Shown here piece by piece: positions 1 to 64,000 of a stretch of 64,000 bases of DNA. Origin of the DNA: Massilia aquatica (GTDB lineage: Bacteria > Pseudomonadota > Gammaproteobacteria > Burkholderiales > Burkholderiaceae_D); the NCBI RefSeq assembly GCF_011682045.1, contig NZ_VVIW01000006.1:248001-312000 (forward strand). Direction: 5' to 3'. Position numbers and translations under genes: made by a program. A model generated the notes under the pieces. The model searched no databases. It saw nothing but the letters and a program-made list of their open reading frames with translations, and was not told the origin of the DNA. How positions within the stretch are numbered: the stretch's first letter is position 1; every line of letters begins with the position of its first letter.

Positions 1-1222
1 CCAGCTGGTCGATGCGTTTACTAAAGGCGGCGATGATGTTGCCGACCATTTTCTGGACGCGCGCCTTGTTCTCGGCCGGGAAGTGGCGTTCCACGTACAG
101 GCGTCCGACCGGTTCGTCGAGCGCTTCGTTGGTGGCGGCCAGCGCGCGCTTCCAGCGCGGCGATTGCTGCGGCGTGCCGGTCATGGCTTTGCCGGAAAAT
201 TCGAAACGCTGGTCGGCGAAGGCTTTCGGCAGGGTCGGGGCGAAGTGGTTTATCTGGTGGAAGGCGAGGAAGTCCTTCCAGGTCGCGATGTCGGTGCTCT
301 CGACCAGCGCGGCGGCGCCAGTCACGGCGCTCGGGTGCCAGACGATGAATTTGTCGGCGCCCGACAGGCCCGCGCTCTTGAAGAACGCGTTCCAGTCCAT
401 GCCCGGCGCCCGGGCGGCGAAGTCCTTGAGCGTCCAGCTGTTGTTGGCCTTGAGGACGTCGGCCGAATCTTCACGGCTGGCGTGCGACTGGGCGATCTTC
501 ATTTCGAGGTCGAACACCTTGGCGGCGCGCGCGTCGGCATTGAGGAAGCCGGCCAGCTTGAGCATGGCGCCGATGTGCTGCTTGTACTTGGTGCGCAGTT
601 CGGCCATGCGCGGGCTGTCGGTCAGGTAGTAGGCGCGGTCGGGCATGCCCAGGCCGCCCTGCAGCAGGTAGGGCGTGTTGCGGGACGGGTCGTTCAGGCC
701 CTGGGCGATCCACAGGCCGAACAGGTTTTCGGTAAAGAAGTTGGTGGCGTTGAGCGGGTCGACGTCGGCGCGCAGCGATTGGCCCAGCGCGCGCGTGAGC
801 GCGGTCTTGTCCTTGATGGCGTCGATTTTTGCCAGCAGCGGCTTGAGGGGCACCGTGCCTTGCGCTTCGATGGCCGCTTCGTCCATGAAGGTGTTGTAGA
901 AATCGGCGACCTTGCGCGCGTCGCCGCTGGCTTTTTTATCGGCCGAGACTTCTTCGATCAGTTTGACGATGCGCGCGTTGCTCGTTTCGGCCATGGCGGC
1001 AAAGGCGCCCCAGCTGCTGCGGTCGGCCGGGATCTCGGTTTTGGCGAGCCAGTCGCCATTGGCGTAGGCGAAGAAGTCGTCGCCCGGCAGCACCGGGGCG
1101 GTGATGGCCTTGGCGGCCGGCGCCGCGTCCTGGCCGGCGCCATGCGCAGGCGCGAAGGCGAAGGAGGCGCCGCACAGGGCGAGGGTCAATGCGGTCTTGA
1201 TCGGGGTCCAATGTGTTTTCAT
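1..1222 (-). CDS. M13 family metallopeptidase, copy 1 (3' end outside window)
   Basis: This is the N-terminal 407 codons of a neprilysin/PepO-type zinc endopeptidase; the reading frame runs off the window start without a stop. It opens with an exported leader (MKTHWTPIKTALTLALCG...) and matches the downstream neighbour at 1287-3320 almost throughout, including FFAYANGDWLAKTEIPADRS and the LWIAQGLNDPSRNTPYLLQG block. The family is known to cleave peptides extracytoplasmically. The HExxH zinc motif of the family lies near residue 520, so it is outside the window and catalytic competence cannot be judged. It is transcribed in the same direction as copy 2, with a 64-nt gap, which suggests tandem duplication. 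Confidence 0.9.
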   Translation of the reverse strand, partial: MKTHWTPIKTALTLALCGASFAFAPAHGAGQDAAPAAKAITAPVLPGDDFFAYANGDWLAKTEIPADRSSWGAFAAMAETSNARIVKLIEEVSADKKASGDARKVADFYNTFMDEAAIEAQGTVPLKPLLAKIDAIKDKTALTRALGQSLRADVDPLNATNFFTENLFGLWIAQGLNDPSRNTPYLLQGGLGMPDRAYYLTDSPRMAELRTKYKQHIGAMLKLAGFLNADARAAKVFDLEMKIAQSHASREDSADVLKANNSWTLKDFAARAPGMDWNAFFKSAGLSGADKFIVWHPSAVTGAAALVESTDIATWKDFLAFHQINHFAPTLPKAFADQRFEFSGKAMTGTPQQSPRWKRALAATNEALDEPVGRLYVERHFPAENKARVQKMVGNIIAAFSKRIDQL

Positions 1223-1286
1223 GTCGTTCCTTGATACGGTGTTCTATTAAAAAGGCGGTGTCGGCCAGCGATCTGGCCGTGCGGGT

Positions 1287-3320
1287 CTAGAAGACTTTCA
1301 CGCGCGCCGCCGGCGCCAGGTACAGGAACTGGCCCGGCTTGACGTCGAAGGCGTTATACCACTGGTCGAGATTGCGCACGGTGGCGGCGCGATATTCGCT
1401 GGGCGCGAAGGCGTCGCTCAGCAAGCGTTTGCGCGCAACCGCGTCGCCCACTATGGCCGGCACCAGGCGCGCATAGCCGAGGAAGAACTCGCGGTCGGCG
1501 CCGTCCGGCGCCGGTTTGCCGGCCAGCGTGGCCTGGTAAGCGTCGTAGGCTACCGACACGCCGGCCAGATCGCCCACGTTTTCGATCAGCGTCTGCCGGC
1601 CGTTGATGGCCATGTCGGGAAATGGTTTGTAGGCGCTGAACTGCGCGGCCAGTTTATCGGCGGCGATATTGAAGCGGGCCTTGTCCTCCCCGGTCCACCA
1701 GCTGCTCAAACGCCCACGTGCGTCGAATTGCGCGCCCTCGTCCATGTAGCCGTGGCTGATCTCGTGGCCGATCGCTGAGCCGATCGCGCCATAATTGTGC
1801 GCGTCGGACGCCTTGGGATCGAAGTAAGGCGGCTGCAGGAACGCCGCTGGAAAGTGCAGGACATTTTGCAGCGCCACGAATGGATTGGCCTGCCTTACCT
1901 GCATCGGCAAGGCGCGCGGATCGCCAGCTTGTTTCAGAAGCGAGATCTGCTGCCCGTAGTGGAACTGCTCGGCGCGCACGGCGTTGCCAAGGGCGTCGCC
2001 CGGCACAACCTTCAGGCCCTCGTAAGAGCGCCAGCGGTCCGGGTATCCCACCACGACCACCATGTTCTTCAGTTTTTCCCTGGCGTGGGCGCGCGTGGCC
2101 GGGGCCATCCACGCGAGCTGGTCGATGCGTTTGCCGAAGGCGGCGGTGATGTCGCGCGCGATCTTCTGCACGCGCTCCTTGTTCTCGGCCGGGAAGTAGC
2201 GTTCGACATACAGGCGTCCAAGCGGGTCCCCCAGCGCGCGGGCGGTCGCGTTCAATGCATCGTCCCGGCGTGGGGCCGGCTCCTGGCGGCGGCTGAGTAT
2301 CTTGCCGGAGAAGGCGAAACGCTGGTTTTCGAACGCAGCCGGCAAGGTACCTGCGAAGTGGTTTACCAGATGATAGGCGAGGTAGTCCTTCCAGATTGCC
2401 ACGTCGGTGCTCTCGACCAGCGCCGCGGCCGTCGTCATCGCCGCCGGATGCCAGACGATGAACTCGCGCGCGCCGCCCAAGCCGGCGCTGTCGAAAAATG
2501 CCGCCCAGTCCATGCCGGGCGCACGCGCATTGAAGTCCTTCAGGGTCCAGCTGTTGTTTGCCTTGTTGGCGTCGCCCGATTCGGCGTCGCCCGCGTACGT
2601 CTGGGCGATCCGTGTTTCGAGTTCCAGCACCCTGGCGGCGCGCGCGTCGGCGTCGGGGTAGCCGGCCAGCGTGAGCATGACGCCGATATTGTGGCGGTAT
2701 CTGGCGCGCATGTCGGCCATGCGCGCCTCCTGGCCCAGGTAGTAGGGACGGTAGGGCATGCCAAGGCCGCCCTGCACCAGATAGGGCATGTTGCGGGTCG
2801 CATCGTTCAGCCCCTGCCCTACCCACAGCCCGAACAGGTTCTGGGTAAAAAATTCGCCTTTGTTGAGCGGATCGACATCGGCCCGCAGCGAGGCGCCCAG
2901 GGCGCGCGCCAGCTGCGCCTTGTCCTCGATGGCGTCGATCTTCGCCAGCAGCGGCTTGAGGGGCGCGCTGCCTTTGGCCTCGATGGCCGCTTGGTCCATG
3001 TAGGCGCCGTAAAAATCGGCCACCTTGCGCGCCTCGCCGCTGGCCTTTTTGCTGGCCGCGACTTCCCCGATCAGCCGCACGATGCGCGCATCGACCTCGG
3101 CGCCGATGGACTCGGCCAGTGACCAGCTGCCGCGCCCGGCCGGCACCTCGGTGCGATTGAGCCAGTCGGCGTTGGCGTAGTAGTAGAAATCAGCGCCGGG
3201 CAGGGGCGCTGCCGGCGCAGGCGCGGACTGGCCGGCGCCGTAGGCCGGCGCAAAGACGGCCGCGGCGCCGCACAGGGCGAGTTTCAGGGCGGTCTTGAGC
3301 GGCGTCCAGTTGGTTGTCAT
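1287..3320 (-). CDS. M13 family metallopeptidase, copy 2
   Basis: Complete 677-residue neprilysin/PepO-like zinc peptidase, the usual length for the family. A signal peptide covers about residues 1-29 (ends AYGAG). The zinc motif HEISH is at residues 519-523 and the third ligand is probably E580 in IENVGDLAG, the family's ENxxD-type motif. The protein should hydrolyse peptides in the periplasm or outside the cell. It lies 24 nt downstream of the M1 aminopeptidase and upstream of a paralogue, all on one strand, so the three exported peptidases may be co-transcribed. The start at 3320 is supported by the leader and by alignment with the leader of copy 1. Confidence 0.95.
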   Translation of the reverse strand: MTTNWTPLKTALKLALCGAAAVFAPAYGAGQSAPAPAAPLPGADFYYYANADWLNRTEVPAGRGSWSLAESIGAEVDARIVRLIGEVAASKKASGEARKVADFYGAYMDQAAIEAKGSAPLKPLLAKIDAIEDKAQLARALGASLRADVDPLNKGEFFTQNLFGLWVGQGLNDATRNMPYLVQGGLGMPYRPYYLGQEARMADMRARYRHNIGVMLTLAGYPDADARAARVLELETRIAQTYAGDAESGDANKANNSWTLKDFNARAPGMDWAAFFDSAGLGGAREFIVWHPAAMTTAAALVESTDVAIWKDYLAYHLVNHFAGTLPAAFENQRFAFSGKILSRRQEPAPRRDDALNATARALGDPLGRLYVERYFPAENKERVQKIARDITAAFGKRIDQLAWMAPATRAHAREKLKNMVVVVGYPDRWRSYEGLKVVPGDALGNAVRAEQFHYGQQISLLKQAGDPRALPMQVRQANPFVALQNVLHFPAAFLQPPYFDPKASDAHNYGAIGSAIGHEISHGYMDEGAQFDARGRLSSWWTGEDKARFNIAADKLAAQFSAYKPFPDMAINGRQTLIENVGDLAGVSVAYDAYQATLAGKPAPDGADREFFLGYARLVPAIVGDAVARKRLLSDAFAPSEYRAATVRNLDQWYNAFDVKPGQFLYLAPAARVKVF

Positions 3321-3344
3321 GTCGGGCCTCGGTTCGGTGGGGCT

Positions 3345-5972
3345 CTATTTTAGCGCCGCGCGCACTTGCGGCAGCAAACGGGCTTTCTGGGCGGCGCGGG
3401 TGCGCACGGCGTTGGCCACGCGTTGCGCTTCGACCTGGGCATCGGGGCCGAAGTGCTGCTTCACGTACGCTTCCATCATCTCGGCATGGGCCGGATTGGA
3501 GGAGGACGATACCACGCTAGGGAGAAAGCTATTCTGGTCGCCCGATTCCTGGTCCTTCATCAATGCCGCGCGGTTGGCGGTGGCGAAAGCCCACGCCAGC
3601 TCCACGTGTTGGGCGCGAGCCACGGCCGGCACCAGGGTGGAAGTGAGCTGCGGCGGCAGTTCGGGCGAGAGCGCCATTGCCAGGGTGCGCCTGGCCAGGG
3701 CCGGGTCGCTCGCCAATGTCATGGAGCGCGCGTAGCGGTTGCGTTCTTCGACGGTCTGGGATTGCGCCAGGCGGCTGGCCAGCGCGTCGTAGGTGGCGGC
3801 GTCGCCGTGGCGGCCGGCCACGCGTATGACGAAGTCGATCATCGACGGCGACACGCTGGCCGGGTCTTTCAGGAAGCGCGCGAAGCGGGCGCGCCCTTCG
3901 GCGATCACGGCCGGGTCGCCGACCTTGGCCAGCGCGCCGGCCAGCAAGGCGCGCAGCTGGCGCTCTTCGGTCGATTCGCCCGGCTTGTCGTCCCAGCCGA
4001 GGCGCGCAAACTTGGGCGCCGCCAGGCTGGTGATGTAGCGCCGCACCAGTGCGCGTTCCGGTTCGCCCTCGGCCAGGTTGTCGAGCGTGGAGAGGCTGTC
4101 GAGCATGGCGTTCCACACCGCCAGGCGCGGCTCGTCCGCGTAGGCCGATGCCAGCGTGACGTAGCTGGCCAACTGCACGCGGTCGGCCTGGACCAGGCTC
4201 CAGGTGTCGCCCAGCAGCTTGAGGCGGGTGGTGTCGGGCAGTTTGGCGGCCTGCCCCGCCAGCGCGTCGAAGCCGGCCTGGTCGTACTGGACGCGGAAGT
4301 AGCCCACGCTGGCCGGGTCGATCACCAGTGCGCCCTCGCACGAGGGCTGGGTGACGGTGGTGCTGGCGCCGGAGAACAGGGCGTAGCTGGCCTTGCCGCC
4401 AACGGTACCGACTTGCACCGGCACGTTCCACAGGCGTTTTTCGACCGCCGGTTCGTCGAGGCGGAACTGCTCCTGCGACAAGGTGACGCGGCGCTTGCCG
4501 TCGGTGCAGCTTTGCTCGACCTTCAGCAGCGGGAAGCCGGGCTGCGTGGTCCAGTCGGAGGCCAGCTTTTCGACCGGCTTGCCGGTGGCCTTTTCGAGCG
4601 CGGCCCAGAGGTCGGCGCTGGTGGTGTTGCCGTACTGGTGCTTGGCCATGTAGGCGCGGATGCCCTTGCGGAACGGTTCTTCGCCCAGATAGGCTTCGAG
4701 CATGCGCAGGAAGGCCTGGCCCTTGGTGTAGGTGATGTCGTCAAAGGCGTCGGCGGCCTGCGCTTCGGTCAGCACCGGGGTCTGGATCGGATGCGTGGTC
4801 TTGCGCGCGTCCAGGTTCATCACGCTTTCGCGGTTGGCCAGCGCGGCCAGCTGCACGCGCCACTCGGGATGGAAATGGTCGGTGGCCTTGGCCGCCATCC
4901 AGGAAGCGAAACCTTCGTTGAGCCACAGGTTGTCCCACCAGCCCATGGTCACCAGGTTGCCGAACCACTGGTGCGCCACTTCGTGGGCGTTGATGCCAAA
5001 CGAGGTCTGGCGCACGCTGTCGGGACTTTTTTGCGGGTCGACCAGGAGCGTCGATTCGTTGTAGACGATGCCGCCCCAGTTTTCCATGGCGCCGTTAAAG
5101 CCGCCGGGGATGGCAATCTGGTCGAGTTTGGCCAGCGGGTAAGGCACGCCGAAGTAGTTGTTGTAGTAGCGCAGCAGGTCCTTGGTGGCGGCCAGCGCAT
5201 AGGCCGCCGAGGGCAGCTTGCCTTCGGTGGTGACGATGCCGATGTCGACGCCGTCCTGCCTGGCGCTGACCCGTTCCAGCTGGCCGGCGACCAGCACGAA
5301 CAGGTAGCTCGGCATCTTGGGCGTGACGCCGAAGTGGAAGCGCTGCAGGCCGCCGTCGAGCTTTTCCTGGCGTTCGAGCGGGGTGTTGGAGTAAGCCTTG
5401 AAGTTCGACGGCAGGTCGACGGTGAGCTTGAAGGCGGCGCGGAAGGCCGGTTCGTCCCAGGTCGGCAGCAGGCGGCGCGTGTCGGTCGGTTCCATGTTGG
5501 TGGCGATCATGGTGCGGGCGGCGCTGCCGGCCTTGTACTTCATGTGGAACATGCCGCGCGCTTCGCGGTTGATCAGGCCGTGGAACTTGAGGGCGAGGTT
5601 GTAGCGCCCCGGCGCGAGCGGCTGCGCCAGCGCGAAGCTGAGCGTTTCCTGTTCCTTGTCGATGAGCGGCGCCAGTTTGATGGCGCCGATGTTCTTGCCG
5701 GACAGGCTGGCCGCGTCGATCTCGATATCGACGGCGTTGAGCATGATGCGCGAGGTAGTCTTGAGTACTTCGATTTCGACCGTCTGGGAACCGAGGAAGG
5801 TGTTGGCGGCCAGGTCGGGAATCAGGTGGGCGGCGTATTGCACCGGTACGATATCCTTGGGCAGCTTGCCCGGCGTGGTGGCGAAGGTGTACGGGGCTTC
5901 GGCGTTGGCGGCGAAGGCGGTACAGGCCAGCGCGATGGCGGCGGCGAGGCGGAGCTGTTTCAATAATGTCAT
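3345..5972 (-). CDS. M1 family aminopeptidase, exported
   Basis: Zinc aminopeptidase of the M1 family, 875 residues, predicted to remove N-terminal amino acids from peptides in the periplasm. A signal peptide of about 23 residues ends CTAFAANA. The exopeptidase motif GAMEN is at about 294-298, and the zinc site is HEVAH at 330-334 with E353 in WLNEGF. A C-terminal ERAP1-like helical domain fills the last 300 residues. The frame stays open far upstream, but the start at 5972 is chosen because it gives a signal peptide and follows a purine-rich AAGAGA; the extension would overlap the divergent HDOD gene. It heads the run of exported peptidases at 1-5972. Confidence 0.95.
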   Translation of the reverse strand: MTLLKQLRLAAAIALACTAFAANAEAPYTFATTPGKLPKDIVPVQYAAHLIPDLAANTFLGSQTVEIEVLKTTSRIMLNAVDIEIDAASLSGKNIGAIKLAPLIDKEQETLSFALAQPLAPGRYNLALKFHGLINREARGMFHMKYKAGSAARTMIATNMEPTDTRRLLPTWDEPAFRAAFKLTVDLPSNFKAYSNTPLERQEKLDGGLQRFHFGVTPKMPSYLFVLVAGQLERVSARQDGVDIGIVTTEGKLPSAAYALAATKDLLRYYNNYFGVPYPLAKLDQIAIPGGFNGAMENWGGIVYNESTLLVDPQKSPDSVRQTSFGINAHEVAHQWFGNLVTMGWWDNLWLNEGFASWMAAKATDHFHPEWRVQLAALANRESVMNLDARKTTHPIQTPVLTEAQAADAFDDITYTKGQAFLRMLEAYLGEEPFRKGIRAYMAKHQYGNTTSADLWAALEKATGKPVEKLASDWTTQPGFPLLKVEQSCTDGKRRVTLSQEQFRLDEPAVEKRLWNVPVQVGTVGGKASYALFSGASTTVTQPSCEGALVIDPASVGYFRVQYDQAGFDALAGQAAKLPDTTRLKLLGDTWSLVQADRVQLASYVTLASAYADEPRLAVWNAMLDSLSTLDNLAEGEPERALVRRYITSLAAPKFARLGWDDKPGESTEERQLRALLAGALAKVGDPAVIAEGRARFARFLKDPASVSPSMIDFVIRVAGRHGDAATYDALASRLAQSQTVEERNRYARSMTLASDPALARRTLAMALSPELPPQLTSTLVPAVARAQHVELAWAFATANRAALMKDQESGDQNSFLPSVVSSSSNPAHAEMMEAYVKQHFGPDAQVEAQRVANAVRTRAAQKARLLPQVRAALK

Positions 5973-6170
5973 GTCTGTTCTCTTTTCATGGCGGCGCCAG
6001 GTCCGGCGCATTTTTCCCAGCCTGCACTGTAATGGAGGGCCGGGCGAAATGCTTGCCAAATGCGACAAACCGCAGAATACGCCGCCAGAGTGCGAAAAAT
6101 GCGAACCGTAGCGGCAGTGGCGCGCGCGGGAGGTTTTGTATATAGTCACCCTGCCCCAACAGGAGACACG

Positions 6171-6998
6171 ATGACCCTTGAAGCCTTGCTGCAAAATCCG
6201 AACGCCCTGCCCTCCGCGCCCAAAGTGGTGGCCGAACTGATCAGCAGCTTCGACGACCCCGATGTGGCGGTCGAAGAAATCGCGCGCAAGCTCTCGCTCG
6301 ACCCGGTCCTGAGCGCCAAGCTGCTGCGGCTGGCCAATTCGGCCTACTATCATGTGTCGCGCCGGATCGGCAATGTGGGCGGCGCGGTGCGCATGCTCGG
6401 GTTCGTGACGGTGCGCACCCTGGTGATCAGTTCGGGCCTGGTGGGCAGTTTCAAGACGGTGCCGGGGCTGGACCTGAAGCGCTTCTGGCGCTACAGCCTG
6501 CACACGGCGGTGGCGGCCAAGTGGATCGCCAAGCAGATCGGCGCCAATACCGACCTGGCGTTTACGATCGGGATGATGCACGGGATCGGGCAGCTGGTGA
6601 TGCATGCGGGCGTGGCGCAGCAGGCGCGCGAACTCGATCAGACGGTCGGGCCGTACGAGAACGGCCGGATCGCGGCCGAGCGCGATCTGTTCGGCTACGA
6701 CTTCGGCGTGGTGGGGGCGGAACTGGCGCTGCGCTGGAAGTTCCCGGACCTGTTTCACCAGACCTTGCGCCATTTTGCCGAGCCGACGCCGGAGTCGCCC
6801 TCGTACCGGATGGCGGCGGTGATTCACCTGGCCGTGCTGCGCGCGCGCTACGAGGAGCGCCAGCCGAACGACGAGGAACTGGCGGCGTGCTTTACGCCGG
6901 CGCTGGCGACCGGGCTGGGCGTGGCGCCGGAGGCCGTGTTCGCGGGAATTCCGCCGCTCGGGGAACTCAGTGGCGGGCTGGAAGAGCTTATCAATTAA
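6171..6998 (+). CDS. HDOD domain-containing protein
   Basis: A 275-residue HDOD protein, a catalytically dead relative of HD-GYP/HD phosphohydrolases. It starts PSAPKVVAELISSFDDPDVA and carries the typical LSLDPVLSAKLLRLANSAYY block, followed by the HDOD fold to about residue 200. Such proteins work in signalling and often in control of motility or c-di-GMP responses; the specific role here is unknown. The start at 6171 is preceded by AGGAG at 6161-6165; the longer frame upstream has no ribosome site. It is divergent from the M1 peptidase gene, and the FliT-like gene follows 122 nt later. Confidence 0.85.
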   Translation: MTLEALLQNPNALPSAPKVVAELISSFDDPDVAVEEIARKLSLDPVLSAKLLRLANSAYYHVSRRIGNVGGAVRMLGFVTVRTLVISSGLVGSFKTVPGLDLKRFWRYSLHTAVAAKWIAKQIGANTDLAFTIGMMHGIGQLVMHAGVAQQARELDQTVGPYENGRIAAERDLFGYDFGVVGAELALRWKFPDLFHQTLRHFAEPTPESPSYRMAAVIHLAVLRARYEERQPNDEELAACFTPALATGLGVAPEAVFAGIPPLGELSGGLEELIN

Positions 6999-7046
6999 GC
7001 ATTATTTACCGGGCTAAAAATATTTTCAGATTTTTTTGAAAAATCC

Positions 7047-7073
7047 TAAAGTTCCGCGCAATCCCGCCGTAAT
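7047..7073 (+). promoter_or_regulatory. sigma-28 (FliA)-type promoter for the FliT-like gene
   Basis: TAAAGTTC at 7047-7054, an 11-nt spacer, then GCCGTAAT at 7066-7073. The FliA consensus is TAAAGTTT-N11-GCCGATAA, so the -35 matches 7 of 8 positions with exact spacing, and the -10 matches GCCG plus one further position. It sits about 50 nt upstream of the FliT-like start codon. Nearly the same -35 precedes the YjfB-like gene at 16525. Confidence 0.6.
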
Positions 7074-7120
7074 GGAAGGACACGCGGTAATCTTTATAAA
7101 TTTTTTGGCCAGGTGAGCGC

Positions 7121-7399
7121 ATGACCTCCAACGAAGTTCTCTCGATGTACGAAAATATTGCTGGCCTGACTGGCAAGATGGCGGTTGCGGCAAAAGCAGG
7201 CGACTGGAACGGCCTGACCAAGCTGGAAATGCAGTGCAAGCAGCAGGCGGCGGCGGTCAAGACCGGCGTGCCGGCACTCGATGGGGCGCCACGGATGCGC
7301 AAGATCGACCTGCTCAAGCAGATCATGGCCAACGACCGCGCCGTGCGCGAGATTACCGAACCGTGGCAGTTGTCCGATGTGATGTGCGCAACGCACTGA
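7121..7399 (+). CDS. fliT: FliT-like flagellar protein
   Basis: A 92-residue helical protein that resembles betaproteobacterial FliT, a flagellar export chaperone and FlhDC antagonist in enterobacteria. It shows a YENIAGLTGKMAVAAKAGDW helix and a conserved RMRKIDLLKQIMANDRAVRE block near the C-terminus. AGGTGA at 7111-7116 is the ribosome site. It is an orphan: no fliS or fliD lies beside it in the window. A FliA-type promoter upstream supports a late flagellar class. The assignment rests on family feel and promoter, not on a search. Confidence 0.65.
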   Translation: MTSNEVLSMYENIAGLTGKMAVAAKAGDWNGLTKLEMQCKQQAAAVKTGVPALDGAPRMRKIDLLKQIMANDRAVREITEPWQLSDVMCATH

Positions 7400-7422
7400 G
7401 CTGGTTTTCAAGAAGTAAAACG

Positions 7423-7446
7423 AAAGCGCCCGAGGGCGCTTTTTTA
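7423..7446 (+). terminator. Rho-independent terminator after the FliT-like gene
   Basis: AAAGCGCCC at 7423-7431 pairs with GGGCGCTTT at 7434-7442, followed by more T residues. It lies between the convergent FliT-like and aminotransferase genes and could serve both. Confidence 0.75.
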
Positions 7447-7461
7447 TTGGCGTGGCGCCGG

Positions 7462-8682
7462 TCAACCCGCCACGGCCAGTTTCAAGGCCAGTGCAATCCC
7501 CTCCGCCGCCTGGGTAATCTCGGGCAGCGATGGAAAGCTCGGGGCGATGCGGATATGGCTGTCCTGCGGGTCGAGCCCGTACGGATAGGCAGCGCCAGCG
7601 GGCGTGAGCGTGATGCCGGCTTCCCTGGCCAGCGCGATGGTCTTTTTGGCCGCGCCCGGCGGCGTTACCAGATCGATGAAATAGCCGCCCTTCGGCACCG
7701 TCCACGACACCCCCGGCACATCGCCCAGGTGCGCGCCGAACTGCGCCAGCACGGCGTCGAACTTGGGCTTGAGCAGGGCCGCGTGGCGCGTCATCAGGGC
7801 CTCCACGGTCGCAGTGTCTTTCAACAGGCGCACGTGGCGCAGCTGGTTGATCTTGTCCGGACCGATGCTGCGGATGCCCGCGTGCTTCGTCCACCAGGCG
7901 ATATTGGCCGGCGACGACGCCAGCGCGGCAATGCCCGACCCGGCCCAGCTGACCTTCGAGGTCGAGGCGAACACGATCGCCCGGTCCGGATTGCCAGCTT
8001 CGGCGCAGGCGCCAATGACCTCGGCGATGCGCACCTTCTCATCCGTCAGATGATGGAAGCGATAGGCGTCGTCCCACAGCAGGCGGAAGTCCGGCGCGGC
8101 GGTATTCATGGCGGCCAGGCGGCGCACCACCGCGTCCGAGTACACCGTGCCGGACGGATTGCTGTACTTGGGCACGCACCACATGCCCTTGATGCTGGCG
8201 TCATTCGCAACCAGGCGCTCGACGAGATCCATGTCCGGGCCGTCGTCGGTGAGCGGCACGTTGATCATCTTGATGCCGCGCGCTTCGCAGATCGAAAAAT
8301 GGCGGTCGTAGCCCGGTACCGGGCACAGGAACACCGGCTGCTGGCCGACCCATGGCTGGCCGCCCGGCACGCCGTTCAACAGCGCGTACACGATCACATC
8401 GTGCATCAGCGACAGGCTGGCGCTGCTGTCGACCACGACCTGCGCGCCTGGGACGTCGAGCAGGCTGCCGAACAGCGCGCGCGCTTCGGGCAGGCCCACG
8501 CCCAGGCCGTAATTGCGGGCGTCGGCGCCGTCGGCCGCGCTAAAGCCGGGCAAGGCGTCGAGCAGGTCGTTGGACAGGTCAAGTTGTTCGGGAGAGGGTT
8601 TGCCGCGGGACATGTCGAGCTTGAGTCCGCGTTGCAGGAACAGGTCGTATTGCGCTTGTGCTGGGTTTGCTGCCGTCGTCAT
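7462..8682 (-). CDS. Fold-type I aminotransferase (aspartate aminotransferase, type Ic-like)
   Basis: PLP-dependent aminotransferase of 406 residues, close to the unusual aspartate aminotransferase group that begins with LDMSRGKPSPEQLDLSNDLL. The Schiff-base lysine is probably K243 in FASTSKVSWAGSG. The protein should transfer the amino group between aspartate or a related amino acid and 2-oxoglutarate in the cytosol; substrate choice cannot be read from sequence. The ATG at 8682 follows AAAGG; an in-frame upstream ATG at 8709 is possible but lacks a good site. A TATACT -10 lies about 30 nt upstream on the minus strand. The gene stands alone, converging on the FliT-like gene. Confidence 0.85.
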   Translation of the reverse strand: MTTAANPAQAQYDLFLQRGLKLDMSRGKPSPEQLDLSNDLLDALPGFSAADGADARNYGLGVGLPEARALFGSLLDVPGAQVVVDSSASLSLMHDVIVYALLNGVPGGQPWVGQQPVFLCPVPGYDRHFSICEARGIKMINVPLTDDGPDMDLVERLVANDASIKGMWCVPKYSNPSGTVYSDAVVRRLAAMNTAAPDFRLLWDDAYRFHHLTDEKVRIAEVIGACAEAGNPDRAIVFASTSKVSWAGSGIAALASSPANIAWWTKHAGIRSIGPDKINQLRHVRLLKDTATVEALMTRHAALLKPKFDAVLAQFGAHLGDVPGVSWTVPKGGYFIDLVTPPGAAKKTIALAREAGITLTPAGAAYPYGLDPQDSHIRIAPSFPSLPEITQAAEGIALALKLAVAG

Positions 8683-8764
8683 GTGCTTGCCTTTGGTGAT
8701 GAGGGTCACCGAAGAGTATAGCTTGAAGGCAAATTGATCGCTGGGGGAGGAAAGAATTCTGGAG

Positions 8765-8964
8765 AGCGATCACCAGGTATCTCCTGGTGTCGCCTCTTGC
8801 CGGTTGCATCCGGCGTCCGCTAGCGCATCGTTGGCTGGCGGACCGCTTCCGGGGACAGGCGTTTCTTCAACGATTATCTGCTTGCCGCGCCACGCTATCG
8901 TTGGTGGCTGCGCCAGATCCTGGGCCCGTTTTTGCAGTCCCGCAGGACTACGGAAACAAGTATA
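8765..8964 (-). ncRNA. Candidate structured RNA in the intergenic region upstream of the aminotransferase
   Basis: The gap 8683-9042 has no credible gene but holds four consecutive hairpins: CACCAGG/CCTGGTG (8771-8789), a 10-bp stem GTCCGCTAGC/GCTGGCGGAC (8815-8843), GCCAC/GTGGC (8889-8908) and AGTCC/GGACT (8936-8949). The loops of the second and third both contain ATCGTTG (8827-8833, 8897-8903), and the linker between them carries the exact complement CAACGAT (8868-8874). A minus-strand TATACT at 8964-8959 could start a transcript of roughly 185 nt. It could be a small RNA or an aminotransferase leader; no known family was recognised. Confidence 0.35.
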
Positions 8965-9042
8965 GCGCAGTTTTTCAAGTTGTGTAGACCACTTTGCGTG
9001 CGTGCGAGTCTTTTTTTCAACATTTTTGTATTTGCAAGGAAA

Positions 9043-10200
9043 TCAGCTCGGGTCGGGCTCCACGTGCACCACCGGCGCGGGCTCTTTGGGCTTGCGTTTG
9101 AAGCGCGCGGCGAGGCCGGCGAACATGCCTGTTTTGGCCGCTGCGGGCGGGTCGGCAGGTACGGCGGCCTCGGTAGCGAGCGCGGCCTTGCGCTTGCGCC
9201 GGCGCAGCAGGAACCAGACGGCCAGCGCGGTCACGAGGGTCGCGCCGACGGCGCCGGCGACCAGCATCCAGGGGAATGGCTCGCCTTTGCTGGCGGCGGC
9301 GTTCTTCTTGGCGAGGGCCGCGCGCGAGAGGATCGGCGGCGGCACCGCTGGCTCGGCCGCATGGCTGGCCGAGGCGGCGTCATGCCCGGTTGAAGCGGTG
9401 TCATGCCCGCTTGAGGCCGCTTCATGCCCGGCCGAGGCGGCAGCATGACTGGCGGAAGCTGCGGCATGACTTGCGGCGGCACCCTTGCCTTCGATGGCGC
9501 GTTGCAGCAGTTTGACCTTTTCTTCGAGCTCCACAATCCGGGCGGACAGCACGCCATTCTTGCGGTCGAGGTCGGCGCACGTCTTGATCTGGTCCTCACT
9601 GATCTGGGGACAGGATGCCGGCGCCGCCGACGGCAGTTGCAAGACCCGCACCGGGCGCGGCGCTGGCGCTGGCACTGGCGCGGCTACCCTGGCCGGCTCG
9701 GCGCGCACGGGGGCGGCAGGCAAGGCCGCCGGCACCGGGACCGGGACCGCAACCGGTGGCGGTGGCGGCGGCGGTGGCGCCGGCTGCGGATCGTGGCTCA
9801 GCCACAAGGTCACCGCGCGCACTTCGCGCTTGCCGCCTTCACCGAGCGTGAGAAACAGGTGCACGTAATCGCCCTCGACCGGCTTGACCGAGGTGATGTG
9901 CAGAAACTGGCGGCCGTCGCGCCGCATCACCGACATGGACAGGTTCGACAGCACCGGATGCATGCGCACATTGGCGCCGCGCCACACATCGGGATCGGCC
10001 AGCCGCACCTGCACGCTGGCTGCGGGCTCGGCCAGCGAGGTCAGTTCCACATCGGCCACCAGTGGCTGCCCGATGTACGAGCGCACCTGGGCATCGCCCA
10101 GCTCGGCCGCGTCGGCATTGGCAAGCGCGACCGCCAGCAGCAGAGAGAACATCAGGGTAGTGACGGACCGGACCAGCCGGACGATTCGGGAATGGTGCAT
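9043..10200 (-). CDS. FimV/HubP-like protein
   Basis: A 385-residue membrane protein with a signal or anchor segment (about residues 11-31, ends ANADAA). An N-terminal FimV-type domain follows (about 32-145; GQPLVADVELTSLAEPAAS and DVWRGANVRMHPVLSNLSMS). Then come a proline-rich linker, a coiled-coil-like stretch (LDRKNGVLSARIVELEEKVK), a repeat of alternating A, S and H, a transmembrane helix (about 316-335) and a basic tail. FimV relatives bind peptidoglycan and organise the pole for pili and flagella. It lacks the long TPR-rich acidic half of full FimV (usually over 800 residues), so it is a short relative. It stands alone. Confidence 0.75.
   Translation of the reverse strand: MHHSRIVRLVRSVTTLMFSLLLAVALANADAAELGDAQVRSYIGQPLVADVELTSLAEPAASVQVRLADPDVWRGANVRMHPVLSNLSMSVMRRDGRQFLHITSVKPVEGDYVHLFLTLGEGGKREVRAVTLWLSHDPQPAPPPPPPPPVAVPVPVPAALPAAPVRAEPARVAAPVPAPAPRPVRVLQLPSAAPASCPQISEDQIKTCADLDRKNGVLSARIVELEEKVKLLQRAIEGKGAAASHAAASASHAAASAGHEAASSGHDTASTGHDAASASHAAEPAVPPPILSRAALAKKNAAASKGEPFPWMLVAGAVGATLVTALAVWFLLRRRKRKAALATEAAVPADPPAAAKTGMFAGLAARFKRKPKEPAPVVHVEPDPS
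9358..9480 (-). repeat. Degenerate 21-bp tandem repeat in the FimV-like gene
   Basis: About six units of roughly 21 bp encode heptads of the pattern H-x-A-A-S-A/T-S/G between the coiled coil and the transmembrane helix. The units are imperfect, so the array looks old, but its in-frame length could vary between strains. Confidence 0.6.
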
Positions 10201-10316
10201 ATATGGTAATGTTGTCCAGCTAATGACGGAGGAGCAGAGAAATCTGTAGCCCTGCCGTAATTAACGTACGCTGAGATAAACTCTTTAACCGCATTCCCAA
10301 ATAAACAGGAAGCAAC

Positions 10317-11708
10317 ATGGAAACAAGAATCGAAAAGGACAGTTTTGGCCCGATCGCGGTCCCGGCCGGACGCTTGTGGGGCGCGCAGACGCAGCGCTCG
10401 CTGGAGCACTTCGCCATTTCGAGCGAGCGCATGGCGCCCGAGCTGGTGGCCGCGCTGGCCCAGGTCAAGCGCGCCGCCGCCGCCGTCAACCGCTCGCTCG
10501 GCCTGCTGCCGGCCGACAAGGCCGAAGCCATCGTCAAGGCTGCCGATGAGGTGCTCGACGGCAAACATCCGGATGAATTCCCGCTGGTGGTGTGGCAGAC
10601 CGGTTCTGGCACGCAGAGCAATATGAACATGAACGAGGTGCTGGCCAACCGCGCTTCCGAGCTGATCGGCGGCGCGCGCGGCGAAGGCCGCCTGCTGCAT
10701 CCGAACGACCATGTCAACCTGGGCCAGTCGTCCAACGATATTTTCCCGACCGCCATGCACGTGGCGGCGGCCCAGGCCGTGGTGCAGTCGCTGCTGCCGG
10801 CCCTGGCGCGCCTGCGCGGCACGCTGGAAATCAAGTCGCGCGAGTTCGCCGACATCGTCAAGATCGGCCGCACCCACTTGCAGGATGCGACTCCGCTCAC
10901 GCTCGGGCAGGAATTCTCGGGTTATGTGGCCCAGCTGGAATACTCCGAGCATGCGATCAAGTCCACCCTGCCCGGCCTGCTGCATCTGGCCGCCGGCGGC
11001 ACGGCGGTCGGCACCGGCCTGAACGCGCACCCGGATTTTGCGGGGCGCATCGCGGCCGAAATCGGTTCGCGCACGGCGATCAGCTTCAAGACTGCGCCCA
11101 ACAAGTTCGCGGCCCTGGCCGGGCACGATGCGCTGGTCGGCACCCATGGCGCCCTGAAAACCCTGGCCACGGCCCTGATGAAGATCGCCAACGATGTGCG
11201 CTGGATGGCGTCCGGCCCGCGCTCGGGCCTGGGCGAAATCAGCATTCCCGAAAACGAGCCGGGCAGCTCGATCATGCCGGGCAAGGTCAATCCGACCCAG
11301 TGCGAAGCGCTGACCATGCTGTGCTGCCAGGTGTTCGGCAACGATGTCGCCATTACCATGGGCGGCGCGTCGGGCAACTTCGAGCTGAACGTGTTCAAGC
11401 CGATGATCGCGCATAATTTCTTGCAAAGCGCGCGCCTGCTGGCCGACGGCATGCGTTCCTTTAACGATCATTGCGCGCACGGCATCGAGCCGAACCGCGA
11501 GCGCATCGGCGAACTGATGGAGCGCTCGCTGATGCTGGTGACGGCCCTGGCGCCGCACATCGGCTACGACCGCGCAGCCCAGATCGCCAAGAAGGCGCAG
11601 CACGAGGGCACCACCCTCAAGCAGGCGGCGCTGGCGCTCGGATTTGTGACGGAACAACAGTTCGAAGAGTGGATCGTGCCGCTCGACATGACCCGGCCAG
11701 GCCTGTAA
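10317..11708 (+). CDS. fumC: Class II fumarate hydratase
   Basis: Fumarase C of 463 residues, the usual length, converting fumarate and water to L-malate in the TCA cycle. It carries the lyase signature [11 protein letters not shown] starting at residue 316, with S318 at the position of the catalytic serine in E. coli Fum[14 protein letters not shown] and the histidine region [16 protein letters not shown] are also present. AGGAAG precedes the ATG. The enzyme is iron-free and oxidant-resistant by family knowledge. The gene is single, divergent from the FimV-like gene and followed at 115 nt by the S4 gene. Confidence 0.97.
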
Positions 11709-11822
11709 GGCCGCGACAAGGCGCAACGCCGCAGGGCACGGCGCGACGCGCGGGCAACGTTGACGCGCCGCGCCGATGCCGCCACACTGCGGTTCTTACA
11801 TCTATTTTAGGACGAGCGGTAA

Positions 11823-12056
11823 ATGCAGAAAGTCACTTTTGACCTCACAGGCGAGTTCGTCGAACTGAACCAGCTATTGAAACTGTCGGGTCTGTGCGAC
11901 AGCGGCGGCGCGGGCAAGAACCTGGTTGCCACGGGCGTGGTATCGGTCGATGGCAAAAAGGAGTTGCGCAAGACCGCCAAGATCCGCGACGGCCAGGTAG
12001 TCGGCATCGGCGACGTGCGCATCAGCGTGCGCAGCACCGGAGCGGACGGCGCCTGA
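11823..12056 (+). CDS. S4-domain RNA-binding protein (YbcJ-like)
   Basis: A 77-residue protein that is essentially one S4 RNA-binding domain. LNQLLKLSGLCDSGGAGKNL leads into the GVVSVDGKKELRKTAKIRDG loop characteristic of the YbcJ/RlbA family. Members bind RNA and are linked to ribosome-related functions, but the substrate is not settled. It is close downstream of fumC and may be read from it or from its own promoter. Confidence 0.85.
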   Translation: MQKVTFDLTGEFVELNQLLKLSGLCDSGGAGKNLVATGVVSVDGKKELRKTAKIRDGQVVGIGDVRISVRSTGADGA

Positions 12057-12214
12057 TTGCGCCAGCGCAGGATAAACACCTTGCAATCGGGCAATATTAG
12101 AAATATGCTGAGTGAAGCCGGCAGCGGCGCGGGTGTTCTTGCGCGGCGACAAACACGAAATTCCATGCTTTGTATATATTCTAAGACGTGATTAACCGAT
12201 TCAAGGTGGCCACC

Positions 12215-12499
12215 ATGGATAACCCTGAAGAAAACCAGCAAACCCAGGAACGATTGATCGGCGACCTGCGGCTCGTGATCGAAAACGCGGAAGAATTGCT
12301 GAAGAACACGGACCAGTACACCAGCGTGTTATACCGCAGTGCCCGCGCCAAGCTGGCGCTGGCGCTTAACGCGGCCACCGAAGAACTGGCCCGCTTCGAG
12401 GACGAGCAACTCGGACGCATGATCGAAGCGACCAGGACCGCCAACGCCGAGAACGCCGATCTGTCCGGCGAAGCGCGCATCATGCGCGCGTTTCATTAA
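12215..12499 (+). CDS. DUF883 (ElaB/YqjD-like) protein without the usual membrane anchor
   Basis: A 94-residue acidic helical protein with the block LIGDLRLVIENAEELLKNTD that typifies the DUF883 N-terminal half. E. coli relatives are ribosome-associated inner-membrane proteins with a C-terminal transmembrane segment. That segment is absent here, so the protein should be soluble. The ATG at 12215 is preserved behind AAGGTGG; an upstream in-frame GTG at 12188 has no ribosome site. It converges on the LRR gene at 12566. Confidence 0.7.
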   Translation: MDNPEENQQTQERLIGDLRLVIENAEELLKNTDQYTSVLYRSARAKLALALNAATEELARFEDEQLGRMIEATRTANAENADLSGEARIMRAFH

Positions 12500-12565
12500 C
12501 CACGCCAGCGGCGCCTCCCCCGCGCGCCGCTGCTTCCGCCCTCGCCCGCGCCGTTCTCCGGGCTG

Positions 12566-13510
12566 CTACAAATACCCGTTTTTCCATCCATCGAACAAAT
12601 TCTGCATGTGATCGAGCAGCCAGGTACTGCCCTTTTTCATGAGCACGAAGCGGCTTTGCAAGTGGCCGAGATGGATGGTGTACACGCATACCTTGCGCGC
12701 CGACAGCCATTCGACGTCGATGATACTGTGCTGTTCGTAGGTGGGCGGGATGCCGAAGCTGCCCGCCTCGGCTTGTCCCGAGGCGCTGTGCCTGGGCGTG
12801 CAGAATTGCGCGAACACGGCGGCCCGGAGCGCCGGGCGCCAGTCGCTGAGGTGCCGGTCCACACTCTGGTCGAGTGCGAGCTGGGTTTCCCAGGCGCTGA
12901 TGCCATCCCAGAAGCCTTGCAGGGCCGCCAGCGCGGCCGCCTGCTCGCCCGCGCCGGGCATAAAACCGGGCGGGGTGCGGCTGGCCAGGCGGCGCTGCTC
13001 GCGCACGAAATCCCCGTCCAGCCCGGCTGGGTGGATGTCATCCGAATGTAAGGTGAGGGTCGGGTGGGCCGCCAGCGCCAGCACGCCATCGCGCGTGACT
13101 GCACTGCCCGTCACATCCAGGTACGACAAGGAGGCCAGGCCGACGATGTGCGGTACGCTGGCGTCGCCCACCTGGGTCGAGCGAAGGGACAAATGGTGCA
13201 ATCTGGCGTGGCCGGACAAGGCAGCCACGCCAGCGTCGCTGATGCCGGTGTTGTCCAGCACCAGCCAGTTCAGGGCGCGAACACGGGCGATATCGGGCAG
13301 CACGGCGTCGCTGATGGCGCTGCCGCCCAGCCACAGGCGTTCCAGCTTCGGCAGCGCGCACAGGGCGCGCACGGCGTCATCGCCAATGCCGCAGCCGGTA
13401 AAGGTCAGGCCGCGGATCGAGGGCTTGCTGAGCAACAAGGCAATGTCGGCGGCGCCGAGCGCGCGGTCATGGATGTCGAGAAACCTGGGCCGTGCGGGAA
13501 GTTCAAGCAT
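12566..13510 (-). CDS. Leucine-rich repeat protein with C-terminal NTF2-like domain
   Basis: A 314-residue cytosolic protein without signal peptide. Residues about 30-155 form five or six LRRs of the GALA/RNI kind (LERLWLGGSAISDAVLPDIA, LNWLVLDNTGISDAGVAALS). The final 120 residues (about 190-314) have the look of an NTF2-like immunity fold (HSIIDVEWLSARKVCVYTIH, WLLDHMQNLFDGWKNGYL). It follows the 173-residue gene by 9 nt and is surely co-transcribed with it. Proteins of this build are found as immunity or accessory proteins of polymorphic toxins, but no toxin is visible here, so the role is unknown. Confidence 0.65.
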   Translation of the reverse strand: MLELPARPRFLDIHDRALGAADIALLLSKPSIRGLTFTGCGIGDDAVRALCALPKLERLWLGGSAISDAVLPDIARVRALNWLVLDNTGISDAGVAALSGHARLHHLSLRSTQVGDASVPHIVGLASLSYLDVTGSAVTRDGVLALAAHPTLTLHSDDIHPAGLDGDFVREQRRLASRTPPGFMPGAGEQAAALAALQGFWDGISAWETQLALDQSVDRHLSDWRPALRAAVFAQFCTPRHSASGQAEAGSFGIPPTYEQHSIIDVEWLSARKVCVYTIHLGHLQSRFVLMKKGSTWLLDHMQNLFDGWKNGYL

Positions 13511-13519
13511 GGCTCGTGC

Positions 13520-14041
13520 TCAGGCGTTGGCGATCGCGGAGCTGCGCTCCTGCTCCCAGGCTTCCTGCCAGGTAATCGCGCCCGGCTTCTCGAACCATTG
13601 CTGGAGGTAATCGGCGATCTCGGCCGCTTCGGGCATGGGCGAGGCCGACAGGTAGGCCATGGTGGCGTCCAGGCCGGCGCCGACGAAATACTCGGCGCCG
13701 AGCGAGGTCCCCACATCCATGTTGATGTGCTTGGCTTTCCACAGCAGCAAGGTGTCGGCCACGTCGCCGGCGCGGTACAGCAGGAAGGCGCACTGGTAGA
13801 TGCCTTCGTAGTAATCCATCTCGTCCTGCACGATGTGGTCCCAGAGGGCCGTGCGCAGGTTGATTTCTTCGTCGAGCAGCTCGATCAGCAGCGCGCGGTA
13901 CGGCGCCAGGGTCGCGCCGACCAGTTGCTTGTAGATCGCCCGCCTCAGTTCCGGCGCGAGCAGCGCGCTTGCGATTGCGGGAGAAACAGCATTGCCATTG
14001 CTCTGGTACTCGGCGATAACTTGATCAGCGCTCATTGACAT
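13520..14041 (-). CDS. Conserved hypothetical protein, partner of the LRR/NTF2-like protein
   Basis: I do not recognise this 173-residue protein. It is soluble, acidic and mostly helical, with a central block LLDEEINLRTALWDHIVQDE followed by YYEGIYQCAFLLYRAGD and LLWKAKHINMDVGTSLGAEY. The composition resembles immunity proteins that sit in arrays beside polymorphic toxins. It is the first gene of a two-gene unit with the LRR protein. The start at 14041 has two alternative ATGs within three codons. Confidence 0.6.
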   Translation of the reverse strand: MSMSADQVIAEYQSNGNAVSPAIASALLAPELRRAIYKQLVGATLAPYRALLIELLDEEINLRTALWDHIVQDEMDYYEGIYQCAFLLYRAGDVADTLLLWKAKHINMDVGTSLGAEYFVGAGLDATMAYLSASPMPEAAEIADYLQQWFEKPGAITWQEAWEQERSSAIANA

Positions 14042-14169
14042 GAATGAAATCGATTTAAAGGATGATTATAGCGTGAGTAAAACGCGCCCCTTTTGCACCA
14101 GAGCCAGACCCGGAAAAAATGGCGTGATTCCGCACAGAAATACTGACAGGCTGCGACGGGCGCAAACGG

Positions 14170-15840
14170 TCAGTCTTGCCCCGCAGGCGCCAGCAAGATG
14201 CCCAGTGCAATCCACTGCGCCAGATGCGCCCCGATGTCGAATTGCTCATCGAGGGCGAATGCGGCATCGAGCGCTTCGCCCATTGTATCTCCCCCGGCCA
14301 GCGCGGCGAGCGCGCCTGCGTGCGCGGGGGTGAGCGCGACCAGTTCGGTCTTCCAGCGCGGGCGGGCGACCAGGGCTGCGCTCGGGCAATCCATGGCCGG
14401 CGGGAAGCCGACGCCGCTGTCCGGCTGGTGTGCTTGCCACAGGGGCACCACCGCCCAGCCTGATGCGATCAGGCTGCAGGCCGGATGCAGGGCGTAGCGC
14501 GCGTTTTGGAAGGCGTCGGGCGTGAGGGAGGCCAGCGCATCGGCGCCGATGGGGTCGGCGTCAGGGGCGTAATGGGCGCGGTGCACGGCCCACTCCAGAC
14601 GCGCCATGTCGGGCAGGTACGGATACTCGGCGATGTGGGGAAAGCCGTCGAGAAAGCGGGCAAAACTGCCCCCGAAGCGGTTCAGGTCGGCGTCAAGCGA
14701 GGGATGGGCCATGCCGTAGGCGCGTGCCAGCGCACCGAAAAATGCGTCGCCAACCAGCTGGCGCAGCACCGGACAAGCCGCCGACAAGGCCTTGTTCCAG
14801 GTCACGCCAAGGTTGCCCCGGTACAGGCCGAAGCGGTCGGCATTGGCGCCGCCCTTGAACTGCGCCAGGGCATCGGCTTCACTGCCGTAGTCGAACAGGG
14901 CTTGCGCGAAACGCTGCTGGGTAGCGGCCAGGACGCCCTCGCCCGGCGCTTGCGGGTGGCGGCCGCGCCAGGGGTTGGCGACATTGATCACCGGGTAAGC
15001 CGCAGCGATGTGCTGCGCCTTGCGCGCTTCGCCCAGCAGCACCTCGAGCGCGGGCACATCGGTATCCCATTCGATCAGGGTCGGCAGGCGGCCGAAGCGC
15101 GCCAGCGCCGCCTGGTACAGGGCCCAGACCGGCGCGGCCACCACGTCGCCATGATGGTCGACTACCGCCTGCGGCGTGACCAGATGGCCGGCCAGGTGGA
15201 TTTCGCCGACGCTGCCGGGCGCAATGGCCGCAATCGCCGCCAGCGCGTCTTCGCCGTGGTTGCACTGGTTGACGTAGAGATTGTTTACATCCAGCAGCAA
15301 GGCGCAGCCGGTGCGGCTGGCCAGCTCGGCCATGAACTCGGCTTCGCTCATCGTATCGTCGTTAAAACGCACGTAGGTGGAGACATTTTCCAGCAAAATG
15401 CGGCGCTGCAGCCGCTCTTGCACTTGCTCGACCCGCTGGCACAGCAGGTCGAGCGCGGCGCCGCTGAGCGGCATCGGCAACAAATCGTTGAGCTGGCGGT
15501 CGGCGACGGCGCCCCAGCACAGGTGTTCGGACACGAGCATGGGCTCGACCCGCTCGACCAGCGCGCAGACACGATCCAGGTGAGCCGTTGAAAACCCGCG
15601 CGCCGAGCCCAGGCCGAGACCGACGCCATGCAGGCTGATGGGATAATCGCGGCGCAGTTCTTGCAGCACATGCCAGTCCCAGCCAGCGCGATCGAGAAAG
15701 TTTTCGGTGTGGACTTCGAGCCAGCCGATGGCGGGCCTTTGCTCGAGAAACTGGCGGTAATGGGGCGCGCGCAAGCCGACGCCGGCGCCCGGCGAGGCGG
15801 GACCGGCAACAGTGTCGACCGGTAAGGCCCCGCCCGTCAT
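14170..15840 (-). CDS. Fused MNIO oxidase (DUF692, BufB) and DUF2063 partner (BufC)
   Basis: A 556-residue protein joining two enzymes that are usually separate. Residues about 19-285 are a DUF692 multinuclear non-heme iron oxidase TIM barrel with the family motifs LEVHTENF (41-48), [11 protein letters not shown] (69-79), SEHLCW (104-109), LLENVSTYV (149-157), [15 protein letters not shown] (182-196), EIHLAGH (213-219), DHHGD (228-232) and IEWDTD (256-261). Residues about 305-420 are a DUF2063 domain ([40 protein letters not shown]). By family knowledge the pair oxidises cysteines of bufferins to sulfur heterocycles. It begins 13 nt after the precursor gene. A poorly conserved C-terminal tail follows to 556. 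Confidence 0.9.
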
Positions 15841-15853
15841 GACTTACTTGAAC

Positions 15854-16132
15854 TTACTTGCCGGACAGCTTGCCGCCGGCCTTTTCGCAGGTGCCCTTGG
15901 CGACCCATTTCCACTCTTCCGGCGCTTTGTCGACCGTCGATGCGCCGGCGCAGCCGTGCGAACCGGTCGCGCTGGCGCAATCGTTCTGGCCAGCCTTGGC
16001 GATGCCGTAGCACTTCTCCTTGTCGGACTTGTCGCCCTTGGACATGGGCGCATCATGCGCGGCGGCCATGCCGGAGGACACTGCGCACACGCCAGCGAGG
16101 GCGGCGGCGATCAGGGCTTGACGTTTGTTCAT
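15854..16132 (-). CDS. Bufferin-type RiPP precursor (DUF2282)
   Basis: A 92-residue exported precursor. The signal peptide (about 1-25) ends GMAAA. The mature part has four cysteines at 41, 52, 61 and 82 in the DUF2282 pattern ([40 protein letters not shown]). Bufferins are periplasmic copper-binding peptides whose core cysteines are oxidised by an MNIO enzyme; the enzyme is the next gene. The frame extends upstream, but the ATG at 16132 has AAGGAG eight nt before it and gives the signal peptide. No DoxX, ECF sigma or anti-sigma gene, often seen with such operons, is present. Confidence 0.9.
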
Positions 16133-16267
16133 CGTAAATCTCCTTGAATTTATTTGAAGTGAAACAGGAACTGCCAGCTTGAAGGCGATTGTAAAGCCAG
16201 CCACGCGATTGCCAGGCGTGCCTTTCAGTTCCTTACAACTTCCCCGTGCCAGCGCCAATTTTAACGT

Positions 16268-16307
16268 AAAAAAGCCCGGTTCCTCCTTGAATGGGAGGAC
16301 ACCGGGC
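16268..16307 (-). terminator. Rho-independent terminator after the YjfB-like gene
   Basis: On the minus strand GCCCGGTGTCCTCC pairs with GGAGGAACCGGGC and is followed by six T residues. It separates the YjfB-like gene from the bufferin operon, so the latter needs its own promoter in 16133-16268. Confidence 0.8.
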
Positions 16308-16333
16308 GATGCAGGCATCGTTGAGCGATGGAA

Positions 16334-16525
16334 TCAGGCAGTCGTATTGATCGTATTGCCCAGATTGGCCGGCAAGCGCTGCGGCTGCGGCAGCGCGCTG
16401 ATCAGCTGGGCAGCAACCTGGCCTTCCATCTGTTGCGCTTTCTTCAACACGGCGTAGCCGACTTCCTGCTTGACGCCCGTTTCGGCCATGCTGGTGGCCA
16501 GTGATGCAATTGATGAAACGTCCAT
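16334..16525 (-). CDS. YjfB-like putative motility protein
   Basis: A 63-residue protein matching the YjfB motility family. It starts MDVSSIASLATSMAETGVKQ and continues with a helix VLKKAQQMEGQVAAQLISAL. The family is defined by association with flagellar regulons; its molecular role is not known. GGGAGAG precedes the ATG. A sigma-28-type promoter lies about 35 nt upstream, which supports a late flagellar class. The long frame extending upstream overlaps mobB and is not used. Confidence 0.8.
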   Translation of the reverse strand: MDVSSIASLATSMAETGVKQEVGYAVLKKAQQMEGQVAAQLISALPQPQRLPANLGNTINTTA

Positions 16526-16559
16526 GAGAGCTCTCCCGTTTGATTGGCTATCACGGATG

Positions 16560-16586
16560 GTAACGACGCCGTTTGCCCGAACTTTA
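16560..16586 (-). promoter_or_regulatory. sigma-28 (FliA)-type promoter for the YjfB-like gene
   Basis: On the minus strand TAAAGTTC (16586-16579), an 11-nt spacer, then GTCGTTAC (16567-16560). The -35 is identical to that of the FliT-like gene and the spacing is exact; the -10 matches 5 of 8. It overlaps the last bases of mobB. Confidence 0.55.
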
Positions 16587-17099
16587 GGCCGGGAGCGAAT
16601 TAATTCTGGCCTTGAGCCATGCCAGCACGGTTGCCGGGGCATTCAGGTCGAGCCAGGCCACGTTATCGGGAAGATCATCCGGGGGCGGCGCATCCGATGC
16701 CACGGCGACAATATGCGGATCATTCGGGTACAGCGGCGGATGACCGAGCGACGGGCGCTGCACCTCCAGCTTGGGAATGGCTTCCCATTTGTAGCCTTCG
16801 ACCAGGGTCAGGTCGGCCGGGTCCAGCCGCGCCAACTGCTCGCCCAGGGTCGGTTCCGGCTCGCCGCGCAGCTCGCGAATGATGGCCACGCGGAAAGGCG
16901 AAGCGATCATCACCTGCGCCGCCCCGGCCGTGCGCAGGCGCGCGCTGTCCTTGTGGGGCGGTTCGAGCATCACATCGTGATGGCTGTGCTTGACGACATT
17001 GATGCGCAGGCCGTCGGCCGCCAGTTGGCCGACCAGCGTTTCCAGCAAGGTCGTCTTGCCGCTGCCGGACCAGCCGATCACACCGAGTAAGTTGTGCAT
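16584..17099 (-). CDS. mobB: Molybdopterin-guanine dinucleotide biosynthesis adaptor MobB
   Basis: A 171-residue P-loop GTPase-like protein with Walker [11 protein letters not shown] at residues 9-18, then [20 protein letters not shown], the MobB signature region, and [17 protein letters not shown]. It assists MobA in attaching GMP to molybdopterin, a cofactor of DMSO-reductase-family enzymes. The ATG at 17099 follows AAAGG; an in-frame ATG at 17132 would add eleven residues before the P-loop domain and is less likely. No other moa/mob gene lies nearby. Confidence 0.92.
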
Positions 17100-17152
17100 G
17101 CGCGGCCTTTCCGCCGAGAAGTAAGAGGGCAATTATACAAAGGTCGCGGTCA

Positions 17153-17890
17153 TCAATACGGATGGCGGTAGCGCTGGCCCTTGTAACTCATCACGGCGGA
17201 CTTGGGCAGCAGTTTTTCCAGGACCAGGCCGGGGGCCACTTCGTCGCCTTCGCGGCGCAAGACTTTATCGATGAGCAACAGGCGGTCGGCCGGATTCCTG
17301 GAATAGATGTAGCCGCCGACCGCGATCGGCGGAATCTCGTGCTGTAGCGCATCCGGCAGCTCGCGCAGGGTGCGCAAATTCTCTTCCGCAGAAGGAACCG
17401 GCTTGTCGGCCTTGACCGTGTCGGTCCTGGCCGGCTCGTCTTTTTTGAGCGGCGCCGCCTTCTTCACCGGCTCTTCCTTCTTCACCGGCTCTTCCTTCTT
17501 CACCGGCTCTTCCTTCTTCACCGGCTGGGGCTTGACCTCGGCCACCTTGACCGGTTCTGGCTTGGGCGGAGGCGCAACTTCCACCACTGGCGCCGGCTGC
17601 GGAGCAGGTGGAGGCAACGGCGCAGGCACAGCCGGCGCGGTAGCCGGCACGGTAGCCGACGCAGCCGCCTGCACCACCGGCGCCGGCGGCGTTGCCGTCT
17701 GCTTCCAGGCATACACGGCAGCCCCGGTGGCGCCCAATGCCAGCAGCGCCAGTGCGATCACGACCGGTTTGCCGCCAGCGCCTGTCCGCTCCGGCTCGGC
17801 GGCATGGATCGGCGTGGCGTGGATGGTCGGGGCGTTGCCGAGCTGGCGTTCGGCCTGCGCCTTTTTAAGTGCTTCGAGAATATAGGACAT
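17153..17890 (-). CDS. gspB: General secretion pathway protein GspB-like
   Basis: A 245-residue bitopic protein. It starts MSYILEALKKAQAERQLGN, the amphipathic segment of GspB/ExeB proteins, then a transmembrane helix (about 44-61). A long proline/lysine linker follows, then the C-terminal T2SSB domain (IPPIAVGGYIYSRNPADRLL, YKGQRYRHPY). With the GspA ATPase it remodels peptidoglycan and places the type II secretin. The gene starts one nt after the gspA stop (TAAGATG), so the two are coupled. No core gsp genes are in the window. Confidence 0.85.
   Translation of the reverse strand: MSYILEALKKAQAERQLGNAPTIHATPIHAAEPERTGAGGKPVVIALALLALGATGAAVYAWKQTATPPAPVVQAAASATVPATAPAVPAPLPPPAPQPAPVVEVAPPPKPEPVKVAEVKPQPVKKEEPVKKEEPVKKEEPVKKAAPLKKDEPARTDTVKADKPVPSAEENLRTLRELPDALQHEIPPIAVGGYIYSRNPADRLLLIDKVLRREGDEVAPGLVLEKLLPKSAVMSYKGQRYRHPY
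17460..17526 (-). repeat. 18-bp tandem repeat in gspB
   Basis: Three exact copies plus a partial copy of an 18-bp unit encode PVKKEE hexapeptides in the periplasmic linker. Exact identity suggests recent slippage, and copy number may differ between strains. Confidence 0.8.
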
Positions 17891-17891
17891 C

Positions 17892-19520
17892 TTATGGTTT
17901 CCCCGTTGCGCCAGCCGCCAGCAAGCGCGGTTCGGCCACGCCGGTCAACTGGTTCAGGCGCATATAGGTGCGCGGACCGGCTACGCCGTCCGCCTTGAGG
18001 TTTTGACGGGCCTGGAATGCGCGCAGCAGTTCCAATGTCGGCGCGCCCAGCGGACGGTCCGCCGGCGGCGGGGCCAGCCCGTTGACCTTGGCCAGGCGCG
18101 AGGCGATCCAGTCGACATCGGCGCCCTGCTCGCCCGCGCTGACCTGGTCGCGGAAATAGCGCGGCATGGTCCAGAAGGTCACGAAGCTGCCGTCCGAACG
18201 GGTGGCGAGCGCGCCGAGGTCGAGCGTCTGCTCCTTGCCGTCGACGTTCAGGCGCACGCTGCTCTCGTCCATGCCGGTCAGCAACGCGTAGCTCACCACC
18301 GGTCCGTCGCGCAAGGTCAGTACGGCCGGACGGTCGAGCAGACGCAATTCGTATAACCCGCCCTTGCCCTGATGGCAGCGCAGGTTCAGTTTCAGCGCAT
18401 CGTCGCAGGTGGCGCCGGCGGGCAAGGCCACGCCCCACAGCGCCGACAAGGCGTGCAGCGCAGCCGCTTCGCTGGCGTGCGTGAGCGGCACGGCCGGCGC
18501 GCGCGCCACCGGCGCCACCGGGGCCGGCGAGGCAACAGCGGCCACGGCCTTGACCGGGGCCGGCGCTGGCGCAGCCTGCACCAGCACCGGCTTGGTGGCA
18601 GGACGAAATTGCCACGCCGCCGCCGCGCCGATCGCAGCGGTGGCCAGCACGCCGGCCGCCACATACTGCCACGGCATCCGGGACGCGGGCGCATTGGCGC
18701 CGCCCGAAAACACTTCGCTGCCGGCGCGGCGCAGGATCTGGCGCGTCACTTCGCGGCTGTTTTCGACATACGCCCCCAGCAGCGCGCGGTCGCACAACAG
18801 GTTGATGCGGCGCGGCACGCCCTGCGACAACTGGAACACCTGTCCCATCAGCGAGCGCGGAAACGGCCGCGACGCCCCGCCCCCGGCCACCGCCAGCCGG
18901 TGCGCGACGTAGCTGGCGGTTTCCGCTTCGGTGAGCGAACCGAGGTGATAGCGCGCAATCACACGCTGGGCCAACTGTTCGAGTTCGGGCCGGGCCAGGA
19001 TCGCGCGCAGCTCCGGCTGGCCGATCAGGATAATCTGCAACAGCTTGCGCTCGCTCGTTTCCAGGTTGGTCAGCAGGCGCAATTGCTCCAGCACATCGGC
19101 CGACAGGTTCTGGGCCTCGTCGATGATCAGCACATTGTTCTTGCCCTGCGCGTGACTGAGCAACAGGTAGCGGTTGATCGCGTCCACATAGCTCTTGACG
19201 CTGACCGCGCCGGCCGGCGCCGGCGGCAGGTCGATGCGGAATTCATCGCAGATCGACAGCAGCAGTTCCTCGACCGTGAGCTTGGGATTGAAGATGTAGG
19301 CCAGGCGGCAGCCCGGGGGAATCTGCTCAATGAAGCAGCGGCACACGGTGGTCTTGCCCGCGCCGATTTCGCCGGTCAGCAGCACGAAGCCGCCGCCGCT
19401 GCCCACGCCGTACAGCAAGTGCGCCAGCGCCTCGCGGTGGCGCTCGCTCATGAACAGGTAACGGGGATCGGGGGCGATGGAAAACGGTGATTGCTTCAGG
19501 CTGAAGAATTGCTTGTACAT
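17892..19520 (-). CDS. gspA: GspA/ExeA-type AAA ATPase
   Basis: A 542-residue AAA ATPase with Walker A GEIGAGKT at 50-57 and Walker B VLIIDEAQN (D134, E135). A transmembrane helix at about 284-303 follows, then a periplasmic C-terminal part ending in a peptidoglycan-binding domain (about 480-525, KADGVAGPRTYMRLNQLTG). By analogy with ExeAB of Aeromonas it opens the cell wall for secretin assembly. It is translationally coupled to gspB. The 179-residue cysteine protein gene is upstream at 27 nt. Confidence 0.9.
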   Translation of the reverse strand: MYKQFFSLKQSPFSIAPDPRYLFMSERHREALAHLLYGVGSGGGFVLLTGEIGAGKTTVCRCFIEQIPPGCRLAYIFNPKLTVEELLLSICDEFRIDLPPAPAGAVSVKSYVDAINRYLLLSHAQGKNNVLIIDEAQNLSADVLEQLRLLTNLETSERKLLQIILIGQPELRAILARPELEQLAQRVIARYHLGSLTEAETASYVAHRLAVAGGGASRPFPRSLMGQVFQLSQGVPRRINLLCDRALLGAYVENSREVTRQILRRAGSEVFSGGANAPASRMPWQYVAAGVLATAAIGAAAAWQFRPATKPVLVQAAPAPAPVKAVAAVASPAPVAPVARAPAVPLTHASEAAALHALSALWGVALPAGATCDDALKLNLRCHQGKGGLYELRLLDRPAVLTLRDGPVVSYALLTGMDESSVRLNVDGKEQTLDLGALATRSDGSFVTFWTMPRYFRDQVSAGEQGADVDWIASRLAKVNGLAPPPADRPLGAPTLELLRAFQARQNLKADGVAGPRTYMRLNQLTGVAEPRLLAAGATGKP

Positions 19521-19547
19521 GGATTCCCTGGAAGTGCATCACCCGCG

Positions 19548-20087
19548 CTAGCGGCCGACGGGCAGCGGCTTGTATTTGGCGCAGTAAATCTTGGACTTGG
19601 TCTTGAAGTAGACGATCTTGCTGCCGGGATTGGACGCGCGCACCGGATAGCGCGAGTTGTCCACCGACAGGTGGCGCACGCCGACGGCGTTGCGGATCGA
19701 CTCTTCGAGCTTGTCGGGCGTGGTATCGGCCACGGCGGCCACGAACACCAGTTCGCTGGTATCGTCGCTGATCATGATGTCGGTCACCGGCGCGCCCCAC
19801 AGGGTGCCCTCGGCCTTGAACCAGTAGGCGCCGCCCTCGTGCTTGTAGGACGGGCCGAAGGCGTTGACCAGGTAATCGTGGAAGTAAGCGTTATCGAGCC
19901 CGCTGCGGCACAGGATGGCGCTGCCGATCACGGGGCCGAAGGTGGACGGTGCGGCCTGCACTGCCGGCGGCGCGGCGGCGGCCAGTGCCAGCAGAGTCAG
20001 CAGTATCACGGCGCAGCTTCGCCCGGGCAGTGCGCGCAAGCGGGCTGCACCAGGTGAAACCTGCTTCGATCCGATCGCCAGGCGCAT
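19548..20087 (-). CDS. Exported hypothetical protein upstream of gspA
   Basis: I do not recognise this 179-residue protein. A long N-region precedes a signal peptide (about 25-45, ends AVQA). The mature part has two cysteines (AILCRSGLDNAYF and SKIYCAKYKPL), which could form a disulfide, and a mixed alpha/beta pattern. Its position first in the gspA-gspB transcript suggests a role at the envelope, but this is inference only. Confidence 0.65.
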   Translation of the reverse strand: MRLAIGSKQVSPGAARLRALPGRSCAVILLTLLALAAAAPPAVQAAPSTFGPVIGSAILCRSGLDNAYFHDYLVNAFGPSYKHEGGAYWFKAEGTLWGAPVTDIMISDDTSELVFVAAVADTTPDKLEESIRNAVGVRHLSVDNSRYPVRASNPGSKIVYFKTKSKIYCAKYKPLPVGR

Positions 20088-20110
20088 CCGACCTCCGGTG
20101 GAGAACGTGC

Positions 20111-20221
20111 TTACTGACGCGCGCGCTCTTCCTTCTTGACCTTCTTGGCTTCCTTCTTTTCTTTCACCGACTTGGCGGGCTCTTTTTTCGTTTCTTTTTT
20201 GTTGTCTTGCGCTTTACTCAT
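20111..20221 (-). CDS. Very small lysine/glutamate-rich protein
   Basis: A 36-residue highly charged peptide (starts MSKAQDNKKETKKEPAKSVK). The ATG at 20221 follows AGGAG at a good distance, which is the main reason to call it. It comes 20 nt after the 61-residue gene and is probably translated from the same mRNA. It has no hydrophobic segment. Function is unknown. Confidence 0.5.
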   Translation of the reverse strand: MSKAQDNKKETKKEPAKSVKEKKEAKKVKKEERARQ

Positions 20222-20241
20222 TGCGGGCTCCTGATAACGAT

Positions 20242-20427
20242 TTATAGCTTGGACAGCCAATTGCGGTTCGCAGCGATTTTCTGCTTGGCCGAGGCCGGCA
20301 GCATCTCGTAACAGCCGGGATACTGCTTGAGCGCGTTCTCGCGGATTTCTTTCTGCAAACCGTTGATAATAAACACATATACGACGGCACCATCGTCTTT
20401 TTGTCGTGTGCCCATATAGCGGATCAT
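20242..20427 (-). CDS. Small conserved-looking hypothetical protein
   Basis: A 61-residue soluble protein with a strong AGGAGG before its ATG. It begins MIRYMGTRQKDDGAVVYVFI and ends in a basic helix (SAKQKIAANRNWLSKL). I cannot assign it. It forms a two-gene unit with the 36-residue gene that follows. The frame continues upstream into a palindromic repeat and is not credible there. Confidence 0.55.
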   Translation of the reverse strand: MIRYMGTRQKDDGAVVYVFIINGLQKEIRENALKQYPGCYEMLPASAKQKIAANRNWLSKL

Positions 20428-20439
20428 TATTCCTCCTGA

Positions 20440-20570
20440 TGAGACCTCTAAAACCTACTGCGCGGCCCAATTTTCGCCCTGCGATGCTCACCGTACTTTC
20501 GTACGGCTGCGCTTCTCGAACGAAACTTGCGTCGCTCGCTACGGTTTTCGACATCTCCTATGTTCCGTGA
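20440..20570. repeat. Palindrome-containing intergenic repeat-like segment
   Basis: The stretch upstream of the small-gene pair contains CCGTAC-TTTC-GTACGG (20491-20506) and several GC-rich short palindromes with TTCTCGAACGAAACTTGCG. This texture is typical of dispersed intergenic repeats. Only one copy is in the window, so repetition is not proven here. Confidence 0.3.
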
Positions 20571-20654
20571 GCGGAGCGAATAACCTCTGTTAACTCACAT
20601 CGCCACATTATGACACTGCCCGGCGCGATTTCGCTACCCAAGGTCGATTTTGCG

Positions 20655-20792
20655 GACGAAAAAAAGCCCGCGCGGAGGCGGGCTTTCGAGATGGGCCGCT
20701 AGGGCCCGTAAAACTTCTTGCTTTTGTAAAATTTGCCAGAGAGCATATCGCTGATGCCACTCTGGAATCACTAAATTCCGACTAGAAATATA
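20655..20792 (-). ncRNA. Candidate small RNA with intrinsic terminator
   Basis: A minus-strand extended -10 (TGCTATATT, ending at 20787) is followed by about 125 nt with three hairpins. The first is GGAAT/ATTCC (20764-20779). The second is CCAGAG/CTCTGG (20736-20765) with an inner GCAT/ATGC. The third is GGGCC/GGCCC (20693-20707). A strong terminator follows: AAAGCCCGC/GCGGGCTTT with seven T residues (20686-20659). No ORF fits. It could instead be the distal 3' end of the lysR transcript, whose stop is 220 nt upstream. Confidence 0.4.
20659..20686 (-). terminator. Rho-independent terminator
   Basis: A 9-bp stem AAAGCCCGC/GCGGGCTTT with a 6-nt loop, followed on the minus strand by a run of T. 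It is the only strong terminator between lysR and the small genes at 20427. Confidence 0.8.
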
Positions 20793-21010
20793 GCACATGA
20801 CATCGGCGTGACATGAACAAAATGTCAGCGAGTGTGGCGAGAAAGAAACGCCTAAATGAGTGTGCAGAAATTATTGTGATTTCTAGCGAACAGAAGCGGA
20901 TGCCTTGCAAGGCGCACGCCGCGACGCAGTGCGAGCACTGCTAGCGGTGGGCAACACAGCAGGGCGCCGCTGATGGAAGCTGGAAATTGCAAGAATTTAT
21001 GCGCACTTAC

Positions 21011-21928
21011 TTAGACATTGGCCAGCCACGGGTCGCTTTCCGGACGCGGAAAGTGGGCCGTCATGAAATCGACAAAACTGCGCACCTTGTACGACAGCAA
21101 GCGCCGGCTCGGATACACCAGCGACACTTCCAGCCGCCCCAGGTGGTGGCCCTTGAGCAGTTGCACCAGCCGCCCACTGCTCAAGTCGTCTTCCAGGGTC
21201 AGCGAGGAGCGCACCATGATGCCCATGCCGGCAATGGCCGCCTGGCGCAGCACCGAAATATTGTTCGATATCACGCGTGGGGTAATCGGCACATCGACCC
21301 GCTTGTTCTCCCACGTCACCGGCCAGCTGTGGCGCAACTGCTCGAAGGCGAAATTGAGGCAATCGTGGCTCGACACATCGATCGGCGTGAGCGGTTCGCC
21401 GCGCCGCGCAACATAGTCGGGCGAGGCACACAGCACCACGTTGGAGGTGGCCAGGCGGCGCGCGATCAGGCTGGCATCGAATTTTTGCAAGCCCATGAAA
21501 ATGCCGACATCGAAACCTTCCTCGACGATATCGACCGCGTGGTCGGCCATGGTGACGTCGAGCACCACGTCGGGCACGGTGGCGGCGTACAGCGGCAGCA
21601 GCTTGGCCAGCTGATACTGGCCGAAGCCGGGATGGCAATAAATGCGCAAGGTGCCGCTGGCCTTGCGCGAGGACGAGGACGCAATGGCGTCGGCATCGTC
21701 GATATCGGCCAGGATCTGGCGCACCCGCTCCAGGTACTGCTTGCCGGTTTCGGTGAGCGAGAGCTTGCGCGTGGTGCGGTTGAGCAGGCGCGTGCCGAGG
21801 TGGGCTTCCAGGTCGGCGATGTTGCGCGTGACCACCGTGTTCGACATATCCATCGCCTGCGCCGCGCGCGCAAAGCTGCCCTGCTCGACCACCTTGGCAA
21901 ACACGCGCATTGATTGAAGCCTGTCCAT
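21011..21928 (-). CDS. LysR-family transcriptional regulator
   Basis: A 305-residue LTTR with an N-terminal winged helix (MDRLQSMRVFAKVVEQGSFA, SNTVVTRNIADLEAHLGTRL) and a periplasmic-binding-like effector domain (about 90-295). It belongs to the common MDRLxSMRVFxxVVExGSF subgroup. It is divergent from the first of two small exported-protein genes, with 175 nt between, and may control them. A palindrome GCAACGTTGC at 21962-21971 lies in that gap. The ATG at 21928 is chosen because the HTH begins at once; upstream in-frame codons read promoter DNA. Confidence 0.92.
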   Translation of the reverse strand: MDRLQSMRVFAKVVEQGSFARAAQAMDMSNTVVTRNIADLEAHLGTRLLNRTTRKLSLTETGKQYLERVRQILADIDDADAIASSSSRKASGTLRIYCHPGFGQYQLAKLLPLYAATVPDVVLDVTMADHAVDIVEEGFDVGIFMGLQKFDASLIARRLATSNVVLCASPDYVARRGEPLTPIDVSSHDCLNFAFEQLRHSWPVTWENKRVDVPITPRVISNNISVLRQAAIAGMGIMVRSSLTLEDDLSSGRLVQLLKGHHLGRLEVSLVYPSRRLLSYKVRSFVDFMTAHFPRPESDPWLANV

Positions 21929-21961
21929 CCCCGCCCCCGATTGTGGATTATCCCAAATTGC

Positions 21962-21971
21962 GCAACGTTGC
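21962..21971. promoter_or_regulatory. Palindrome in the lysR divergent promoter region
   Basis: A perfect 10-bp palindrome GCAACGTTGC lies 34 nt from the lysR start and 133 nt from the divergent gene. It is a plausible autoregulatory LTTR site, but a binding role is inference. Confidence 0.3.
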
Positions 21972-22103
21972 ATTGCGATTATTCGCCTTTTTTGCGGATA
22001 CCGCAACGTATAGACTGCTTCACATGGACGAGCAAACGCAAACAAGCAACTCGTCAGCGCCGCCAGCCACCAGCGACGTCCACTCAATTACTGGAGAAAC
22101 ACC

Positions 22104-22361
22104 ATGAAATCATCATCCTTCATTGCTGCTGTTGCCGTTGTTGTTGCCGCCTTCGCTGGTTCCGCTGTTGCCGCCGATACCACCGTGGCCCATGCCGGCG
22201 TCAGCGCCGCCGCGAGCAGCATCACCGCCACCCGCCTGAACGTGCCTGAGCTGGCCGTGGCGTCGAGCCGCACCCGCGCCGAAGTACGCGCCGAGGCGCT
22301 GGCCGCAGCCAGGAATGCCAGGCCGACCCTGAGCACGCAGCTCGACCTGACAGCAAACTGA
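22104..22361 (+). CDS. Small exported protein, DUF4148-like, copy 1
   Basis: An 85-residue secreted protein with a signal peptide of about 23 residues (ends GSAVAA). A short mature part carries SSRTRAEVRAEALAAARNA, a block reminiscent of DUF4148 proteins. ACTGGAGAAA precedes the ATG. It is paralogous to the next gene (signal peptide, VAAD/FAAD junction, SRxRA-V-AEA block, terminal N). Function is unknown. The upstream region also resembles that of copy 2. Confidence 0.7.
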   Translation: MKSSSFIAAVAVVVAAFAGSAVAADTTVAHAGVSAAASSITATRLNVPELAVASSRTRAEVRAEALAAARNARPTLSTQLDLTAN

Positions 22362-22508
22362 GATTGATTATTCCGAATTTAGCAATTGTGCATTGCGTCA
22401 TTCGGTCTTTTTCGAATCAATCAGTCGGAATACACTGACCTTAATCAAAGAGCACCGCTCTTGCCGCCGCAGACAAATGCGACGTTGACTTAATACTGGA
22501 GAAATATT

Positions 22509-22754
22509 ATGAAAGCATCGACATTGTTTACCGCCGTAGCAGCCCTGGTCCTGAGCGGTTCGGCATTTGCCGCCGACGCCCCTGCCGCCAGCACCGCTGT
22601 TTCCGCAGCCGCCGCATCGAGCCTGAGCGTGCCAGCAGTGACCATCAGCCAGTCGACCAGCCGTAACCGTGCCGACGTGAGCGCCGAAGCTGTTGAATTC
22701 GTCAAGAACTACAAGACCGCCTTCGCCATCCAGCTGGAACAGTACAAGAACTAA
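22509..22754 (+). CDS. Small exported protein, DUF4148-like, copy 2
   Basis: An 81-residue secreted protein with a signal peptide ending GSAFAA. The mature part has STSRNRADVSAEAVEFVKNY followed by a short charged tail. The ribosome site ACTGGAGAAA is identical to that of copy 1. It lies 147 nt after copy 1 with its own similar promoter region, so the pair probably arose by duplication of a complete transcription unit. Function is unknown. Confidence 0.7.
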   Translation: MKASTLFTAVAALVLSGSAFAADAPAASTAVSAAAASSLSVPAVTISQSTSRNRADVSAEAVEFVKNYKTAFAIQLEQYKN

Positions 22755-22854
22755 GCAAGCCAGAAGCAAGCACGAAGCAATAAGCAAGCTTTAAAGCGCA
22801 GCGGCCAGCCCCCGGCCGCACGCGCGCAGCACCCTCCGCAGCACAGTTCAAACC

Positions 22855-22883
22855 GGAAAACCCGACGCCCCCTCGGGTTTTCC
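22855..22883 (+). terminator. Terminator-like hairpin
   Basis: A perfect 11-bp inverted repeat GGAAAACCCGA/TCGGGTTTTCC with a 7-nt loop lies 100 nt after the second small gene. The T run is inside the stem rather than after it, so termination is likely but not certain. Confidence 0.55.
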
Positions 22884-23027
22884 GACCTCCTCTTCGCCTC
22901 CATCCGGCACCGCATCCCGACCGTTCAAGCCCTTGAATTGTCAATCCATCGTTTTGTGCGCGTGTGCGCGGCCCTGTCGCCGTATTGTTGATGCTCCGTA
23001 CTCAACGCCGCCCAGCGGCCACATGCC

Positions 23028-23930
23028 ATGACCACCTTATTCAAGCAAGCCACCTTCGCCACCCTCCTCTGCGCCGCCGCAGCCGCCAGCGCCCAGGACA
23101 TCTCCGACGTGCGCAAGGTCGCCCCCTTCCACGCGATCGAGGTGTCCGGTCCTTATACAGTGGAGATCCAGGGCCAGGGCACGCAATCGCTCCAACTGTC
23201 GGGTCCGCGCAAGGAACTCGAGCGCATCGACACCATCGTCCAGGGCGACACCCTGATCGTGCGCCCGCGCTCCACAAGCGGCATCAACATCAGCTTCAAC
23301 GACAAGGAGCGCATCGTCGTCAGGATCACCGCGCCCGGCCTGCGCAGCCTGGCCAAGTCCGGCAGCGGCGACGTGTCGGCGCGCAATGTCGAGAGCCCGC
23401 AATTCGCGCTGAACGTGAGCGGCTCGGGGGATGTGGAGATGTTCCAGCTCAAGACCGACAAGCTGAACGTGAGCATGAAAGGCTCGGGCGACGTCGACCT
23501 GGGCGGCGACGCCACTGTCTTGCAGGCCAGCGCCGAGGGCTCGGGCGACTTCGACGCTTGCAGCCTGAACGTCAAGCGCAGCAGCGCCGTGCTGCGCGGA
23601 TCGGGTGAAGTCTGCGTCCCCGGCGGCACCGAGGAATTCTCGGGTGAACTGCACGGTTCGGGCGAGCTGACGGTCAAGCAATTGCAGGCCGACAAGGCGC
23701 GCCTGGTGGTGACCGGTTCCGGCGAGGTTGACATCGACGGCAGCGTCGGCACCCTCACCGCCGACCTGAACGGTTCGGGCAGCATCGAGGCCGACAAGCT
23801 GGTGGCGCAACAGGCCAATGTATCCGTGCGCGGCTCGGGCAATGTGGAAGTGCGCGTCAAGCAAGCCGGCAATGGCGCCGCGCAGCTGATGCGTTATGAC
23901 CGCAAGGGCGCAAAAGCGACACGCGGCTGA
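23028..23930 (+). CDS. DUF2807 (GIN-domain) exported protein
   Basis: A 300-residue secreted protein with a signal peptide of about 22 residues (ends AASAQ). It starts FHAIEVSGPYTVEIQGQGTQ, the standard opening of the putative auto-transporter head GIN domain. It then repeats SGSGDV or GSGEV about every 20 residues from about 110 to 280, as expected of a right-handed beta-solenoid. The family is exported and often envelope-bound, with no defined activity. It has no lipobox. It stands between two unrelated small genes, on the plus strand. Confidence 0.85.
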   Translation: MTTLFKQATFATLLCAAAAASAQDISDVRKVAPFHAIEVSGPYTVEIQGQGTQSLQLSGPRKELERIDTIVQGDTLIVRPRSTSGINISFNDKERIVVRITAPGLRSLAKSGSGDVSARNVESPQFALNVSGSGDVEMFQLKTDKLNVSMKGSGDVDLGGDATVLQASAEGSGDFDACSLNVKRSSAVLRGSGEVCVPGGTEEFSGELHGSGELTVKQLQADKARLVVTGSGEVDIDGSVGTLTADLNGSGSIEADKLVAQQANVSVRGSGNVEVRVKQAGNGAAQLMRYDRKGAKATRG

Positions 23931-23999
23931 TGCTAGCGCGGTGGGCGCCTGAAGCGACGCAGGCTCCTTCGAACTGCGGGCGGCAGATACAATAGGCGT

Positions 24000-24587
24000 A
24001 TGATAAAAACAACCATGCGCTCCGCCGCCCTCCTCATTTTCATCAGCGCCTGCAACGCGGCGCTTGGCTCGGATACCAGCACCATCCAGGCCAAGCCCGA
24101 TCAGGCTTTCCTCCAACTCGCCGACGCCGCCCGCTTCCTCGCCAATTACAAGGAAATGGCGGCCGTATCGGTGCGCGTTTCCGCCAGCCTCGAGCCAGGT
24201 GACCGGAACCCCCACGCCGCCTTCATGGCCAAAGTCGCCGTCGCCGACCTGAGCGACATGCGCGACTGCATGGGGCGAGCCTATGCCAGCGGACCCGTCA
24301 CGCAACAGGACGCCGTGCAACTGGTCCGGATGTTCACTTCGCCGCTCGGTAAAAAGATACTTGACATCCACCACAGGGGACTCATGGCCAGTTTAGATAA
24401 GGACGCGTATCCGCCTGTCGATTGGTCGTCCATCACGGAAGAAGAGCGCACCGAAACGCCGGCGTTCTTTGAACATCCCGCCTTCAAGCGCTATGGTGCG
24501 CTCATTTCCAGTAGGGCTTTCGATCATGCCAGCACGGCGTGCCTGGTAGAGTCCAGAATCGGCAAAGCCACCGGCTTCAAAGGCTGA
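24000..24587 (+). CDS. Exported hypothetical protein
   Basis: A 195-residue secreted protein with a signal peptide of about 23 residues; a cysteine at 18 sits in SACNAA, which could be a weak lipobox. The block VRMFTSPLGKKILDIHHRG recalls the FYxTPxGKKL motif of DUF2059 proteins, but the match is not strong. The mature part has two cysteines. It is the last gene before the GlcNAc operon and lies 69 nt after the DUF2807 gene. Function is unknown. Confidence 0.6.
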   Translation: MIKTTMRSAALLIFISACNAALGSDTSTIQAKPDQAFLQLADAARFLANYKEMAAVSVRVSASLEPGDRNPHAAFMAKVAVADLSDMRDCMGRAYASGPVTQQDAVQLVRMFTSPLGKKILDIHHRGLMASLDKDAYPPVDWSSITEEERTETPAFFEHPAFKRYGALISSRAFDHASTACLVESRIGKATGFKG

Positions 24588-24760
24588 GCCAGCGCGCTTG
24601 CACGCGTGCCGCGCGCCCGCCGCGGGCGCCGGGCGCGCTTCCTTCCATACCAAATTGGCACTAAACCAACGCCGCCGCAATACCATTTCCGTTCTTTTAA
24701 AATCACTTTAAAAACAACCGGTTAAGCCGATTCAGGCATGCAGCCACAGCATGCCAATTC

Positions 24761-24777
24761 GGTATTTTATAATACCA
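24761..24777. promoter_or_regulatory. Putative GntR operator of the GlcNAc operon
   Basis: A perfect palindrome GGTATT-TTAT-AATACC (24761-24776) lies 13 bp upstream of the -35 box. The right half extends to TAATACCA (24770-24777). A CAATACCA half-site is at 24678-24685. The same TAATACCA octamer occurs twice, in opposite orientation, in the TonB receptor/gntR intergenic region (40398, 40547). Confidence 0.5.
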
Positions 24778-24789
24778 CTTAAATACCTG

Positions 24790-24818
24790 TTGACAAGGTG
24801 GTTTGTCGATCATATAGT
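24790..24818 (+). promoter_or_regulatory. Sigma-70 promoter of the GlcNAc operon
   Basis: TTGACA at 24790-24795, a 17-nt spacer, then TATAGT at 24813-24818. This is close to consensus and 41 nt upstream of the first ATG. An imperfect palindrome ACCTGTTGACAAGGT covers the -35, so a repressor could block it directly. Confidence 0.8.
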
Positions 24819-24859
24819 GCCCACACCTTCCCCACTTCAGAACCCGGACAAGAGCAAAC

Positions 24860-25732
24860 ATGATCGAATATCTCATCGGCGTCGATGGCGGTGGAACCGG
24901 TACCAGAGTGCGCCTGGCGCGTGCCGATGGCAGCGAACTGGCGCAAGGCCAGGGCGGCCCGTCCGGCCTCTCGCTCGGCATTGCGCAGGCGTGGAAGTCG
25001 GTCGCCGACGCCATCGCCGCAGCCTTTAACGCGGCCGGCATTGCGCAGCCGGCCAGGGCCAGCATCGCCATCGGACTCGGACTGGCCGGCGTGCACAATC
25101 CGCTGTGGGCCGAACAATTCGTCGCCGCCGATCCGGGCTTCGGCGCCCTGCGTCTGGATAACGACGGCTACACCACCCTGATCGGCGCGCACGGCGGCAA
25201 AGCGGGCAGCATCGTCGCCATCGGCACCGGCAGCGTGGGCCAGGCCATCCTGGCCGACGGCAGCCGGCGCGAAGTGGGCGGCTGGGGGTTTCCGACCGGC
25301 GACGAAGCCGGCGGCGGCTGGATGGGCCTGCGCGCCATCGCCCATATCGAAAAAGTCATCGACGGCCGCGCGCCGCACAGCGCCTTTGCGCAAGCGGTGA
25401 TCGACGCCTGCGGCGGCGAACGCAATGCCATCCAGGTCTGGATCGGCGGCGCCACCCAGACCGTATTCGCCTCGCTGGCGCCGCTGGTGGTGGCGCACGC
25501 CGAATCGAACGACACCGCGCGCGCCATCCTGGCCGACGCCGGACGCGAAGTGGCCTTGATGGCGCACGCGCTCGACGCGGCCGGCCAGCTGCCGCTGGCC
25601 CTGTGCGGCGGCCTTGGCGCGCCGCTGCGCGCTTACCTGCCGCCAGACCTGCTGGCACGCAGCGTCGCTCCCCTGGGCGACTCCGCCAGCGGCGCGCTGC
25701 GCATGATCGAACTCCACGTGAGAGGACACTAA
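24860..25732 (+). CDS. BadF/BadG-family N-acetylglucosamine/glucosamine kinase
   Basis: A 290-residue ASKHA-fold kinase of the BadF/BadG/BcrA/BcrD family. The phosphate-binding motif is IGVDGGGTGTRVRLA at residues 6-20, followed by GLGLAGVHN, LDNDGYTTLIGAHGG and IGTGSVGQAI. In chitin-degrading bacteria such enzymes phosphorylate imported GlcNAc to GlcNAc-6-phosphate in the cytosol. The gene is first in a nine-gene operon that contains nagA and a SIS deaminase, which fixes the likely substrate. The gntR start follows the stop by 2 nt. Confidence 0.85.
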   Translation: MIEYLIGVDGGGTGTRVRLARADGSELAQGQGGPSGLSLGIAQAWKSVADAIAAAFNAAGIAQPARASIAIGLGLAGVHNPLWAEQFVAADPGFGALRLDNDGYTTLIGAHGGKAGSIVAIGTGSVGQAILADGSRREVGGWGFPTGDEAGGGWMGLRAIAHIEKVIDGRAPHSAFAQAVIDACGGERNAIQVWIGGATQTVFASLAPLVVAHAESNDTARAILADAGREVALMAHALDAAGQLPLALCGGLGAPLRAYLPPDLLARSVAPLGDSASGALRMIELHVRGH

Positions 25733-25734
25733 CC

Positions 25735-26469
25735 ATGCTTGCGCAGCTCAGCGATTTCAAGCCCGACGCCGACAGCGTCACCCCGCTCTACATGCAGCTG
25801 GCGAACAAGCTATCGGCCGGCATCACCAGCGGCGACTGGCGCGCCAACGAAGCATTGCCGTCCGAGCGCATGCTCTCGGACATGCTCGACATCTCGCGCG
25901 TGACCGCGCGCAAAGCCATCGACATGCTGTGCGAGCGCGGCATGCTGACGCGCCGGCGCGGGTCCGGCACCTACATCACGCCCAAGCTGGAACAGCCGCT
26001 CTCGCGCCTGACCAGCTTTTCGGAAGAACTGAGCCAGCGTGGCTTTACCGCCGGCTCGCGCTGGCTGGAACGCGAAATCGGCGTGGCCGCTCCCCTGGAA
26101 CTGCTCTCGCTCGGGCTCTCGCCCAACATGCCGGTGGCGCGCCTGCGCCGCCTGCGCACCGCCGACGATGTGGTCATGGCGATCGAAACGACCACCATCC
26201 CGGCGATCCACATGCCCGACCCGCACGGCGTGACCGATTCGCTGTACGGCTACCTTGAAGCACGCGGCGCGATTCCGATGCGCGCGCTGCAGCATATCCG
26301 CGCCGTCAACGCCAATGCGGAGCAGGCGCGCCTGGCCGGCCTGGCGCCGGGTGCGGCGATGCTGCACATTACCCGCGTAAGTTACCTGGACAGCGGCGCG
26401 GCGGTGGAACTGACCCACTCGTTCTGCCGCAGCGATTATTATGAATTTGTAGCGGAGTCGCGCCGATGA
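25735..26469 (+). CDS. GntR/HutC-family regulator of GlcNAc genes
   Basis: A 244-residue regulator with a winged-helix domain (about 18-82; NEALPSERMLSDMLDISRVT, RRRGSGTYI) and a C-terminal UTRA sensor (about 95-240). The family represses amino-sugar genes and is released by a phosphorylated sugar. It is the second gene of the operon, so it is likely autoregulated. AGAGGA precedes the ATG at 25735; the longer frame lies inside the kinase gene. It resembles the second GntR at 40651 in layout (FAKLTSFSEDM versus LSRLTSFSEEL). Confidence 0.9.
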   Translation: MLAQLSDFKPDADSVTPLYMQLANKLSAGITSGDWRANEALPSERMLSDMLDISRVTARKAIDMLCERGMLTRRRGSGTYITPKLEQPLSRLTSFSEELSQRGFTAGSRWLEREIGVAAPLELLSLGLSPNMPVARLRRLRTADDVVMAIETTTIPAIHMPDPHGVTDSLYGYLEARGAIPMRALQHIRAVNANAEQARLAGLAPGAAMLHITRVSYLDSGAAVELTHSFCRSDYYEFVAESRR

Positions 26470-27578
26470 GCGATGCAATCAAGGGCAACATCCTGACCAG
26501 CAGCGGCTGGGTCAACGGCGCGGTCAGCTTCGGCGAACGCATCACCAACATCATCGGCGGCGCGGTCGACCCGTCGGTCAACGGCGACGACTATGTCATC
26601 CCCGGCTTCATCGACCTGCACGTACACGGCGGCGGCGGCAAGGACATCATGGAGGCCGGCGACGCGCCGCACATCATCGCCGCCATGCATGCCAAGCACG
26701 GCACCACCAGCCTGCTGGCCACCACCATGACGGCGCCGCCGCACGAAATCACGGCCGCGCTCAAAGCCATCGGGGCGGCCTGCGCGGCGCGCCGGCCGGG
26801 CGCCGCGCGCGTGCTCGGCGTGCACCTGGAAGGCCCGTATATCAATTCCGGCAAGCTGGGAGCCCAACCCAATTACGCGCGCGCCGCCACCCTGGCCGAA
26901 GTGCAGCAGCTGGGCACCCTGGCGCCGATGCGCCTCATTACCGTGGCGCCAGAAATCGCCGGCCACCTCAATTTAGTCAGGGAACTGAGTAACGCCGGCA
27001 TCCGCGTGCAGATCGGGCACACGCTCGGATCGTACGAAGATGGCGTGGCCGCGCTCGAGCATGGGGCGGCCGGTTTCACGCACCTGTTCAACGCCATGAG
27101 CGGCCTGCACCACCGCGAGCCGGGCATGGTCGGCGCGGCGCTGGCGCATGCGCAGTACGCCGAACTGATTCCCGACCTGCTGCACGTGCACCCGGGTGCC
27201 ATCAAGGTGGCCCTGCGTTCGATTCCGCATCTGTACTGCGTCACCGATTCCACCGCCGCCACCGGCATGCCCGACGGCGACTACAAGCTTGGCCGCCACA
27301 GCGTGCAGAAATGCATGGGCGGCGTGCGCCTGCCCGACGGCACCCTGGCCGGCAGCACGCTCACCATGGACCAGGCGCTGCGCAACCTGGTCAGCCTGGG
27401 CCTGACGCTGGAAGACGCGTCGCACCGGGTCTCCACCTATGCCGCCGACTACCTCGGCGAAACCGAACGCGGACGCCTGGCGACCGGCGCCTTTGCCGAC
27501 ATGGTGGTGCTGGACCGCGATTTGAAAATCAAAGCTGTCTATATCGAAGGAGAAAAGTGTGACCTCACTGATGCTTAA
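26466..27578 (+). CDS. nagA: N-acetylglucosamine-6-phosphate deacetylase
   Basis: A 370-residue amidohydrolase that releases acetate from GlcNAc-6-phosphate. Metal and catalytic motifs are in order: DLHVHGGGG (H52, H54), HLEGPY (E122), QIGHTLGSYEDG, FTHLFNAMSGLHHREPG and the catalytic aspartate in VTDSTAATGMPDG. It overlaps the gntR stop by 4 nt (ATGA), so the two are translationally coupled, and it overlaps the next gene by 20 nt. Product feeds the SIS deaminase encoded next. Confidence 0.95.
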   Translation: MSDAIKGNILTSSGWVNGAVSFGERITNIIGGAVDPSVNGDDYVIPGFIDLHVHGGGGKDIMEAGDAPHIIAAMHAKHGTTSLLATTMTAPPHEITAALKAIGAACAARRPGAARVLGVHLEGPYINSGKLGAQPNYARAATLAEVQQLGTLAPMRLITVAPEIAGHLNLVRELSNAGIRVQIGHTLGSYEDGVAALEHGAAGFTHLFNAMSGLHHREPGMVGAALAHAQYAELIPDLLHVHPGAIKVALRSIPHLYCVTDSTAATGMPDGDYKLGRHSVQKCMGGVRLPDGTLAGSTLTMDQALRNLVSLGLTLEDASHRVSTYAADYLGETERGRLATGAFADMVVLDRDLKIKAVYIEGEKCDLTDA

Positions 27579-28581
27579 AGAAGCCCTGTCCGCCGCCGAC
27601 TGCGTCGCCCTGCAGCTGGAAAACGACGTCGAACGCTACGCGGAGCTGGGCCGCAAGCTGAGGACCACCACCTTCAACACCGCGCTGACGGTGGCGCGCG
27701 GCAGTTCCGACCACGCCGCCAACTACTGCGCCTACCTGATCATGGCGCGCATGGGGCGCATCGTCGCGTCCCTGCCGATGTCGCTGGTGACCTTGTACAA
27801 GTCGCCGCTGGTCACGCGCGACACGCTCACCATCGCCATTTCGCAATCGGGCCAGAGCCCGGACGTGGTCGAACCGATCCGCTACTTCCGCGACGGCGGC
27901 GCCACCACCATCGCGCTGGTCAACGATATCGATTCGCCCCTGGCCGCCGCCGCCGAATGGGCCATGCCGCTGCGCGCCGGTAAAGAGCAAAGCGTGGCCG
28001 CCACCAAGAGCTTCATCACCAGCCTGGTGGCCGGTGCGCGCCTGGTAGCGCAATGGCAGAACGACCCGGAACTGACCGAAGGCCTGGCCGCCCTGCCCGA
28101 TGCGCTGCGCCGCGCCACGGAAGTGGACTGGTCGCCGGCGCTGGAGGTGCTTACGCCGGCGCGCAACATCATGGTGGTCGGACGCGGCATCAGTTTTCCG
28201 ATCGCGCTCGAATCGGCGCTCAAATTCAAGGAAACCTCGGCCTTGCAGGCCGAAGCCTTCAGCGGCGCCGAAATCAAGCACGGCCCGATGGCGCTGATCG
28301 AAGACGGTTATCCGCTGCTCATTTTCGCCACGCGCGGACCGACCCAGGCCGGCCTGATTGCACTGGCGGCCGAAATGCGCACCCGCGGCGCGCGCGTGCT
28401 GCTGGCCGCACCCGCGGACGTAGCGGAGCGCGACCTGACCCTGCCCACCGCCGCCACCCCGGACCTGGACCCGATCGTCGCCGTGCAAGCCTTCTATGTG
28501 ATGGCGGCGCAGCTGTCGAAAGCGCGCGGCATGGACCCGGACCGTCCGCGCCATCTCAGCAAAGTCACCAAGACCAACTGA
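27559..28581 (+). CDS. SIS-domain glucosamine-6-phosphate deaminase (NagB-II type)
   Basis: A 340-residue protein with two SIS domains (about 30-165 and 185-320) and no glutaminase domain. Motifs ARGSSDHAANYCAYLIMARM, ISQSGQSPDVVEPIR and ETSALQAEAFSGAEIKHGP match the isomerase half of GlmS. Such proteins in nag operons act as deaminases giving fructose-6-phosphate and ammonia. The GTG at 27559 is chosen because AAGGAG lies five nt upstream; it overlaps nagA by 20 nt. The next in-frame ATG is four codons on. Confidence 0.88.
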   Translation: MTSLMLKEALSAADCVALQLENDVERYAELGRKLRTTTFNTALTVARGSSDHAANYCAYLIMARMGRIVASLPMSLVTLYKSPLVTRDTLTIAISQSGQSPDVVEPIRYFRDGGATTIALVNDIDSPLAAAAEWAMPLRAGKEQSVAATKSFITSLVAGARLVAQWQNDPELTEGLAALPDALRRATEVDWSPALEVLTPARNIMVVGRGISFPIALESALKFKETSALQAEAFSGAEIKHGPMALIEDGYPLLIFATRGPTQAGLIALAAEMRTRGARVLLAAPADVAERDLTLPTAATPDLDPIVAVQAFYVMAAQLSKARGMDPDRPRHLSKVTKTN

Positions 28582-28597
28582 CCCTCCCCCGCCATCG

Positions 28598-29857
28598 ATG
28601 AAGATCAAGACACTCCTGACGGCATTGATGGCATTTGGCCTGGCGGCATCCGCAGCCGCCGCCGAAACGAAGATCGAATTCTGGACCTTCAGCATGAAGC
28701 CCAAGTTCACGCCCTTCTTCGAATCGGTGGCGCGCAATTACGAGGCGGCCAATCCGGGCGTGAAGATCGAATGGATCGATTTTCCATGGGACGTCATCCA
28801 GACCAAGCTGGTCACCCGCATCGTGGCCGGCACGCCGCCGGCGCTGGTCAACCTGAACGTGCCCTGGGCCGACGAATACGCGCGCGACGAGCTGCTCACG
28901 CCCGTCGACGCCCTGCTCGGCGCGTCCAAATCCAGCTACATCCCCAGCACCCTGGAAGACCTGCGCTTCAAGGGCAAGACCTACGGCTTCCCGATGTACA
29001 GCAACGTCGCCGTGATCGCCTACAACCAGGTGATTTTCAAGGATGCGGGCTTGACGCGCGGTCCGCAAAGCTTCGATGAACAGCTGGCGTTTGCGCGCCA
29101 GATCGCGGCGCGCACCGGCAAGGCCGGCATCGCCCCGGCGCTGTCGAAAATCGATGGCCTGTTCATGTGGCAGGGCCTGGCCGTCATCAAGGATGGCAAG
29201 GCGGTGTTCAATTCGGCGCAGCACGTGGCGCTGGTGCAGAAACTCGCGGCCACCTACAAGGCCGGCGGGCTGCTGAAAGAAAGCCTGTTCGCCGAAGATA
29301 ACTTCCCGGCCGTGATCGACGCCTACAAGGGCGGCCGCCTCGGCATGCTGCTCGCGCCGCCGACCGCACTGAAACGCATCCAGGGCGACGCAAAAGACAT
29401 CTACGCGATTACCGGCGTGGCGCCGGCGCCGCTCGGCCCCACCGGCATCGCCGACGGCGGCTGGCTGATTCACTTTGCGATCCCCAAGGGCGTCGATGCC
29501 AAGCTGCTGCCCGCAGTCGGCAAATTTGCGCTGTACCTGACCAGCGACGCCAACCAGCTCGCCTTTGCCAGGCAGGCCAGCGTGTTCCCGACCACCGTCA
29601 AGGCGGCCGCCGATCCGTATTTCCTGGCGCTGCCCGCCAACGCCGGCGCGGCCGAAAAAGCGGTGGCAGCGGGCGCGCGTTCGATGGCGCATTCGCACAC
29701 CCTGTACGTGGCCGGCATCGACGACTACGACGAATTGCGCCGCTCGCTGGTCAAGGCGGTTGAAGCCGGCGTCACCGGCAAGCAGGATGTACAACAAGCG
29801 CTCGACCAGGCGGTCGCGATCTGGAACAAGAAGCTGTCCAAACAGAGGCTGCATTAA
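28598..29857 (+). CDS. ABC transporter sugar-binding protein
   Basis: A 419-residue periplasmic binding protein of the extracellular solute-binding family 1. A signal peptide covers about 1-22 (ends AASAAAA). The opening TKIEFWTFSMKPKFTPFFES and the hinge region GKTYGFPMYSNVAVIAYNQ are typical of sugar binders. Position after nagA and the deaminase suggests GlcNAc or chitobiose as ligand, as for NgcE. The ATG lies 16 nt after the deaminase stop. Stop and the next start share one base (TAATG). Confidence 0.9.
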   Translation: MKIKTLLTALMAFGLAASAAAAETKIEFWTFSMKPKFTPFFESVARNYEAANPGVKIEWIDFPWDVIQTKLVTRIVAGTPPALVNLNVPWADEYARDELLTPVDALLGASKSSYIPSTLEDLRFKGKTYGFPMYSNVAVIAYNQVIFKDAGLTRGPQSFDEQLAFARQIAARTGKAGIAPALSKIDGLFMWQGLAVIKDGKAVFNSAQHVALVQKLAATYKAGGLLKESLFAEDNFPAVIDAYKGGRLGMLLAPPTALKRIQGDAKDIYAITGVAPAPLGPTGIADGGWLIHFAIPKGVDAKLLPAVGKFALYLTSDANQLAFARQASVFPTTVKAAADPYFLALPANAGAAEKAVAAGARSMAHSHTLYVAGIDDYDELRRSLVKAVEAGVTGKQDVQQALDQAVAIWNKKLSKQRLH

Positions 29858-30723
29858 TGAGTACACGGCGCCACACCTTGCAGGCATGGATGTTCCTGGC
29901 ACCGGCCCTGGTGCTGCTGGCCGTGTTTTCGTTCTGGCCGGTCGCTTACGGCTCCTTCCTCGCGTTCACCGACTACTCGCTGATCCGGCCAACCTCGTTC
30001 GTCGGACTGGACAACTTCCGCTACATTTTCGATAACGAGATGTTCGTCACGGGCCTGAAAAATTCGCTGCTGTTTTTGGTGATGGTGCCCTTCGTGCAGA
30101 TCGGCGCGGTCGCGCTGGCGGTGCTGGTCAATAACCAGCTGCCCGGCATCCGCTGGTTCCGCGCCGCCTTTTACGTGCCGGTGGTGACCACGGTGTCGGT
30201 GGTGGGCATCATGTGGGGCTTCATGTTCCACGAACAGGGCACGCTCAATTACGTGTTCATGCAGCTGCGCCTCGCCAACGCGCCGATCGGCTGGCTGACC
30301 GACGACACGCTGGCCCTGTTCGCGGTCATGTTCGTGACGCTCTGGCGCGGGCTTGGCTGGTACATGGTGATGTACCTGGCGGCGCTGCAATCGATCCCGG
30401 CGGACATGCAGGAAGCCGCGATGCTCGACGGCGCCAACCGCTGGCAGCAGTTCTGGAAAATCACCGTGCCGATGCTCAGGCCCACGATTGCGGTGTGCAC
30501 CATCCTGTCGGTGCTGGCCGCGCTCAAGGCTTACCAGGAAGTCGACGTACTGACCCAGGGCGGGCCGATGAATTCGACCTTCACGGCGCTGTATTACGCC
30601 TACGACCAGGGCCTCAAGCACCTCAAGCTGCCGCGCGCGCTGGCCGCCAGCCTGGTGGTATCGAGCATCTGCATCGGCATTGCGCTGGTGTGCCTGCGCT
30701 ACCTCAAGCCGAAGCACCGCTGA
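29857..30723 (+). CDS. ABC transporter permease 1 (MalF/UgpA type)
   Basis: A 288-residue inner-membrane permease with six predicted helices, the first at about 13-33. The cytoplasmic EAA loop reads EAAMLDGANRWQQFW, which docks the ATPase. It forms a heterodimer with the next gene product. Start and stop overlap both neighbours by one base, so translation of the three transport genes is tightly coupled. Confidence 0.92.
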   Translation: MSTRRHTLQAWMFLAPALVLLAVFSFWPVAYGSFLAFTDYSLIRPTSFVGLDNFRYIFDNEMFVTGLKNSLLFLVMVPFVQIGAVALAVLVNNQLPGIRWFRAAFYVPVVTTVSVVGIMWGFMFHEQGTLNYVFMQLRLANAPIGWLTDDTLALFAVMFVTLWRGLGWYMVMYLAALQSIPADMQEAAMLDGANRWQQFWKITVPMLRPTIAVCTILSVLAALKAYQEVDVLTQGGPMNSTFTALYYAYDQGLKHLKLPRALAASLVVSSICIGIALVCLRYLKPKHR

Positions 30724-31541
30724 TGCGCGCCCGTCCGCTGGCCACGTTCGGCCATTACCTGATCCTGTGCTTGCTCGCGGTGGTGTGCGTGTTCCCGTTC
30801 TGGTGGACCCTGGTGACCGCCATGTCGACCGAAGGCAATGTGTTCGCCTTCCCGCCCACCTTCTGGCCGCGCAAGCCGTCGCTGGAAAACTTTGCCGAGG
30901 TGTTCCGCGCGATTCCCATCCTGGCGTTCTTCAAGAACTCGGTGCTGATCGCGGTGTGCACCGTGTTCTGGAAGCTGGCACTGTGTTCGCTGGCGGCGTA
31001 CCCGCTCGCGCGCATGCAGTTCCGTGGCCGTAAACTGGTGTTCGGGATCATCCTCGCCACGCTGGTGCTGCCGTCCGAAGTCAATTTTCTGGTGAACTTC
31101 ATCACCGTCACCAAGCTGTCGCTGGTGGACACCTATACCGGCGTGATTCTGCCGAACGTGGTCACCGCCGTCGCCATTTTGCTGCTCAAGCAGGCCTTCG
31201 AGGAAGTGCCGCAAGACCTGATCGACGCCGCCCGCGTCGATGGCGCCTCGGAGTGGATCATCTTTAGCAAGATCATGCTGCCCTTGATCGCCCCGTGGCT
31301 GGCCACGGTCGGCATTTTGACGGCGGTCGAAGCCTGGAACGAGTACATCTGGCCGTCGATCGTGATGAGCAAACCCGATGAATTTCCGCTGTCGGTGGGC
31401 GTGCTGTATTTGCGCGGCACCTTCGGCAGCAGCACCCGCGTGATCGCCGCCGGCACCGTGCTGACGATCCTGCCCACGCTGGCCGCCTTTCTGTTCACGC
31501 AGCGCTTCTTCATGCGCGGCATGGACGGCGCAGTGAAGTAA
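30723..31541 (+). CDS. ABC transporter permease 2 (MalG/UgpE type)
   Basis: A 272-residue permease with six helices and the EAA loop DAARVDGASEWIIFSK. The opening ATFGHYLILCLLAVVCVFPF and WWTLVTAMS are typical of the MalG class. The start at 30723 overlaps the stop of permease 1 (TGATG); the longer frame upstream lies within permease 1. An MFS gene separates it from the ATPase gene, which is unusual. Confidence 0.93.
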   Translation: MRARPLATFGHYLILCLLAVVCVFPFWWTLVTAMSTEGNVFAFPPTFWPRKPSLENFAEVFRAIPILAFFKNSVLIAVCTVFWKLALCSLAAYPLARMQFRGRKLVFGIILATLVLPSEVNFLVNFITVTKLSLVDTYTGVILPNVVTAVAILLLKQAFEEVPQDLIDAARVDGASEWIIFSKIMLPLIAPWLATVGILTAVEAWNEYIWPSIVMSKPDEFPLSVGVLYLRGTFGSSTRVIAAGTVLTILPTLAAFLFTQRFFMRGMDGAVK

Positions 31542-31558
31542 CCCACTCAAGGATGTCG

Positions 31559-32875
31559 ATGGAACTGACTAAAACAACGAAAAAAGAACGCAGCCCACTG
31601 GCCTGGGTCCCCAGCTTGTACCTGGCGCAGGGCCTGCCCTTCTTCGCGGTGGCGATGGTGGCCGGCCAGATGTTCAAGAGCATGGGCGTGGCCAACGACG
31701 ACATCGCCCACTGGACCGCCGCCATCATGTCGGCCTGGATCTTCAAGCCGCTCTGGAGTCCTTTTCTGGAACTGGCGAGCAGCAAAAAGATCATCGTGGT
31801 CAGCTTCCAGCTGATCGGCGGCGCCTGCCTCGGCCTGGTGGCCCTCGCCCTGCACATGCCGTTCTGGTTCGCCGCCTGCGTGGTGATGCTCACCCTGGTC
31901 GCCATTTCATCGGCTACCCACGACGTGGCCTGCGACGGCCTGTATATCTCCAGCCTGACGCCAAAAGAGCAGGCAGCCTACGCCGGCTGGACCGGCACCT
32001 TTTTCAACGCCGGGCGCTTCATCTCGTCCGGCGGCCTGCTGCTACTGGCCGGGTATTTTGAAAAGACCATGGGCGTCACCTCGGCCTGGACCATCGTGTT
32101 CTGCATCCTGGCGCTGATGATGGTCACGCTCGGCCTGTACAACGGCTGGGCGCTGCCGCTGGCGAAAAATCCGGTCAGCGCCGACATCACCGCAAGCGCG
32201 ATCGCGCGCACGCTCAAGGAAGTCATCATCGACTTCTTCAAGAAGCCCGGGATCTGGGTCTCGGTCCTGTTCATCATTCTGTTCCGCGCCGGCGAAGCGC
32301 AGGTACAGACCATCGGCCCGCTGTTCCTGCGCGAGGCGCGCAACCTGGGCGGGCTGGGATTGACGACGATCGAAGTGGGCGCCGTGTACGGCACGGCCGG
32401 CACCGTCGCTTTCGTCATCGGCAGCATCGCCGGCGGCTACTTCACCTCGTGGCTGGGCCTCAAGCGCGCCATCCTGGTGCTGATCCTGGCGGTGAACCTG
32501 CCCAACCTGGTGTTCTACTTCTTGTCGACCACCCTGCCGACCGACCTGACCCTGATCGGCGCGGCGCTGGCGGTGGAGATGTTCGGCTATGGCTTCGGTT
32601 TCGTGGGCCTGATCCTGTACATGATGCAGGTGGTCGCGCCGGGCAAATACCAGACCGCGCACTATGCGTTTGCCACCGGGATCATGCAGCTCGGTTTTTC
32701 GCTGTTCAAGTGGGTCAGCGGCGACATCCAGATCGCGCTCGGCTACCACAACTTCTTCCTGTGGGTGCTGGCCGCCGCGGTGCCGGTGGCGATCCTGTCG
32801 CAGATCATTCCGATGAGCGCGAGCGGACGCCAGCAGGCCGACCTGGCGGCCGCCCGGCCATCGACGGCGAACTGA
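31559..32875 (+). CDS. MFS transporter (AmpG-like fold)
   Basis: A 438-residue major facilitator with about 12 helices. It starts SPLAWVPSLYLAQGLPFFAV, the hallmark of AmpG/PAT-type transporters that carry muropeptides or related amino sugars. In this operon it could be a second GlcNAc or GlcNAc-derivative importer, or bring in anhydro-muropeptide sugars. AAGGA ends five nt before the ATG at 31559; another ATG at 31553 overlaps that site and is less likely. Stop and the ATPase start are one nt apart. Confidence 0.85.
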   Translation: MELTKTTKKERSPLAWVPSLYLAQGLPFFAVAMVAGQMFKSMGVANDDIAHWTAAIMSAWIFKPLWSPFLELASSKKIIVVSFQLIGGACLGLVALALHMPFWFAACVVMLTLVAISSATHDVACDGLYISSLTPKEQAAYAGWTGTFFNAGRFISSGGLLLLAGYFEKTMGVTSAWTIVFCILALMMVTLGLYNGWALPLAKNPVSADITASAIARTLKEVIIDFFKKPGIWVSVLFIILFRAGEAQVQTIGPLFLREARNLGGLGLTTIEVGAVYGTAGTVAFVIGSIAGGYFTSWLGLKRAILVLILAVNLPNLVFYFLSTTLPTDLTLIGAALAVEMFGYGFGFVGLILYMMQVVAPGKYQTAHYAFATGIMQLGFSLFKWVSGDIQIALGYHNFFLWVLAAAVPVAILSQIIPMSASGRQQADLAAARPSTAN

Positions 32876-32876
32876 C

Positions 32877-33980
32877 ATGGCCGCCGTCACCCTCAAGGGC
32901 GTCGTCAAGCGCTACGACGACAAGCAGACCATCATCCACGGCATCGACCTGGCCATCGCCGATGGCGAATTCGTGGTCTTCGTGGGGCCGTCCGGCTGCG
33001 GCAAGTCGACCCTGCTGCGCATGATCGCCGGGCTGGAAGAAATCAGCGCGGGCGAACTGCATATCGGCGGCCTGCTGGCCAACGATGTGGCGCCGGCCAG
33101 GCGCGGGCTGGCCATGGTGTTCCAGTCGTACGCGCTGTATCCGCACATGACGGTGTTCGAGAACATGGCGTTCGCGCTCAAGCTGGCCGGCCACAAGGGC
33201 GAGGAGCTCAAGGCCCAGGTCGGGCGCGCCGCCGGGATTTTGCAGATTACGCACCTGCTGCAGCGCCGCCCCAAGGAGCTGTCGGGCGGGCAGCGCCAGC
33301 GCGTGGCGATCGGACGCGCCATCGTGCGCAAACCCGAGGTGTTCCTGTTCGACGAACCGCTCTCGAACCTCGACGCCAGCCTGCGCGTGCAGATGCGGGT
33401 GGAACTGTCGCGCCTGCACAAGGAACTCAAGACCACCATGATCTACGTGACCCACGACCAGGTCGAGGCGATGACCCTGGGCGAGCGCATTGTGGTCATC
33501 AACGGCGGGCGCATCGAACAGGTGGGCACGCCCTACGAGCTGTATAACAACCCGGGCAACCTGTTCGTGGCGGGCTTTCTCGGTGCGCCGAAGATGAACT
33601 TCATCGCTGCCGAAGTGGCGCATATCGGCGCCATCGGCGTGCGCGTGCGCCTGGCCGACGGCACCCTGGTCGACGTCGATGCCGACGGCAGCGCCGCCAC
33701 CATCGGCGACAAGCTCACGCTGGGCGTGCGCGCCGAACACATGGCGGTGTTGCCGGAAGCGGCGCAGCAGGCCAATACCGTGGCCGCCACGGTCGGCCAC
33801 GTGGAGTACCTGGGCGACCAGACCATCGTCTACGCCAGCATGCCGGGCGACCCGGCCCTGATTGCGCTGCGCCAGCCGCAAGGCGCCATGCTGCGCGCGG
33901 GCGAGCGCATTGCGGTGCAGTTGCCGCCCGCGCACTGCCATCTTTTCGACGCCGGCGGACGCGCGTTTGCCCGTGCATGA
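32877..33980 (+). CDS. ABC transporter ATP-binding protein (UgpC/MsmK type)
   Basis: A 367-residue sugar-ABC ATPase. Walker A is GPSGCGKST at 37-45, the signature LSGGQRQRVAIGRAI, Walker B VFLFDEPLSNLD and the H-loop THDQVEAMT. The C-terminal third is a TOBE regulatory region. It should power the two permeases encoded 1.3 kb upstream. It is the last gene of the operon; no clear terminator follows in 33981-34164. Confidence 0.93.
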   Translation: MAAVTLKGVVKRYDDKQTIIHGIDLAIADGEFVVFVGPSGCGKSTLLRMIAGLEEISAGELHIGGLLANDVAPARRGLAMVFQSYALYPHMTVFENMAFALKLAGHKGEELKAQVGRAAGILQITHLLQRRPKELSGGQRQRVAIGRAIVRKPEVFLFDEPLSNLDASLRVQMRVELSRLHKELKTTMIYVTHDQVEAMTLGERIVVINGGRIEQVGTPYELYNNPGNLFVAGFLGAPKMNFIAAEVAHIGAIGVRVRLADGTLVDVDADGSAATIGDKLTLGVRAEHMAVLPEAAQQANTVAATVGHVEYLGDQTIVYASMPGDPALIALRQPQGAMLRAGERIAVQLPPAHCHLFDAGGRAFARA

Positions 33981-34164
33981 AGCGGTCCGCACGGAAATTG
34001 GCGTGCAAAGATAGAGTTTATGTAACAATATGCGCTTCGTCCGAAATTCGCACCCGGCTCCCCCTGAGCCGGATGTCGCGTATGCAGGTCGCGTGTCCAC
34101 GGTTCGGCGCTCTGATGCGTTATAGCGTCAGGCTGTCTTTATGTCTTTGATTGAAGGATTTTCC

Positions 34165-35499
34165 ATGTCCCAGTTTCGTCTCGCTCGTATCAGCCTGATC
34201 TTGGCCGCCATTGGCCTCAACGCCGCCCCCGCGCTGATGACCAGCGCCAGCGCACAAACCGCCCCGGCTACGCCTGCGACCAGCGCCGCTCCGACCAAAC
34301 CCGACACCGTTCGTCCGGATCTGTACAAACTGCTCGAACCGGGCATGATCAAGGGCTTGATCGACGGCAAGAAATTTGCCGAAGTCCAGGAAAAAGTCAC
34401 CGCTGCCGAAGCCTTTGCCAACCGCACCCCGTACGAGACCTACGTCATCGAACGCATGAAGTTCGCCTTGGCCTCAGCCAGCGGCAACGATGCCCTGGCA
34501 ATGAGTTCGCTTGAAGCGATCATCAACTCGCCAAGCACGCCGGCGGCCGACAAGCCGGAATTCATCCTGGCGATGGGCAACATGCAGTTCAACGCCAAGA
34601 ACTATCCGAAGGCGATTGAATGGATGAAGCGCTACATCAGCGACGGCGGCTCGCCAACCCGCGTGCGCGGCTCGATCGTGCGTGCCTACTATCTGAACAA
34701 TGACTTCCCTGCGGCCAAGACCGAAGTGATGGCCATGCTGGCCGAGTCCGAAAAAGCCGGCAAAGTGCCGCCTGCGGACGACCTGCGCCTGCTGGCCACC
34801 ATCGCCGGCAAGCAGAAGGACATGGCAACCTACACCGCCACCGTCGAGAAGCTGGTGGCCTCGTATCCGACCGAAGAACTGTGGGCCGACCTGCTGCACC
34901 GCATGTACGGCAAGACCAGCTTCAACAGCAAGCTGCAACTGGACGCGTACCGTCTCGAGACCACCGTGCTCAAGCAGATGGAAGCGGAACAGTACGTCGA
35001 GATGGCTGAACTGGCACTGCTGGCCGGTTTCCCGATCGAAGCGAAAAAGGCGGTTGACGCCGGTTTCGCGGCCAATGTGCTGGGCACTGGCGCCAACGCC
35101 GCCAAGCACAAGTCGCTGCGCGAGCGCGCCAACAAGAATGCCGCCGACGACGTCAAGAACATCGCGTCGGGCGAAGCGAGCGCATCGAAACTGAAAGACG
35201 GCACCGGCCTGGTCAACCTGGGTTACGCGTATTCGACCATGGACGAGTTCGACAAGGGTGTCGACCTGATCGAAAAAGGCATCGCCAAAGGCGGCCTGAA
35301 GCGTCCTGAAGAAGCCAAGCTCAAGCTGGGCATGGCGCTGGCCAAGGCCGGCCGCAAGGACGATGCGATCAAGACCTTCGAGGGCATCAAGGGCACCGAT
35401 GGCATCGGCGACCTGGCGCGTTACTGGGTGATGTGGTTGAAGCGTCCTGCCGATACGGCAGCGGCAGCGGCCCCGGCAGCAGCGCCAGTGGCCAAGTAA
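34165..35499 (+). CDS. Exported TPR-like protein
   Basis: A 444-residue secreted protein with a signal peptide of about 30 residues (ends SASAQ) and an alanine/proline/threonine linker. A helical body follows with TPR-like pairs (ADKPEFILAMGNMQFNAKNY, GLVNLGYAYSTMDEFDKGVD, KLKLGMALAKAGRKDDAIKT). It is probably a periplasmic scaffold; the partner is unknown. The ATG at 34165 follows GAAGGA; an ATG eight codons upstream has no site. Codon use is typical of the genome. A strong terminator follows. Confidence 0.7.
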   Translation: MSQFRLARISLILAAIGLNAAPALMTSASAQTAPATPATSAAPTKPDTVRPDLYKLLEPGMIKGLIDGKKFAEVQEKVTAAEAFANRTPYETYVIERMKFALASASGNDALAMSSLEAIINSPSTPAADKPEFILAMGNMQFNAKNYPKAIEWMKRYISDGGSPTRVRGSIVRAYYLNNDFPAAKTEVMAMLAESEKAGKVPPADDLRLLATIAGKQKDMATYTATVEKLVASYPTEELWADLLHRMYGKTSFNSKLQLDAYRLETTVLKQMEAEQYVEMAELALLAGFPIEAKKAVDAGFAANVLGTGANAAKHKSLRERANKNAADDVKNIASGEASASKLKDGTGLVNLGYAYSTMDEFDKGVDLIEKGIAKGGLKRPEEAKLKLGMALAKAGRKDDAIKTFEGIKGTDGIGDLARYWVMWLKRPADTAAAAAPAAAPVAK

Positions 35500-35521
35500 T
35501 TCACGGCATGGCTGTATGAAC

Positions 35522-35557
35522 GGGCGGGTTCCGGCGCAAGCCGGGCCCGCCCTTTTT
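35522..35557 (+). terminator. Rho-independent terminator after the TPR-like gene
   Basis: GGGCGGG (35522-35528) and CCGGC pair with GCCGG and CCCGCCC (35546-35552) around a GCAA loop, followed by five T residues. Confidence 0.9.
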
Positions 35558-35663
35558 CGTTGGCGCAGGTAGATTAATCGCAGTCAAACAGGATGAATGT
35601 TTGATGAACCAAATGCATGTTGTCCCCTTCTAAACTTTGTACCCAGCCTCTAGGTCCAAGCGT

Positions 35664-35688
35664 TTACACCCCAGGCACAAAGGTGTTA
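35664..35688. promoter_or_regulatory. Possible ParD operator
   Basis: ACACC (35666-35670) and GGTGT (35682-35686) form an inverted repeat spaced by 11 nt, just upstream of the antitoxin ribosome site AAGGAG (35706-35711). Ribbon-helix-helix antitoxins usually autorepress at such sites. Confidence 0.35.
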
Positions 35689-35721
35689 CCCTAGTAGCAC
35701 CTTTTAAGGAGTTTTTTGATC

Positions 35722-36006
35722 ATGTCAACCACCTCACTAAAACTATCTTCAGAGCTCAAAGAGCGTGCCGTGGCGGTAGCCGACGAATTGGGAATCAGCA
35801 CACATGCGTTCATGGTCGGTGCGATCAGCCAAGCGACAGATGCGGCTGAGCAGCGAGCGGAGTTCGTTGCCCAGGCCCAAGCCGCGCTCGCAGAAACGCT
35901 TGAAACCGGGTTGGGCTACGATGCTGACGACGTGCGCAAGTATCTGCGAGAGCGCCTTACCAATCCTGATACAGCCAGGCCCAAGGCCAAGCCATGGCGA
36001 AAGTAA
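35722..36006 (+). CDS. ParD-like ribbon-helix-helix antitoxin
   Basis: A 94-residue protein whose N-terminus TSLKLSSELKERAVAVADEL and GISTHAFMVGAIS form a ribbon-helix-helix DNA-binding fold. The acidic C-terminal half (ETLETGLGYDADDVRKYLRE) is the likely toxin-binding tail. It overlaps the toxin gene by 13 nt, as is usual for type II modules. The ATG is chosen over an in-frame TTG six nt upstream. Confidence 0.8.
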   Translation: MSTTSLKLSSELKERAVAVADELGISTHAFMVGAISQATDAAEQRAEFVAQAQAALAETLETGLGYDADDVRKYLRERLTNPDTARPKAKPWRK

Positions 36007-36284
36007 GCTACACAAATCGCGCTGTTGCCGATCTTGACCATATAAGCCACTTTCTCTTGACGAGAAATTCAGATGCGTTGGGTACACTCGACCTGATTGA
36101 CGAAGCCATCAGCATTCTCGGCCGTCATCCTTTCGTTGGACGGCCAGCCGAGACGGGATTGCACGAACTGGTCATTTCACAAGGGAAGAGTGGCTATATC
36201 GCACTGTATAACTACGCTGCGCAGCATGATGTCATTCATATCCTATCCATCAGGCACCAACGCGAAGTGGGCTTCCGGATATAG
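35994..36284 (+). CDS. RelE/ParE-family toxin
   Basis: A 96-residue toxin of the ParE/RelE superfamily with the typical start VSYTNRAVADLDHISHFL, the middle AISILGRHPFVGRPAETGLH and the end HILSIRHQREVGFR. ParE members poison DNA gyrase while RelE members cleave mRNA; this cannot be resolved by eye. It is translationally coupled to the antitoxin gene. The region has lower GC than its neighbours, in keeping with horizontal gain. Confidence 0.82.
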   Translation: MAKVSYTNRAVADLDHISHFLLTRNSDALGTLDLIDEAISILGRHPFVGRPAETGLHELVISQGKSGYIALYNYAAQHDVIHILSIRHQREVGFRI

Positions 36285-36411
36285 TTCGTTTAGCAAATCT
36301 GCTGCCTGTAGCGTTGGTTGAGCAGCGGGCCCATTCAGGTATGAATCCGGATCGTGCGCCAAGGCCTCAGCCTGACAACCAGCCACGCGTTCACACGCAC
36401 ACGGCAGCCCT

Positions 36412-37065
36412 TCACCACCGCTGAAGACCCTTGATCCAGTTCCAGAACGGGTCGTCCGATTCCTCCTCGTGCATACCGACAGTACTTGAAACAATCTCCG
36501 ATGCCCGTGCGGGAATGCTCAGTCCGAGCGTCGCTTCGACATATTCTTGAAACAGCAGGGGCGGCGGAGTGTACTCGTCATTGTCGTCGCTTTCCTCTTG
36601 GAATATGTCGTCGGGCGTTCGCTCGAAGTTGTCGGGCCAACAGAGATCCGCGTAGCCGATTGCCAGCAGGCGTAACAGGTCTTCCATGTTGTCTGTCAGC
36701 ACACAAAGCATCACCGACCCGGACCCGGAGCCCAAATGCACGATCCGCTGCTGCCCATCGTCGTCCAGCCAAAGCCCGGCCCAGGATCCATCGCCGCCGG
36801 TTCTCAGGAATATCACCAGGCGGTCGTTCACCTCGGGATCATTACAGTGGGTCCAGCCGGCGGTATCAGAAGGGTCCGGCACGTGGAAGGCAAGGTGGGT
36901 CATGTCGTCATATTCAGGCGCCGGATACACCGTCATGTAGCGGCTCCCATCGGGGCGCGTCCGGACGCAACCGTGTTCTTCTATGAATTCCAGGGCTTGC
37001 CGCAGCACGTCCGGCAGTGGATTTCGCTTTGGAAAAGCTGCTGCCATGTCGTCGGTAAATTTCAT
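36412..37065 (-). CDS. SUKH-like (SMI1/KNR4) protein, possible immunity protein
   Basis: A 217-residue acidic cytosolic protein. The block NMEDLLRLLAIGYADLCWPD and the acidic C-terminus DDPFWNWI look like SUKH-superfamily proteins, many of which protect against polymorphic toxins. The N-terminal half has VYPAPEYDDMTHLAFHVPD. The assignment is by appearance only. A 54-codon ORF overlaps its start by 4 nt. No toxin gene is recognisable nearby, so it may be an orphan immunity gene. Confidence 0.6.
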   Translation of the reverse strand: MKFTDDMAAAFPKRNPLPDVLRQALEFIEEHGCVRTRPDGSRYMTVYPAPEYDDMTHLAFHVPDPSDTAGWTHCNDPEVNDRLVIFLRTGGDGSWAGLWLDDDGQQRIVHLGSGSGSVMLCVLTDNMEDLLRLLAIGYADLCWPDNFERTPDDIFQEESDDNDEYTPPPLLFQEYVEATLGLSIPARASEIVSSTVGMHEEESDDPFWNWIKGLQRW

Positions 37066-37226
37066 GGTTTCCGATGCAATGCGTGAAAGACCAAAGATAA
37101 CGTTTTCGTTCGTATTCGCATGACGATACCACCCGCTGGCTCGCAGATCGCCACCTTGCTTCGCCGTGGAACCGGCGTGTCGGAAACACCCTCCTCCACA
37201 TGACCGTCACGTGTATGTTTCTTCAT
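37062..37226 (-). CDS. Small ORF coupled to the SUKH-like gene
   Basis: A 54-residue ORF whose ATG at 37226 follows GGGAG and whose stop overlaps the next start as ATGA. It is basic and starts MKKHTRDGHVEEGVSDTPVP. The overlap suggests it is translated. It may be the remnant end of a lost toxin gene or a short regulator; I do not recognise it. Confidence 0.35.
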   Translation of the reverse strand: MKKHTRDGHVEEGVSDTPVPRRSKVAICEPAGGIVMRIRTKTLSLVFHALHRKP

Positions 37227-37423
37227 GTCCGCTCCCATCTCGCCCCACTGATACGGGCAAAAATTTCTTGAGACCAGTAATCTTACCGCCTCGTTATCAC
37301 CCTGGCATAGGTCTTTCCAGAGAACTCCTCCATCACCGCCTGCCGCGCAACCTGCCGCAGATCGCGGTATCGTTTCTCCAAGGCAGTCCGGGAAGGATCC
37401 AGCACAAAGAGCTCTCAAAAAAA

Positions 37424-37450
37424 ACGGGACGCACAAGCGTCCCGTTATTT
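37424..37450 (-). terminator. Rho-independent terminator of the TonB receptor gene
   Basis: ACGGGACGC/GCGTCCCGT with an ACAA loop (37424-37445). On the minus strand a run of eight T follows. It sits 38 nt after the receptor stop codon. Confidence 0.9.
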
Positions 37451-37482
37451 ATCAAAGGGACCGAAGTCCCTCCATCATCGGC

Positions 37483-40281
37483 TTAGTATTTGCCGTGCAG
37501 CGCCAGGTAGATCTGGCGGCCGTTCTTGTACAGGGAACCCGGCACATCCATCGCGCCGGCGGTATGAATCACCGAACGCACCAACGGATTGTTCAGGTCC
37601 TTGCCATCGAGCGTGACGCTGAAGTTCTCGTTGATCTGGTACGCCAGCGATGCCGACAGCGATCCCACCGAGGCCTGGTACGAGGCCGAACTGCGGCTCG
37701 TGCCATTGAGGAAGCCCGAGCGCCAGCTATACGTCAAACGCGCGCTGATCTTGTTCTGCTCATAGAAAGCGCCGACGTTATAGGCGTTCTTGGACGTTCC
37801 GATCAGGGTGCAATCGGCATACGTGAGCGCGCCGCACATCGAACCCGGCGCCTTGCCGGTTTCTTTACCCAGGGTGTAGGTGTAATTCGCATTCACGCCA
37901 AAGCCTGCCGGCAGCGCCTGCTGATACGAGAACTCCAGGCCCTTCACTTCCGCCGTGGTGTTGAGCGGGGTGTCGATCTTGTACTCGGTGTTCTTCTTCT
38001 GCAGCTGGTTGTAGAAGGTTGCCGTGCCCGAACCGTAGGTCACGTAGCCGTCCAGCGCCGAGTAGAACGCGCCGGCCGCCAGCAGCGACTTCTCGGCAAA
38101 ATACCACTCCACGCCCAGGTCGAAGTTATTGGCGCGGATTGGACGCAGGTTCGGATTGCCCGCTTTGCCGGTGCCCTGCACGTCGAGCAGGTCGGTACCG
38201 GCCATCTGGCCCAGTTCCGGACGCGCCATGGTGCGGCTGGTCGAAAAGCGCGCCACCAGGTTCTTCGACAGGTCCATGCGGAAGTTTGCGCTTGGCAGGA
38301 AGTCGAGGTAGGTATTGGTGTACAGGCGCGGCTCGAACGTGCCGCTCGGCGCGATCTCGTTGCGTTCGACTTCTTCCTTGGTGTGCACCACGCGCACGCC
38401 GATATTGCCCGAAATGCCGTCGGCGCCGAAGTTCGCCATCACGTAGGCCGAACGGGTCGGCTCCTTGATCTTGAATTCGTTTTGCTTCAAGTGGCCTTCG
38501 TACTTGGCATGGGTGCTCAGCCAGTTGTTGACGGCTTCGCGCGAGAACGTCCACCAGCCGGCGCCATTGGCGTCGAGGTCGTTGAACTCGGTCGGGAACG
38601 AGGTCAGGCCGCTCATCGGCAGGTTGCTGACCAAACTCAGGCTCGGCAAGGCGTTGATGCCGATGGCGGTCAGGTCGCGCTTGTGCTCCGCACCGCGCAC
38701 GCCGAACTGGATCGACTGCACGCTGGCCAGGTCGAGTTTGTAGGTGCCGTCAATCTGGCCGTAGACTTCCTTGTCGATCGCGGTCACGTGCGAACCGTAG
38801 GTATAAGGCACATTGCCGGTGCCGTCAGGGCCGCCGCCGATCGAGAATTTGTCGGCACCCGGAATCACGTAGGTGACTGCCTTGTCCACGCCATTCATGG
38901 TGTAGCTGCCGCCGGTGTACGGCATCCAGACGCCCAGCGCGCCGCTTTTGGTATTGCCCAGGCCTTTGGTCGAGCCGACCTTGCCGGCCAGGGTCAGCTT
39001 GTCGTTGACGCGCCATTTGCCGTCCAGATTGACGAACTTGGATTGGCTCTCGGCGACCGGACGGCTGAATTCTTCCTGCACCGCGCTCGACATGGTGCCG
39101 CAGACCGCGCCGCAGTTGGCCGGCACGGTGCCGGTCAGCTGGGTCAGCACGCCGTTGTTGACAGTACCGCTCACGTTACCCGCCGGAAAACCCTTGGCCG
39201 CCCAGTTCGGCGCCAGGAAACGGCCCAGCGACTGCATGAAATTGTGGTTGATGTTCGGTGCGTCGAGGTGCGAACGGAACACGGAAAGGTCGAGCGAGAT
39301 GTCGCTGGTCGGCTTGAACTGCACGTCGACCAGGCCGCCCTTGCGCGTGCGCTCCTGCTCGAACCAGGCGGTGCCGCCCAGGTAGTTGGCCTTGGCGCCC
39401 TTGACCGGATCGGTCTTGATGGCGGTCGAGGAACCAGGCACGCCCTTGTCGATGGACGAGCCGGCGTCGACCGGATCGTACCAGAGGCCGTTTTCCTGGC
39501 CGACCCGGCTCAGGGTACGTTTTTCATGGAAGCCCTGGACCATCACGGCCAGGTTGCCGGCCTCGTTCTTCCAGTTCACCAGGCCGTTGAACTGGCCATC
39601 GTTCTTGCCCGAGTTTTGCGAATTCACGGCGCCCAGGCTGACCTGTGCGCTGATGCCCTTCTTGAAGTCCAGCGGTTTGCGCGTTTCGATGTCCACCACA
39701 CCGACCGCGCCGCCTTCGAGCAGGTTGGCCTGCGAACCTTTGTGCACCGTCACGCGGCCGATCAGTTCGGACGGGAACAGGGAGAAGCTGACGCTGCGGC
39801 CACCGCCGATGATGTTATCGGCAAACCAGTCGCCGCTCGAGACGGTGTGGCTGTTGAGGGTGGTGAGGGTCAGGCCGAACGGGGTGCCGCGCAGGGCCAC
39901 GCGGTCGTTCTCGCCGAAGCTGCCTTCCGAGCCGCCGGCGGCGGCCACGCTCACGCCCGGCAGGCGTTGCAGGGAGTCGGCGACGTTCTTGTCGGGCATC
40001 TTGCCCACGTCTTCAGCAGTAATGACTTCGACCATCGTGTCCGAATTGCGCTTCTGGTTCAGCGACTGCTGCATGGCCGCGCGGATACCGGTGACGACCA
40101 CCACTTCGGTCTTCGCGTCCGGGTCCACGGCCGGCACGGTCGCGGCCTGGGCCTGGGCTTGCGCCTGGGCCGACATCGCGATGCTCAACACCAGAATAGC
40201 TGCCGCCGACGCTACCGGCGTCAGGCTGGTCGATACAGGACGCTCTGCGTTCTTATTCACTACTGACTGATTGCGCTTCAT
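37483..40281 (-). CDS. TonB-dependent receptor, likely chitooligosaccharide/GlcNAc uptake
   Basis: A 932-residue outer-membrane receptor of the Xanthomonas/Caulobacter carbohydrate type. The signal peptide (about 1-47) ends in a run of QA. The plug domain starts EVVVVTGIRAAMQQSLNQKR and continues EDVGKMPDKNVADSLQRLPG. A 22-strand barrel ends in the aromatic LALHGKY. The ATG at 40281 follows AAGGGGGAAG; an in-frame upstream ATG at 40374 is not supported. It is divergent from a GntR gene, and shared TAATACCA sites link it to the GlcNAc operon 6 kb away. The ligand is inferred. Confidence 0.88.
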   Translation of the reverse strand: MKRNQSVVNKNAERPVSTSLTPVASAAAILVLSIAMSAQAQAQAQAATVPAVDPDAKTEVVVVTGIRAAMQQSLNQKRNSDTMVEVITAEDVGKMPDKNVADSLQRLPGVSVAAAGGSEGSFGENDRVALRGTPFGLTLTTLNSHTVSSGDWFADNIIGGGRSVSFSLFPSELIGRVTVHKGSQANLLEGGAVGVVDIETRKPLDFKKGISAQVSLGAVNSQNSGKNDGQFNGLVNWKNEAGNLAVMVQGFHEKRTLSRVGQENGLWYDPVDAGSSIDKGVPGSSTAIKTDPVKGAKANYLGGTAWFEQERTRKGGLVDVQFKPTSDISLDLSVFRSHLDAPNINHNFMQSLGRFLAPNWAAKGFPAGNVSGTVNNGVLTQLTGTVPANCGAVCGTMSSAVQEEFSRPVAESQSKFVNLDGKWRVNDKLTLAGKVGSTKGLGNTKSGALGVWMPYTGGSYTMNGVDKAVTYVIPGADKFSIGGGPDGTGNVPYTYGSHVTAIDKEVYGQIDGTYKLDLASVQSIQFGVRGAEHKRDLTAIGINALPSLSLVSNLPMSGLTSFPTEFNDLDANGAGWWTFSREAVNNWLSTHAKYEGHLKQNEFKIKEPTRSAYVMANFGADGISGNIGVRVVHTKEEVERNEIAPSGTFEPRLYTNTYLDFLPSANFRMDLSKNLVARFSTSRTMARPELGQMAGTDLLDVQGTGKAGNPNLRPIRANNFDLGVEWYFAEKSLLAAGAFYSALDGYVTYGSGTATFYNQLQKKNTEYKIDTPLNTTAEVKGLEFSYQQALPAGFGVNANYTYTLGKETGKAPGSMCGALTYADCTLIGTSKNAYNVGAFYEQNKISARLTYSWRSGFLNGTSRSSASYQASVGSLSASLAYQINENFSVTLDGKDLNNPLVRSVIHTAGAMDVPGSLYKNGRQIYLALHGKY

Positions 40282-40650
40282 TACTTCCCCCTTGATGTTG
40301 GCTCCGTGAGTAAGCCAGTTCATTTTTAACAACGACTTTTTATGTGCTACGGGTACCACCACGTCTAAAACCAATCTAACGCCAATATACTCCTCTTTAA
40401 TACCAGAACACTACCAGTTAAGTGATTTTTTTCATATGTTGTTTCGCTAATACAGGGGTGGACTGGGAAATTGGCCAAGTGGTCTGGTCATCCGTGGCGA
40501 ATTTGGCGTAGTTGTGAGAGGGAGGGGTATTACAGCGGTCTTTTTTTGGTATTATCGTTATATGCAAATACGACAACTGCATGATGTGGCGGATTTGCGC
40601 CAAAGACCGGGAAAAGTGGTCCCATCCTTACAAAAGAAAGCGCCATTGGT
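40282..40650. promoter_or_regulatory. Divergent control region of the TonB receptor and gntR2
   Basis: No gene fits in these 369 nt, which are AT-richer than the surroundings. They hold TAATACCA (40398-40405) and the inverse TGGTATTA (40547-40554), identical to the half-site at the GlcNAc operon promoter, and further CTACCAGTT and GGTATTAC partial copies. The spacing of 140 bp between the two octamers would allow looping. -10-like TATATT lies on the minus strand near 40387. Confidence 0.5.
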
Positions 40651-41391
40651 ATGACATCGCTCGCCCAGATCATGCAGACGCTGGCGCAGACCAGCTCCCA
40701 GCCGCTGTACCAGCAATTGCAGCGCGCCTTGCGCGAAGCGATCGACCAGCGCCTGTTCGGCCCGGACGAAGCCTTGCCGGCCGAACGCCAGCTGGCGCTC
40801 GACCTGTCGATCTCGCGCATCACGGTGCGCAAGGCGATCGATGGGCTGGTGAGCGAGGGTTTACTGGTCAAGCGGCCCGGCTCGGGCAACTTCATCAATA
40901 CCCGGATCGAGAAGAATTTCGCCAAGCTGACCTCGTTTTCGGAAGACATGCGGGCACGCGGACGCACGCCGCGCAGCGTGTGGCTCAAGCGTTCGGAGGG
41001 CACGGTGACGCCCGAAGAAGCCCTGCGCCTGCGCCTGTCGCCGGGGGCGCCGGTGTACCGCTTCAACCGGATTCGCTACGCGGACGAACTGCCGATGTGC
41101 CTGGAGTACGCGACCATCGTGGCATCGTGTTTGCCGTCGCTCGATGTGGTGGGCGTGTCGATGTACGAGGCGCTGGAAGCGGCCGGCAACCGGCCCACGC
41201 GCGCGCTGCAACGCTTATCGGCGCTACTGCTCAACGCGGAGCAGGCCAAGCTGCTGCAGTCGAAGGAAGGCGATGCGGGATTGTGCGTGGAACGGCTGGC
41301 GTTCTTGAGGGATGGCCGGGCGGTGGAGTTTTGCCGCTCGTACTTCAGGGGGGATATGTATGATTTTGTGGCGGAGTTGAGTACGGCGTAG
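40651..41391 (+). CDS. GntR/HutC-family regulator, second copy
   Basis: A 246-residue GntR with wHTH (about 20-80; DEALPAERQLALDLSISRIT, KRPGSGNFI) and UTRA domain (about 95-240). It is homologous to the operon-encoded GntR at 25735 along its full length. Its divergence from the TonB receptor suggests it represses that gene in the absence of amino sugar. It likely reads the same TGGTATTA-type sites; which regulator binds which site is unknown. Confidence 0.9.
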   Translation: MTSLAQIMQTLAQTSSQPLYQQLQRALREAIDQRLFGPDEALPAERQLALDLSISRITVRKAIDGLVSEGLLVKRPGSGNFINTRIEKNFAKLTSFSEDMRARGRTPRSVWLKRSEGTVTPEEALRLRLSPGAPVYRFNRIRYADELPMCLEYATIVASCLPSLDVVGVSMYEALEAAGNRPTRALQRLSALLLNAEQAKLLQSKEGDAGLCVERLAFLRDGRAVEFCRSYFRGDMYDFVAELSTA

Positions 41392-41518
41392 TTGTAACCC
41401 CGGACATTCAACGCATAATCTGGCTCCCAAATCACTACAGATGATTTGTCGTGCGTGCTCGCACGGACCGATTCGATACAATGAAAAGCACACCTGCCGC
41501 CAGATCTTGGAGAGGACC

Positions 41519-41707
41519 GTGACCAAGCCAGTCAACGCTGAATCGATCCAGCAAAAGCCTCAGTCAACAGAGACTGCCGGGCGAATTTTTTCTGTTTCTC
41601 TCCAAGAAATCCCACGCGTCAGCGCCGAATCGCGCGCCCGGCTGGAAGCAGCCGCCAGAAGGCCAGCGACTGCGCGGCGCAACTTTCCAACGATCATCAC
41701 GGACTAA
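41519..41707 (+). CDS. Small hypothetical protein
   Basis: A 62-codon ORF from a GTG at 41519 preceded by GGAGAGG. It is basic, low in hydrophobics and ends ARRNFPTIITD. It has no recognisable domain. The ribosome site is its main support. It lies between gntR2 and the SDR gene, converging on the latter. Confidence 0.35.
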   Translation: MTKPVNAESIQQKPQSTETAGRIFSVSLQEIPRVSAESRARLEAAARRPATARRNFPTIITD

Positions 41708-41746
41708 GGCTGGCCGGTTTCACCCGTCGCGAAGCCATAGGATTGC

Positions 41747-42526
41747 TTAAATCGCCGTCAAGCCGCCATCAACCGCCAGCTGATGCCCGGTCACGAACGA
41801 ACTCTGTTCGGAACACAGCCACATCGCCGCATTCGCAATCTCGACCGGCTCGGCGAAGCGGCCCATCGGATGCACATTGCGCAGCTTTTTCTCGCGCAGC
41901 GGTTCGCGTTCCAGCGCGCGGCCCATCATCGGGGTATTGACCACGCCCGGGCACACGCTGTTGATGCGAATCCCCTCGCGCGCATACTCGGCCGCGGCGG
42001 TCTTGGTCATGCCGACCACCGCGTGCTTGCTGGCCGCGTAGATCGGCTGCGTCGGCGCGCCCACCAGGCCGGCCACCGACGCCGTGTTCACGATCGAGCC
42101 GCTGCCCTGCTTGAGCATCTGGCGAATTTCGTACTTCATGCAAAGCCAGGTGCCTTTGACGTTGACGTTCATGATGCGGTCGAACAGCGCCTCGTCGGCG
42201 TCCGCCAGCGGCAGGTGCTCTTCTTCGATCCCCGCATTGTTGAACGCGCAATCGAGCTTGCCGTAATACGCCACCGTCTTGTCAACCAGCGCTTCGACTT
42301 CCGCCGCACGCGTCACGTTGCACTGCACGAACAGCGCCTTGCCGCCATTTTCGACGATCATCGCCGCCGTCGCATGCCCGCCGTCGACCGACGTATCGGC
42401 CACCACCACGCAGGCGCCCGCGCGCCCGAATGCCACTGCGGCAGCGCGTCCGATGCCGCCCGCCGCGCCCGTTACGAGAACAACCTTACCCTCGAACGAG
42501 GTGTCCTTCTGCTTCTCCCTGGCCAT
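41747..42526 (-). CDS. SDR-family oxidoreductase
   Basis: A 259-residue classical short-chain dehydrogenase. The nucleotide motif TGAAGGIG is at 19-26, NNAGI follows in FNNAGIEEEHLPL, and the catalytic YxxxK is YAASK. The C-terminal PMGRFAEPVEIANAAMWLCS is standard. It oxidises or reduces an alcohol/ketone with NAD(P); substrate unknown. The ATG at 42526 gives the usual length; upstream in-frame codons are not supported. It stands alone. Confidence 0.9.
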   Translation of the reverse strand: MAREKQKDTSFEGKVVLVTGAAGGIGRAAAVAFGRAGACVVVADTSVDGGHATAAMIVENGGKALFVQCNVTRAAEVEALVDKTVAYYGKLDCAFNNAGIEEEHLPLADADEALFDRIMNVNVKGTWLCMKYEIRQMLKQGSGSIVNTASVAGLVGAPTQPIYAASKHAVVGMTKTAAAEYAREGIRINSVCPGVVNTPMMGRALEREPLREKKLRNVHPMGRFAEPVEIANAAMWLCSEQSSFVTGHQLAVDGGLTAI

Positions 42527-42625
42527 GATCCAACATCTCCGTATGTTCTGCGGAGGAAGCAAATGCTTCCTCCAAGCAACAGAATACCGTAAACGTTGCT
42601 ATCCCGCCAGCAAGTATTGCTCTCT

Positions 42626-45331
42626 CTACTTCCTGGGCCTGGCTTTTTCCTGGTCGCCCGCGATGACCACACTCAGCGCGGCCGGATCGATCGCCTTGCG
42701 GAAGGCGGCATTTAGTTGCTCCAATGACACAGCCGCGAGTTTTTGCTCGAAGCGCTCGCTCCATTCAAAGGTTTTGCCGAGGTATAGCAGCGCGGTCCAG
42801 CCGCTTGCAAGCACGCTGTCTTCGGCGCGGTTTTGCGCGCGCTGTTGCAGCAGGCCCGACTTGGCCGCCGCCAGTTCACCGGCGGTAAACCCCTTGCTGA
42901 CGGCGCGCACCAGTTCCTCGCGCATGGCCGCATCGAGCCTGGCCAGGTTCTGCGGCGCGGCGATGGCGCTCATGGTCAGGCCGCCTGCGCGGTCAAGGTC
43001 GCCCGCGCCCAGTTGCGAGCCGCCGCCGTAGGACAGGCCGTCTTTCTGGCGGATGCGGTTCATCAGGCGCGATTCCAGGCCGCCGTCGCCGAAAATGTAA
43101 TTGGCCAGCATCAGCGCCGGATAGTCCGGATCGTCGACCTGCAGGTCCAGGTTCAGGCGCGCCATGACCACGCCGTTTTCCTTGTCGGCCAGGTTGATGG
43201 TTTTCGTCAAAGGCGCCACCTTCCCATTGGTGCGCAGCACCGGCGCGTAGCTGGCGCGGCTCTGCCACTTGCCGAACAATTCGTCGACCAGCGGCGCGAC
43301 CGGCGCGGCGTCGAAGTCGCCGACGATGGCCAGTTCGCCGTGCGAGGCGCCGTAAAAATCGCGGTAGTACGCCTTCACGTCTTCCAGGCGCACCGCCTTG
43401 ACCTCGGCGATCTGCTCGTCGAGCGTGCGGGTGGCGCGCACGTCGCCTTTCGGATAATGGTCGAAGTGTTCGGAGAGCGTGCGCGCGGCCACCGATTGCG
43501 GCTCGCTGCGGCCCGACTCCAGGCTCACCAGCCATTGCTGGCGCAACTGCTCGAATTCGGCTTCCGGAAAGGTCGGTTCCTTGAGTACGTGGGCCATCAG
43601 GCGCAGCGCCTCGTTCAGGTTGGGGCGCGTGGTTTCGAATTCCAGCAGGCCGCCGCTGATCTTCAGTTTGTCGAAGGCGTCCGACAGCTGCTCGCGCGTG
43701 TATTTGGTGGTGCCGCGCGTGAGCATGGCGCCGGTCATGGCGGGCAACATGCCTTTGCCGAACAGGCTTTTCTCGTCGCCCCAATGCAGGTTCAGGTCGA
43801 CCGAGACGGCTTCGCCACGGTTCTTTTTCGGCAGCAGCGCCAGTTTCACGCCGCCCACGCTGGCCAGGGTGGTGCGCTTCATGATGTTGGCCTGGCTCGG
43901 GTCGAAGTCTTCCGACTTCTGGCTGGCCGCTTTCGGCTTGAAGTCCTTCATCACGCTCGCCAGGGTCGGCGCAGGCGGAATCTCGGCGCGGCGCGGGGCG
44001 TCGTCCGGCAAGAAGTGACCGGTGACGCGGTTGTCGCGGCGCAGGTAGCGCCCCGCCGCTTCGGCCACTTCGGCCGGGGTCATGCTGGCGATGCGCTCGC
44101 GCCCGACGAAGAACAGGCGCCAGTCGCCCAGCGCGATCACTTCGGACAAGGCCACCCCGACCTGCTGCGGGTCGTTCAGGCTTTTTTCGATGCTGTTGGT
44201 GTAGTTGCGCCGCACGCGCTCGATCTCGGCCTCGGTGGGCGGGGTCTTGACGAAGTCTTCGACGGCCGCCGTGAGGGCCTCGCGCACCGGTTCGATCGGG
44301 TCGCCCTTCTTCACCACGGCGCCGAAATACAGCATGCCGGGCGCGTAGCCGGTTTCGGCGTAGGCGAAGACGTCGCTGGCCTTGCCGCTTTCAACCAGCA
44401 GCTTGTGCAGGCGCCCGGTGGTGGCCGCGCCCAGCACTTCGGAGGCGAAGCTCAAGGCGTCGCTGTCGTCATGCAGGGCGGCCGGCACCTTGTAGCCGAC
44501 CGCGATCATCTGCACGTCGCCCTGGCGCCGCACGGCAAAACTGCGCTCGCCGTCCTGGGTCGGTTCCACCGTCCAGAACTGCGGCAAGGCGCGCTTGGGC
44601 TTGGGGATGGCGCCGAAGCTCTTGCTGATCCAGCCCAGCGCGCGGGCCGGGTCGAATTTGCCGGCCACCAGCAGCACCGCGTTATCGGGCTGGTACCAGG
44701 TGCGGTAGAACGCTTGCAGGTTCTCGATCCTGACGTTCTCGATGTCACTGCGGTTGCCGATGGTCGAGCGGCCGTAGCTGTGCCAGTCGTAGCCAAGGCT
44801 CTGCATGCGCTTCATCAGCACCTCGGCGGGCGAGTTCTCGCCGCTTTCGTACTCGTTGCGCACCACCGTCATTTCGGAGTCGAGGTCTTTTTTGGCGATG
44901 TAGGAATGGACCATGCGGTCCGCTTCCATCTGCAGCGCCCATTTCAGGTTGTCGTCGCCGGCCTGGAACACTTCGTAGTAATTGGTGCGGTCGAGCGCCG
45001 TGGTGCCGTTGAACTGCATGCCGCGCTGCGAGAACTGCTGCGCGATGTTGCGGTTGTTGGGGGCGCCCTTGAACATCAGGTGTTCGAGCAGGTGGGCCAT
45101 GCCGGTTTCGCCGTAATTCTCGTGGCGCGAGCCGACCAGGTAAGTCACGTTGACGGTGACGGTGGGCTTGGACGAGTCGGGAAACAGCAGCACCTTGAGG
45201 CCGTTCGGCAGGCGGTATTCTGTAATGCCTTCGACGGAAGGGCCCTGCACCACGCCTTTCGGCAAAGGCAGGGCGAGCGCGGCGCCCGTAACAAGGTAGG
45301 CGGCGGCGCAGATCCAGCGAATGTGAGTCAT
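42626..45331 (-). CDS. M16 family (pitrilysin-like) metallopeptidase
   Basis: A 901-residue exported zinc peptidase with a signal peptide (about 1-20, ends GAALA). The inverted zinc motif HLLEH is at 80-84 and the third ligand lies in VVRNEYESGENSP. The second half is the usual inactive M16 clamshell domain, here fused to the first as in PqqL/pitrilysin rather than encoded by a separate gene. It should degrade peptides in the periplasm. The start at 45331 gives the signal peptide. Confidence 0.93.
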   Translation of the reverse strand: MTHIRWICAAAYLVTGAALALPLPKGVVQGPSVEGITEYRLPNGLKVLLFPDSSKPTVTVNVTYLVGSRHENYGETGMAHLLEHLMFKGAPNNRNIAQQFSQRGMQFNGTTALDRTNYYEVFQAGDDNLKWALQMEADRMVHSYIAKKDLDSEMTVVRNEYESGENSPAEVLMKRMQSLGYDWHSYGRSTIGNRSDIENVRIENLQAFYRTWYQPDNAVLLVAGKFDPARALGWISKSFGAIPKPKRALPQFWTVEPTQDGERSFAVRRQGDVQMIAVGYKVPAALHDDSDALSFASEVLGAATTGRLHKLLVESGKASDVFAYAETGYAPGMLYFGAVVKKGDPIEPVREALTAAVEDFVKTPPTEAEIERVRRNYTNSIEKSLNDPQQVGVALSEVIALGDWRLFFVGRERIASMTPAEVAEAAGRYLRRDNRVTGHFLPDDAPRRAEIPPAPTLASVMKDFKPKAASQKSEDFDPSQANIMKRTTLASVGGVKLALLPKKNRGEAVSVDLNLHWGDEKSLFGKGMLPAMTGAMLTRGTTKYTREQLSDAFDKLKISGGLLEFETTRPNLNEALRLMAHVLKEPTFPEAEFEQLRQQWLVSLESGRSEPQSVAARTLSEHFDHYPKGDVRATRTLDEQIAEVKAVRLEDVKAYYRDFYGASHGELAIVGDFDAAPVAPLVDELFGKWQSRASYAPVLRTNGKVAPLTKTINLADKENGVVMARLNLDLQVDDPDYPALMLANYIFGDGGLESRLMNRIRQKDGLSYGGGSQLGAGDLDRAGGLTMSAIAAPQNLARLDAAMREELVRAVSKGFTAGELAAAKSGLLQQRAQNRAEDSVLASGWTALLYLGKTFEWSERFEQKLAAVSLEQLNAAFRKAIDPAALSVVIAGDQEKARPRK

Positions 45332-45423
45332 GAGGTCTTTTTTCAGAGTGGACACGGTTTGCCGTGCCCACAAGGACCCCGGCGCGAGCCATCATACCAG
45401 AGGCTGGCAGTTGCGCAGATGTG

Positions 45424-45873
45424 CTACTGGCGCGCGCGTTTCTCGTGGGATTGCTGGTGCGAGCTGATACGCGACAGCTCGCCCATTTCGTCGGCCAAAA
45501 ATTCGAGCAGGTCGTCGACGCTGACGATGCCGGTCAGTCCGCCGGCGTTGTTGACCACAGGAACGCGCCGGATGCCGCGGGAACGCATGCGGTCGATCGT
45601 TTCGTAGACGTCGTCGTCTTCCGACGCGGTGAGCAGGTCGGCGCTCATGAGGTCGCCGACCAGCAGGCTGGCCGGATCGAGTCCGAGCGCAATGACGGAA
45701 ACCACGATGTCGCGGTCGGTGAGAATGCCGACCGGAATGCGTTCGTCGTTGATGTGTTCGACGACGACGAGGTCGCCAACGTGATGCTTCCGCATCAGCA
45801 AGGCTGCGGCCTGGACCGTTTCGTCGCCCTGGCAGTAAATGGTTTGGACAGTGCAGATTTCGCCTATGCGCAT
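45424..45873 (-). CDS. CBS-domain pair protein
   Basis: A 149-residue protein consisting of two CBS motifs (about 8-60 and 75-130) with VGILTDRDIVVSVIALG and IVSVDDLLEFLADE. Such stand-alone pairs sense adenine nucleotides and regulate partners; the partner is unknown. It has no other domain. It is in line with the M16 gene but separated by 92 nt. Confidence 0.88.
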   Translation of the reverse strand: MRIGEICTVQTIYCQGDETVQAAALLMRKHHVGDLVVVEHINDERIPVGILTDRDIVVSVIALGLDPASLLVGDLMSADLLTASEDDDVYETIDRMRSRGIRRVPVVNNAGGLTGIVSVDDLLEFLADEMGELSRISSHQQSHEKRARQ

Positions 45874-45995
45874 TGTTTTCTCCCGAGCGTCTGAGCGCTT
45901 GTCATGTGCGCGCGCAGATGGGCACGCAAAAGACTTAAGCTAACGCGCTATTTCTGTCGCCAGTTTGATCTTGCTCAAAACAGCGATGATGCTTT

Positions 45996-46340
45996 TCAGA
46001 TTTTAGGCTCGCCCGGTTCGGGCAGGATGCAGGCGTCGATGATCTGGAGATCATTGTCCTTGGCGAAATTGAGGACGAAGTGGTAGGCCAGCGGTTCGAG
46101 CTTCTGGAGGTCGTTGTTGACCACCACGGCCTTGACGCCGTCGAGCATGGTCGGGCGCACATAGGGCGAGAACTGGAGGTGCGCATTGCGCCCGCCCGAG
46201 CCTTCGGGGCGAAAGCAGGACATGACGCCGCACAGCCGCTCGGCCCAGTCGCTGGGGCGGAACTGCCTGCCATCGCTGGTGAGGCCAAGAATGAAAAACT
46301 CGTCGGCGAGTTTTTTCTTGCTTTCGGATAACTCGGCCAT
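45996..46340 (-). CDS. DUF3579 domain-containing protein
   Basis: A 114-residue protein starting MAELSESKKKLADEFFILGL and containing SDWAERLCGVMSCFRPEGSG and the basic/acidic end DLQIIDACILPEPGEPKI, the pattern of DUF3579. The family is small and restricted to betaproteobacteria and relatives, and has no known function. The frame extends 50 codons upstream; I prefer the ATG at 46340 because the family begins there, although no strong ribosome site is seen. Confidence 0.75.
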   Translation of the reverse strand: MAELSESKKKLADEFFILGLTSDGRQFRPSDWAERLCGVMSCFRPEGSGGRNAHLQFSPYVRPTMLDGVKAVVVNNDLQKLEPLAYHFVLNFAKDNDLQIIDACILPEPGEPKI

Positions 46341-46517
46341 AGGGCGGGTCGTGGGAACAAGAAGATGCGTGGAGACGAAGGCGCAAGCGCCGGGCCAGTG
46401 AATCAGGTGCTGCTGTGCAACGTGAGTATTATATCTTATAGAAGAGTTGAGCTTGCAGAATGATGCAGTCTGGATGCGGGAGGCGCTCACTGATAGCGTC
46501 GTCTCCGCCCCCCCGCC

Positions 46518-46547
46518 CCGTCGTTCCCGCGAAGGCGGGAATGACGG
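46518..46547. repeat. REP-like palindrome (GCGAAGGCGGG family), copy 1
   Basis: CCGTCGTTCCCGC and GCGGGAATGACGG flank a GAAG loop, with one mismatch. The same core recurs at 53907-53986 and 58321-58356, so this is a dispersed family in this genome. Confidence 0.75.
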
Positions 46548-46608
46548 TGGATAGGCGGGAAGAAGACGCTACAGCTTACGTCATCACCGCTCCCGTCCCC
46601 CTCATCGA

Positions 46609-47586
46609 TCAGGTCGCCACTTGCCCAATATTAGCCAAACCAACCGCCCCCGACAACAGCAACAGCAGCAGCATCCATAAAAGCAACGCCCGCCACACCA
46701 ATCCGACCGTGCTTTGCAGGGCCCGGGCGTTCGGCTCTTCCCCCGGCATGACTTCCACTTCGCTGTACGTGCTGTCGACGGTCGCCGCGTCCGGCGGCAA
46801 GACCTTGGAAGCATTCTCGTTCGGCGTGCCCAGGCGCACGCCCATGGCGCCGCCGCCAGCCGACAAAATGATGCCGCGCGCTTCATCGCTCCAGCGATGG
46901 GCGAAATTGCGCCATGCATAAATGGCATCTTCAAAATTGCCCACCACCGCGAACGCCACCGCCGTCAGGCGTACCGGCAGCCAGTCGATCCAGTAAAACG
47001 CGCGCGCGGCGAACTGGCCGAAGGCTTCATTGCGCATGTGATCCGGCTCGTTCCAGGCGCGCGCCAGGTATTCCGACACGCGGTACATTACCGCGCCGGC
47101 CGGCCCGATGATCAAGAACCAGAAAAACACCCCGAATACATTGCGGTGCGTGGTCACCAGCGACTTTTCAACAGCGATGCGGGCCACTTCCGATGCTTCC
47201 ATGCCAACCGTGTCGATGCGCGCCCACTCGGCCAGCAGCGCGCGGGCGCCGGCTTCATCGCCCGCGCTCAGCGCGCCCTGGATCGAACTGAAATAATGGC
47301 TGTAATGACGGAAACCCAGGGTCAGGTACACGATCAGCACGTTCCACGCAAAGGCGATGAAGACCAGCTGGTAGTTGTACAGCAGCCAGGAAATCAGGCC
47401 GGTCGGGCCAACCAGCAGCAGGATCACCAGCACCCAGCCCATGCGTCCGTTGCTGGCGTCGCCCGCGTTGAACCAGCCCTCCATGCGCATCGCAAAACTC
47501 TTGATCTCCGCATATATCAGATTGTCTGCCCGCAGCGGCTTGAGCTGTTCGATCAGCAGCGCGCAGAGAATGGAGAGAAATGTCAT
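46609..47586 (-). CDS. CobD/CbiB-family membrane protein
   Basis: A 325-residue inner-membrane protein of the CobD/CbiB family with about five helices (the last at about 300-318). It starts MTFLSILCALLIEQLKPLRA and contains YWIDWLPVRLTAVAFAVVGNFEDA. True CbiB makes adenosylcobinamide, but in Burkholderiales this stand-alone form is not in a cobalamin cluster and its role is uncertain. AAAGGAC precedes the ATG at 47586. It is divergent from nothing and is read with the Nudix gene in line. Confidence 0.8.
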   Translation of the reverse strand: MTFLSILCALLIEQLKPLRADNLIYAEIKSFAMRMEGWFNAGDASNGRMGWVLVILLLVGPTGLISWLLYNYQLVFIAFAWNVLIVYLTLGFRHYSHYFSSIQGALSAGDEAGARALLAEWARIDTVGMEASEVARIAVEKSLVTTHRNVFGVFFWFLIIGPAGAVMYRVSEYLARAWNEPDHMRNEAFGQFAARAFYWIDWLPVRLTAVAFAVVGNFEDAIYAWRNFAHRWSDEARGIILSAGGGAMGVRLGTPNENASKVLPPDAATVDSTYSEVEVMPGEEPNARALQSTVGLVWRALLLWMLLLLLLSGAVGLANIGQVAT

Positions 47587-47702
47587 CGAACGTCCTTTTG
47601 TACTTTTTGAAATGAAGCAGCAGAGCAATTCATCAATGCCCGCTACGATAGCGCAGAGCACCGATTCAATCAAACATATTGGCGCTTCGGCCGATTTGCG
47701 CT

Positions 47703-48368
47703 TCAGGCACGCAGGAAGTGAAACAGGTTGCGCAGCATGCCGGCGGTAGCGCCCCAGATAAAGAAGCGATCATACGGCATGGCGTAGAAGCTGCGCTGTC
47801 CCGCCCCCTCGGGCAGTTCCAGCGAGAGGCGCTGGTGGTTCATGCCGTCCATCAAAAATTGCAGCGGCACTTCGAAGATTTCAGCCACTTCGTTGGCGTC
47901 GGCGGCCAGCTCGAACGGCGGCGCGATCAGGCCCACCACCGGCGTGACCCGGTATCCGGTGCCGGTAATATAGTCGGGCAAGGTGCCGATCACGTCCACA
48001 TGGCGGCGCTGCAGGCCGATTTCTTCCTCGCTCTCGCGCAGGGCCGTGGCAATGGCCGAGGCGTCGTAGCTCTCGGCGCGCCCGCCCGGAAAGCTGATCT
48101 GCCCGGCGTGCGCCGACAGGTGCGCGGTGCGCACGGTCAGCAGCATGGTCAGCCCGCCCTCGCGCTGCACCAGCGGCAGCAGCACCGAGGCCGGCATCAT
48201 TTCTTCGCGCGCGCCCCAGGATTCGCCCGGCGGCTCGGGCTGCCAGTCGGGAGGACTGGCGAAACGCTGGCGCAGCCAGGCCGGCGTGAGGCGCTCGGGG
48301 TCGAGCGCCGCTTCGCCACCGAGGGCTTCGACAGGCAATTTTTCTGGATCGAAAATAATCTTGGGCAA
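47703..48368 (-). CDS. Nudix CoA pyrophosphatase (NudL-like)
   Basis: A 221-residue Nudix hydrolase. The CoA pyrophosphatase motif LLTVRTAHLSAHAGQISFPG precedes the Nudix box that ends ALRESEEEIGL (about 109-119). It should hydrolyse CoA or acyl-CoA to phosphopantetheine and ADP. The start lies about 65 nt after the rplS stop on the same strand but behind the terminator at 48389-48419. The same gene order is common in the order. Confidence 0.9.
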   Translation of the reverse strand: MPKIIFDPEKLPVEALGGEAALDPERLTPAWLRQRFASPPDWQPEPPGESWGAREEMMPASVLLPLVQREGGLTMLLTVRTAHLSAHAGQISFPGGRAESYDASAIATALRESEEEIGLQRRHVDVIGTLPDYITGTGYRVTPVVGLIAPPFELAADANEVAEIFEVPLQFLMDGMNHQRLSLELPEGAGQRSFYAMPYDRFFIWGATAGMLRNLFHFLRA

Positions 48369-48388
48369 AGGTATTGTCCTCTAAAACG

Positions 48389-48419
48389 AAAAAAGGCATC
48401 CGGATAGGATGCCTTTTTT
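48389..48419 (-). terminator. Terminator of the rpsP-rimM-trmD-rplS operon
   Basis: AAAAAAGGCATCC pairs with GGATGCCTTTTTT over 13 bp around a 5-nt loop. It lies 16 nt after the rplS stop and works on either strand. Confidence 0.92.
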
Positions 48420-48435
48420 GCAACGCAGATGCCGA

Positions 48436-48822
48436 TTACTTGGCAGCAGCTGGAGTTGCAGCGCGACGGTTTGGCAGTTTTTCTTTGATACGTGCCGATT
48501 TACCCGAACGCTCACGCAGGTAGTACAGCTTGGCGCGGCGAACATCACCACGACGCTTGACTTCGATCGATGCGATCAGCGGGGAATACAGCTGGAACGT
48601 ACGCTCGACGCCTTCGCCGGACGAGATCTTGCGAACGATGAAGTTCGAGTTCAGGCCACGGTTACGACGGGAGATCACGACGCCTTCGTATGCCTGGGCG
48701 CGCTTGCGGGTGCCTTCGACCACGTTGACGTTGACGATAACGGTATCGCCAGGTGCGAAATCAGGAATAGTCTTGCCCAGACGGGCAATTTCTTCTTGCT
48801 CAAGTTGCTGAATCAAATTCAT
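48436..48822 (-). CDS. rplS: 50S ribosomal protein L19
   Basis: Ribosomal protein bL19, 128 residues, at the 30S-50S interface. It starts [20 protein letters not shown] and has the conserved [20 protein letters not shown] near the end. GGAGTCC precedes the ATG at 48822; seven upstream codons in frame are not part of the protein. It is last in the rpsP operon, 117 nt after trmD. Confidence 0.98.
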
Positions 48823-48939
48823 TTTTAGGACTCCGATAACCATCTTGCTGGCGCTGCATTCGCCCAGTAGAGGATGGGGTTACTGATACAGGCGAGATTG
48901 CCTGCACAGTGGTACTGCCTGGTACTAACTACAGCAGAT

Positions 48940-49686
48940 TTACAAACCTGCAAGAAACTTTTCATCGGCCTTGCTCAGCAGTCCGGCGCTGCGCGCACGG
49001 GCCAGCAGATCGGGCCGTTTGTTGGCGGTGGCTTCGAGCATGCGCTCGCGCCGCCACTTGATAATCTCGGCATGGTTGCCGCCCATCAGGACCGGCGGCA
49101 CCGCCACGCCTTCGTACGTATCGGGACGGGTGTAATGGGGCGAATCGAGCAGGCCGTTGACGAAACTGTCTTCGAGCGCCGAGGCGTCGTCGTTCAGTAC
49201 GCCCGGCAACTGCCGCACCACCGCATCCATCAGCGCCATCGCCGGCAGTTCGCCGCCCGACAGCACGAAGTCGCCGAGGCTGATTTCCTCGTCGACGCAG
49301 CGCTCGAGCAAGCGCTGGTCGACCGCTTCGTAGCGTCCGCACAGCACGATCAAGCCCGCTTCATCTTTCAGATCCATCACCCGCTCGTGCGTCAGCGCCC
49401 TGCCCTGCGGCGACATGAACACCACGCGCGGCACCGGCAGATCGAGCATCACCTGGCGCTGCTTGGCGGCGCCGATGGCGGCCTCGAGCGGCTTGGCCAG
49501 CATCACCATGCCCGGTCCGCCGCCATACGGGCGGTCGTCGACGGTACGGTGGTTATCGCTCGTGAAATCGCGCGGATTCCAGGTCGACAGGCCCCAGCGT
49601 TTCTGCTCGAACGCGCGGCGGGTCACACCCGACTGCGTCAGCGCGGCAAACATCTCGGGAAACAAGGTCACGACATCAAATTGCAT
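48940..49686 (-). CDS. trmD: tRNA (guanine37-N1)-methyltransferase
   Basis: A 248-residue SPOUT methyltransferase that makes m1G37 in tRNAs and prevents frameshifting. It starts [20 protein letters not shown]. The knot region with the SAM site reads [12 protein letters not shown] and [20 protein letters not shown], followed by [10 protein letters not shown]. The order rpsP-rimM-trmD-rplS is conserved. Length is typical. Confidence 0.98.
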
Positions 49687-49709
49687 GGCGCTCTCGCCTT
49701 GTTGCGGTC

Positions 49710-50264
49710 TTAATAATCCAGACCCCAGTCCACCGTGATGGTCTTGCTTGCCTGGTCAACTGTTATAACGAACTGGTCCACAAACGGAATCAGGCGCTCG
49801 GGCGCCTTTGCATCATTTGCGGGGTCCGGCACCGGCGTAATGCGCAAAATCGATTGCGCGCCGTTATGCATCATGTCGGACACCAGCCCCAAGGCCTCGC
49901 CTTGCAGGTTCACTACATTCAGCCCGATCAGATCGGACCAATAAAATTCATCGGCCGGCAGTTGCGGGAACTGGCTGCGCGGGATGGAAACAGCGGCGCC
50001 TTTCAGCGCCTCCGCGGCATCCCGCCCAAGCGTACCTGCCAACTGGGCCACGACGTCGCCGCCGTGTATTTTCGCAGTCCGTACGGAGACGGATTGCAGG
50101 CTGGGTTTATCCAGCCACCAGGTTTTCACGCTCAGCAACCCATCCGCGTCGGTGGAAAACGGGGTGACCCGAATCGAACCGGTGACGCCAAAGGCGCCGG
50201 ACACATACCCGACTTGCGTCAGGTCGTCAGGGATTTGCACCCCGGATGCTGCTGGACCGCTCAA
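49710..50264 (-). CDS. rimM: Ribosome maturation factor RimM
   Basis: A 184-residue 16S processing protein with the N-terminal RimM barrel ([20 protein letters not shown]) and a C-terminal PRC-barrel half ([35 protein letters not shown]). It helps maturation of the 30S head by binding uS19. It lies 12 nt after rpsP and 23 nt before trmD. Confidence 0.97.
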
Positions 50265-50276
50265 ACCCGGACCTGC

Positions 50277-50534
50277 TTAGGCTGCTGCTGGAGCTGCTGG
50301 CTGGCTGTTCACCAGACGTGCAACGGTTGGCGACAATTGTGCGCCAACGCCTTGCCAGTAAGCCAGACGGTCTGCGGTGATACGCAGGCCGACTTCGCCA
50401 CCAGCTGCCATCGGGTTGTAAAAACCGATGCGCTCGATGAAGCGGCCGTCGCGGCGATTGCGCGAGTCCGTTGCAACGATGTTGAAGAACGGGCGCTTCT
50501 TGGCGCCTCCACGAGCTAAACGAATAACGACCAT
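50277..50534 (-). CDS. rpsP: 30S ribosomal protein S16
   Basis: Ribosomal protein bS16, 85 residues, starting [20 protein letters not shown], with RIGFYNPMA and an alanine/proline tail. The ATG at 50534 is the family start; upstream in-frame codons run into the promoter. It is first in its operon. Confidence 0.98.
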
Positions 50535-50574
50535 AATAATTCCAAAAAGTTGTGCTGGGCGGAAAAAGCCGACA

Positions 50575-50604
50575 ATTATAGCGCGCAATGCCGCGCAGCA
50601 GCAA
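50575..50604 (-). promoter_or_regulatory. Promoter of the rpsP operon
   Basis: On the minus strand TTGCTG (50604-50599), an 18-nt spacer, then a perfect TATAAT (50580-50575), about 40 nt before the rpsP start. Confidence 0.7.
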
Positions 50605-50778
50605 GCGTTAATGACAACAGGGCGCGCACTTCGGGGCGAATTGAAGATTATCGCCTATTTTGGGGCGAACCGCCAACTGCATCGTGGAGGATGTCGCCGG
50701 AAGCGGCTGGCATGCGGCCGTGCGTTCCTTGCGGAATTGACCGATACTGCCTGCTTTCCCGCTTCCCTGGCCCGCCTC

Positions 50779-51195
50779 ATGTCCACATCGCACAAAAACA
50801 AAACCTTCGCCACCTTCCTGGCCGTGATCCTCGGCGCCCTCGGCGCGCACCGCTTTTACCTGCGCGGCAGCCTCGACAAACTGGGCCTGCTGCACATGGC
50901 CAGCCTGCCCGTGGCCGGCCTGGTGTATGGCCTGGCGCCCGATGCCAACTGGTTTTACCAGATCCTGCCGCTGGTGGTCTCGGGCCTCGCCGGCTTCATC
51001 GAAGCGCTGGTGATCGGCCTGATGCCCGACGAAAAATTCGACGCCGCCTTCAACCCCGCTTCAGGCCGCCAGTCGGCATCGACCTGGATACTGGCATTGT
51101 TGTTGGTTTGCACAATGCTGGTGGCGGCCTCGATGGGCATCGCCACCCTCGCCCGCCTGAACGACCTGCTGTACACCGGCGGCTCTTACGGCTGA
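50779..51195 (+). CDS. TM2 domain-containing membrane protein
   Basis: A 138-residue protein with a TM2 domain (about 8-60; LAVILGALGAHRFYLRGSLD has the conserved GxxGxHRFYL motif) and two further helices, the last at about 106-126. The family is membrane-bound with unknown role. The ATG at 50779 matches the domain start; no good ribosome site precedes it. The stop codon lies inside the first unit of a 14-bp tandem repeat. Confidence 0.8.
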   Translation: MSTSHKNKTFATFLAVILGALGAHRFYLRGSLDKLGLLHMASLPVAGLVYGLAPDANWFYQILPLVVSGLAGFIEALVIGLMPDEKFDAAFNPASGRQSASTWILALLLVCTMLVAASMGIATLARLNDLLYTGGSYG

Positions 51196-51270
51196 CGCAC
51201 TGTCGCGACGCACTGTCGCGACGCACTGTCGTGACGCACTGTCGTGACGCACTGTCGTGACGCACCTACG
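51194..51270. repeat. 14-bp tandem repeat
   Basis: Five 14-bp units (GACGCACTGTCGCG twice, then GACGCACTGTCGTG three times) plus a partial sixth start at the TM2 stop and run to the end of the next, convergent gene. Only one base differs between the two unit types. Confidence 0.9.
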
Positions 51271-53296
51271 GCGTCATCTTGCCGTGCCGTTCGCGCTGCT
51301 TGATGTCGCCTTTCAGGCGCGCGGCGCGTTCGTCAGCCGATTCGACGCGCAGCGCTGACTGCTTGGCCATGCTCGATGGATTGAGCACCAGGTTCGCTTC
51401 CCAGCTCGCGCCCGGCTTCATCATGACAGGCGCCGGCAGGCGATCCACGGCGCTGGCGTCGATCCACGGCGCAATGCGCTGCAACACCAGCTTGATGCGC
51501 GGCTTGATGGCCGCTTCGCCGATGCGTCCGCGCTGGCCCCAGCCGATCACCAGGTCGCTGCCCGTGGTCTGGTTGGCGTAGGCCACGTCGTAGCGCACGT
51601 TGTGACGGTAACTCATCATGAATTCCTCGAACAGCATCGCCAGGTCTTCGCGCGAGCTGTCGGTCTTGTAGATCGAATAAGCGTAGTCGTCCGAGGCACG
51701 GTCGGCGCCGAAGAAACTGCCGACCTCGGCCGCCGTGTAGGCCTTCTGCACGGGCGTGGCCGTCTGGCCCTGGTACAGCACCTGCCCCATGCCCAGCATC
51801 TCGGCCGACTGCAGCGGGTACTGCGACGCCAGCGCGTCGGACGGCAGCGTGCGGCCGCCGACGCGCTCGGCGATATTTTCCCAGATCGAACGCTGCGGAT
51901 TGATGGCCCGGTTGACCGACGGCAGGAAGTCGTTGGCATGCGCCAGCTCGTGGTACAGCAGGCGGCCCAGGTCGAACATCAGGTCGTCGGTGGTGCGCGT
52001 CATGCGCGTGGTCGATGGATAGCTGCGCCGCGCGTATTCGTTGTTTTTCACCGAACGGCCCAGCGGAATGAAGTTCAGTTCATCGTCGAAGGCGGAGCGG
52101 TAATCGGGCACCTCGGTGACCACGTCGCGCTGCTCGGCGGTCAGCCACAGGTTGTTGGCGTCGAGGTAGATCGCGCCGGTGCCGGCGCTGTAGAAACTCG
52201 GCCGCACGTGCGAGCCGATGACGATGGCCGACGTGCTCGCCAGCAGGCGGCGGAAGTCGCTGTCGGGGTCCTGGGTCAGCAGGAACTGCTCGAAATTCGC
52301 CCCCAGGAAGTCGTGCGACACCAGCACCCGGCCCATGATCTGGGCCACGCTCGGCACCACGCCCACACCCGCTTCGGTTTGCAGCGGCGGCAACTCCTGC
52401 GCGCGGCACAGCGTGTTGTTGGCCGAGGTGGCGTAGTACACCTTGACGTCGTAGGTACACCTGGCCAGCACGCCCGCGTAGGCGCCGGCCTGGCGGTAGG
52501 CATGCACGCGCGCGGTGGGAGCATCGAACAGGCTGTCGGCATTGCCCGCCACCTGCTGGTCGAGGCTGATCAACACCTCGTCGCTATCCTTCACGCCGCC
52601 GCTGGTGGTCATGGTGGCGCGGAAACGCAGCGCCACGTCGGTGCCGGACGCCGGCGCCTTGAACATCAGCAGCTGGCGGTTGTCGGTGTCCATGGTCACG
52701 GCCGGGCCGCCGACCTGGGTCCAGACGATGCTGGCGACGCTGTCGCCTTCGGCCAGGGTCGGCCAGGCGCGCACCGAGGTTTGCACGCCGGGACGCACGG
52801 AATGATCGGCGCGCAGGTTGATGAAGCTGCCCGCCGGCGCGTCGCTGACGGTGACCTCGGTCGTGAGCGCCAGGCGCGCGCCATCGGCCAGGGTGACATC
52901 GGCGCGCAGGACGATCACGCCCTTCTCGCGCGTTTCGAACGACACGGTGGGCGCGCGCGCCGCCTGCAGCGTGACCGCCGGACCGCTCACCTGGCTCCAG
53001 CTCACATCGGCCAGCGGCCCGCCGCACGATAGCACGCTGGCGCCGCCGGCCTTGCCGGCGGCGACGGTTTTGTCGGCCACGATATAGGCCTTGCAGCCAT
53101 CGGGCTTGCCATCGCCCGGCGTGGGCATGGGGGTGGGGGTGGGCGTGGGCGTCGGGGTGTCGACCTTGCCCGGGACATTGCTTGGATTGCCGCCGCCTCC
53201 ACCGCAGGCGGCAAACAGGGTGGCGATGGCCAGGGCTGCGGGCAGGCGCACTGCGTATTGATGAATGTTCAAGATGAGTCCTGTTGGATGAGGCAT
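51266..53296 (-). CDS. Lipoprotein with beta-sandwich repeats and HELAH site
   Basis: A 676-residue predicted lipoprotein: lipobox LFAACGGG, then a (TP)n linker. Two PKD/Ig-like segments follow (about 70-150 and 155-245; VSWSQVSGPAVTLQ and VWTQVGGPAVTM). The C-terminal region has LLYHELAHANDF, a possible zinc-peptidase HExxH, and later LAMLFEEFMMSYRHNVRYD as a candidate for the third ligand. It may be a surface metallopeptidase; no family is recognised. The start is uncertain: a TTG at 53272 has AGGA at the right distance and gives a compact lipoprotein signal, whereas the ATG at 53296 lacks a site. Confidence 0.75.
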   Translation of the reverse strand: MPHPTGLILNIHQYAVRLPAALAIATLFAACGGGGGNPSNVPGKVDTPTPTPTPTPMPTPGDGKPDGCKAYIVADKTVAAGKAGGASVLSCGGPLADVSWSQVSGPAVTLQAARAPTVSFETREKGVIVLRADVTLADGARLALTTEVTVSDAPAGSFINLRADHSVRPGVQTSVRAWPTLAEGDSVASIVWTQVGGPAVTMDTDNRQLLMFKAPASGTDVALRFRATMTTSGGVKDSDEVLISLDQQVAGNADSLFDAPTARVHAYRQAGAYAGVLARCTYDVKVYYATSANNTLCRAQELPPLQTEAGVGVVPSVAQIMGRVLVSHDFLGANFEQFLLTQDPDSDFRRLLASTSAIVIGSHVRPSFYSAGTGAIYLDANNLWLTAEQRDVVTEVPDYRSAFDDELNFIPLGRSVKNNEYARRSYPSTTRMTRTTDDLMFDLGRLLYHELAHANDFLPSVNRAINPQRSIWENIAERVGGRTLPSDALASQYPLQSAEMLGMGQVLYQGQTATPVQKAYTAAEVGSFFGADRASDDYAYSIYKTDSSREDLAMLFEEFMMSYRHNVRYDVAYANQTTGSDLVIGWGQRGRIGEAAIKPRIKLVLQRIAPWIDASAVDRLPAPVMMKPGASWEANLVLNPSSMAKQSALRVESADERAARLKGDIKQRERHGKMTP

Positions 53297-53441
53297 GAGA
53301 GGGGTGTGACTACCATGCGTCGATTATAAACAGATGGGCGAGGACGAAGCACATCCTTGCCGCGAATAATTGCCGCTTCCCGCGTGCTCTACAATGCGGC
53401 ATGCAGCGCGTTGGCTGGCACGATAAATTGATCAGGAGAAG

Positions 53442-53891
53442 ATGATGATGAAATGGAATGTGGCACTGGCGCTGGTATTGGCGCTCGGCAGCGTGATGGG
53501 GACGGCGCAGGCGTCGTCCGGACAGGGGCGCGGCGATCGTCATGATGCGCGCCCGGTATGCCGCGACTGCGGCAAGGTGACGGCGGTACGCAGCGCGCGC
53601 CAGAATGGCAAGTCCAATGCGCTGGGCGTGGTGGGTGGCGGTGCAGTGGGCGGGCTGCTGGGCAACCAGGTCGGCAGCGGTTCGGGACGCACGGTTGCCA
53701 CCGTGGCCGGGGCGATCGGTGGTGCGTATGCGGGCAAGAAGATCCAGGAACGCGCCAATGCGCGCACGGTGTGGACGGTGGATGTCCAGTACGACAACGG
53801 CAAGCGCCGCTCGTTCAAGTTCAATGACCAGCCGGGGCTGCAGCGCGGGGACCGCGTGCGTAATGCGGGGAATTCAATTCGGCGGTCGTAG
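53442..53891 (+). CDS. Glycine-zipper 2TM domain protein
   Basis: A 149-residue exported protein with a signal peptide ending GTAQA and a glycine-zipper (about 65-97; LGVVGGGAVGGLLGNQVGSG, GAIGGAYAGKKIQE). It continues with TVDVQYDNGKRRSFKFNDQP. It resembles SlyB/RcsF-like envelope proteins but has no lipobox, so it is likely periplasmic or membrane-associated. AGGAGAAG precedes three consecutive ATG codons; the first is used. Confidence 0.85.
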   Translation: MMMKWNVALALVLALGSVMGTAQASSGQGRGDRHDARPVCRDCGKVTAVRSARQNGKSNALGVVGGGAVGGLLGNQVGSGSGRTVATVAGAIGGAYAGKKIQERANARTVWTVDVQYDNGKRRSFKFNDQPGLQRGDRVRNAGNSIRRS

Positions 53892-53906
53892 GAGCCAAAC
53901 CCCTAC

Positions 53907-53986
53907 CCGTCGTCCCCGCGAAGGCGGGGATCCATGGCACCTATGCTCATCGGTGCTATGGATCCCCGCCTTCGCGGGGACGACGG
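53907..53986. repeat. Long 35-bp inverted repeat (GCGAAGGCGGG family), copy 2
   Basis: Arms 53907-53941 and 53952-53986 match at 34 of 35 bases around a 10-nt spacer. The core GTCCCCGCGAAGGCGGGGA is the same family as the copies at 46518 and 58321, but here two copies face each other. It lies between convergent genes and may terminate both. Confidence 0.9.
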
Positions 53987-54025
53987 AACAAACAGTAGCG
54001 AACGCGTAAAACGCTGACGATTTGC

Positions 54026-55816
54026 CTAGAACTGATCTTCCGTCAGCGCCAGCACCCCTGCACTACCTTCCACAATCGCCGTACGCAAGCCTGCCGCCTG
54101 CGTCAGGATGTGGTCGGCAAAGAAGCGCGCCGTGGCGATCTTGGCCTTGTAGAAGCTGGCATCGGCGGCGCCGCCGTCGATCTTGGCCTGCGCCACCAGC
54201 GCCGCGCGCGCCATCACCCAGCCACCGAGCACGATGCCGGCCAGTTTCAGGTACAGCACGCTGCCCGAGAACACGCCCTTGATGTCCGTCTTCATGTTCC
54301 CGGCCACGTACTCCACCACCGCTTCCAGCGCCACGCTGCCGTCAACCAGTGCGCGATGGATCGCCTTGAAGTCCGCGCCCTCTTGCGCCGCCAGCAGCGC
54401 TTCGGTGTCGCGCACCTGGCCGATGATCGATTTGGCCACGGCACCGCCATCGCGCACCGTCTTGCGGCCCACCAGGTCGTTGGCCTGGATCGCGGTCGTG
54501 CCTTCGTAGATGGTGAGGATCTTGGCGTCGCGGTAGTGCTGCGCCGCGCCGGTTTCTTCGATGAAGCCCATGCCGCCGTGCACCTGCACGCCGTCGCGCG
54601 TGACGTCCTGCGACATCTCGGTCGACCAGCCTTTGATGATCGGCACCAGGTACTCGTACACCGCCAGGTTGGACGCGCGCACGGCCGCGTCTTCGTGGTG
54701 GTGGGCGACATCGCTGATGCCCGCGCCCACATACGCCAGCGCGCGCGCCGCCTCGACCTGCGAGCGCATCGACATGAGCATGCGGCGCACGTCAGGGTGG
54801 TGGATGATCGATACCGGACCGGCCGAACCGGCCAGGTCGCGCGACTGCACGCGGTCCTTGGCAAAGGCCACGGCCTGCTGGTACGAGCGCTCGGCCAGGC
54901 CGATGCCCTGCAAGCCCACGCCGAAGCGCGCCGCGTTCATCATGATGAACATGTATTCGAGGCCGCGGTTCTCTTCGCCCACCAGCGTGCCGATCGCGCC
55001 GCCATGGTCGCCGAACTGCAGCACGGCCGTCGGGCTGGCCTTGATGCCGAGCTTGTGCTCGATCGAGACGCAGTGCGCGTCGTTGCGCGCGCCCAGCGAG
55101 CCGTCGGCGTTGACCAGGAACTTCGGCACGATGAACAGCGAAATGCCCTTCACCCCCGCAGGCGCATCCGGGGTGCGCGCCAGCACCAGGTGGACGATGT
55201 TTTCGGTCAGGTCATGCTCACCGTAGGTGATGAAGATCTTGGTGCCGAACACCTTGTAGGTGCCGTCGCCCTGCGGCTCGGCGCGGGTGCGCACGGCGGC
55301 CAGGTCCGACCCGGCCTGCGGCTCGGTCAGGTTCATGGTGCCGGTCCATTTGCCCGATACCAGCGGTTCCAGGTAGGTTGCCTTCTGCTCGTCGGAGCCA
55401 GCGGTCAGCAGCGCTTCGATCGCGCCGTCCGACAGCAAGGCCACCAGCGCGAACGAGATGCTCGACGCGTTGAGCATCTCGATGCACGGCGTGGCCACCA
55501 GCTTGGGCAAGCCCTGGCCGCCAAAGTCGACCGGATGCTGCACACCCTGCCAGCCGGCTTCCGCAAAGCCCTTGAAGGCCTCTTTGAAGCCCTTGGAGGT
55601 GCTTACCTGGCCGTCGTGCCAGAAGCTCGGGTCCTTGTCGCTGGCGTAGTTCAATGGCGCGACCACGTTGGCGCAGAATTTCGCGTTTTCTTCGAGGACT
55701 GCTTCGACCGTGTCGGCGGTGGCGTCTTCGCAACCGGGCAGCGTGTTGACGGTGGACAGTCCGGCCAGTTCGTTCATCACGAACAGCATGTCTTTCAGCG
55801 GGGCTTTGTAAGTCAC
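54026..55816 (-). CDS. Acyl-CoA dehydrogenase, DmdC-like long form
   Basis: A 596-residue flavin dehydrogenase of the long class with an N-terminal extension and a C-terminal extra domain, like DmdC (3-methylmercaptopropionyl-CoA dehydrogenase) and some FadE forms. Motifs MNLTEPQAGSDLAAVRTRAE and KIFITYGEHDL line the FAD site. GFIEETGAAQHYRDAKI and LTIYEGTTAIQANDLVGRKT hold the catalytic glutamate region. It introduces a double bond in an acyl-CoA and passes electrons to ETF, whose genes are next upstream. Confidence 0.93.
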   Translation of the reverse strand: MTYKAPLKDMLFVMNELAGLSTVNTLPGCEDATADTVEAVLEENAKFCANVVAPLNYASDKDPSFWHDGQVSTSKGFKEAFKGFAEAGWQGVQHPVDFGGQGLPKLVATPCIEMLNASSISFALVALLSDGAIEALLTAGSDEQKATYLEPLVSGKWTGTMNLTEPQAGSDLAAVRTRAEPQGDGTYKVFGTKIFITYGEHDLTENIVHLVLARTPDAPAGVKGISLFIVPKFLVNADGSLGARNDAHCVSIEHKLGIKASPTAVLQFGDHGGAIGTLVGEENRGLEYMFIMMNAARFGVGLQGIGLAERSYQQAVAFAKDRVQSRDLAGSAGPVSIIHHPDVRRMLMSMRSQVEAARALAYVGAGISDVAHHHEDAAVRASNLAVYEYLVPIIKGWSTEMSQDVTRDGVQVHGGMGFIEETGAAQHYRDAKILTIYEGTTAIQANDLVGRKTVRDGGAVAKSIIGQVRDTEALLAAQEGADFKAIHRALVDGSVALEAVVEYVAGNMKTDIKGVFSGSVLYLKLAGIVLGGWVMARAALVAQAKIDGGAADASFYKAKIATARFFADHILTQAAGLRTAIVEGSAGVLALTEDQF

Positions 55817-55916
55817 CTTGATCTCCTAAAATTGCGCTTCCAATGGACGTGTAGGGTGGGCACAGGGTTCCCGTGCCCACCCTACAGGTGTTTACTGCGG
55901 TATTACTTCGAGCGGA

Positions 55917-56849
55917 TTAGCCGAGTTGCTTGACCAGGTCAGGCACCACCTCGAACAGATCGCCCACGATGCCGTAGTCGGCCACCGAGAAGATCGGCGC
56001 TTCCGGATCTTTATTGATCGCGACGATGGTCTTCGAATCCTTCATGCCGGCCAGATGCTGGATGGCGCCGGAGATGCCGACCGCGATGTACAGCGACGGT
56101 GCGACGATCTTGCCGGTCTGGCCAACCTGCCAGTCGTTCGGCACGAAGCCGGCGTCGACCGCTGCGCGCGAGGCGCCCATGGCGGCGTTAAGCTTGTCGG
56201 CCAGTGGTTCGAGGATTTTGAAGTTGTCGCCCGAGCCCATGCCGCGGCCACCGGAGACGATGATTTTCGCAGCGGTCAGTTCAGGACGATCGGACTTGGC
56301 CAGTTCGCGGCCTACAAAGGTCGACTTGCCCGAATCGGCAACCGCGCCAATGGCTTCGGTGGCGGCCGTGCCGCCTTCGGCCGCAGCCGAATCGAAACCG
56401 GTGGTGCGCACGGTGATGACCTTGATTTTGTCCGACGACTGCACGGTGGCAATCGCATTACCGGCGTAGATGGGACGCTCGAAGGTGTCCGGCGAATCGA
56501 CCTTGGTGATCTCGGAGATCTGCGCCACATCCAGCTTGGCGGCCACGCGCGGCAGAATGTTTTTGCCGTACGCGGTCGCCGGAGCGAGGATGTGCGAGTA
56601 CGATTGCGCCAGCCCCAGTACCTGTTCGGCCACGTTTTCGGCCAGGCCGTCGGCGTGGTGCGGAGCGTCGGCGACCAGTACCTTGGTCACGCCGGCGATG
56701 GCGGCTGCCTGCGCCGCTGCGCCGCCGCAGTTCGAGCCAGCAACGAGGATGTGCACTTCGCCGCCGCATTGAACGGCAGCGGTGACGGTGTGGTGGGTGC
56801 TTCCCTTGAGGGAGGCGTTGTCGTGTTCAGCAATGACTAATGCGACCAT
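55917..56849 (-). CDS. etfA: Electron transfer flavoprotein alpha subunit
   Basis: A 310-residue ETF alpha subunit starting [20 protein letters not shown]. The C-terminal FAD domain has [20 protein letters not shown], then [20 protein letters not shown] and [20 protein letters not shown]. It carries electrons from acyl-CoA dehydrogenases to ETF-ubiquinone oxidoreductase. AGGAAAC precedes the ATG at 56849; the longer frame lies in etfB. It follows etfB by 40 nt. Confidence 0.97.
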
Positions 56850-56889
56850 GATGTTTCCTGTATTTTTAGGTGAGACGGCCAGGCCGCGA

Positions 56890-57639
56890 TCAGATAACTT
56901 TGGCTTCGGTGCGCAGCTTGGCGACCAGGGTCGCCGCATCCGGCACCTTGATGCCGGCCGAACGCTTGGCTGGCTCGACGACTTTCAGGGTCTTCAGGCG
57001 CGGGGCGATATCGACGCCCAGCTCTTCCGGCTTGACCACGTCGAGCGGCTTTTTCTTGGCCTTCATGATGTTCGGCAGCGTGACGTAGCGCGGCTCGTTC
57101 AGGCGCAGGTCGGTCGTGACGATCGCCGGCAGGGTCAGCGACAGGGTTTCCAGGCCGCCGTCGACTTCGCGCGTGACGGTCACTTTGCCGTCTTCCAGCA
57201 CGACTTTCGAGGCGAACGTCGCTTGCGGCCAGCCCAAGAGGGCGGCCAGCATCTGGCCGGTCTGGTTCGAGTCGTCATCGATGGCTTGCTTGCCCAGGAT
57301 GATCAGCTGCGGCTGCTCCTTGTCGGCCAGCGCCTTGAGCAGCTTGGCCACGGCCAGCGGCTCGAGCTCGGCGGTGGTTTCGACCAGGATGCCGCGGTCG
57401 GCGCCAATGGCCATGCCGGTGCGCAGGGTTTCCTGGCACTGGGTCACGCCGCACGACACTGCCACCACTTCGGTGACCTTGCCGGCTTCTTTCAGGCGCA
57501 TCGCTTCTTCCAGCGCGATCTCGTCGAAAGGATTCATCGACATTTTGACATTGGCGATATCGACGCCGCTGCCGTCGGATTTCACGCGCACTTTGACGTT
57601 GTAGTCGACCACGCGTTTGACGGGAACCAGGACTTTCAT
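56890..57639 (-). CDS. etfB: Electron transfer flavoprotein beta subunit
   Basis: A 249-residue ETF beta subunit starting [20 protein letters not shown]. The signature region for partner docking reads [20 protein letters not shown], and [20 protein letters not shown] contacts AMP. It is first in an etfB-etfA unit followed by the dehydrogenase. A minus-strand TATAAT lies at 57695-57690, about 50 nt before the start, with no clear -35. Confidence 0.97.
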
Positions 57640-57845
57640 AGGGGTGCCTTTGGAAGAATAAATAGGGTGACTTGACTAAAGTGGCCTAGATTATAAGAGA
57701 AAAACCGTTTTCCCGCTAAATTAAAGCACGATCGTGCGATTTTTAGCTAGAGGAAAACACCTAATCATCGGGCTTTGTCATGAAATCGGGAAATTGTTCG
57801 AGGAAAACCGAGGGGCGTGCTGATGCGTCGCCCCATCCGGGAAGG

Positions 57846-58103
57846 TTATTTGCGGCGCATCAAAAAGATGAATTCGCGGCCGTTCTGGGTGTGGGAAACG
57901 AGTGCATTGCCGGTCTGCTTGGCAAAGGCCTGGAAGTCGCGCACGGAGCCGGTATCGGTGGCGACAATGCGCAGCACTTCCCCGGTTTCCATTTCCGCGA
58001 GTGCCTTCTTGGCCTTCAGGATCGGCAGTGGGCAATTGAGTCCCCGTGCGTCGAGTTCCTTCTGGTATTCCATGATCTCGCTGTCGAAAGTTGTATCGCT
58101 CAT
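57846..58103 (-). CDS. TusA-family sulfurtransferase
   Basis: An 85-residue protein with the CPxP motif at C24 (LNCPLPILKAKKALAEMETG), the active cysteine of TusA, and the end HTQNGREFIFLMRRK. TusA relays sulfur for tRNA thiolation and molybdopterin synthesis. The N-terminus KELDARGLNCPLP is typical. It is monocistronic, between etfB and alaS. Confidence 0.93.
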   Translation of the reverse strand: MSDTTFDSEIMEYQKELDARGLNCPLPILKAKKALAEMETGEVLRIVATDTGSVRDFQAFAKQTGNALVSHTQNGREFIFLMRRK

Positions 58104-58304
58104 CGCTTGCTCTTAGGGTGGATTAGACTACTCACCCAACAAATATACTCCAAATCCGCAAATTTGACGCACCGCACCAATATTAAAACTGCTTGTTGCA
58201 TGGTCACAACGACAATAACAGTGCTGCAATGATAATTGTAAGCTGCGTGTAAGAAAAGTCTGAAGTGAACTTGCCAGCCGGTACGCGCCGTACTGTGACG
58301 TATG

Positions 58305-58366
58305 GTTAGCCGTCGCTCATCCTCCGTCTCCCCCGCGAAGGCGGGGGCGACGGAGGGGCGGCTAAC
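58305..58366. repeat. REP-like palindrome (GCGAAGGCGGG family), copy 3, after alaS
   Basis: CCTCCGTCTCCCCCGC (58321-58336) pairs with GCGGGGGCGACGGAGG (58341-58356) around GAAG with one mismatch. Outer arms GTTAGCCG (58305-58312) and CGGCTAAC (58359-58366) are also complementary. It starts 2 nt after the alaS stop and probably ends that transcript. Confidence 0.8.
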
Positions 58367-58368
58367 GC

Positions 58369-60978
58369 TTACGCGCGTTCGGCCACCCAGGCGGTCACCC
58401 CCGCCAGCGCCGCATCCAGGCCGCTCGGATCGGTGCCGCCGGCACGCGCCATGTCCGGCTTGCCGCCGCCCTTGCCGCCCACCTGCTGCGCGACGAAGTT
58501 GACCAGCTCACCGGCCTTGACCTTGCCAATCGCATCCGCGGTCACGCCGGCCACCAGCGCCACTTTGCCGTCAGTCACGCTGGCCAGCAAGATGGCGGCC
58601 GTCTTGAGCTTGTCCTTCATCTTGTCCACGGCCTCGCCCAGGCGCGCCGCATCGGCGCCGTCCAGCACCGCTGCGACGACCTTGATGCCGTTCACATCGA
58701 CCGCCGTGGTCACCAGTTCATCGACCTGCTTCGCCGCCAGTTTCGACTTCAGCGCGGCCAGTTCTTTTTCCAGCGACTTGACCTGATCCTGCACCTGGCC
58801 GATGCGGCTGGTCAGTTCATCGGGCGTGGTTTTCAGCGCGTTGGCGGCTTCCTGCACGCGGCGGTTGAGCGACTGCACCAGCGCCAGCGCGCCTTCGCCG
58901 GTCACCGCTTCGACGCGGCGGATACCGGCGGCGACGCCGCCTTCACCGATGATCTTGAAAAGACCGATGTCGCCGGTGCGGCCCACGTGGACGCCACCGC
59001 ACAGCTCTTTGGACGAGCCGATATCGAGCACGCGCACTTCGTCGCCGTACTTCTCGCCGAACAGCGCCATGGCGCCATGCTTGACGGCGTCGTCAAAACT
59101 CATGTTATGCGCGGCCGTTGCGTGGTTTTCCAGGATCTCGCGGTTGACGATCACTTCGACCTGGGCGATCTGGTCCGCCGTCAGCGGTGCATTGTGCGAG
59201 AAGTCGAAACGGGTGCGGTCCGGATCGACCACCGAGCCTTTTTGCGCCACATGCTCGCCCAGCACTTCGCGCAGCGCCTTGTGCATCAGGTGCGTTGCCG
59301 AGTGATTGCGGATGGTGCGCGCGCGCTTGGCTTCGTCGACACTGGCGTCGACCGCATCGCCCACTTTCAGCACGCCGGTCTTCAGCACGCCGTGGTGGCC
59401 GAACACGTCGGCCTGCACTTTCAGGGTGTCGTCCACCGAGAAGGTGGCGCTGCTTGAGGTGAGCACGCCCTGGTCGCCCACCTGGCCGCCCGATTCGGCG
59501 TAGAACGGGGTGGTGTCGAGCACCACGATGCCGCTCTGGCCGGCCGCCAGTTCCTGCACTGCGCTGCCGTCGGCGTACAGGGCCACCACGCGGCTGGCGT
59601 GCACCAGGCTGTCGTAGCCGACGAACTTATTCTTCTCGCCCGCGTACTCGACGTTTTTCTGCTTGGCGCCACCAGCGCCCGCGCCGGCCAGTTCCTTCTG
59701 ACGCGCCATGGCGACGTGAAAGCCGGCTTCGTCGAATTCGATGTTGCGCTCGCGGCAGATGTCGGCGGTCAGGTCGAGCGGGAAGCCGTAGGTGTCGTAC
59801 AGCAGGAAAGCGGTGGCGCCATCGAGCTTGCCGGCGTTCTTGGCCAACTGCGCTTCCAGCACTTTCATGCCATTTTCGAGCGTCCTGCCGAAATTGACTT
59901 CTTCACCTTCGATCATGTCGGCGACGCGCTTCTTGACGGCGGCCAGTTCCGGATAGGCCGCGCCCATCTCGATGTTCAGGTCTTCCACCAGCTTGAAGAA
60001 GAACGGCTTGGTCTGGCCCAGCTTGTGGCCATGGCGCAGCGCGCGGCGGATGATGCGGCGCAGGACGTAGGCACGCCCTTCGCTGCCGGGAATCACGCCA
60101 TCGACAATCATGAAGGCCGATGCGCGGATATGGTCCGCGATCACGCGCAGCGATTTGTTTTCAAGGTCGGTGGCGCCGGTTTCGCGCGCGGCGGCGCGGA
60201 TCAATGCCTGGAACAGGTCGATCTCGTAGTTCGAGTGCACGTGCTGCAGCACGGCGGCCAGGCGCTCCATGCCCATGCCGGTATCGACGCAGGGCTTCGG
60301 CAGCTTGTGCATCACGCCCGCGTCGTCGCGGTTGAACTGCATGAACACCAGGTTCCAGATTTCGATGAAGCGGTCGCCGTCTTCGTCGGGCGAGCCTGGC
60401 GGGCCGCCGGGAATATCGGCGCCGTGGTCGTAGAAGATCTCGGTGCACGGACCGCACGGGCCGGTGTCGGCCATCTGCCAGAAGTTATCCGACGCGTAGC
60501 GCGCGCCCTTGTTGTCGCCGATGCGGATGATGCGCTCTTTCGGCACGCCCACTTCGTTGGCCCAGATGTCGTAGGCTTCGTCGTCTTCCATGTAGACGGT
60601 GACGGTCAGCTTCTCGGACGGCAGGCCATAGACCTTGGTCAGCAGCTCCCACGCGTAGTTGATGGCGTCGCGCTTGAAGTAGTCGCCGAAGCTGAAGTTG
60701 CCCAGCATTTCGAAGAAGGTGTGGTGACGCGCGGTGTAGCCGACGTTTTCCAGGTCATTGTGCTTGCCGCCGGCGCGCACGCAGCGCTGCACCGAGGTGG
60801 CGCGGGTGTACGGACGGCTGTCGGTGCCGGTGAACACATCCTTGAACTGCACCATGCCGCTGTTGGTGAGCATCAGGGTCGGATCGTTGCCCGGTACGAG
60901 TGAGCTCGAACGGACAATCGTGTGGCCTTTGGATTCGAAGAACTTCAGGAATTTGTCGCGGATTTCGGATGATTTCAT
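58369..60978 (-). CDS. alaS: Alanyl-tRNA synthetase
   Basis: An 869-residue AlaRS, normal length. Residues 1-240 hold the class II catalytic core ([34 protein letters not shown]). The editing domain carries [14 protein letters not shown] and KELCGGVHV. The C-terminal C-Ala region ends with a glycine-rich [13 protein letters not shown]. It charges tRNA-Ala and hydrolyses mischarged Ser and Gly. The ATG at 60978 starts [15 protein letters not shown], the family N-terminus; five upstream codons are not used. Confidence 0.98.
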
Positions 60979-61072
60979 GTCGTATGGGCGCAAGAAGGCA
61001 GCATGCTATAAAAAAACGATTATAGCGTATGGAACTGGAGTCAACAGCGGGTGGGGCCGCACCGGCCCCGCG

Positions 61073-61825
61073 TTACGCGAAATCGGCCCCGATCAGGTCG
61101 ATGCGGTCGGTGCAGAAGGCATCCACGCCCCACCTCAGGATCTCGCGCGCGCGCACGGGTTCGTTGACGGTATAGCAAAACAGCCCGTAGCCGGCGGCCT
61201 TGACCTGCTGCGCCAGCGCTTCGGTCAAGTGCTTGTGGCTGGTGTGGATCGCCACTGCAGCCACAGCACGGGCCTGCGCTTGCCAGCCGTCGTCCAGGCG
61301 GTCGAGCAGCAAGGCGCGCGGCAGGTCGGGCGCGGCCTGCATGGCGGCGCCCAGCGCGACCGGGCTGAAGGAGGAGAGCAAGGGGATGCGGCGCGGGTCG
61401 TCGCTGGCGATTTCCAGCCCGAACAGGGCGCGCGTGAGCTTGGCCACTACCCTGCCCGTTTCCTCTTCAAAACCGGGGGCTGGCTTGATCTCGATGTTCA
61501 TCCAGATGCCGTGGTCCTTGCAGAACTGGACGAACTGGGTGAACAGCGGCACCGTTTCGCCCTTGAATTGGGCACTGAACCAGTTGCCGGCGTCCATGGT
61601 GACCAGTTCGGCGGCGTCGTAATCGAACACATTGCCGGAACCGGCGATGGTGCGGCCCAGATAGGGATCGTGCATGACGACCGGCACGCCGTCGCGCGCC
61701 AGCATGACATCGAACTCGACCGCGCGGAAGCCGTGGTTGAGGCCGCAGCGCAGGCCGGCGATGGTGTTTTCGGGCGCCAGCTTGCCGCCGCCGCGATGGG
61801 CCAGGAATTTAGGGTAGTTCCACAT
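61073..61825 (-). CDS. ugpQ: Glycerophosphodiester phosphodiesterase UgpQ-like
   Basis: A 250-residue cytosolic GDPD with the active-site motif HRGGGKLAPENT (H10, R11, E19), metal ligands in EFDV (E37, D39), the second histidine MHD (H52) and EIKPAP. It splits glycerophosphodiesters to glycerol-3-phosphate and an alcohol. No signal peptide, so it is the UgpQ rather than GlpQ type. The ABC genes of the ugp system are not nearby. Confidence 0.9.
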   Translation of the reverse strand: MWNYPKFLAHRGGGKLAPENTIAGLRCGLNHGFRAVEFDVMLARDGVPVVMHDPYLGRTIAGSGNVFDYDAAELVTMDAGNWFSAQFKGETVPLFTQFVQFCKDHGIWMNIEIKPAPGFEEETGRVVAKLTRALFGLEIASDDPRRIPLLSSFSPVALGAAMQAAPDLPRALLLDRLDDGWQAQARAVAAVAIHTSHKHLTEALAQQVKAAGYGLFCYTVNEPVRAREILRWGVDAFCTDRIDLIGADFA

Positions 61826-61834
61826 AAGCGCACC

Positions 61835-62863
61835 TTAACATAGTGCATCTGGCCGCGCCACATCGGCGGTTTGCCCCCTGCCATCGGCGCGGAAACGGCG
61901 CCGGTACTCGGCTGGCGACTGCCCGATGTTGCGCTTGAACAGCGCCCCGAAGGTGGCGGCATCCGCGTAGCCGACCCGTTCGGTCACCTGCGCCACGCTC
62001 AGCGAGGTCGACTCCAGCAGCAGCTTGGCCTTGCCGACGCGGGCCTGCTGCAAATACGCCAGCGGGGTCTGCCCGGTCTCGTCCTTCACCCGGCGCAGCA
62101 AGGTCCGGTCGCTGACGTGAAACGCCGCCGCCATCCGCTTGAGGTCGTACGGAGCGGCCAAGCGCTGATCGAGCCAGGCGCGCACGCTGGCGGCGAAGGT
62201 GCCGTCGGGGCGCGCCAGCATGCGCGTATCGACAAAGGGTGCCTGGCTGGTGCGCGCCCCGTCCAGCAAACCCATGCGCGCCACGGCGCGCTGCACCTTC
62301 GCGCTGGCGTTCTGCCTGACCAGGTGCATCGCCAGGTCGAAGGTGGCGCTGAACGCGCCGGTGGTGCAAACTCCGCCATCCTCGACCAGCATGGCCGCCG
62401 GATCGACCATGGCCGCAGGAAAGCGCCGCGCCAGGTCGGGTGCGAACAGCCACGCCGTGGTGGCGCGGCGCCCGTCCAGCAAGCCGGCATCGCCCAGCAG
62501 GAATGCGCCCACGCACACGGCGGCCACCGGCGTGCCGCGCGCGAACGCTGTGGCGAGATAGGCAATTTCGGGGGCGAGCGCAGCGATTGGCGCAAGGCAG
62601 CCATGGCGGTCGGCCAGAGCCATGCCCGGCACCACCAGCAAATCCGGGCTGGCGACCGGTGTGCGCGTGCCGACCAGAATGCCGCCAGCCGCGCCGACCA
62701 TTCCACCGCCGAGGCTGGTGACGATCACCTCGAACGGGGGCGGCGCCGCAGCGTCCAGCGCGGCGCTGACCCGGTTTGCCAGCAACAAGGTATCGCACAG
62801 GCCAAACACTTCCATGCCCATGCAGCCGTGGTAGGCCAGGATCGCGATGCGCTTTGTTTTCAT
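61835..62863 (-). CDS. GlxA-type AraC-family regulator
   Basis: A 342-residue regulator with an N-terminal DJ-1/PfpI-like domain (about 1-190; VAAVCVGAFLLGDAGLLDGR, where the nucleophile-position cysteine is present). The C-terminal AraC HTH (about 225-325) has KRMAAAFHVSDRTLLRRVKD and VTERVGYADAATFGALFKRN. It is divergent from a DJ-1/PfpI protein gene and is likely its regulator. The ATG at 62863 is chosen by the domain start. It ends 9 nt before ugpQ begins, so ugpQ may be co-transcribed with it. Confidence 0.92.
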   Translation of the reverse strand: MKTKRIAILAYHGCMGMEVFGLCDTLLLANRVSAALDAAAPPPFEVIVTSLGGGMVGAAGGILVGTRTPVASPDLLVVPGMALADRHGCLAPIAALAPEIAYLATAFARGTPVAAVCVGAFLLGDAGLLDGRRATTAWLFAPDLARRFPAAMVDPAAMLVEDGGVCTTGAFSATFDLAMHLVRQNASAKVQRAVARMGLLDGARTSQAPFVDTRMLARPDGTFAASVRAWLDQRLAAPYDLKRMAAAFHVSDRTLLRRVKDETGQTPLAYLQQARVGKAKLLLESTSLSVAQVTERVGYADAATFGALFKRNIGQSPAEYRRRFRADGRGQTADVARPDALC

Positions 62864-62951
62864 GTGGCGAGTATGCCATGGAAATGGGCGATATCGCCTC
62901 TTTGCGCCGCTGACCGGTACGCCGACAATGGGCACTCTTCAGGAGAAAACC

Positions 62952-63614
62952 ATGCGATTATCGATTTTATTGTTCGATGGCTTTACCGCGCTGGACGTGG
63001 TGGGCGGCTATGAAGTGCTGGTGAACATTCCCGGCATGGAAGTCGAATTCGTGTCGGACCAGGTCGGACTGGTCGCCAGCGACAGCGGGCGCCTCGGCAT
63101 GGCCGCCTACCGCCGCTTCGACCAGCTGGACGCGACCGATATCCTGTACGTGCCGGGCGGCCCGGGCGTTGCCGCCGCGCTCGGCAACGCAGCGCTGATG
63201 GACTGCGTGCGGCGCCTGCACGCGAGCAGCGCCTGGACCGTCAGCATCTGCAACGGGGCCGAAATCCTGGGCGCCGCCGGACTACTCAAGGGCAAGAAGG
63301 TGACGACCAACTGGTTCGCGCGCGAGCAGCTTGCCGCCTGTGGCGCGCTGGTCGGCACCGAACGCTACCAGCGCGATGGCAAGCTGATCACCGGCGCCGG
63401 GGTCTCGGCCAGTATCGATGCCGGACTGTTCCTCGCGGCCTTGCTGGGCGGCGAACAACTGGCCCGCACGATTCAACTCGGCATCGAATATTATCCCGCC
63501 CCGCCATTCGGCAATGGCACGCCGGACGACCAGCCGCAAGCGGCCAAAGACGTGATTCGCCACGTCGAGCAGTGCGCCGCCGCGCGGCTGGCGGCGCGTG
63601 TCATCCCGTTCTGA
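62952..63614 (+). CDS. DJ-1/PfpI family protein (isonitrile hydratase-like)
   Basis: A 220-residue DJ-1/PfpI protein with the nucleophile C100 in TVSICNGAEILGAAG and glycine turn YVPGGPG at 67-73. The start RLSILLFDGFTALDVVGGYE matches isonitrile hydratase InhA and related hydratases. It may act on an isonitrile, glyoxal or damaged protein; not resolvable by eye. AGGAG lies six nt before the ATG. It is divergent from the GlxA-type regulator with an 88-nt gap. Confidence 0.88.
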   Translation: MRLSILLFDGFTALDVVGGYEVLVNIPGMEVEFVSDQVGLVASDSGRLGMAAYRRFDQLDATDILYVPGGPGVAAALGNAALMDCVRRLHASSAWTVSICNGAEILGAAGLLKGKKVTTNWFAREQLAACGALVGTERYQRDGKLITGAGVSASIDAGLFLAALLGGEQLARTIQLGIEYYPAPPFGNGTPDDQPQAAKDVIRHVEQCAAARLAARVIPF

Positions 63615-63633
63615 AGGCACGCGCCGCTATGGC

Positions 63634-63993
63634 CTATGCCGCTGACAGCGTGCGCATGAACGACAGCGGCGAAACAAGATAGGCAAAGGCCGCCATATTG
63701 CACACCACCGTCATCCAGAACGCCACTTGAAACGCCCGCTTGGACGACTTGTGCCGCAGCCACTGCTGAGCCAGCACCGCGCCCGGCCAGCCGCACAGCA
63801 GCCCGAGCAGGAGCAAGCTGCGTTCGGGGGTACGGCGCTGTCCGGCGCGCGCCGCCGCCTTGTCGCGCGCGTAGGCGGCAAAGCAGACGATGCTGGCCAG
63901 CGCATACGGCGCAGCCGCCCACAGCGGAACATGCCAGGCCAGCACGGCGCCCGCAAAGACGGCGCCAAACAACAGGATCGACAGAACAGGCAT
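63634..63993 (-). CDS. DUF1294 membrane protein (possibly extends past window)
   Basis: A 119-residue protein with three or four helices and the DUF1294 core YARDKAAARAGQRRTPERSL, LLLGLLCGWPGAVLAQQWLR and HKSSKRAFQVAFWM. Family members are often fused behind a cold-shock domain. The frame is open to the window edge, so the true start may lie outside and the visible ATG at 63993 may be internal. Role unknown. Confidence 0.85.
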   Translation of the reverse strand: MPVLSILLFGAVFAGAVLAWHVPLWAAAPYALASIVCFAAYARDKAAARAGQRRTPERSLLLLGLLCGWPGAVLAQQWLRHKSSKRAFQVAFWMTVVCNMAAFAYLVSPLSFMRTLSAA

Positions 63994-64000
63994 TGGCTTG

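Follow-up and report, generated by a model that had tools for sequence, protein, structure and literature searches.

Does the bufferin locus of Massilia aquatica really encode the modifying enzyme and its partner protein as a single polypeptide, and if so, is this a peculiarity of one strain or an established architecture? The question is raised by two adjacent minus-strand genes in the window, i.e. the whole stretch of 64,000 nucleotides from contig NZ_VVIW01000006.1 that was analysed. It is of practical interest as well, since work on MNIO enzymes is hampered by their dependence on a partner with which they may associate poorly: the HvfB-HvfC pair of Haemophilus influenzae, for instance, forms only partly and was fused by hand (PMC13419390). 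We find that the Massilia fusion is a true, conserved and recurrent variant of the bufferin system, with a function that is predicted from its relatives. We put the probability that the locus encodes a bufferin-1 RiPP system in which BufB and BufC form one polypeptide, acting by the mechanism proposed below, at about 85%. Much of the evidence comes from a contig scan with the fusion as query, which confirmed 155 relatives, the best 80 of which were kept, a selection that favours full-length fusions.

The upstream gene, bufA (15854..16132, minus strand, start ATG at 16132), encodes a DUF2282 (bufferin-1) precursor of 92 amino acids (PF10048, E 7.2e-23). The initial annotation had described this product as a DUF2282 precursor with a signal peptide and four cysteines, which is borne out: residues 1-25 (16058..16132, minus strand) form a Sec signal peptide, whose cleavage site was judged by eye, and four cysteines are found in the mature part in addition to a fifth one inside the signal peptide. 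BufA thus combines the three features of a Buf1 precursor, namely the DUF2282 domain, the Sec signal peptide as judged by eye and the four mature cysteines, and its score with the NCBIfam BufA2 model NF050166 (23.7 bits) stays below the cut-off of 60, which places it with Buf1 and not with Buf2. All four mature cysteines are fully conserved in 80 BufA sequences, comprising that of the window and those of 79 of the 80 relatives, the remaining one having been dropped because the script could not locate its start. All 80 relatives kept (best 80 of 155) have a DUF2282-like ORF upstream of the fusion and in the same orientation, and bufA is the only PF10048 match across the whole Massilia genome. 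The stop of bufA and the start of the next gene, bufBC, are 13 nt apart in the minus-strand ORF list, so that the Buf1 cluster order A-B-C is kept as bufA followed by fused B-C. The signal-peptide cysteine, C16, is conserved in 98% of the 80 fused-clade sequences; it is shared by L102 and L103, two split relatives that are close by, but not by L104-L118, and is not accompanied by a canonical lipobox as judged by eye.

The bufBC gene (14170..15840, minus strand) encodes a protein of 556 residues, an MNIO maturase fused to a PME1 partner, with PF05114 and PF09836 in one ORF. The Pfam profile search confirms the proposed domain order, DUF692 (residues 18-279) and then DUF2063 (residues 307-397). 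The MNIO (DUF692/BufB) catalytic domain (15004..15789, minus strand) matches PF05114 with an E value of 4.8e-99 and 331 bits as compared to a cut-off of 25, and the NCBIfam BufB model NF050167 scores above its cut-off too (357 versus 310 bits). The conserved metal-site and catalytic residues of the BufB class are present in the fusion: H71, H106, E151, N152, D184, N187, H215, D228, H230, E257 and D259 are invariant in all homologues compared, 98 fused and 62 split, and N186 is kept in all 98 fused and in 60 of the 62 split ones. Foldseek matches the MNIO half to 3BWW, to TglHI chain B and to MbnB. Via the alignment with 3BWW, which is 72.4% identical to HvfB (PMC13419390), and with numbering by hand, N186, D228 and H230 align to N175, D242 and H244 of HvfB, and exchange of these residues abolished the activity of HvfBC (PMC13419390). 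An AlphaFold2 model of the Massilia protein generated from 55 sequences has a mean pLDDT of 90.4 and a pTM of 0.87; the pLDDT drops below 80 only in blocks at the N-terminus, at residues 281-300 and at the very end of the chain. The second of these blocks corresponds to the interdomain linker (residues about 280-300, 14941..15003, minus strand), with pLDDT values of 77 for residues 281-290 and 64 for residues 291-300. Linker length varies from 10 to 73 residues with a median of 25 across 55 fusions, that of the window and those of 54 relatives, and there is little sequence conservation in this region.

The initial annotation had made its reading depend on a DUF2063 domain in the C-terminal half, and such a domain was found at residues 307-397 (14650..14922, minus strand; PF09836, E 1.1e-18, 67.7 bits as compared to a cut-off of 27.2). 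It had also regarded the C-terminal 130 residues as unexplained, which does not hold. The usual MNIO partner is composed of DUF2063 and an RRE-type domain, of 250-260 residues in total (PMC12452194), and residues about 456-546 of the fusion (14203..14475, minus strand) are modelled as just such an RRE-type fold, with three strands (456-460, 487-492 and 499-503) followed by three helices (505-515, 520-530 and 536-546). The same order of strands and helices is given for RiPP recognition elements in PMC12710340; the model adds a short helix at 464-470 that separates the first strand from the second. Residues 300-556 folded alone give a pLDDT of 93.5. A search of the PDB with the C-terminal half returned 37 structural matches, of which only 8hci_A, 8hi7_A and 3dee had E values of 0.001 or less. 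These are known MNIO partners, 8HCI and 8HI7 being entries of TglHI, with chain A taken as TglI by elimination as chain B matches the MNIO half, and 3DEE being NGO1945. The agreement in structure is loose (TM 0.55-0.68, rmsd 4.9-8.2), and the RRE assignment rests on the fold because a sequence profile of the C-terminal half found no PDB chain. The NCBIfam HvfC model NF050145 scores 28.8 bits as compared to a cut-off of 142; this model defines HvfC, whereas our claim is for PME1, which here is not a separate protein of about 250-260 residues but residues about 300-556 of the fusion. Since its last 130 residues are modelled as the RRE domain beside DUF2063, the fusion is predicted to carry the entire partner and hence to be a complete BufB plus BufC. 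Taken together, there is good support at the level of sequence for a bufferin system whose enzyme and partner form one protein.

Does the partner then work in cis? The initial annotation had taken the fusion itself to show that it can, which is better put as a deduction with two supports, the single DUF2063 match in the genome and the working engineered HvfBC fusion. A profile search of the genome in full, 7.47 Mb with a completeness rating of 100%, found one DUF2063 match, the one in the fusion, and no second DUF2063 partner, although partners without the DUF2063 signature, which do exist (PMC12452194), would escape such a search. Because there is no other DUF2063 match, the partner probably works in cis. 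The same genome encodes a second, divergent MNIO in a frame of 597 amino acids (L002:979-2772, around G000 C5:7741-8355). Its C-terminal region matches DUF2063 below threshold (E 0.024) and is given a probability of 4% by hhalign against the partner profile, and the protein is possibly another type of enzyme-partner fusion. A short ORF (1080-1340), which contains the stretch CPACTSGFDIRYD and ends near the likely start of this second MNIO, could encode its substrate.

The fusion is not peculiar to the Massilia strain; the architecture is widespread in Oxalobacteraceae and recurs elsewhere. Both halves are found in a single ORF in 80 of the 80 relatives kept (best 80 of 155), which by their record titles belong mostly to Massilia, Duganella, Janthinobacterium, Rugamonas, Pseudoduganella, Herminiimonas and other Oxalobacteraceae, together with a few MAGs assigned by title to Burkholderiales or Betaproteobacteria. 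A typical Oxalobacteraceae-type fusion is also found in a MAG with the title Bifidobacterium breve (L066); because this groups with those of Oxalobacteraceae in the tree, the MAG is probably mislabelled or a contaminated bin. The frequency of DUF692-DUF2063 fusions, which the initial annotation had proposed to survey, was determined in a GTDB family sample of 145 genomes, 86 of which have a match: the two domains are fused in 44 of the 86, in many genera. As read from the table, these 44 comprise 38 with one full-length match, four with two matches in one frame and two cut at contig ends, and in three of the 44 a stop was counted in the match. Nine of them besides the window, chosen as divergent, two-piece or cut (L084-L086 and L088-L093), were opened as ORFs and all nine contain both domains. 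Split pairs fetched from the same family represent ten genus codes. Outside the family, single-ORF fusions were verified in at least nine genomes (L095-L098 from the order sample; L125, L126 and L129-L131 from the class sample), L095 having a weak PME match of 30 bits. A DUF2282-like gene lies beside four of these nine, and none is present in the fetched stretch of L095-L098 and L129. The fusion is therefore not confined to bufferin-1 systems.

A number of apparent fusions were rejected on inspection. The full-length match of G472 proved to be split on opening, as did the long frames of L094, L099-L101 and L137-L143; L133 is split with a gap, and L087, L124, L127, L128, L132, L134-L136 and L150 are split genes in which the frame continues across one stop. 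Among the matches listed, false fusions accounted for five of ten non-own full-length matches in the class sample and for four of five in the phylum sample. The bufC frame continues right after a single bufB stop in 9 of 62 split pairs, and as judged from their sequences a point mutation or stop read-through would fuse these nine.

The fusion arose more than once, as the trees reject a common origin of all fusions sampled. A quick tree with 39 fused and 62 split sequences, 101 in total and including 22 of the 80 relatives, needs at least nine changes between the fused and the split state, four of which are forced by well-supported branches, and one clade for all 39 fused rows is rejected with a p value of 4e-42 (L092 and L093, which are cut at contig ends, were left out of the trees). 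A careful tree of 45 rows from the family likewise rejects one clade for all 29 fused rows (p 8e-7) and is compatible with a single origin of the 26 Oxalobacteraceae-type ones (p 0.14), one clade of these together with L084 and L085 being borderline (p 0.068). The Oxalobacteraceae-type fusions group with the split L103 inside (support 94/89 in the careful and 64 in the quick tree), the inner 22 fused rows of the group having a support of 100/99. L103 branches with the fused L074 (100/90) and is a probable reversal from fused to split. ORFs similar to mobB and yjfB are found in 75 of the 80 relatives' loci, those of L032, for which the upstream sequence extends over only 518 nt, L048, L066, L073 and L074 being the exceptions, and also at six loci with split pairs (L104, L106, L109-L111 and L114). 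The fused gene thus occupies the place of the split pair of its relatives, which speaks for vertical descent and fusion in place.

How would the fused enzyme recognise its substrate? The mean frequency of the top residue in the 80 BufA sequences is 95% for residues 1-13, 54% for residues 14-26 and 80% for residues 39-92. When residues 1-13 of BufA and of TolB from the same 11 genomes are set side by side, mean identity is 79% for BufA and 37% for TolB (52% with gaps allowed), a comparison between signal peptides and not mature parts, with TolB as the single control protein and with the stretch 1-13 picked after its conservation had been seen. Without gaps, identity is higher for BufA than for TolB in 51 of 51 pairs, 4 of 55 pairs with near-identical TolB having been set aside. 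HvfA lacking its signal sequence is poorly modified (PMC13419390), and by analogy the BufA signal peptide likely doubles as leader.

The Massilia locus had been called minimal. No DoxX, sigma or anti-sigma gene was detected by Pfam among the six neighbours, in agreement with the initial annotation, and no DoxX in positions 10001-20000 of the window; the one DoxX of this genome is located on another contig, and NrsF was not found in this genome (G000) or in six relatives' genomes. In 32 of the 80 relatives a DoxX-like ORF is located 3' of the fusion in the same orientation, with its frame starting within about 250 nt, and such an ORF is also present in 43 of 62 split loci and in 4 of 18 other fused loci. 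For each of the 48 relatives without DoxX, 1.9-5.0 kb of downstream sequence was covered. Since 32 of the 80 relatives have DoxX behind the fusion but neither the window nor its closest relatives (L003-L005 and L035) do, its absence is most likely a loss. Thus, the locus is minimal in that no accessory genes are seen there, but this simplicity is best understood as a derived state.

The region upstream of bufA contains a motif, TGTAAGG-N16-TGGCAA (16209..16237, minus strand), which resembles ECF sigma promoters by its sequence and differs from the relatives in its -10 half, TGGCAA instead of CGAC[T/A]A. First noticed in an alignment of 11 upstream regions and then counted, TGTAAGG occurs no more than 300 nt upstream of bufA in 36 of 80 loci as compared to 31 of 4000 stretches drawn at random from these loci, and is mostly followed by CGAC[T/A]A after 16 nt. 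The longer motif is found in 28 of the 32 loci with DoxX and in 4 of the 48 without (Fisher p 3e-13, kinship uncorrected). Six of seven relatives' genomes each have a single exact copy of the motif, identical in its letters to the copies upstream of bufA, and the seventh has a 15-nt spacer; this genome (G000) contains no exact copy, and a reversed control pattern gave one match in eight genomes. The motif resembles the GTAACC-N16-CGAA of Caulobacter sigma-F (PMC3511200). We infer that TGTAAGG-N16 marks an ECF-type promoter, which may be served by a sigma factor encoded elsewhere in the genome; in the window this promoter may be decaying. Further upstream, an inverted repeat, GCCCGGT...ACCGGGC, followed by a T run (16268..16307, minus strand) is seen in 6 of 10 aligned relatives and probably terminates transcription of the yjfB-like gene that lies upstream. 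It was not reported by a simple scan for promoters and terminators, which was uninformative.

From the observed architecture, conservation, catalytic residues and partner fold and from the absence of another DUF2063 match, and with chemistry, leader role, copper and export taken over from characterised relatives, we propose the following mechanism. The RRE half of the fusion would bind BufA in the cytoplasm via the signal peptide as leader, and the DUF2063-RRE half would keep the iron enzyme active. Using its two-iron centre, the MNIO half would then oxidise cysteines of BufA, most likely the two central ones, to 5-thiooxazoles. Modified BufA would subsequently be exported by Sec and buffer copper, and perhaps other metals, in the periplasm; the central cysteines as targets, the thiooxazoles and the role of copper are described for bufferins in PMC12452194. 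The fusion itself would fix a 1:1 stoichiometry through a flexible tether. On a further proposal we consider the odds to be even: that selection has favoured the joining of an MNIO to its complete partner as a recurrent design, evolved more than once and widespread in Oxalobacteraceae, in which a permanently activated enzyme is docked on a near-invariant signal-peptide leader (the first 13 residues) and modifies the bufferin before Sec export. If true, this would make the fusion the natural counterpart of engineered HvfBC and a one-chain system for structures of signal-peptide leader recognition.

But could the two halves have been joined by mere accident? The fusion might be fortuitous and neutral, a tether without effect on activity that was fixed by drift after loss of a stop or of the frame. 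A linker that varies between 10 and 73 residues and is little conserved is what one would expect in this case, as is the probable reversal in the split L103 next to the fused L074 (100/90), and the single in-frame stop that parts 9 of 62 split pairs makes fusion an easy step. Then again, drift would not readily account for a fusion that is kept in 44 of 86 family genomes with a match and in many genera and that arose more than once, nor for the markedly higher productivity of an engineered fusion of a related pair, and we regard it as a possible but rather doubtful origin. An even more trivial accident, an error of sequencing or assembly that removed a stop between two genes, was considered by the initial annotation and can be excluded with near certainty, because the same unbroken frame is carried by all 80 relatives kept, from many separate genome records; moreover, residues are conserved on both sides of the junction.

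Other objections concern function. Pfam describes DUF2063 as a domain that putatively binds DNA, 3DEE entered the PDB as a transcription regulator and the abstract of PMC2954202 points in the same direction, so that the C-terminal half might be seen as a DNA-binding regulator rather than as a substrate-binding partner. However, the structures that it matches best are the partner chains of the TglHI holoenzyme, more recent work counts NGO1945 among the typical MNIO partners (PMC12452194) and HvfC is required for the activity of HvfB (PMC13419390). With MNIO partners as its structural matches, we have rejected the regulator as a highly improbable reading. Less far-fetched, yet in our view still unlikely, is that the product is no copper buffer, the peptide being left unmodified or serving in the response to another metal or stress. 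The lack of DoxX in the window and its closest relatives and the altered ECF-like motif of the window suggest that regulation may have changed, and bufferin loci are among the gold-induced genes of other bacteria (PMC12452194), but the full conservation of the catalytic residues and of all four mature cysteines argues for a modified bufferin, as proposed in our mechanism.

The one-chain bufferin system can be compared with several known systems. The Buf1 operon bufABC of Caulobacter vibrioides has the same components in the same order, that is a DUF2282 precursor with signal peptide, an MNIO and a DUF2063-RRE partner. In the Buf1 locus of the Burkholderia glumae plasmid NZ_CP100235.1 the enzyme and partner genes are separate, overlap by 17 nt and are followed by DoxX, whereas Massilia has one gene and no DoxX. 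Closest in design is the engineered HvfBC of the HvfABC oxazolin system of H. influenzae, in which, as in the Massilia fusion, the C-terminus of the MNIO is joined to the N-terminus of PME1 at 1:1 and which shares its essential residues. It differs in that it is man-made, acts on an EGKCG-type substrate and is derived from naturally separate HvfB and HvfC (PMC13419390). This fusion gave markedly more product than the coexpressed pair (PMC13419390). MovX from Vibrio and ChrH, the exceptions among the partner-dependent MNIOs, are like the Massilia protein single-chain MNIOs with an extra domain, which is an RRE or winged-helix domain in MovX and a domain of unknown function in ChrH; neither is described in the available text of PMC13419390 as a DUF2063-RRE fusion acting on a DUF2282 substrate. 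The MNIO-nitroreductase of the adjamnio-III clusters (PMC12452194) is a natural MNIO fusion as well, but to another enzyme and not to a partner. Finally, TglHI from Pseudomonas syringae (8HCI, 8HI7) resembles the fusion with its chain B in the MNIO half and with its chain A in the partner half, yet it is a heterodimer with a different substrate and chemistry.

We found no report of a natural MNIO-DUF2063 fusion in the texts searched, including PMC12452194, PMC12668002, PMC13174530, PMC12710340 and PMC13419390; domain databases may well list the architecture. PMC12452194 also describes fusions of bufferins themselves with MerC, cytochrome and EF-hand domains. In that work partners were sought among the proteins following the MNIO gene, and surveys of this kind probably miss natural fusions, because there the partner is not in the next gene. 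A natural one-chain MNIO family that is present in many species provides material for structures with the signal-peptide leader and can be used for testing how modification precedes export.

Downstream of bufBC the minus strand carries two further ORFs (12566-13510 and 13520-14041), a pair that among the 80 relatives' loci is found only in the four closest. The protein encoded at 12566-13510 combines leucine-rich repeats and an immunity domain of the NTF2 type (PF15655, E 4.9e-9), and that at 13520-14041 has 173 amino acids and no Pfam match; possibly, the pair (12566-14041) represents immunity genes of a polymorphic toxin.
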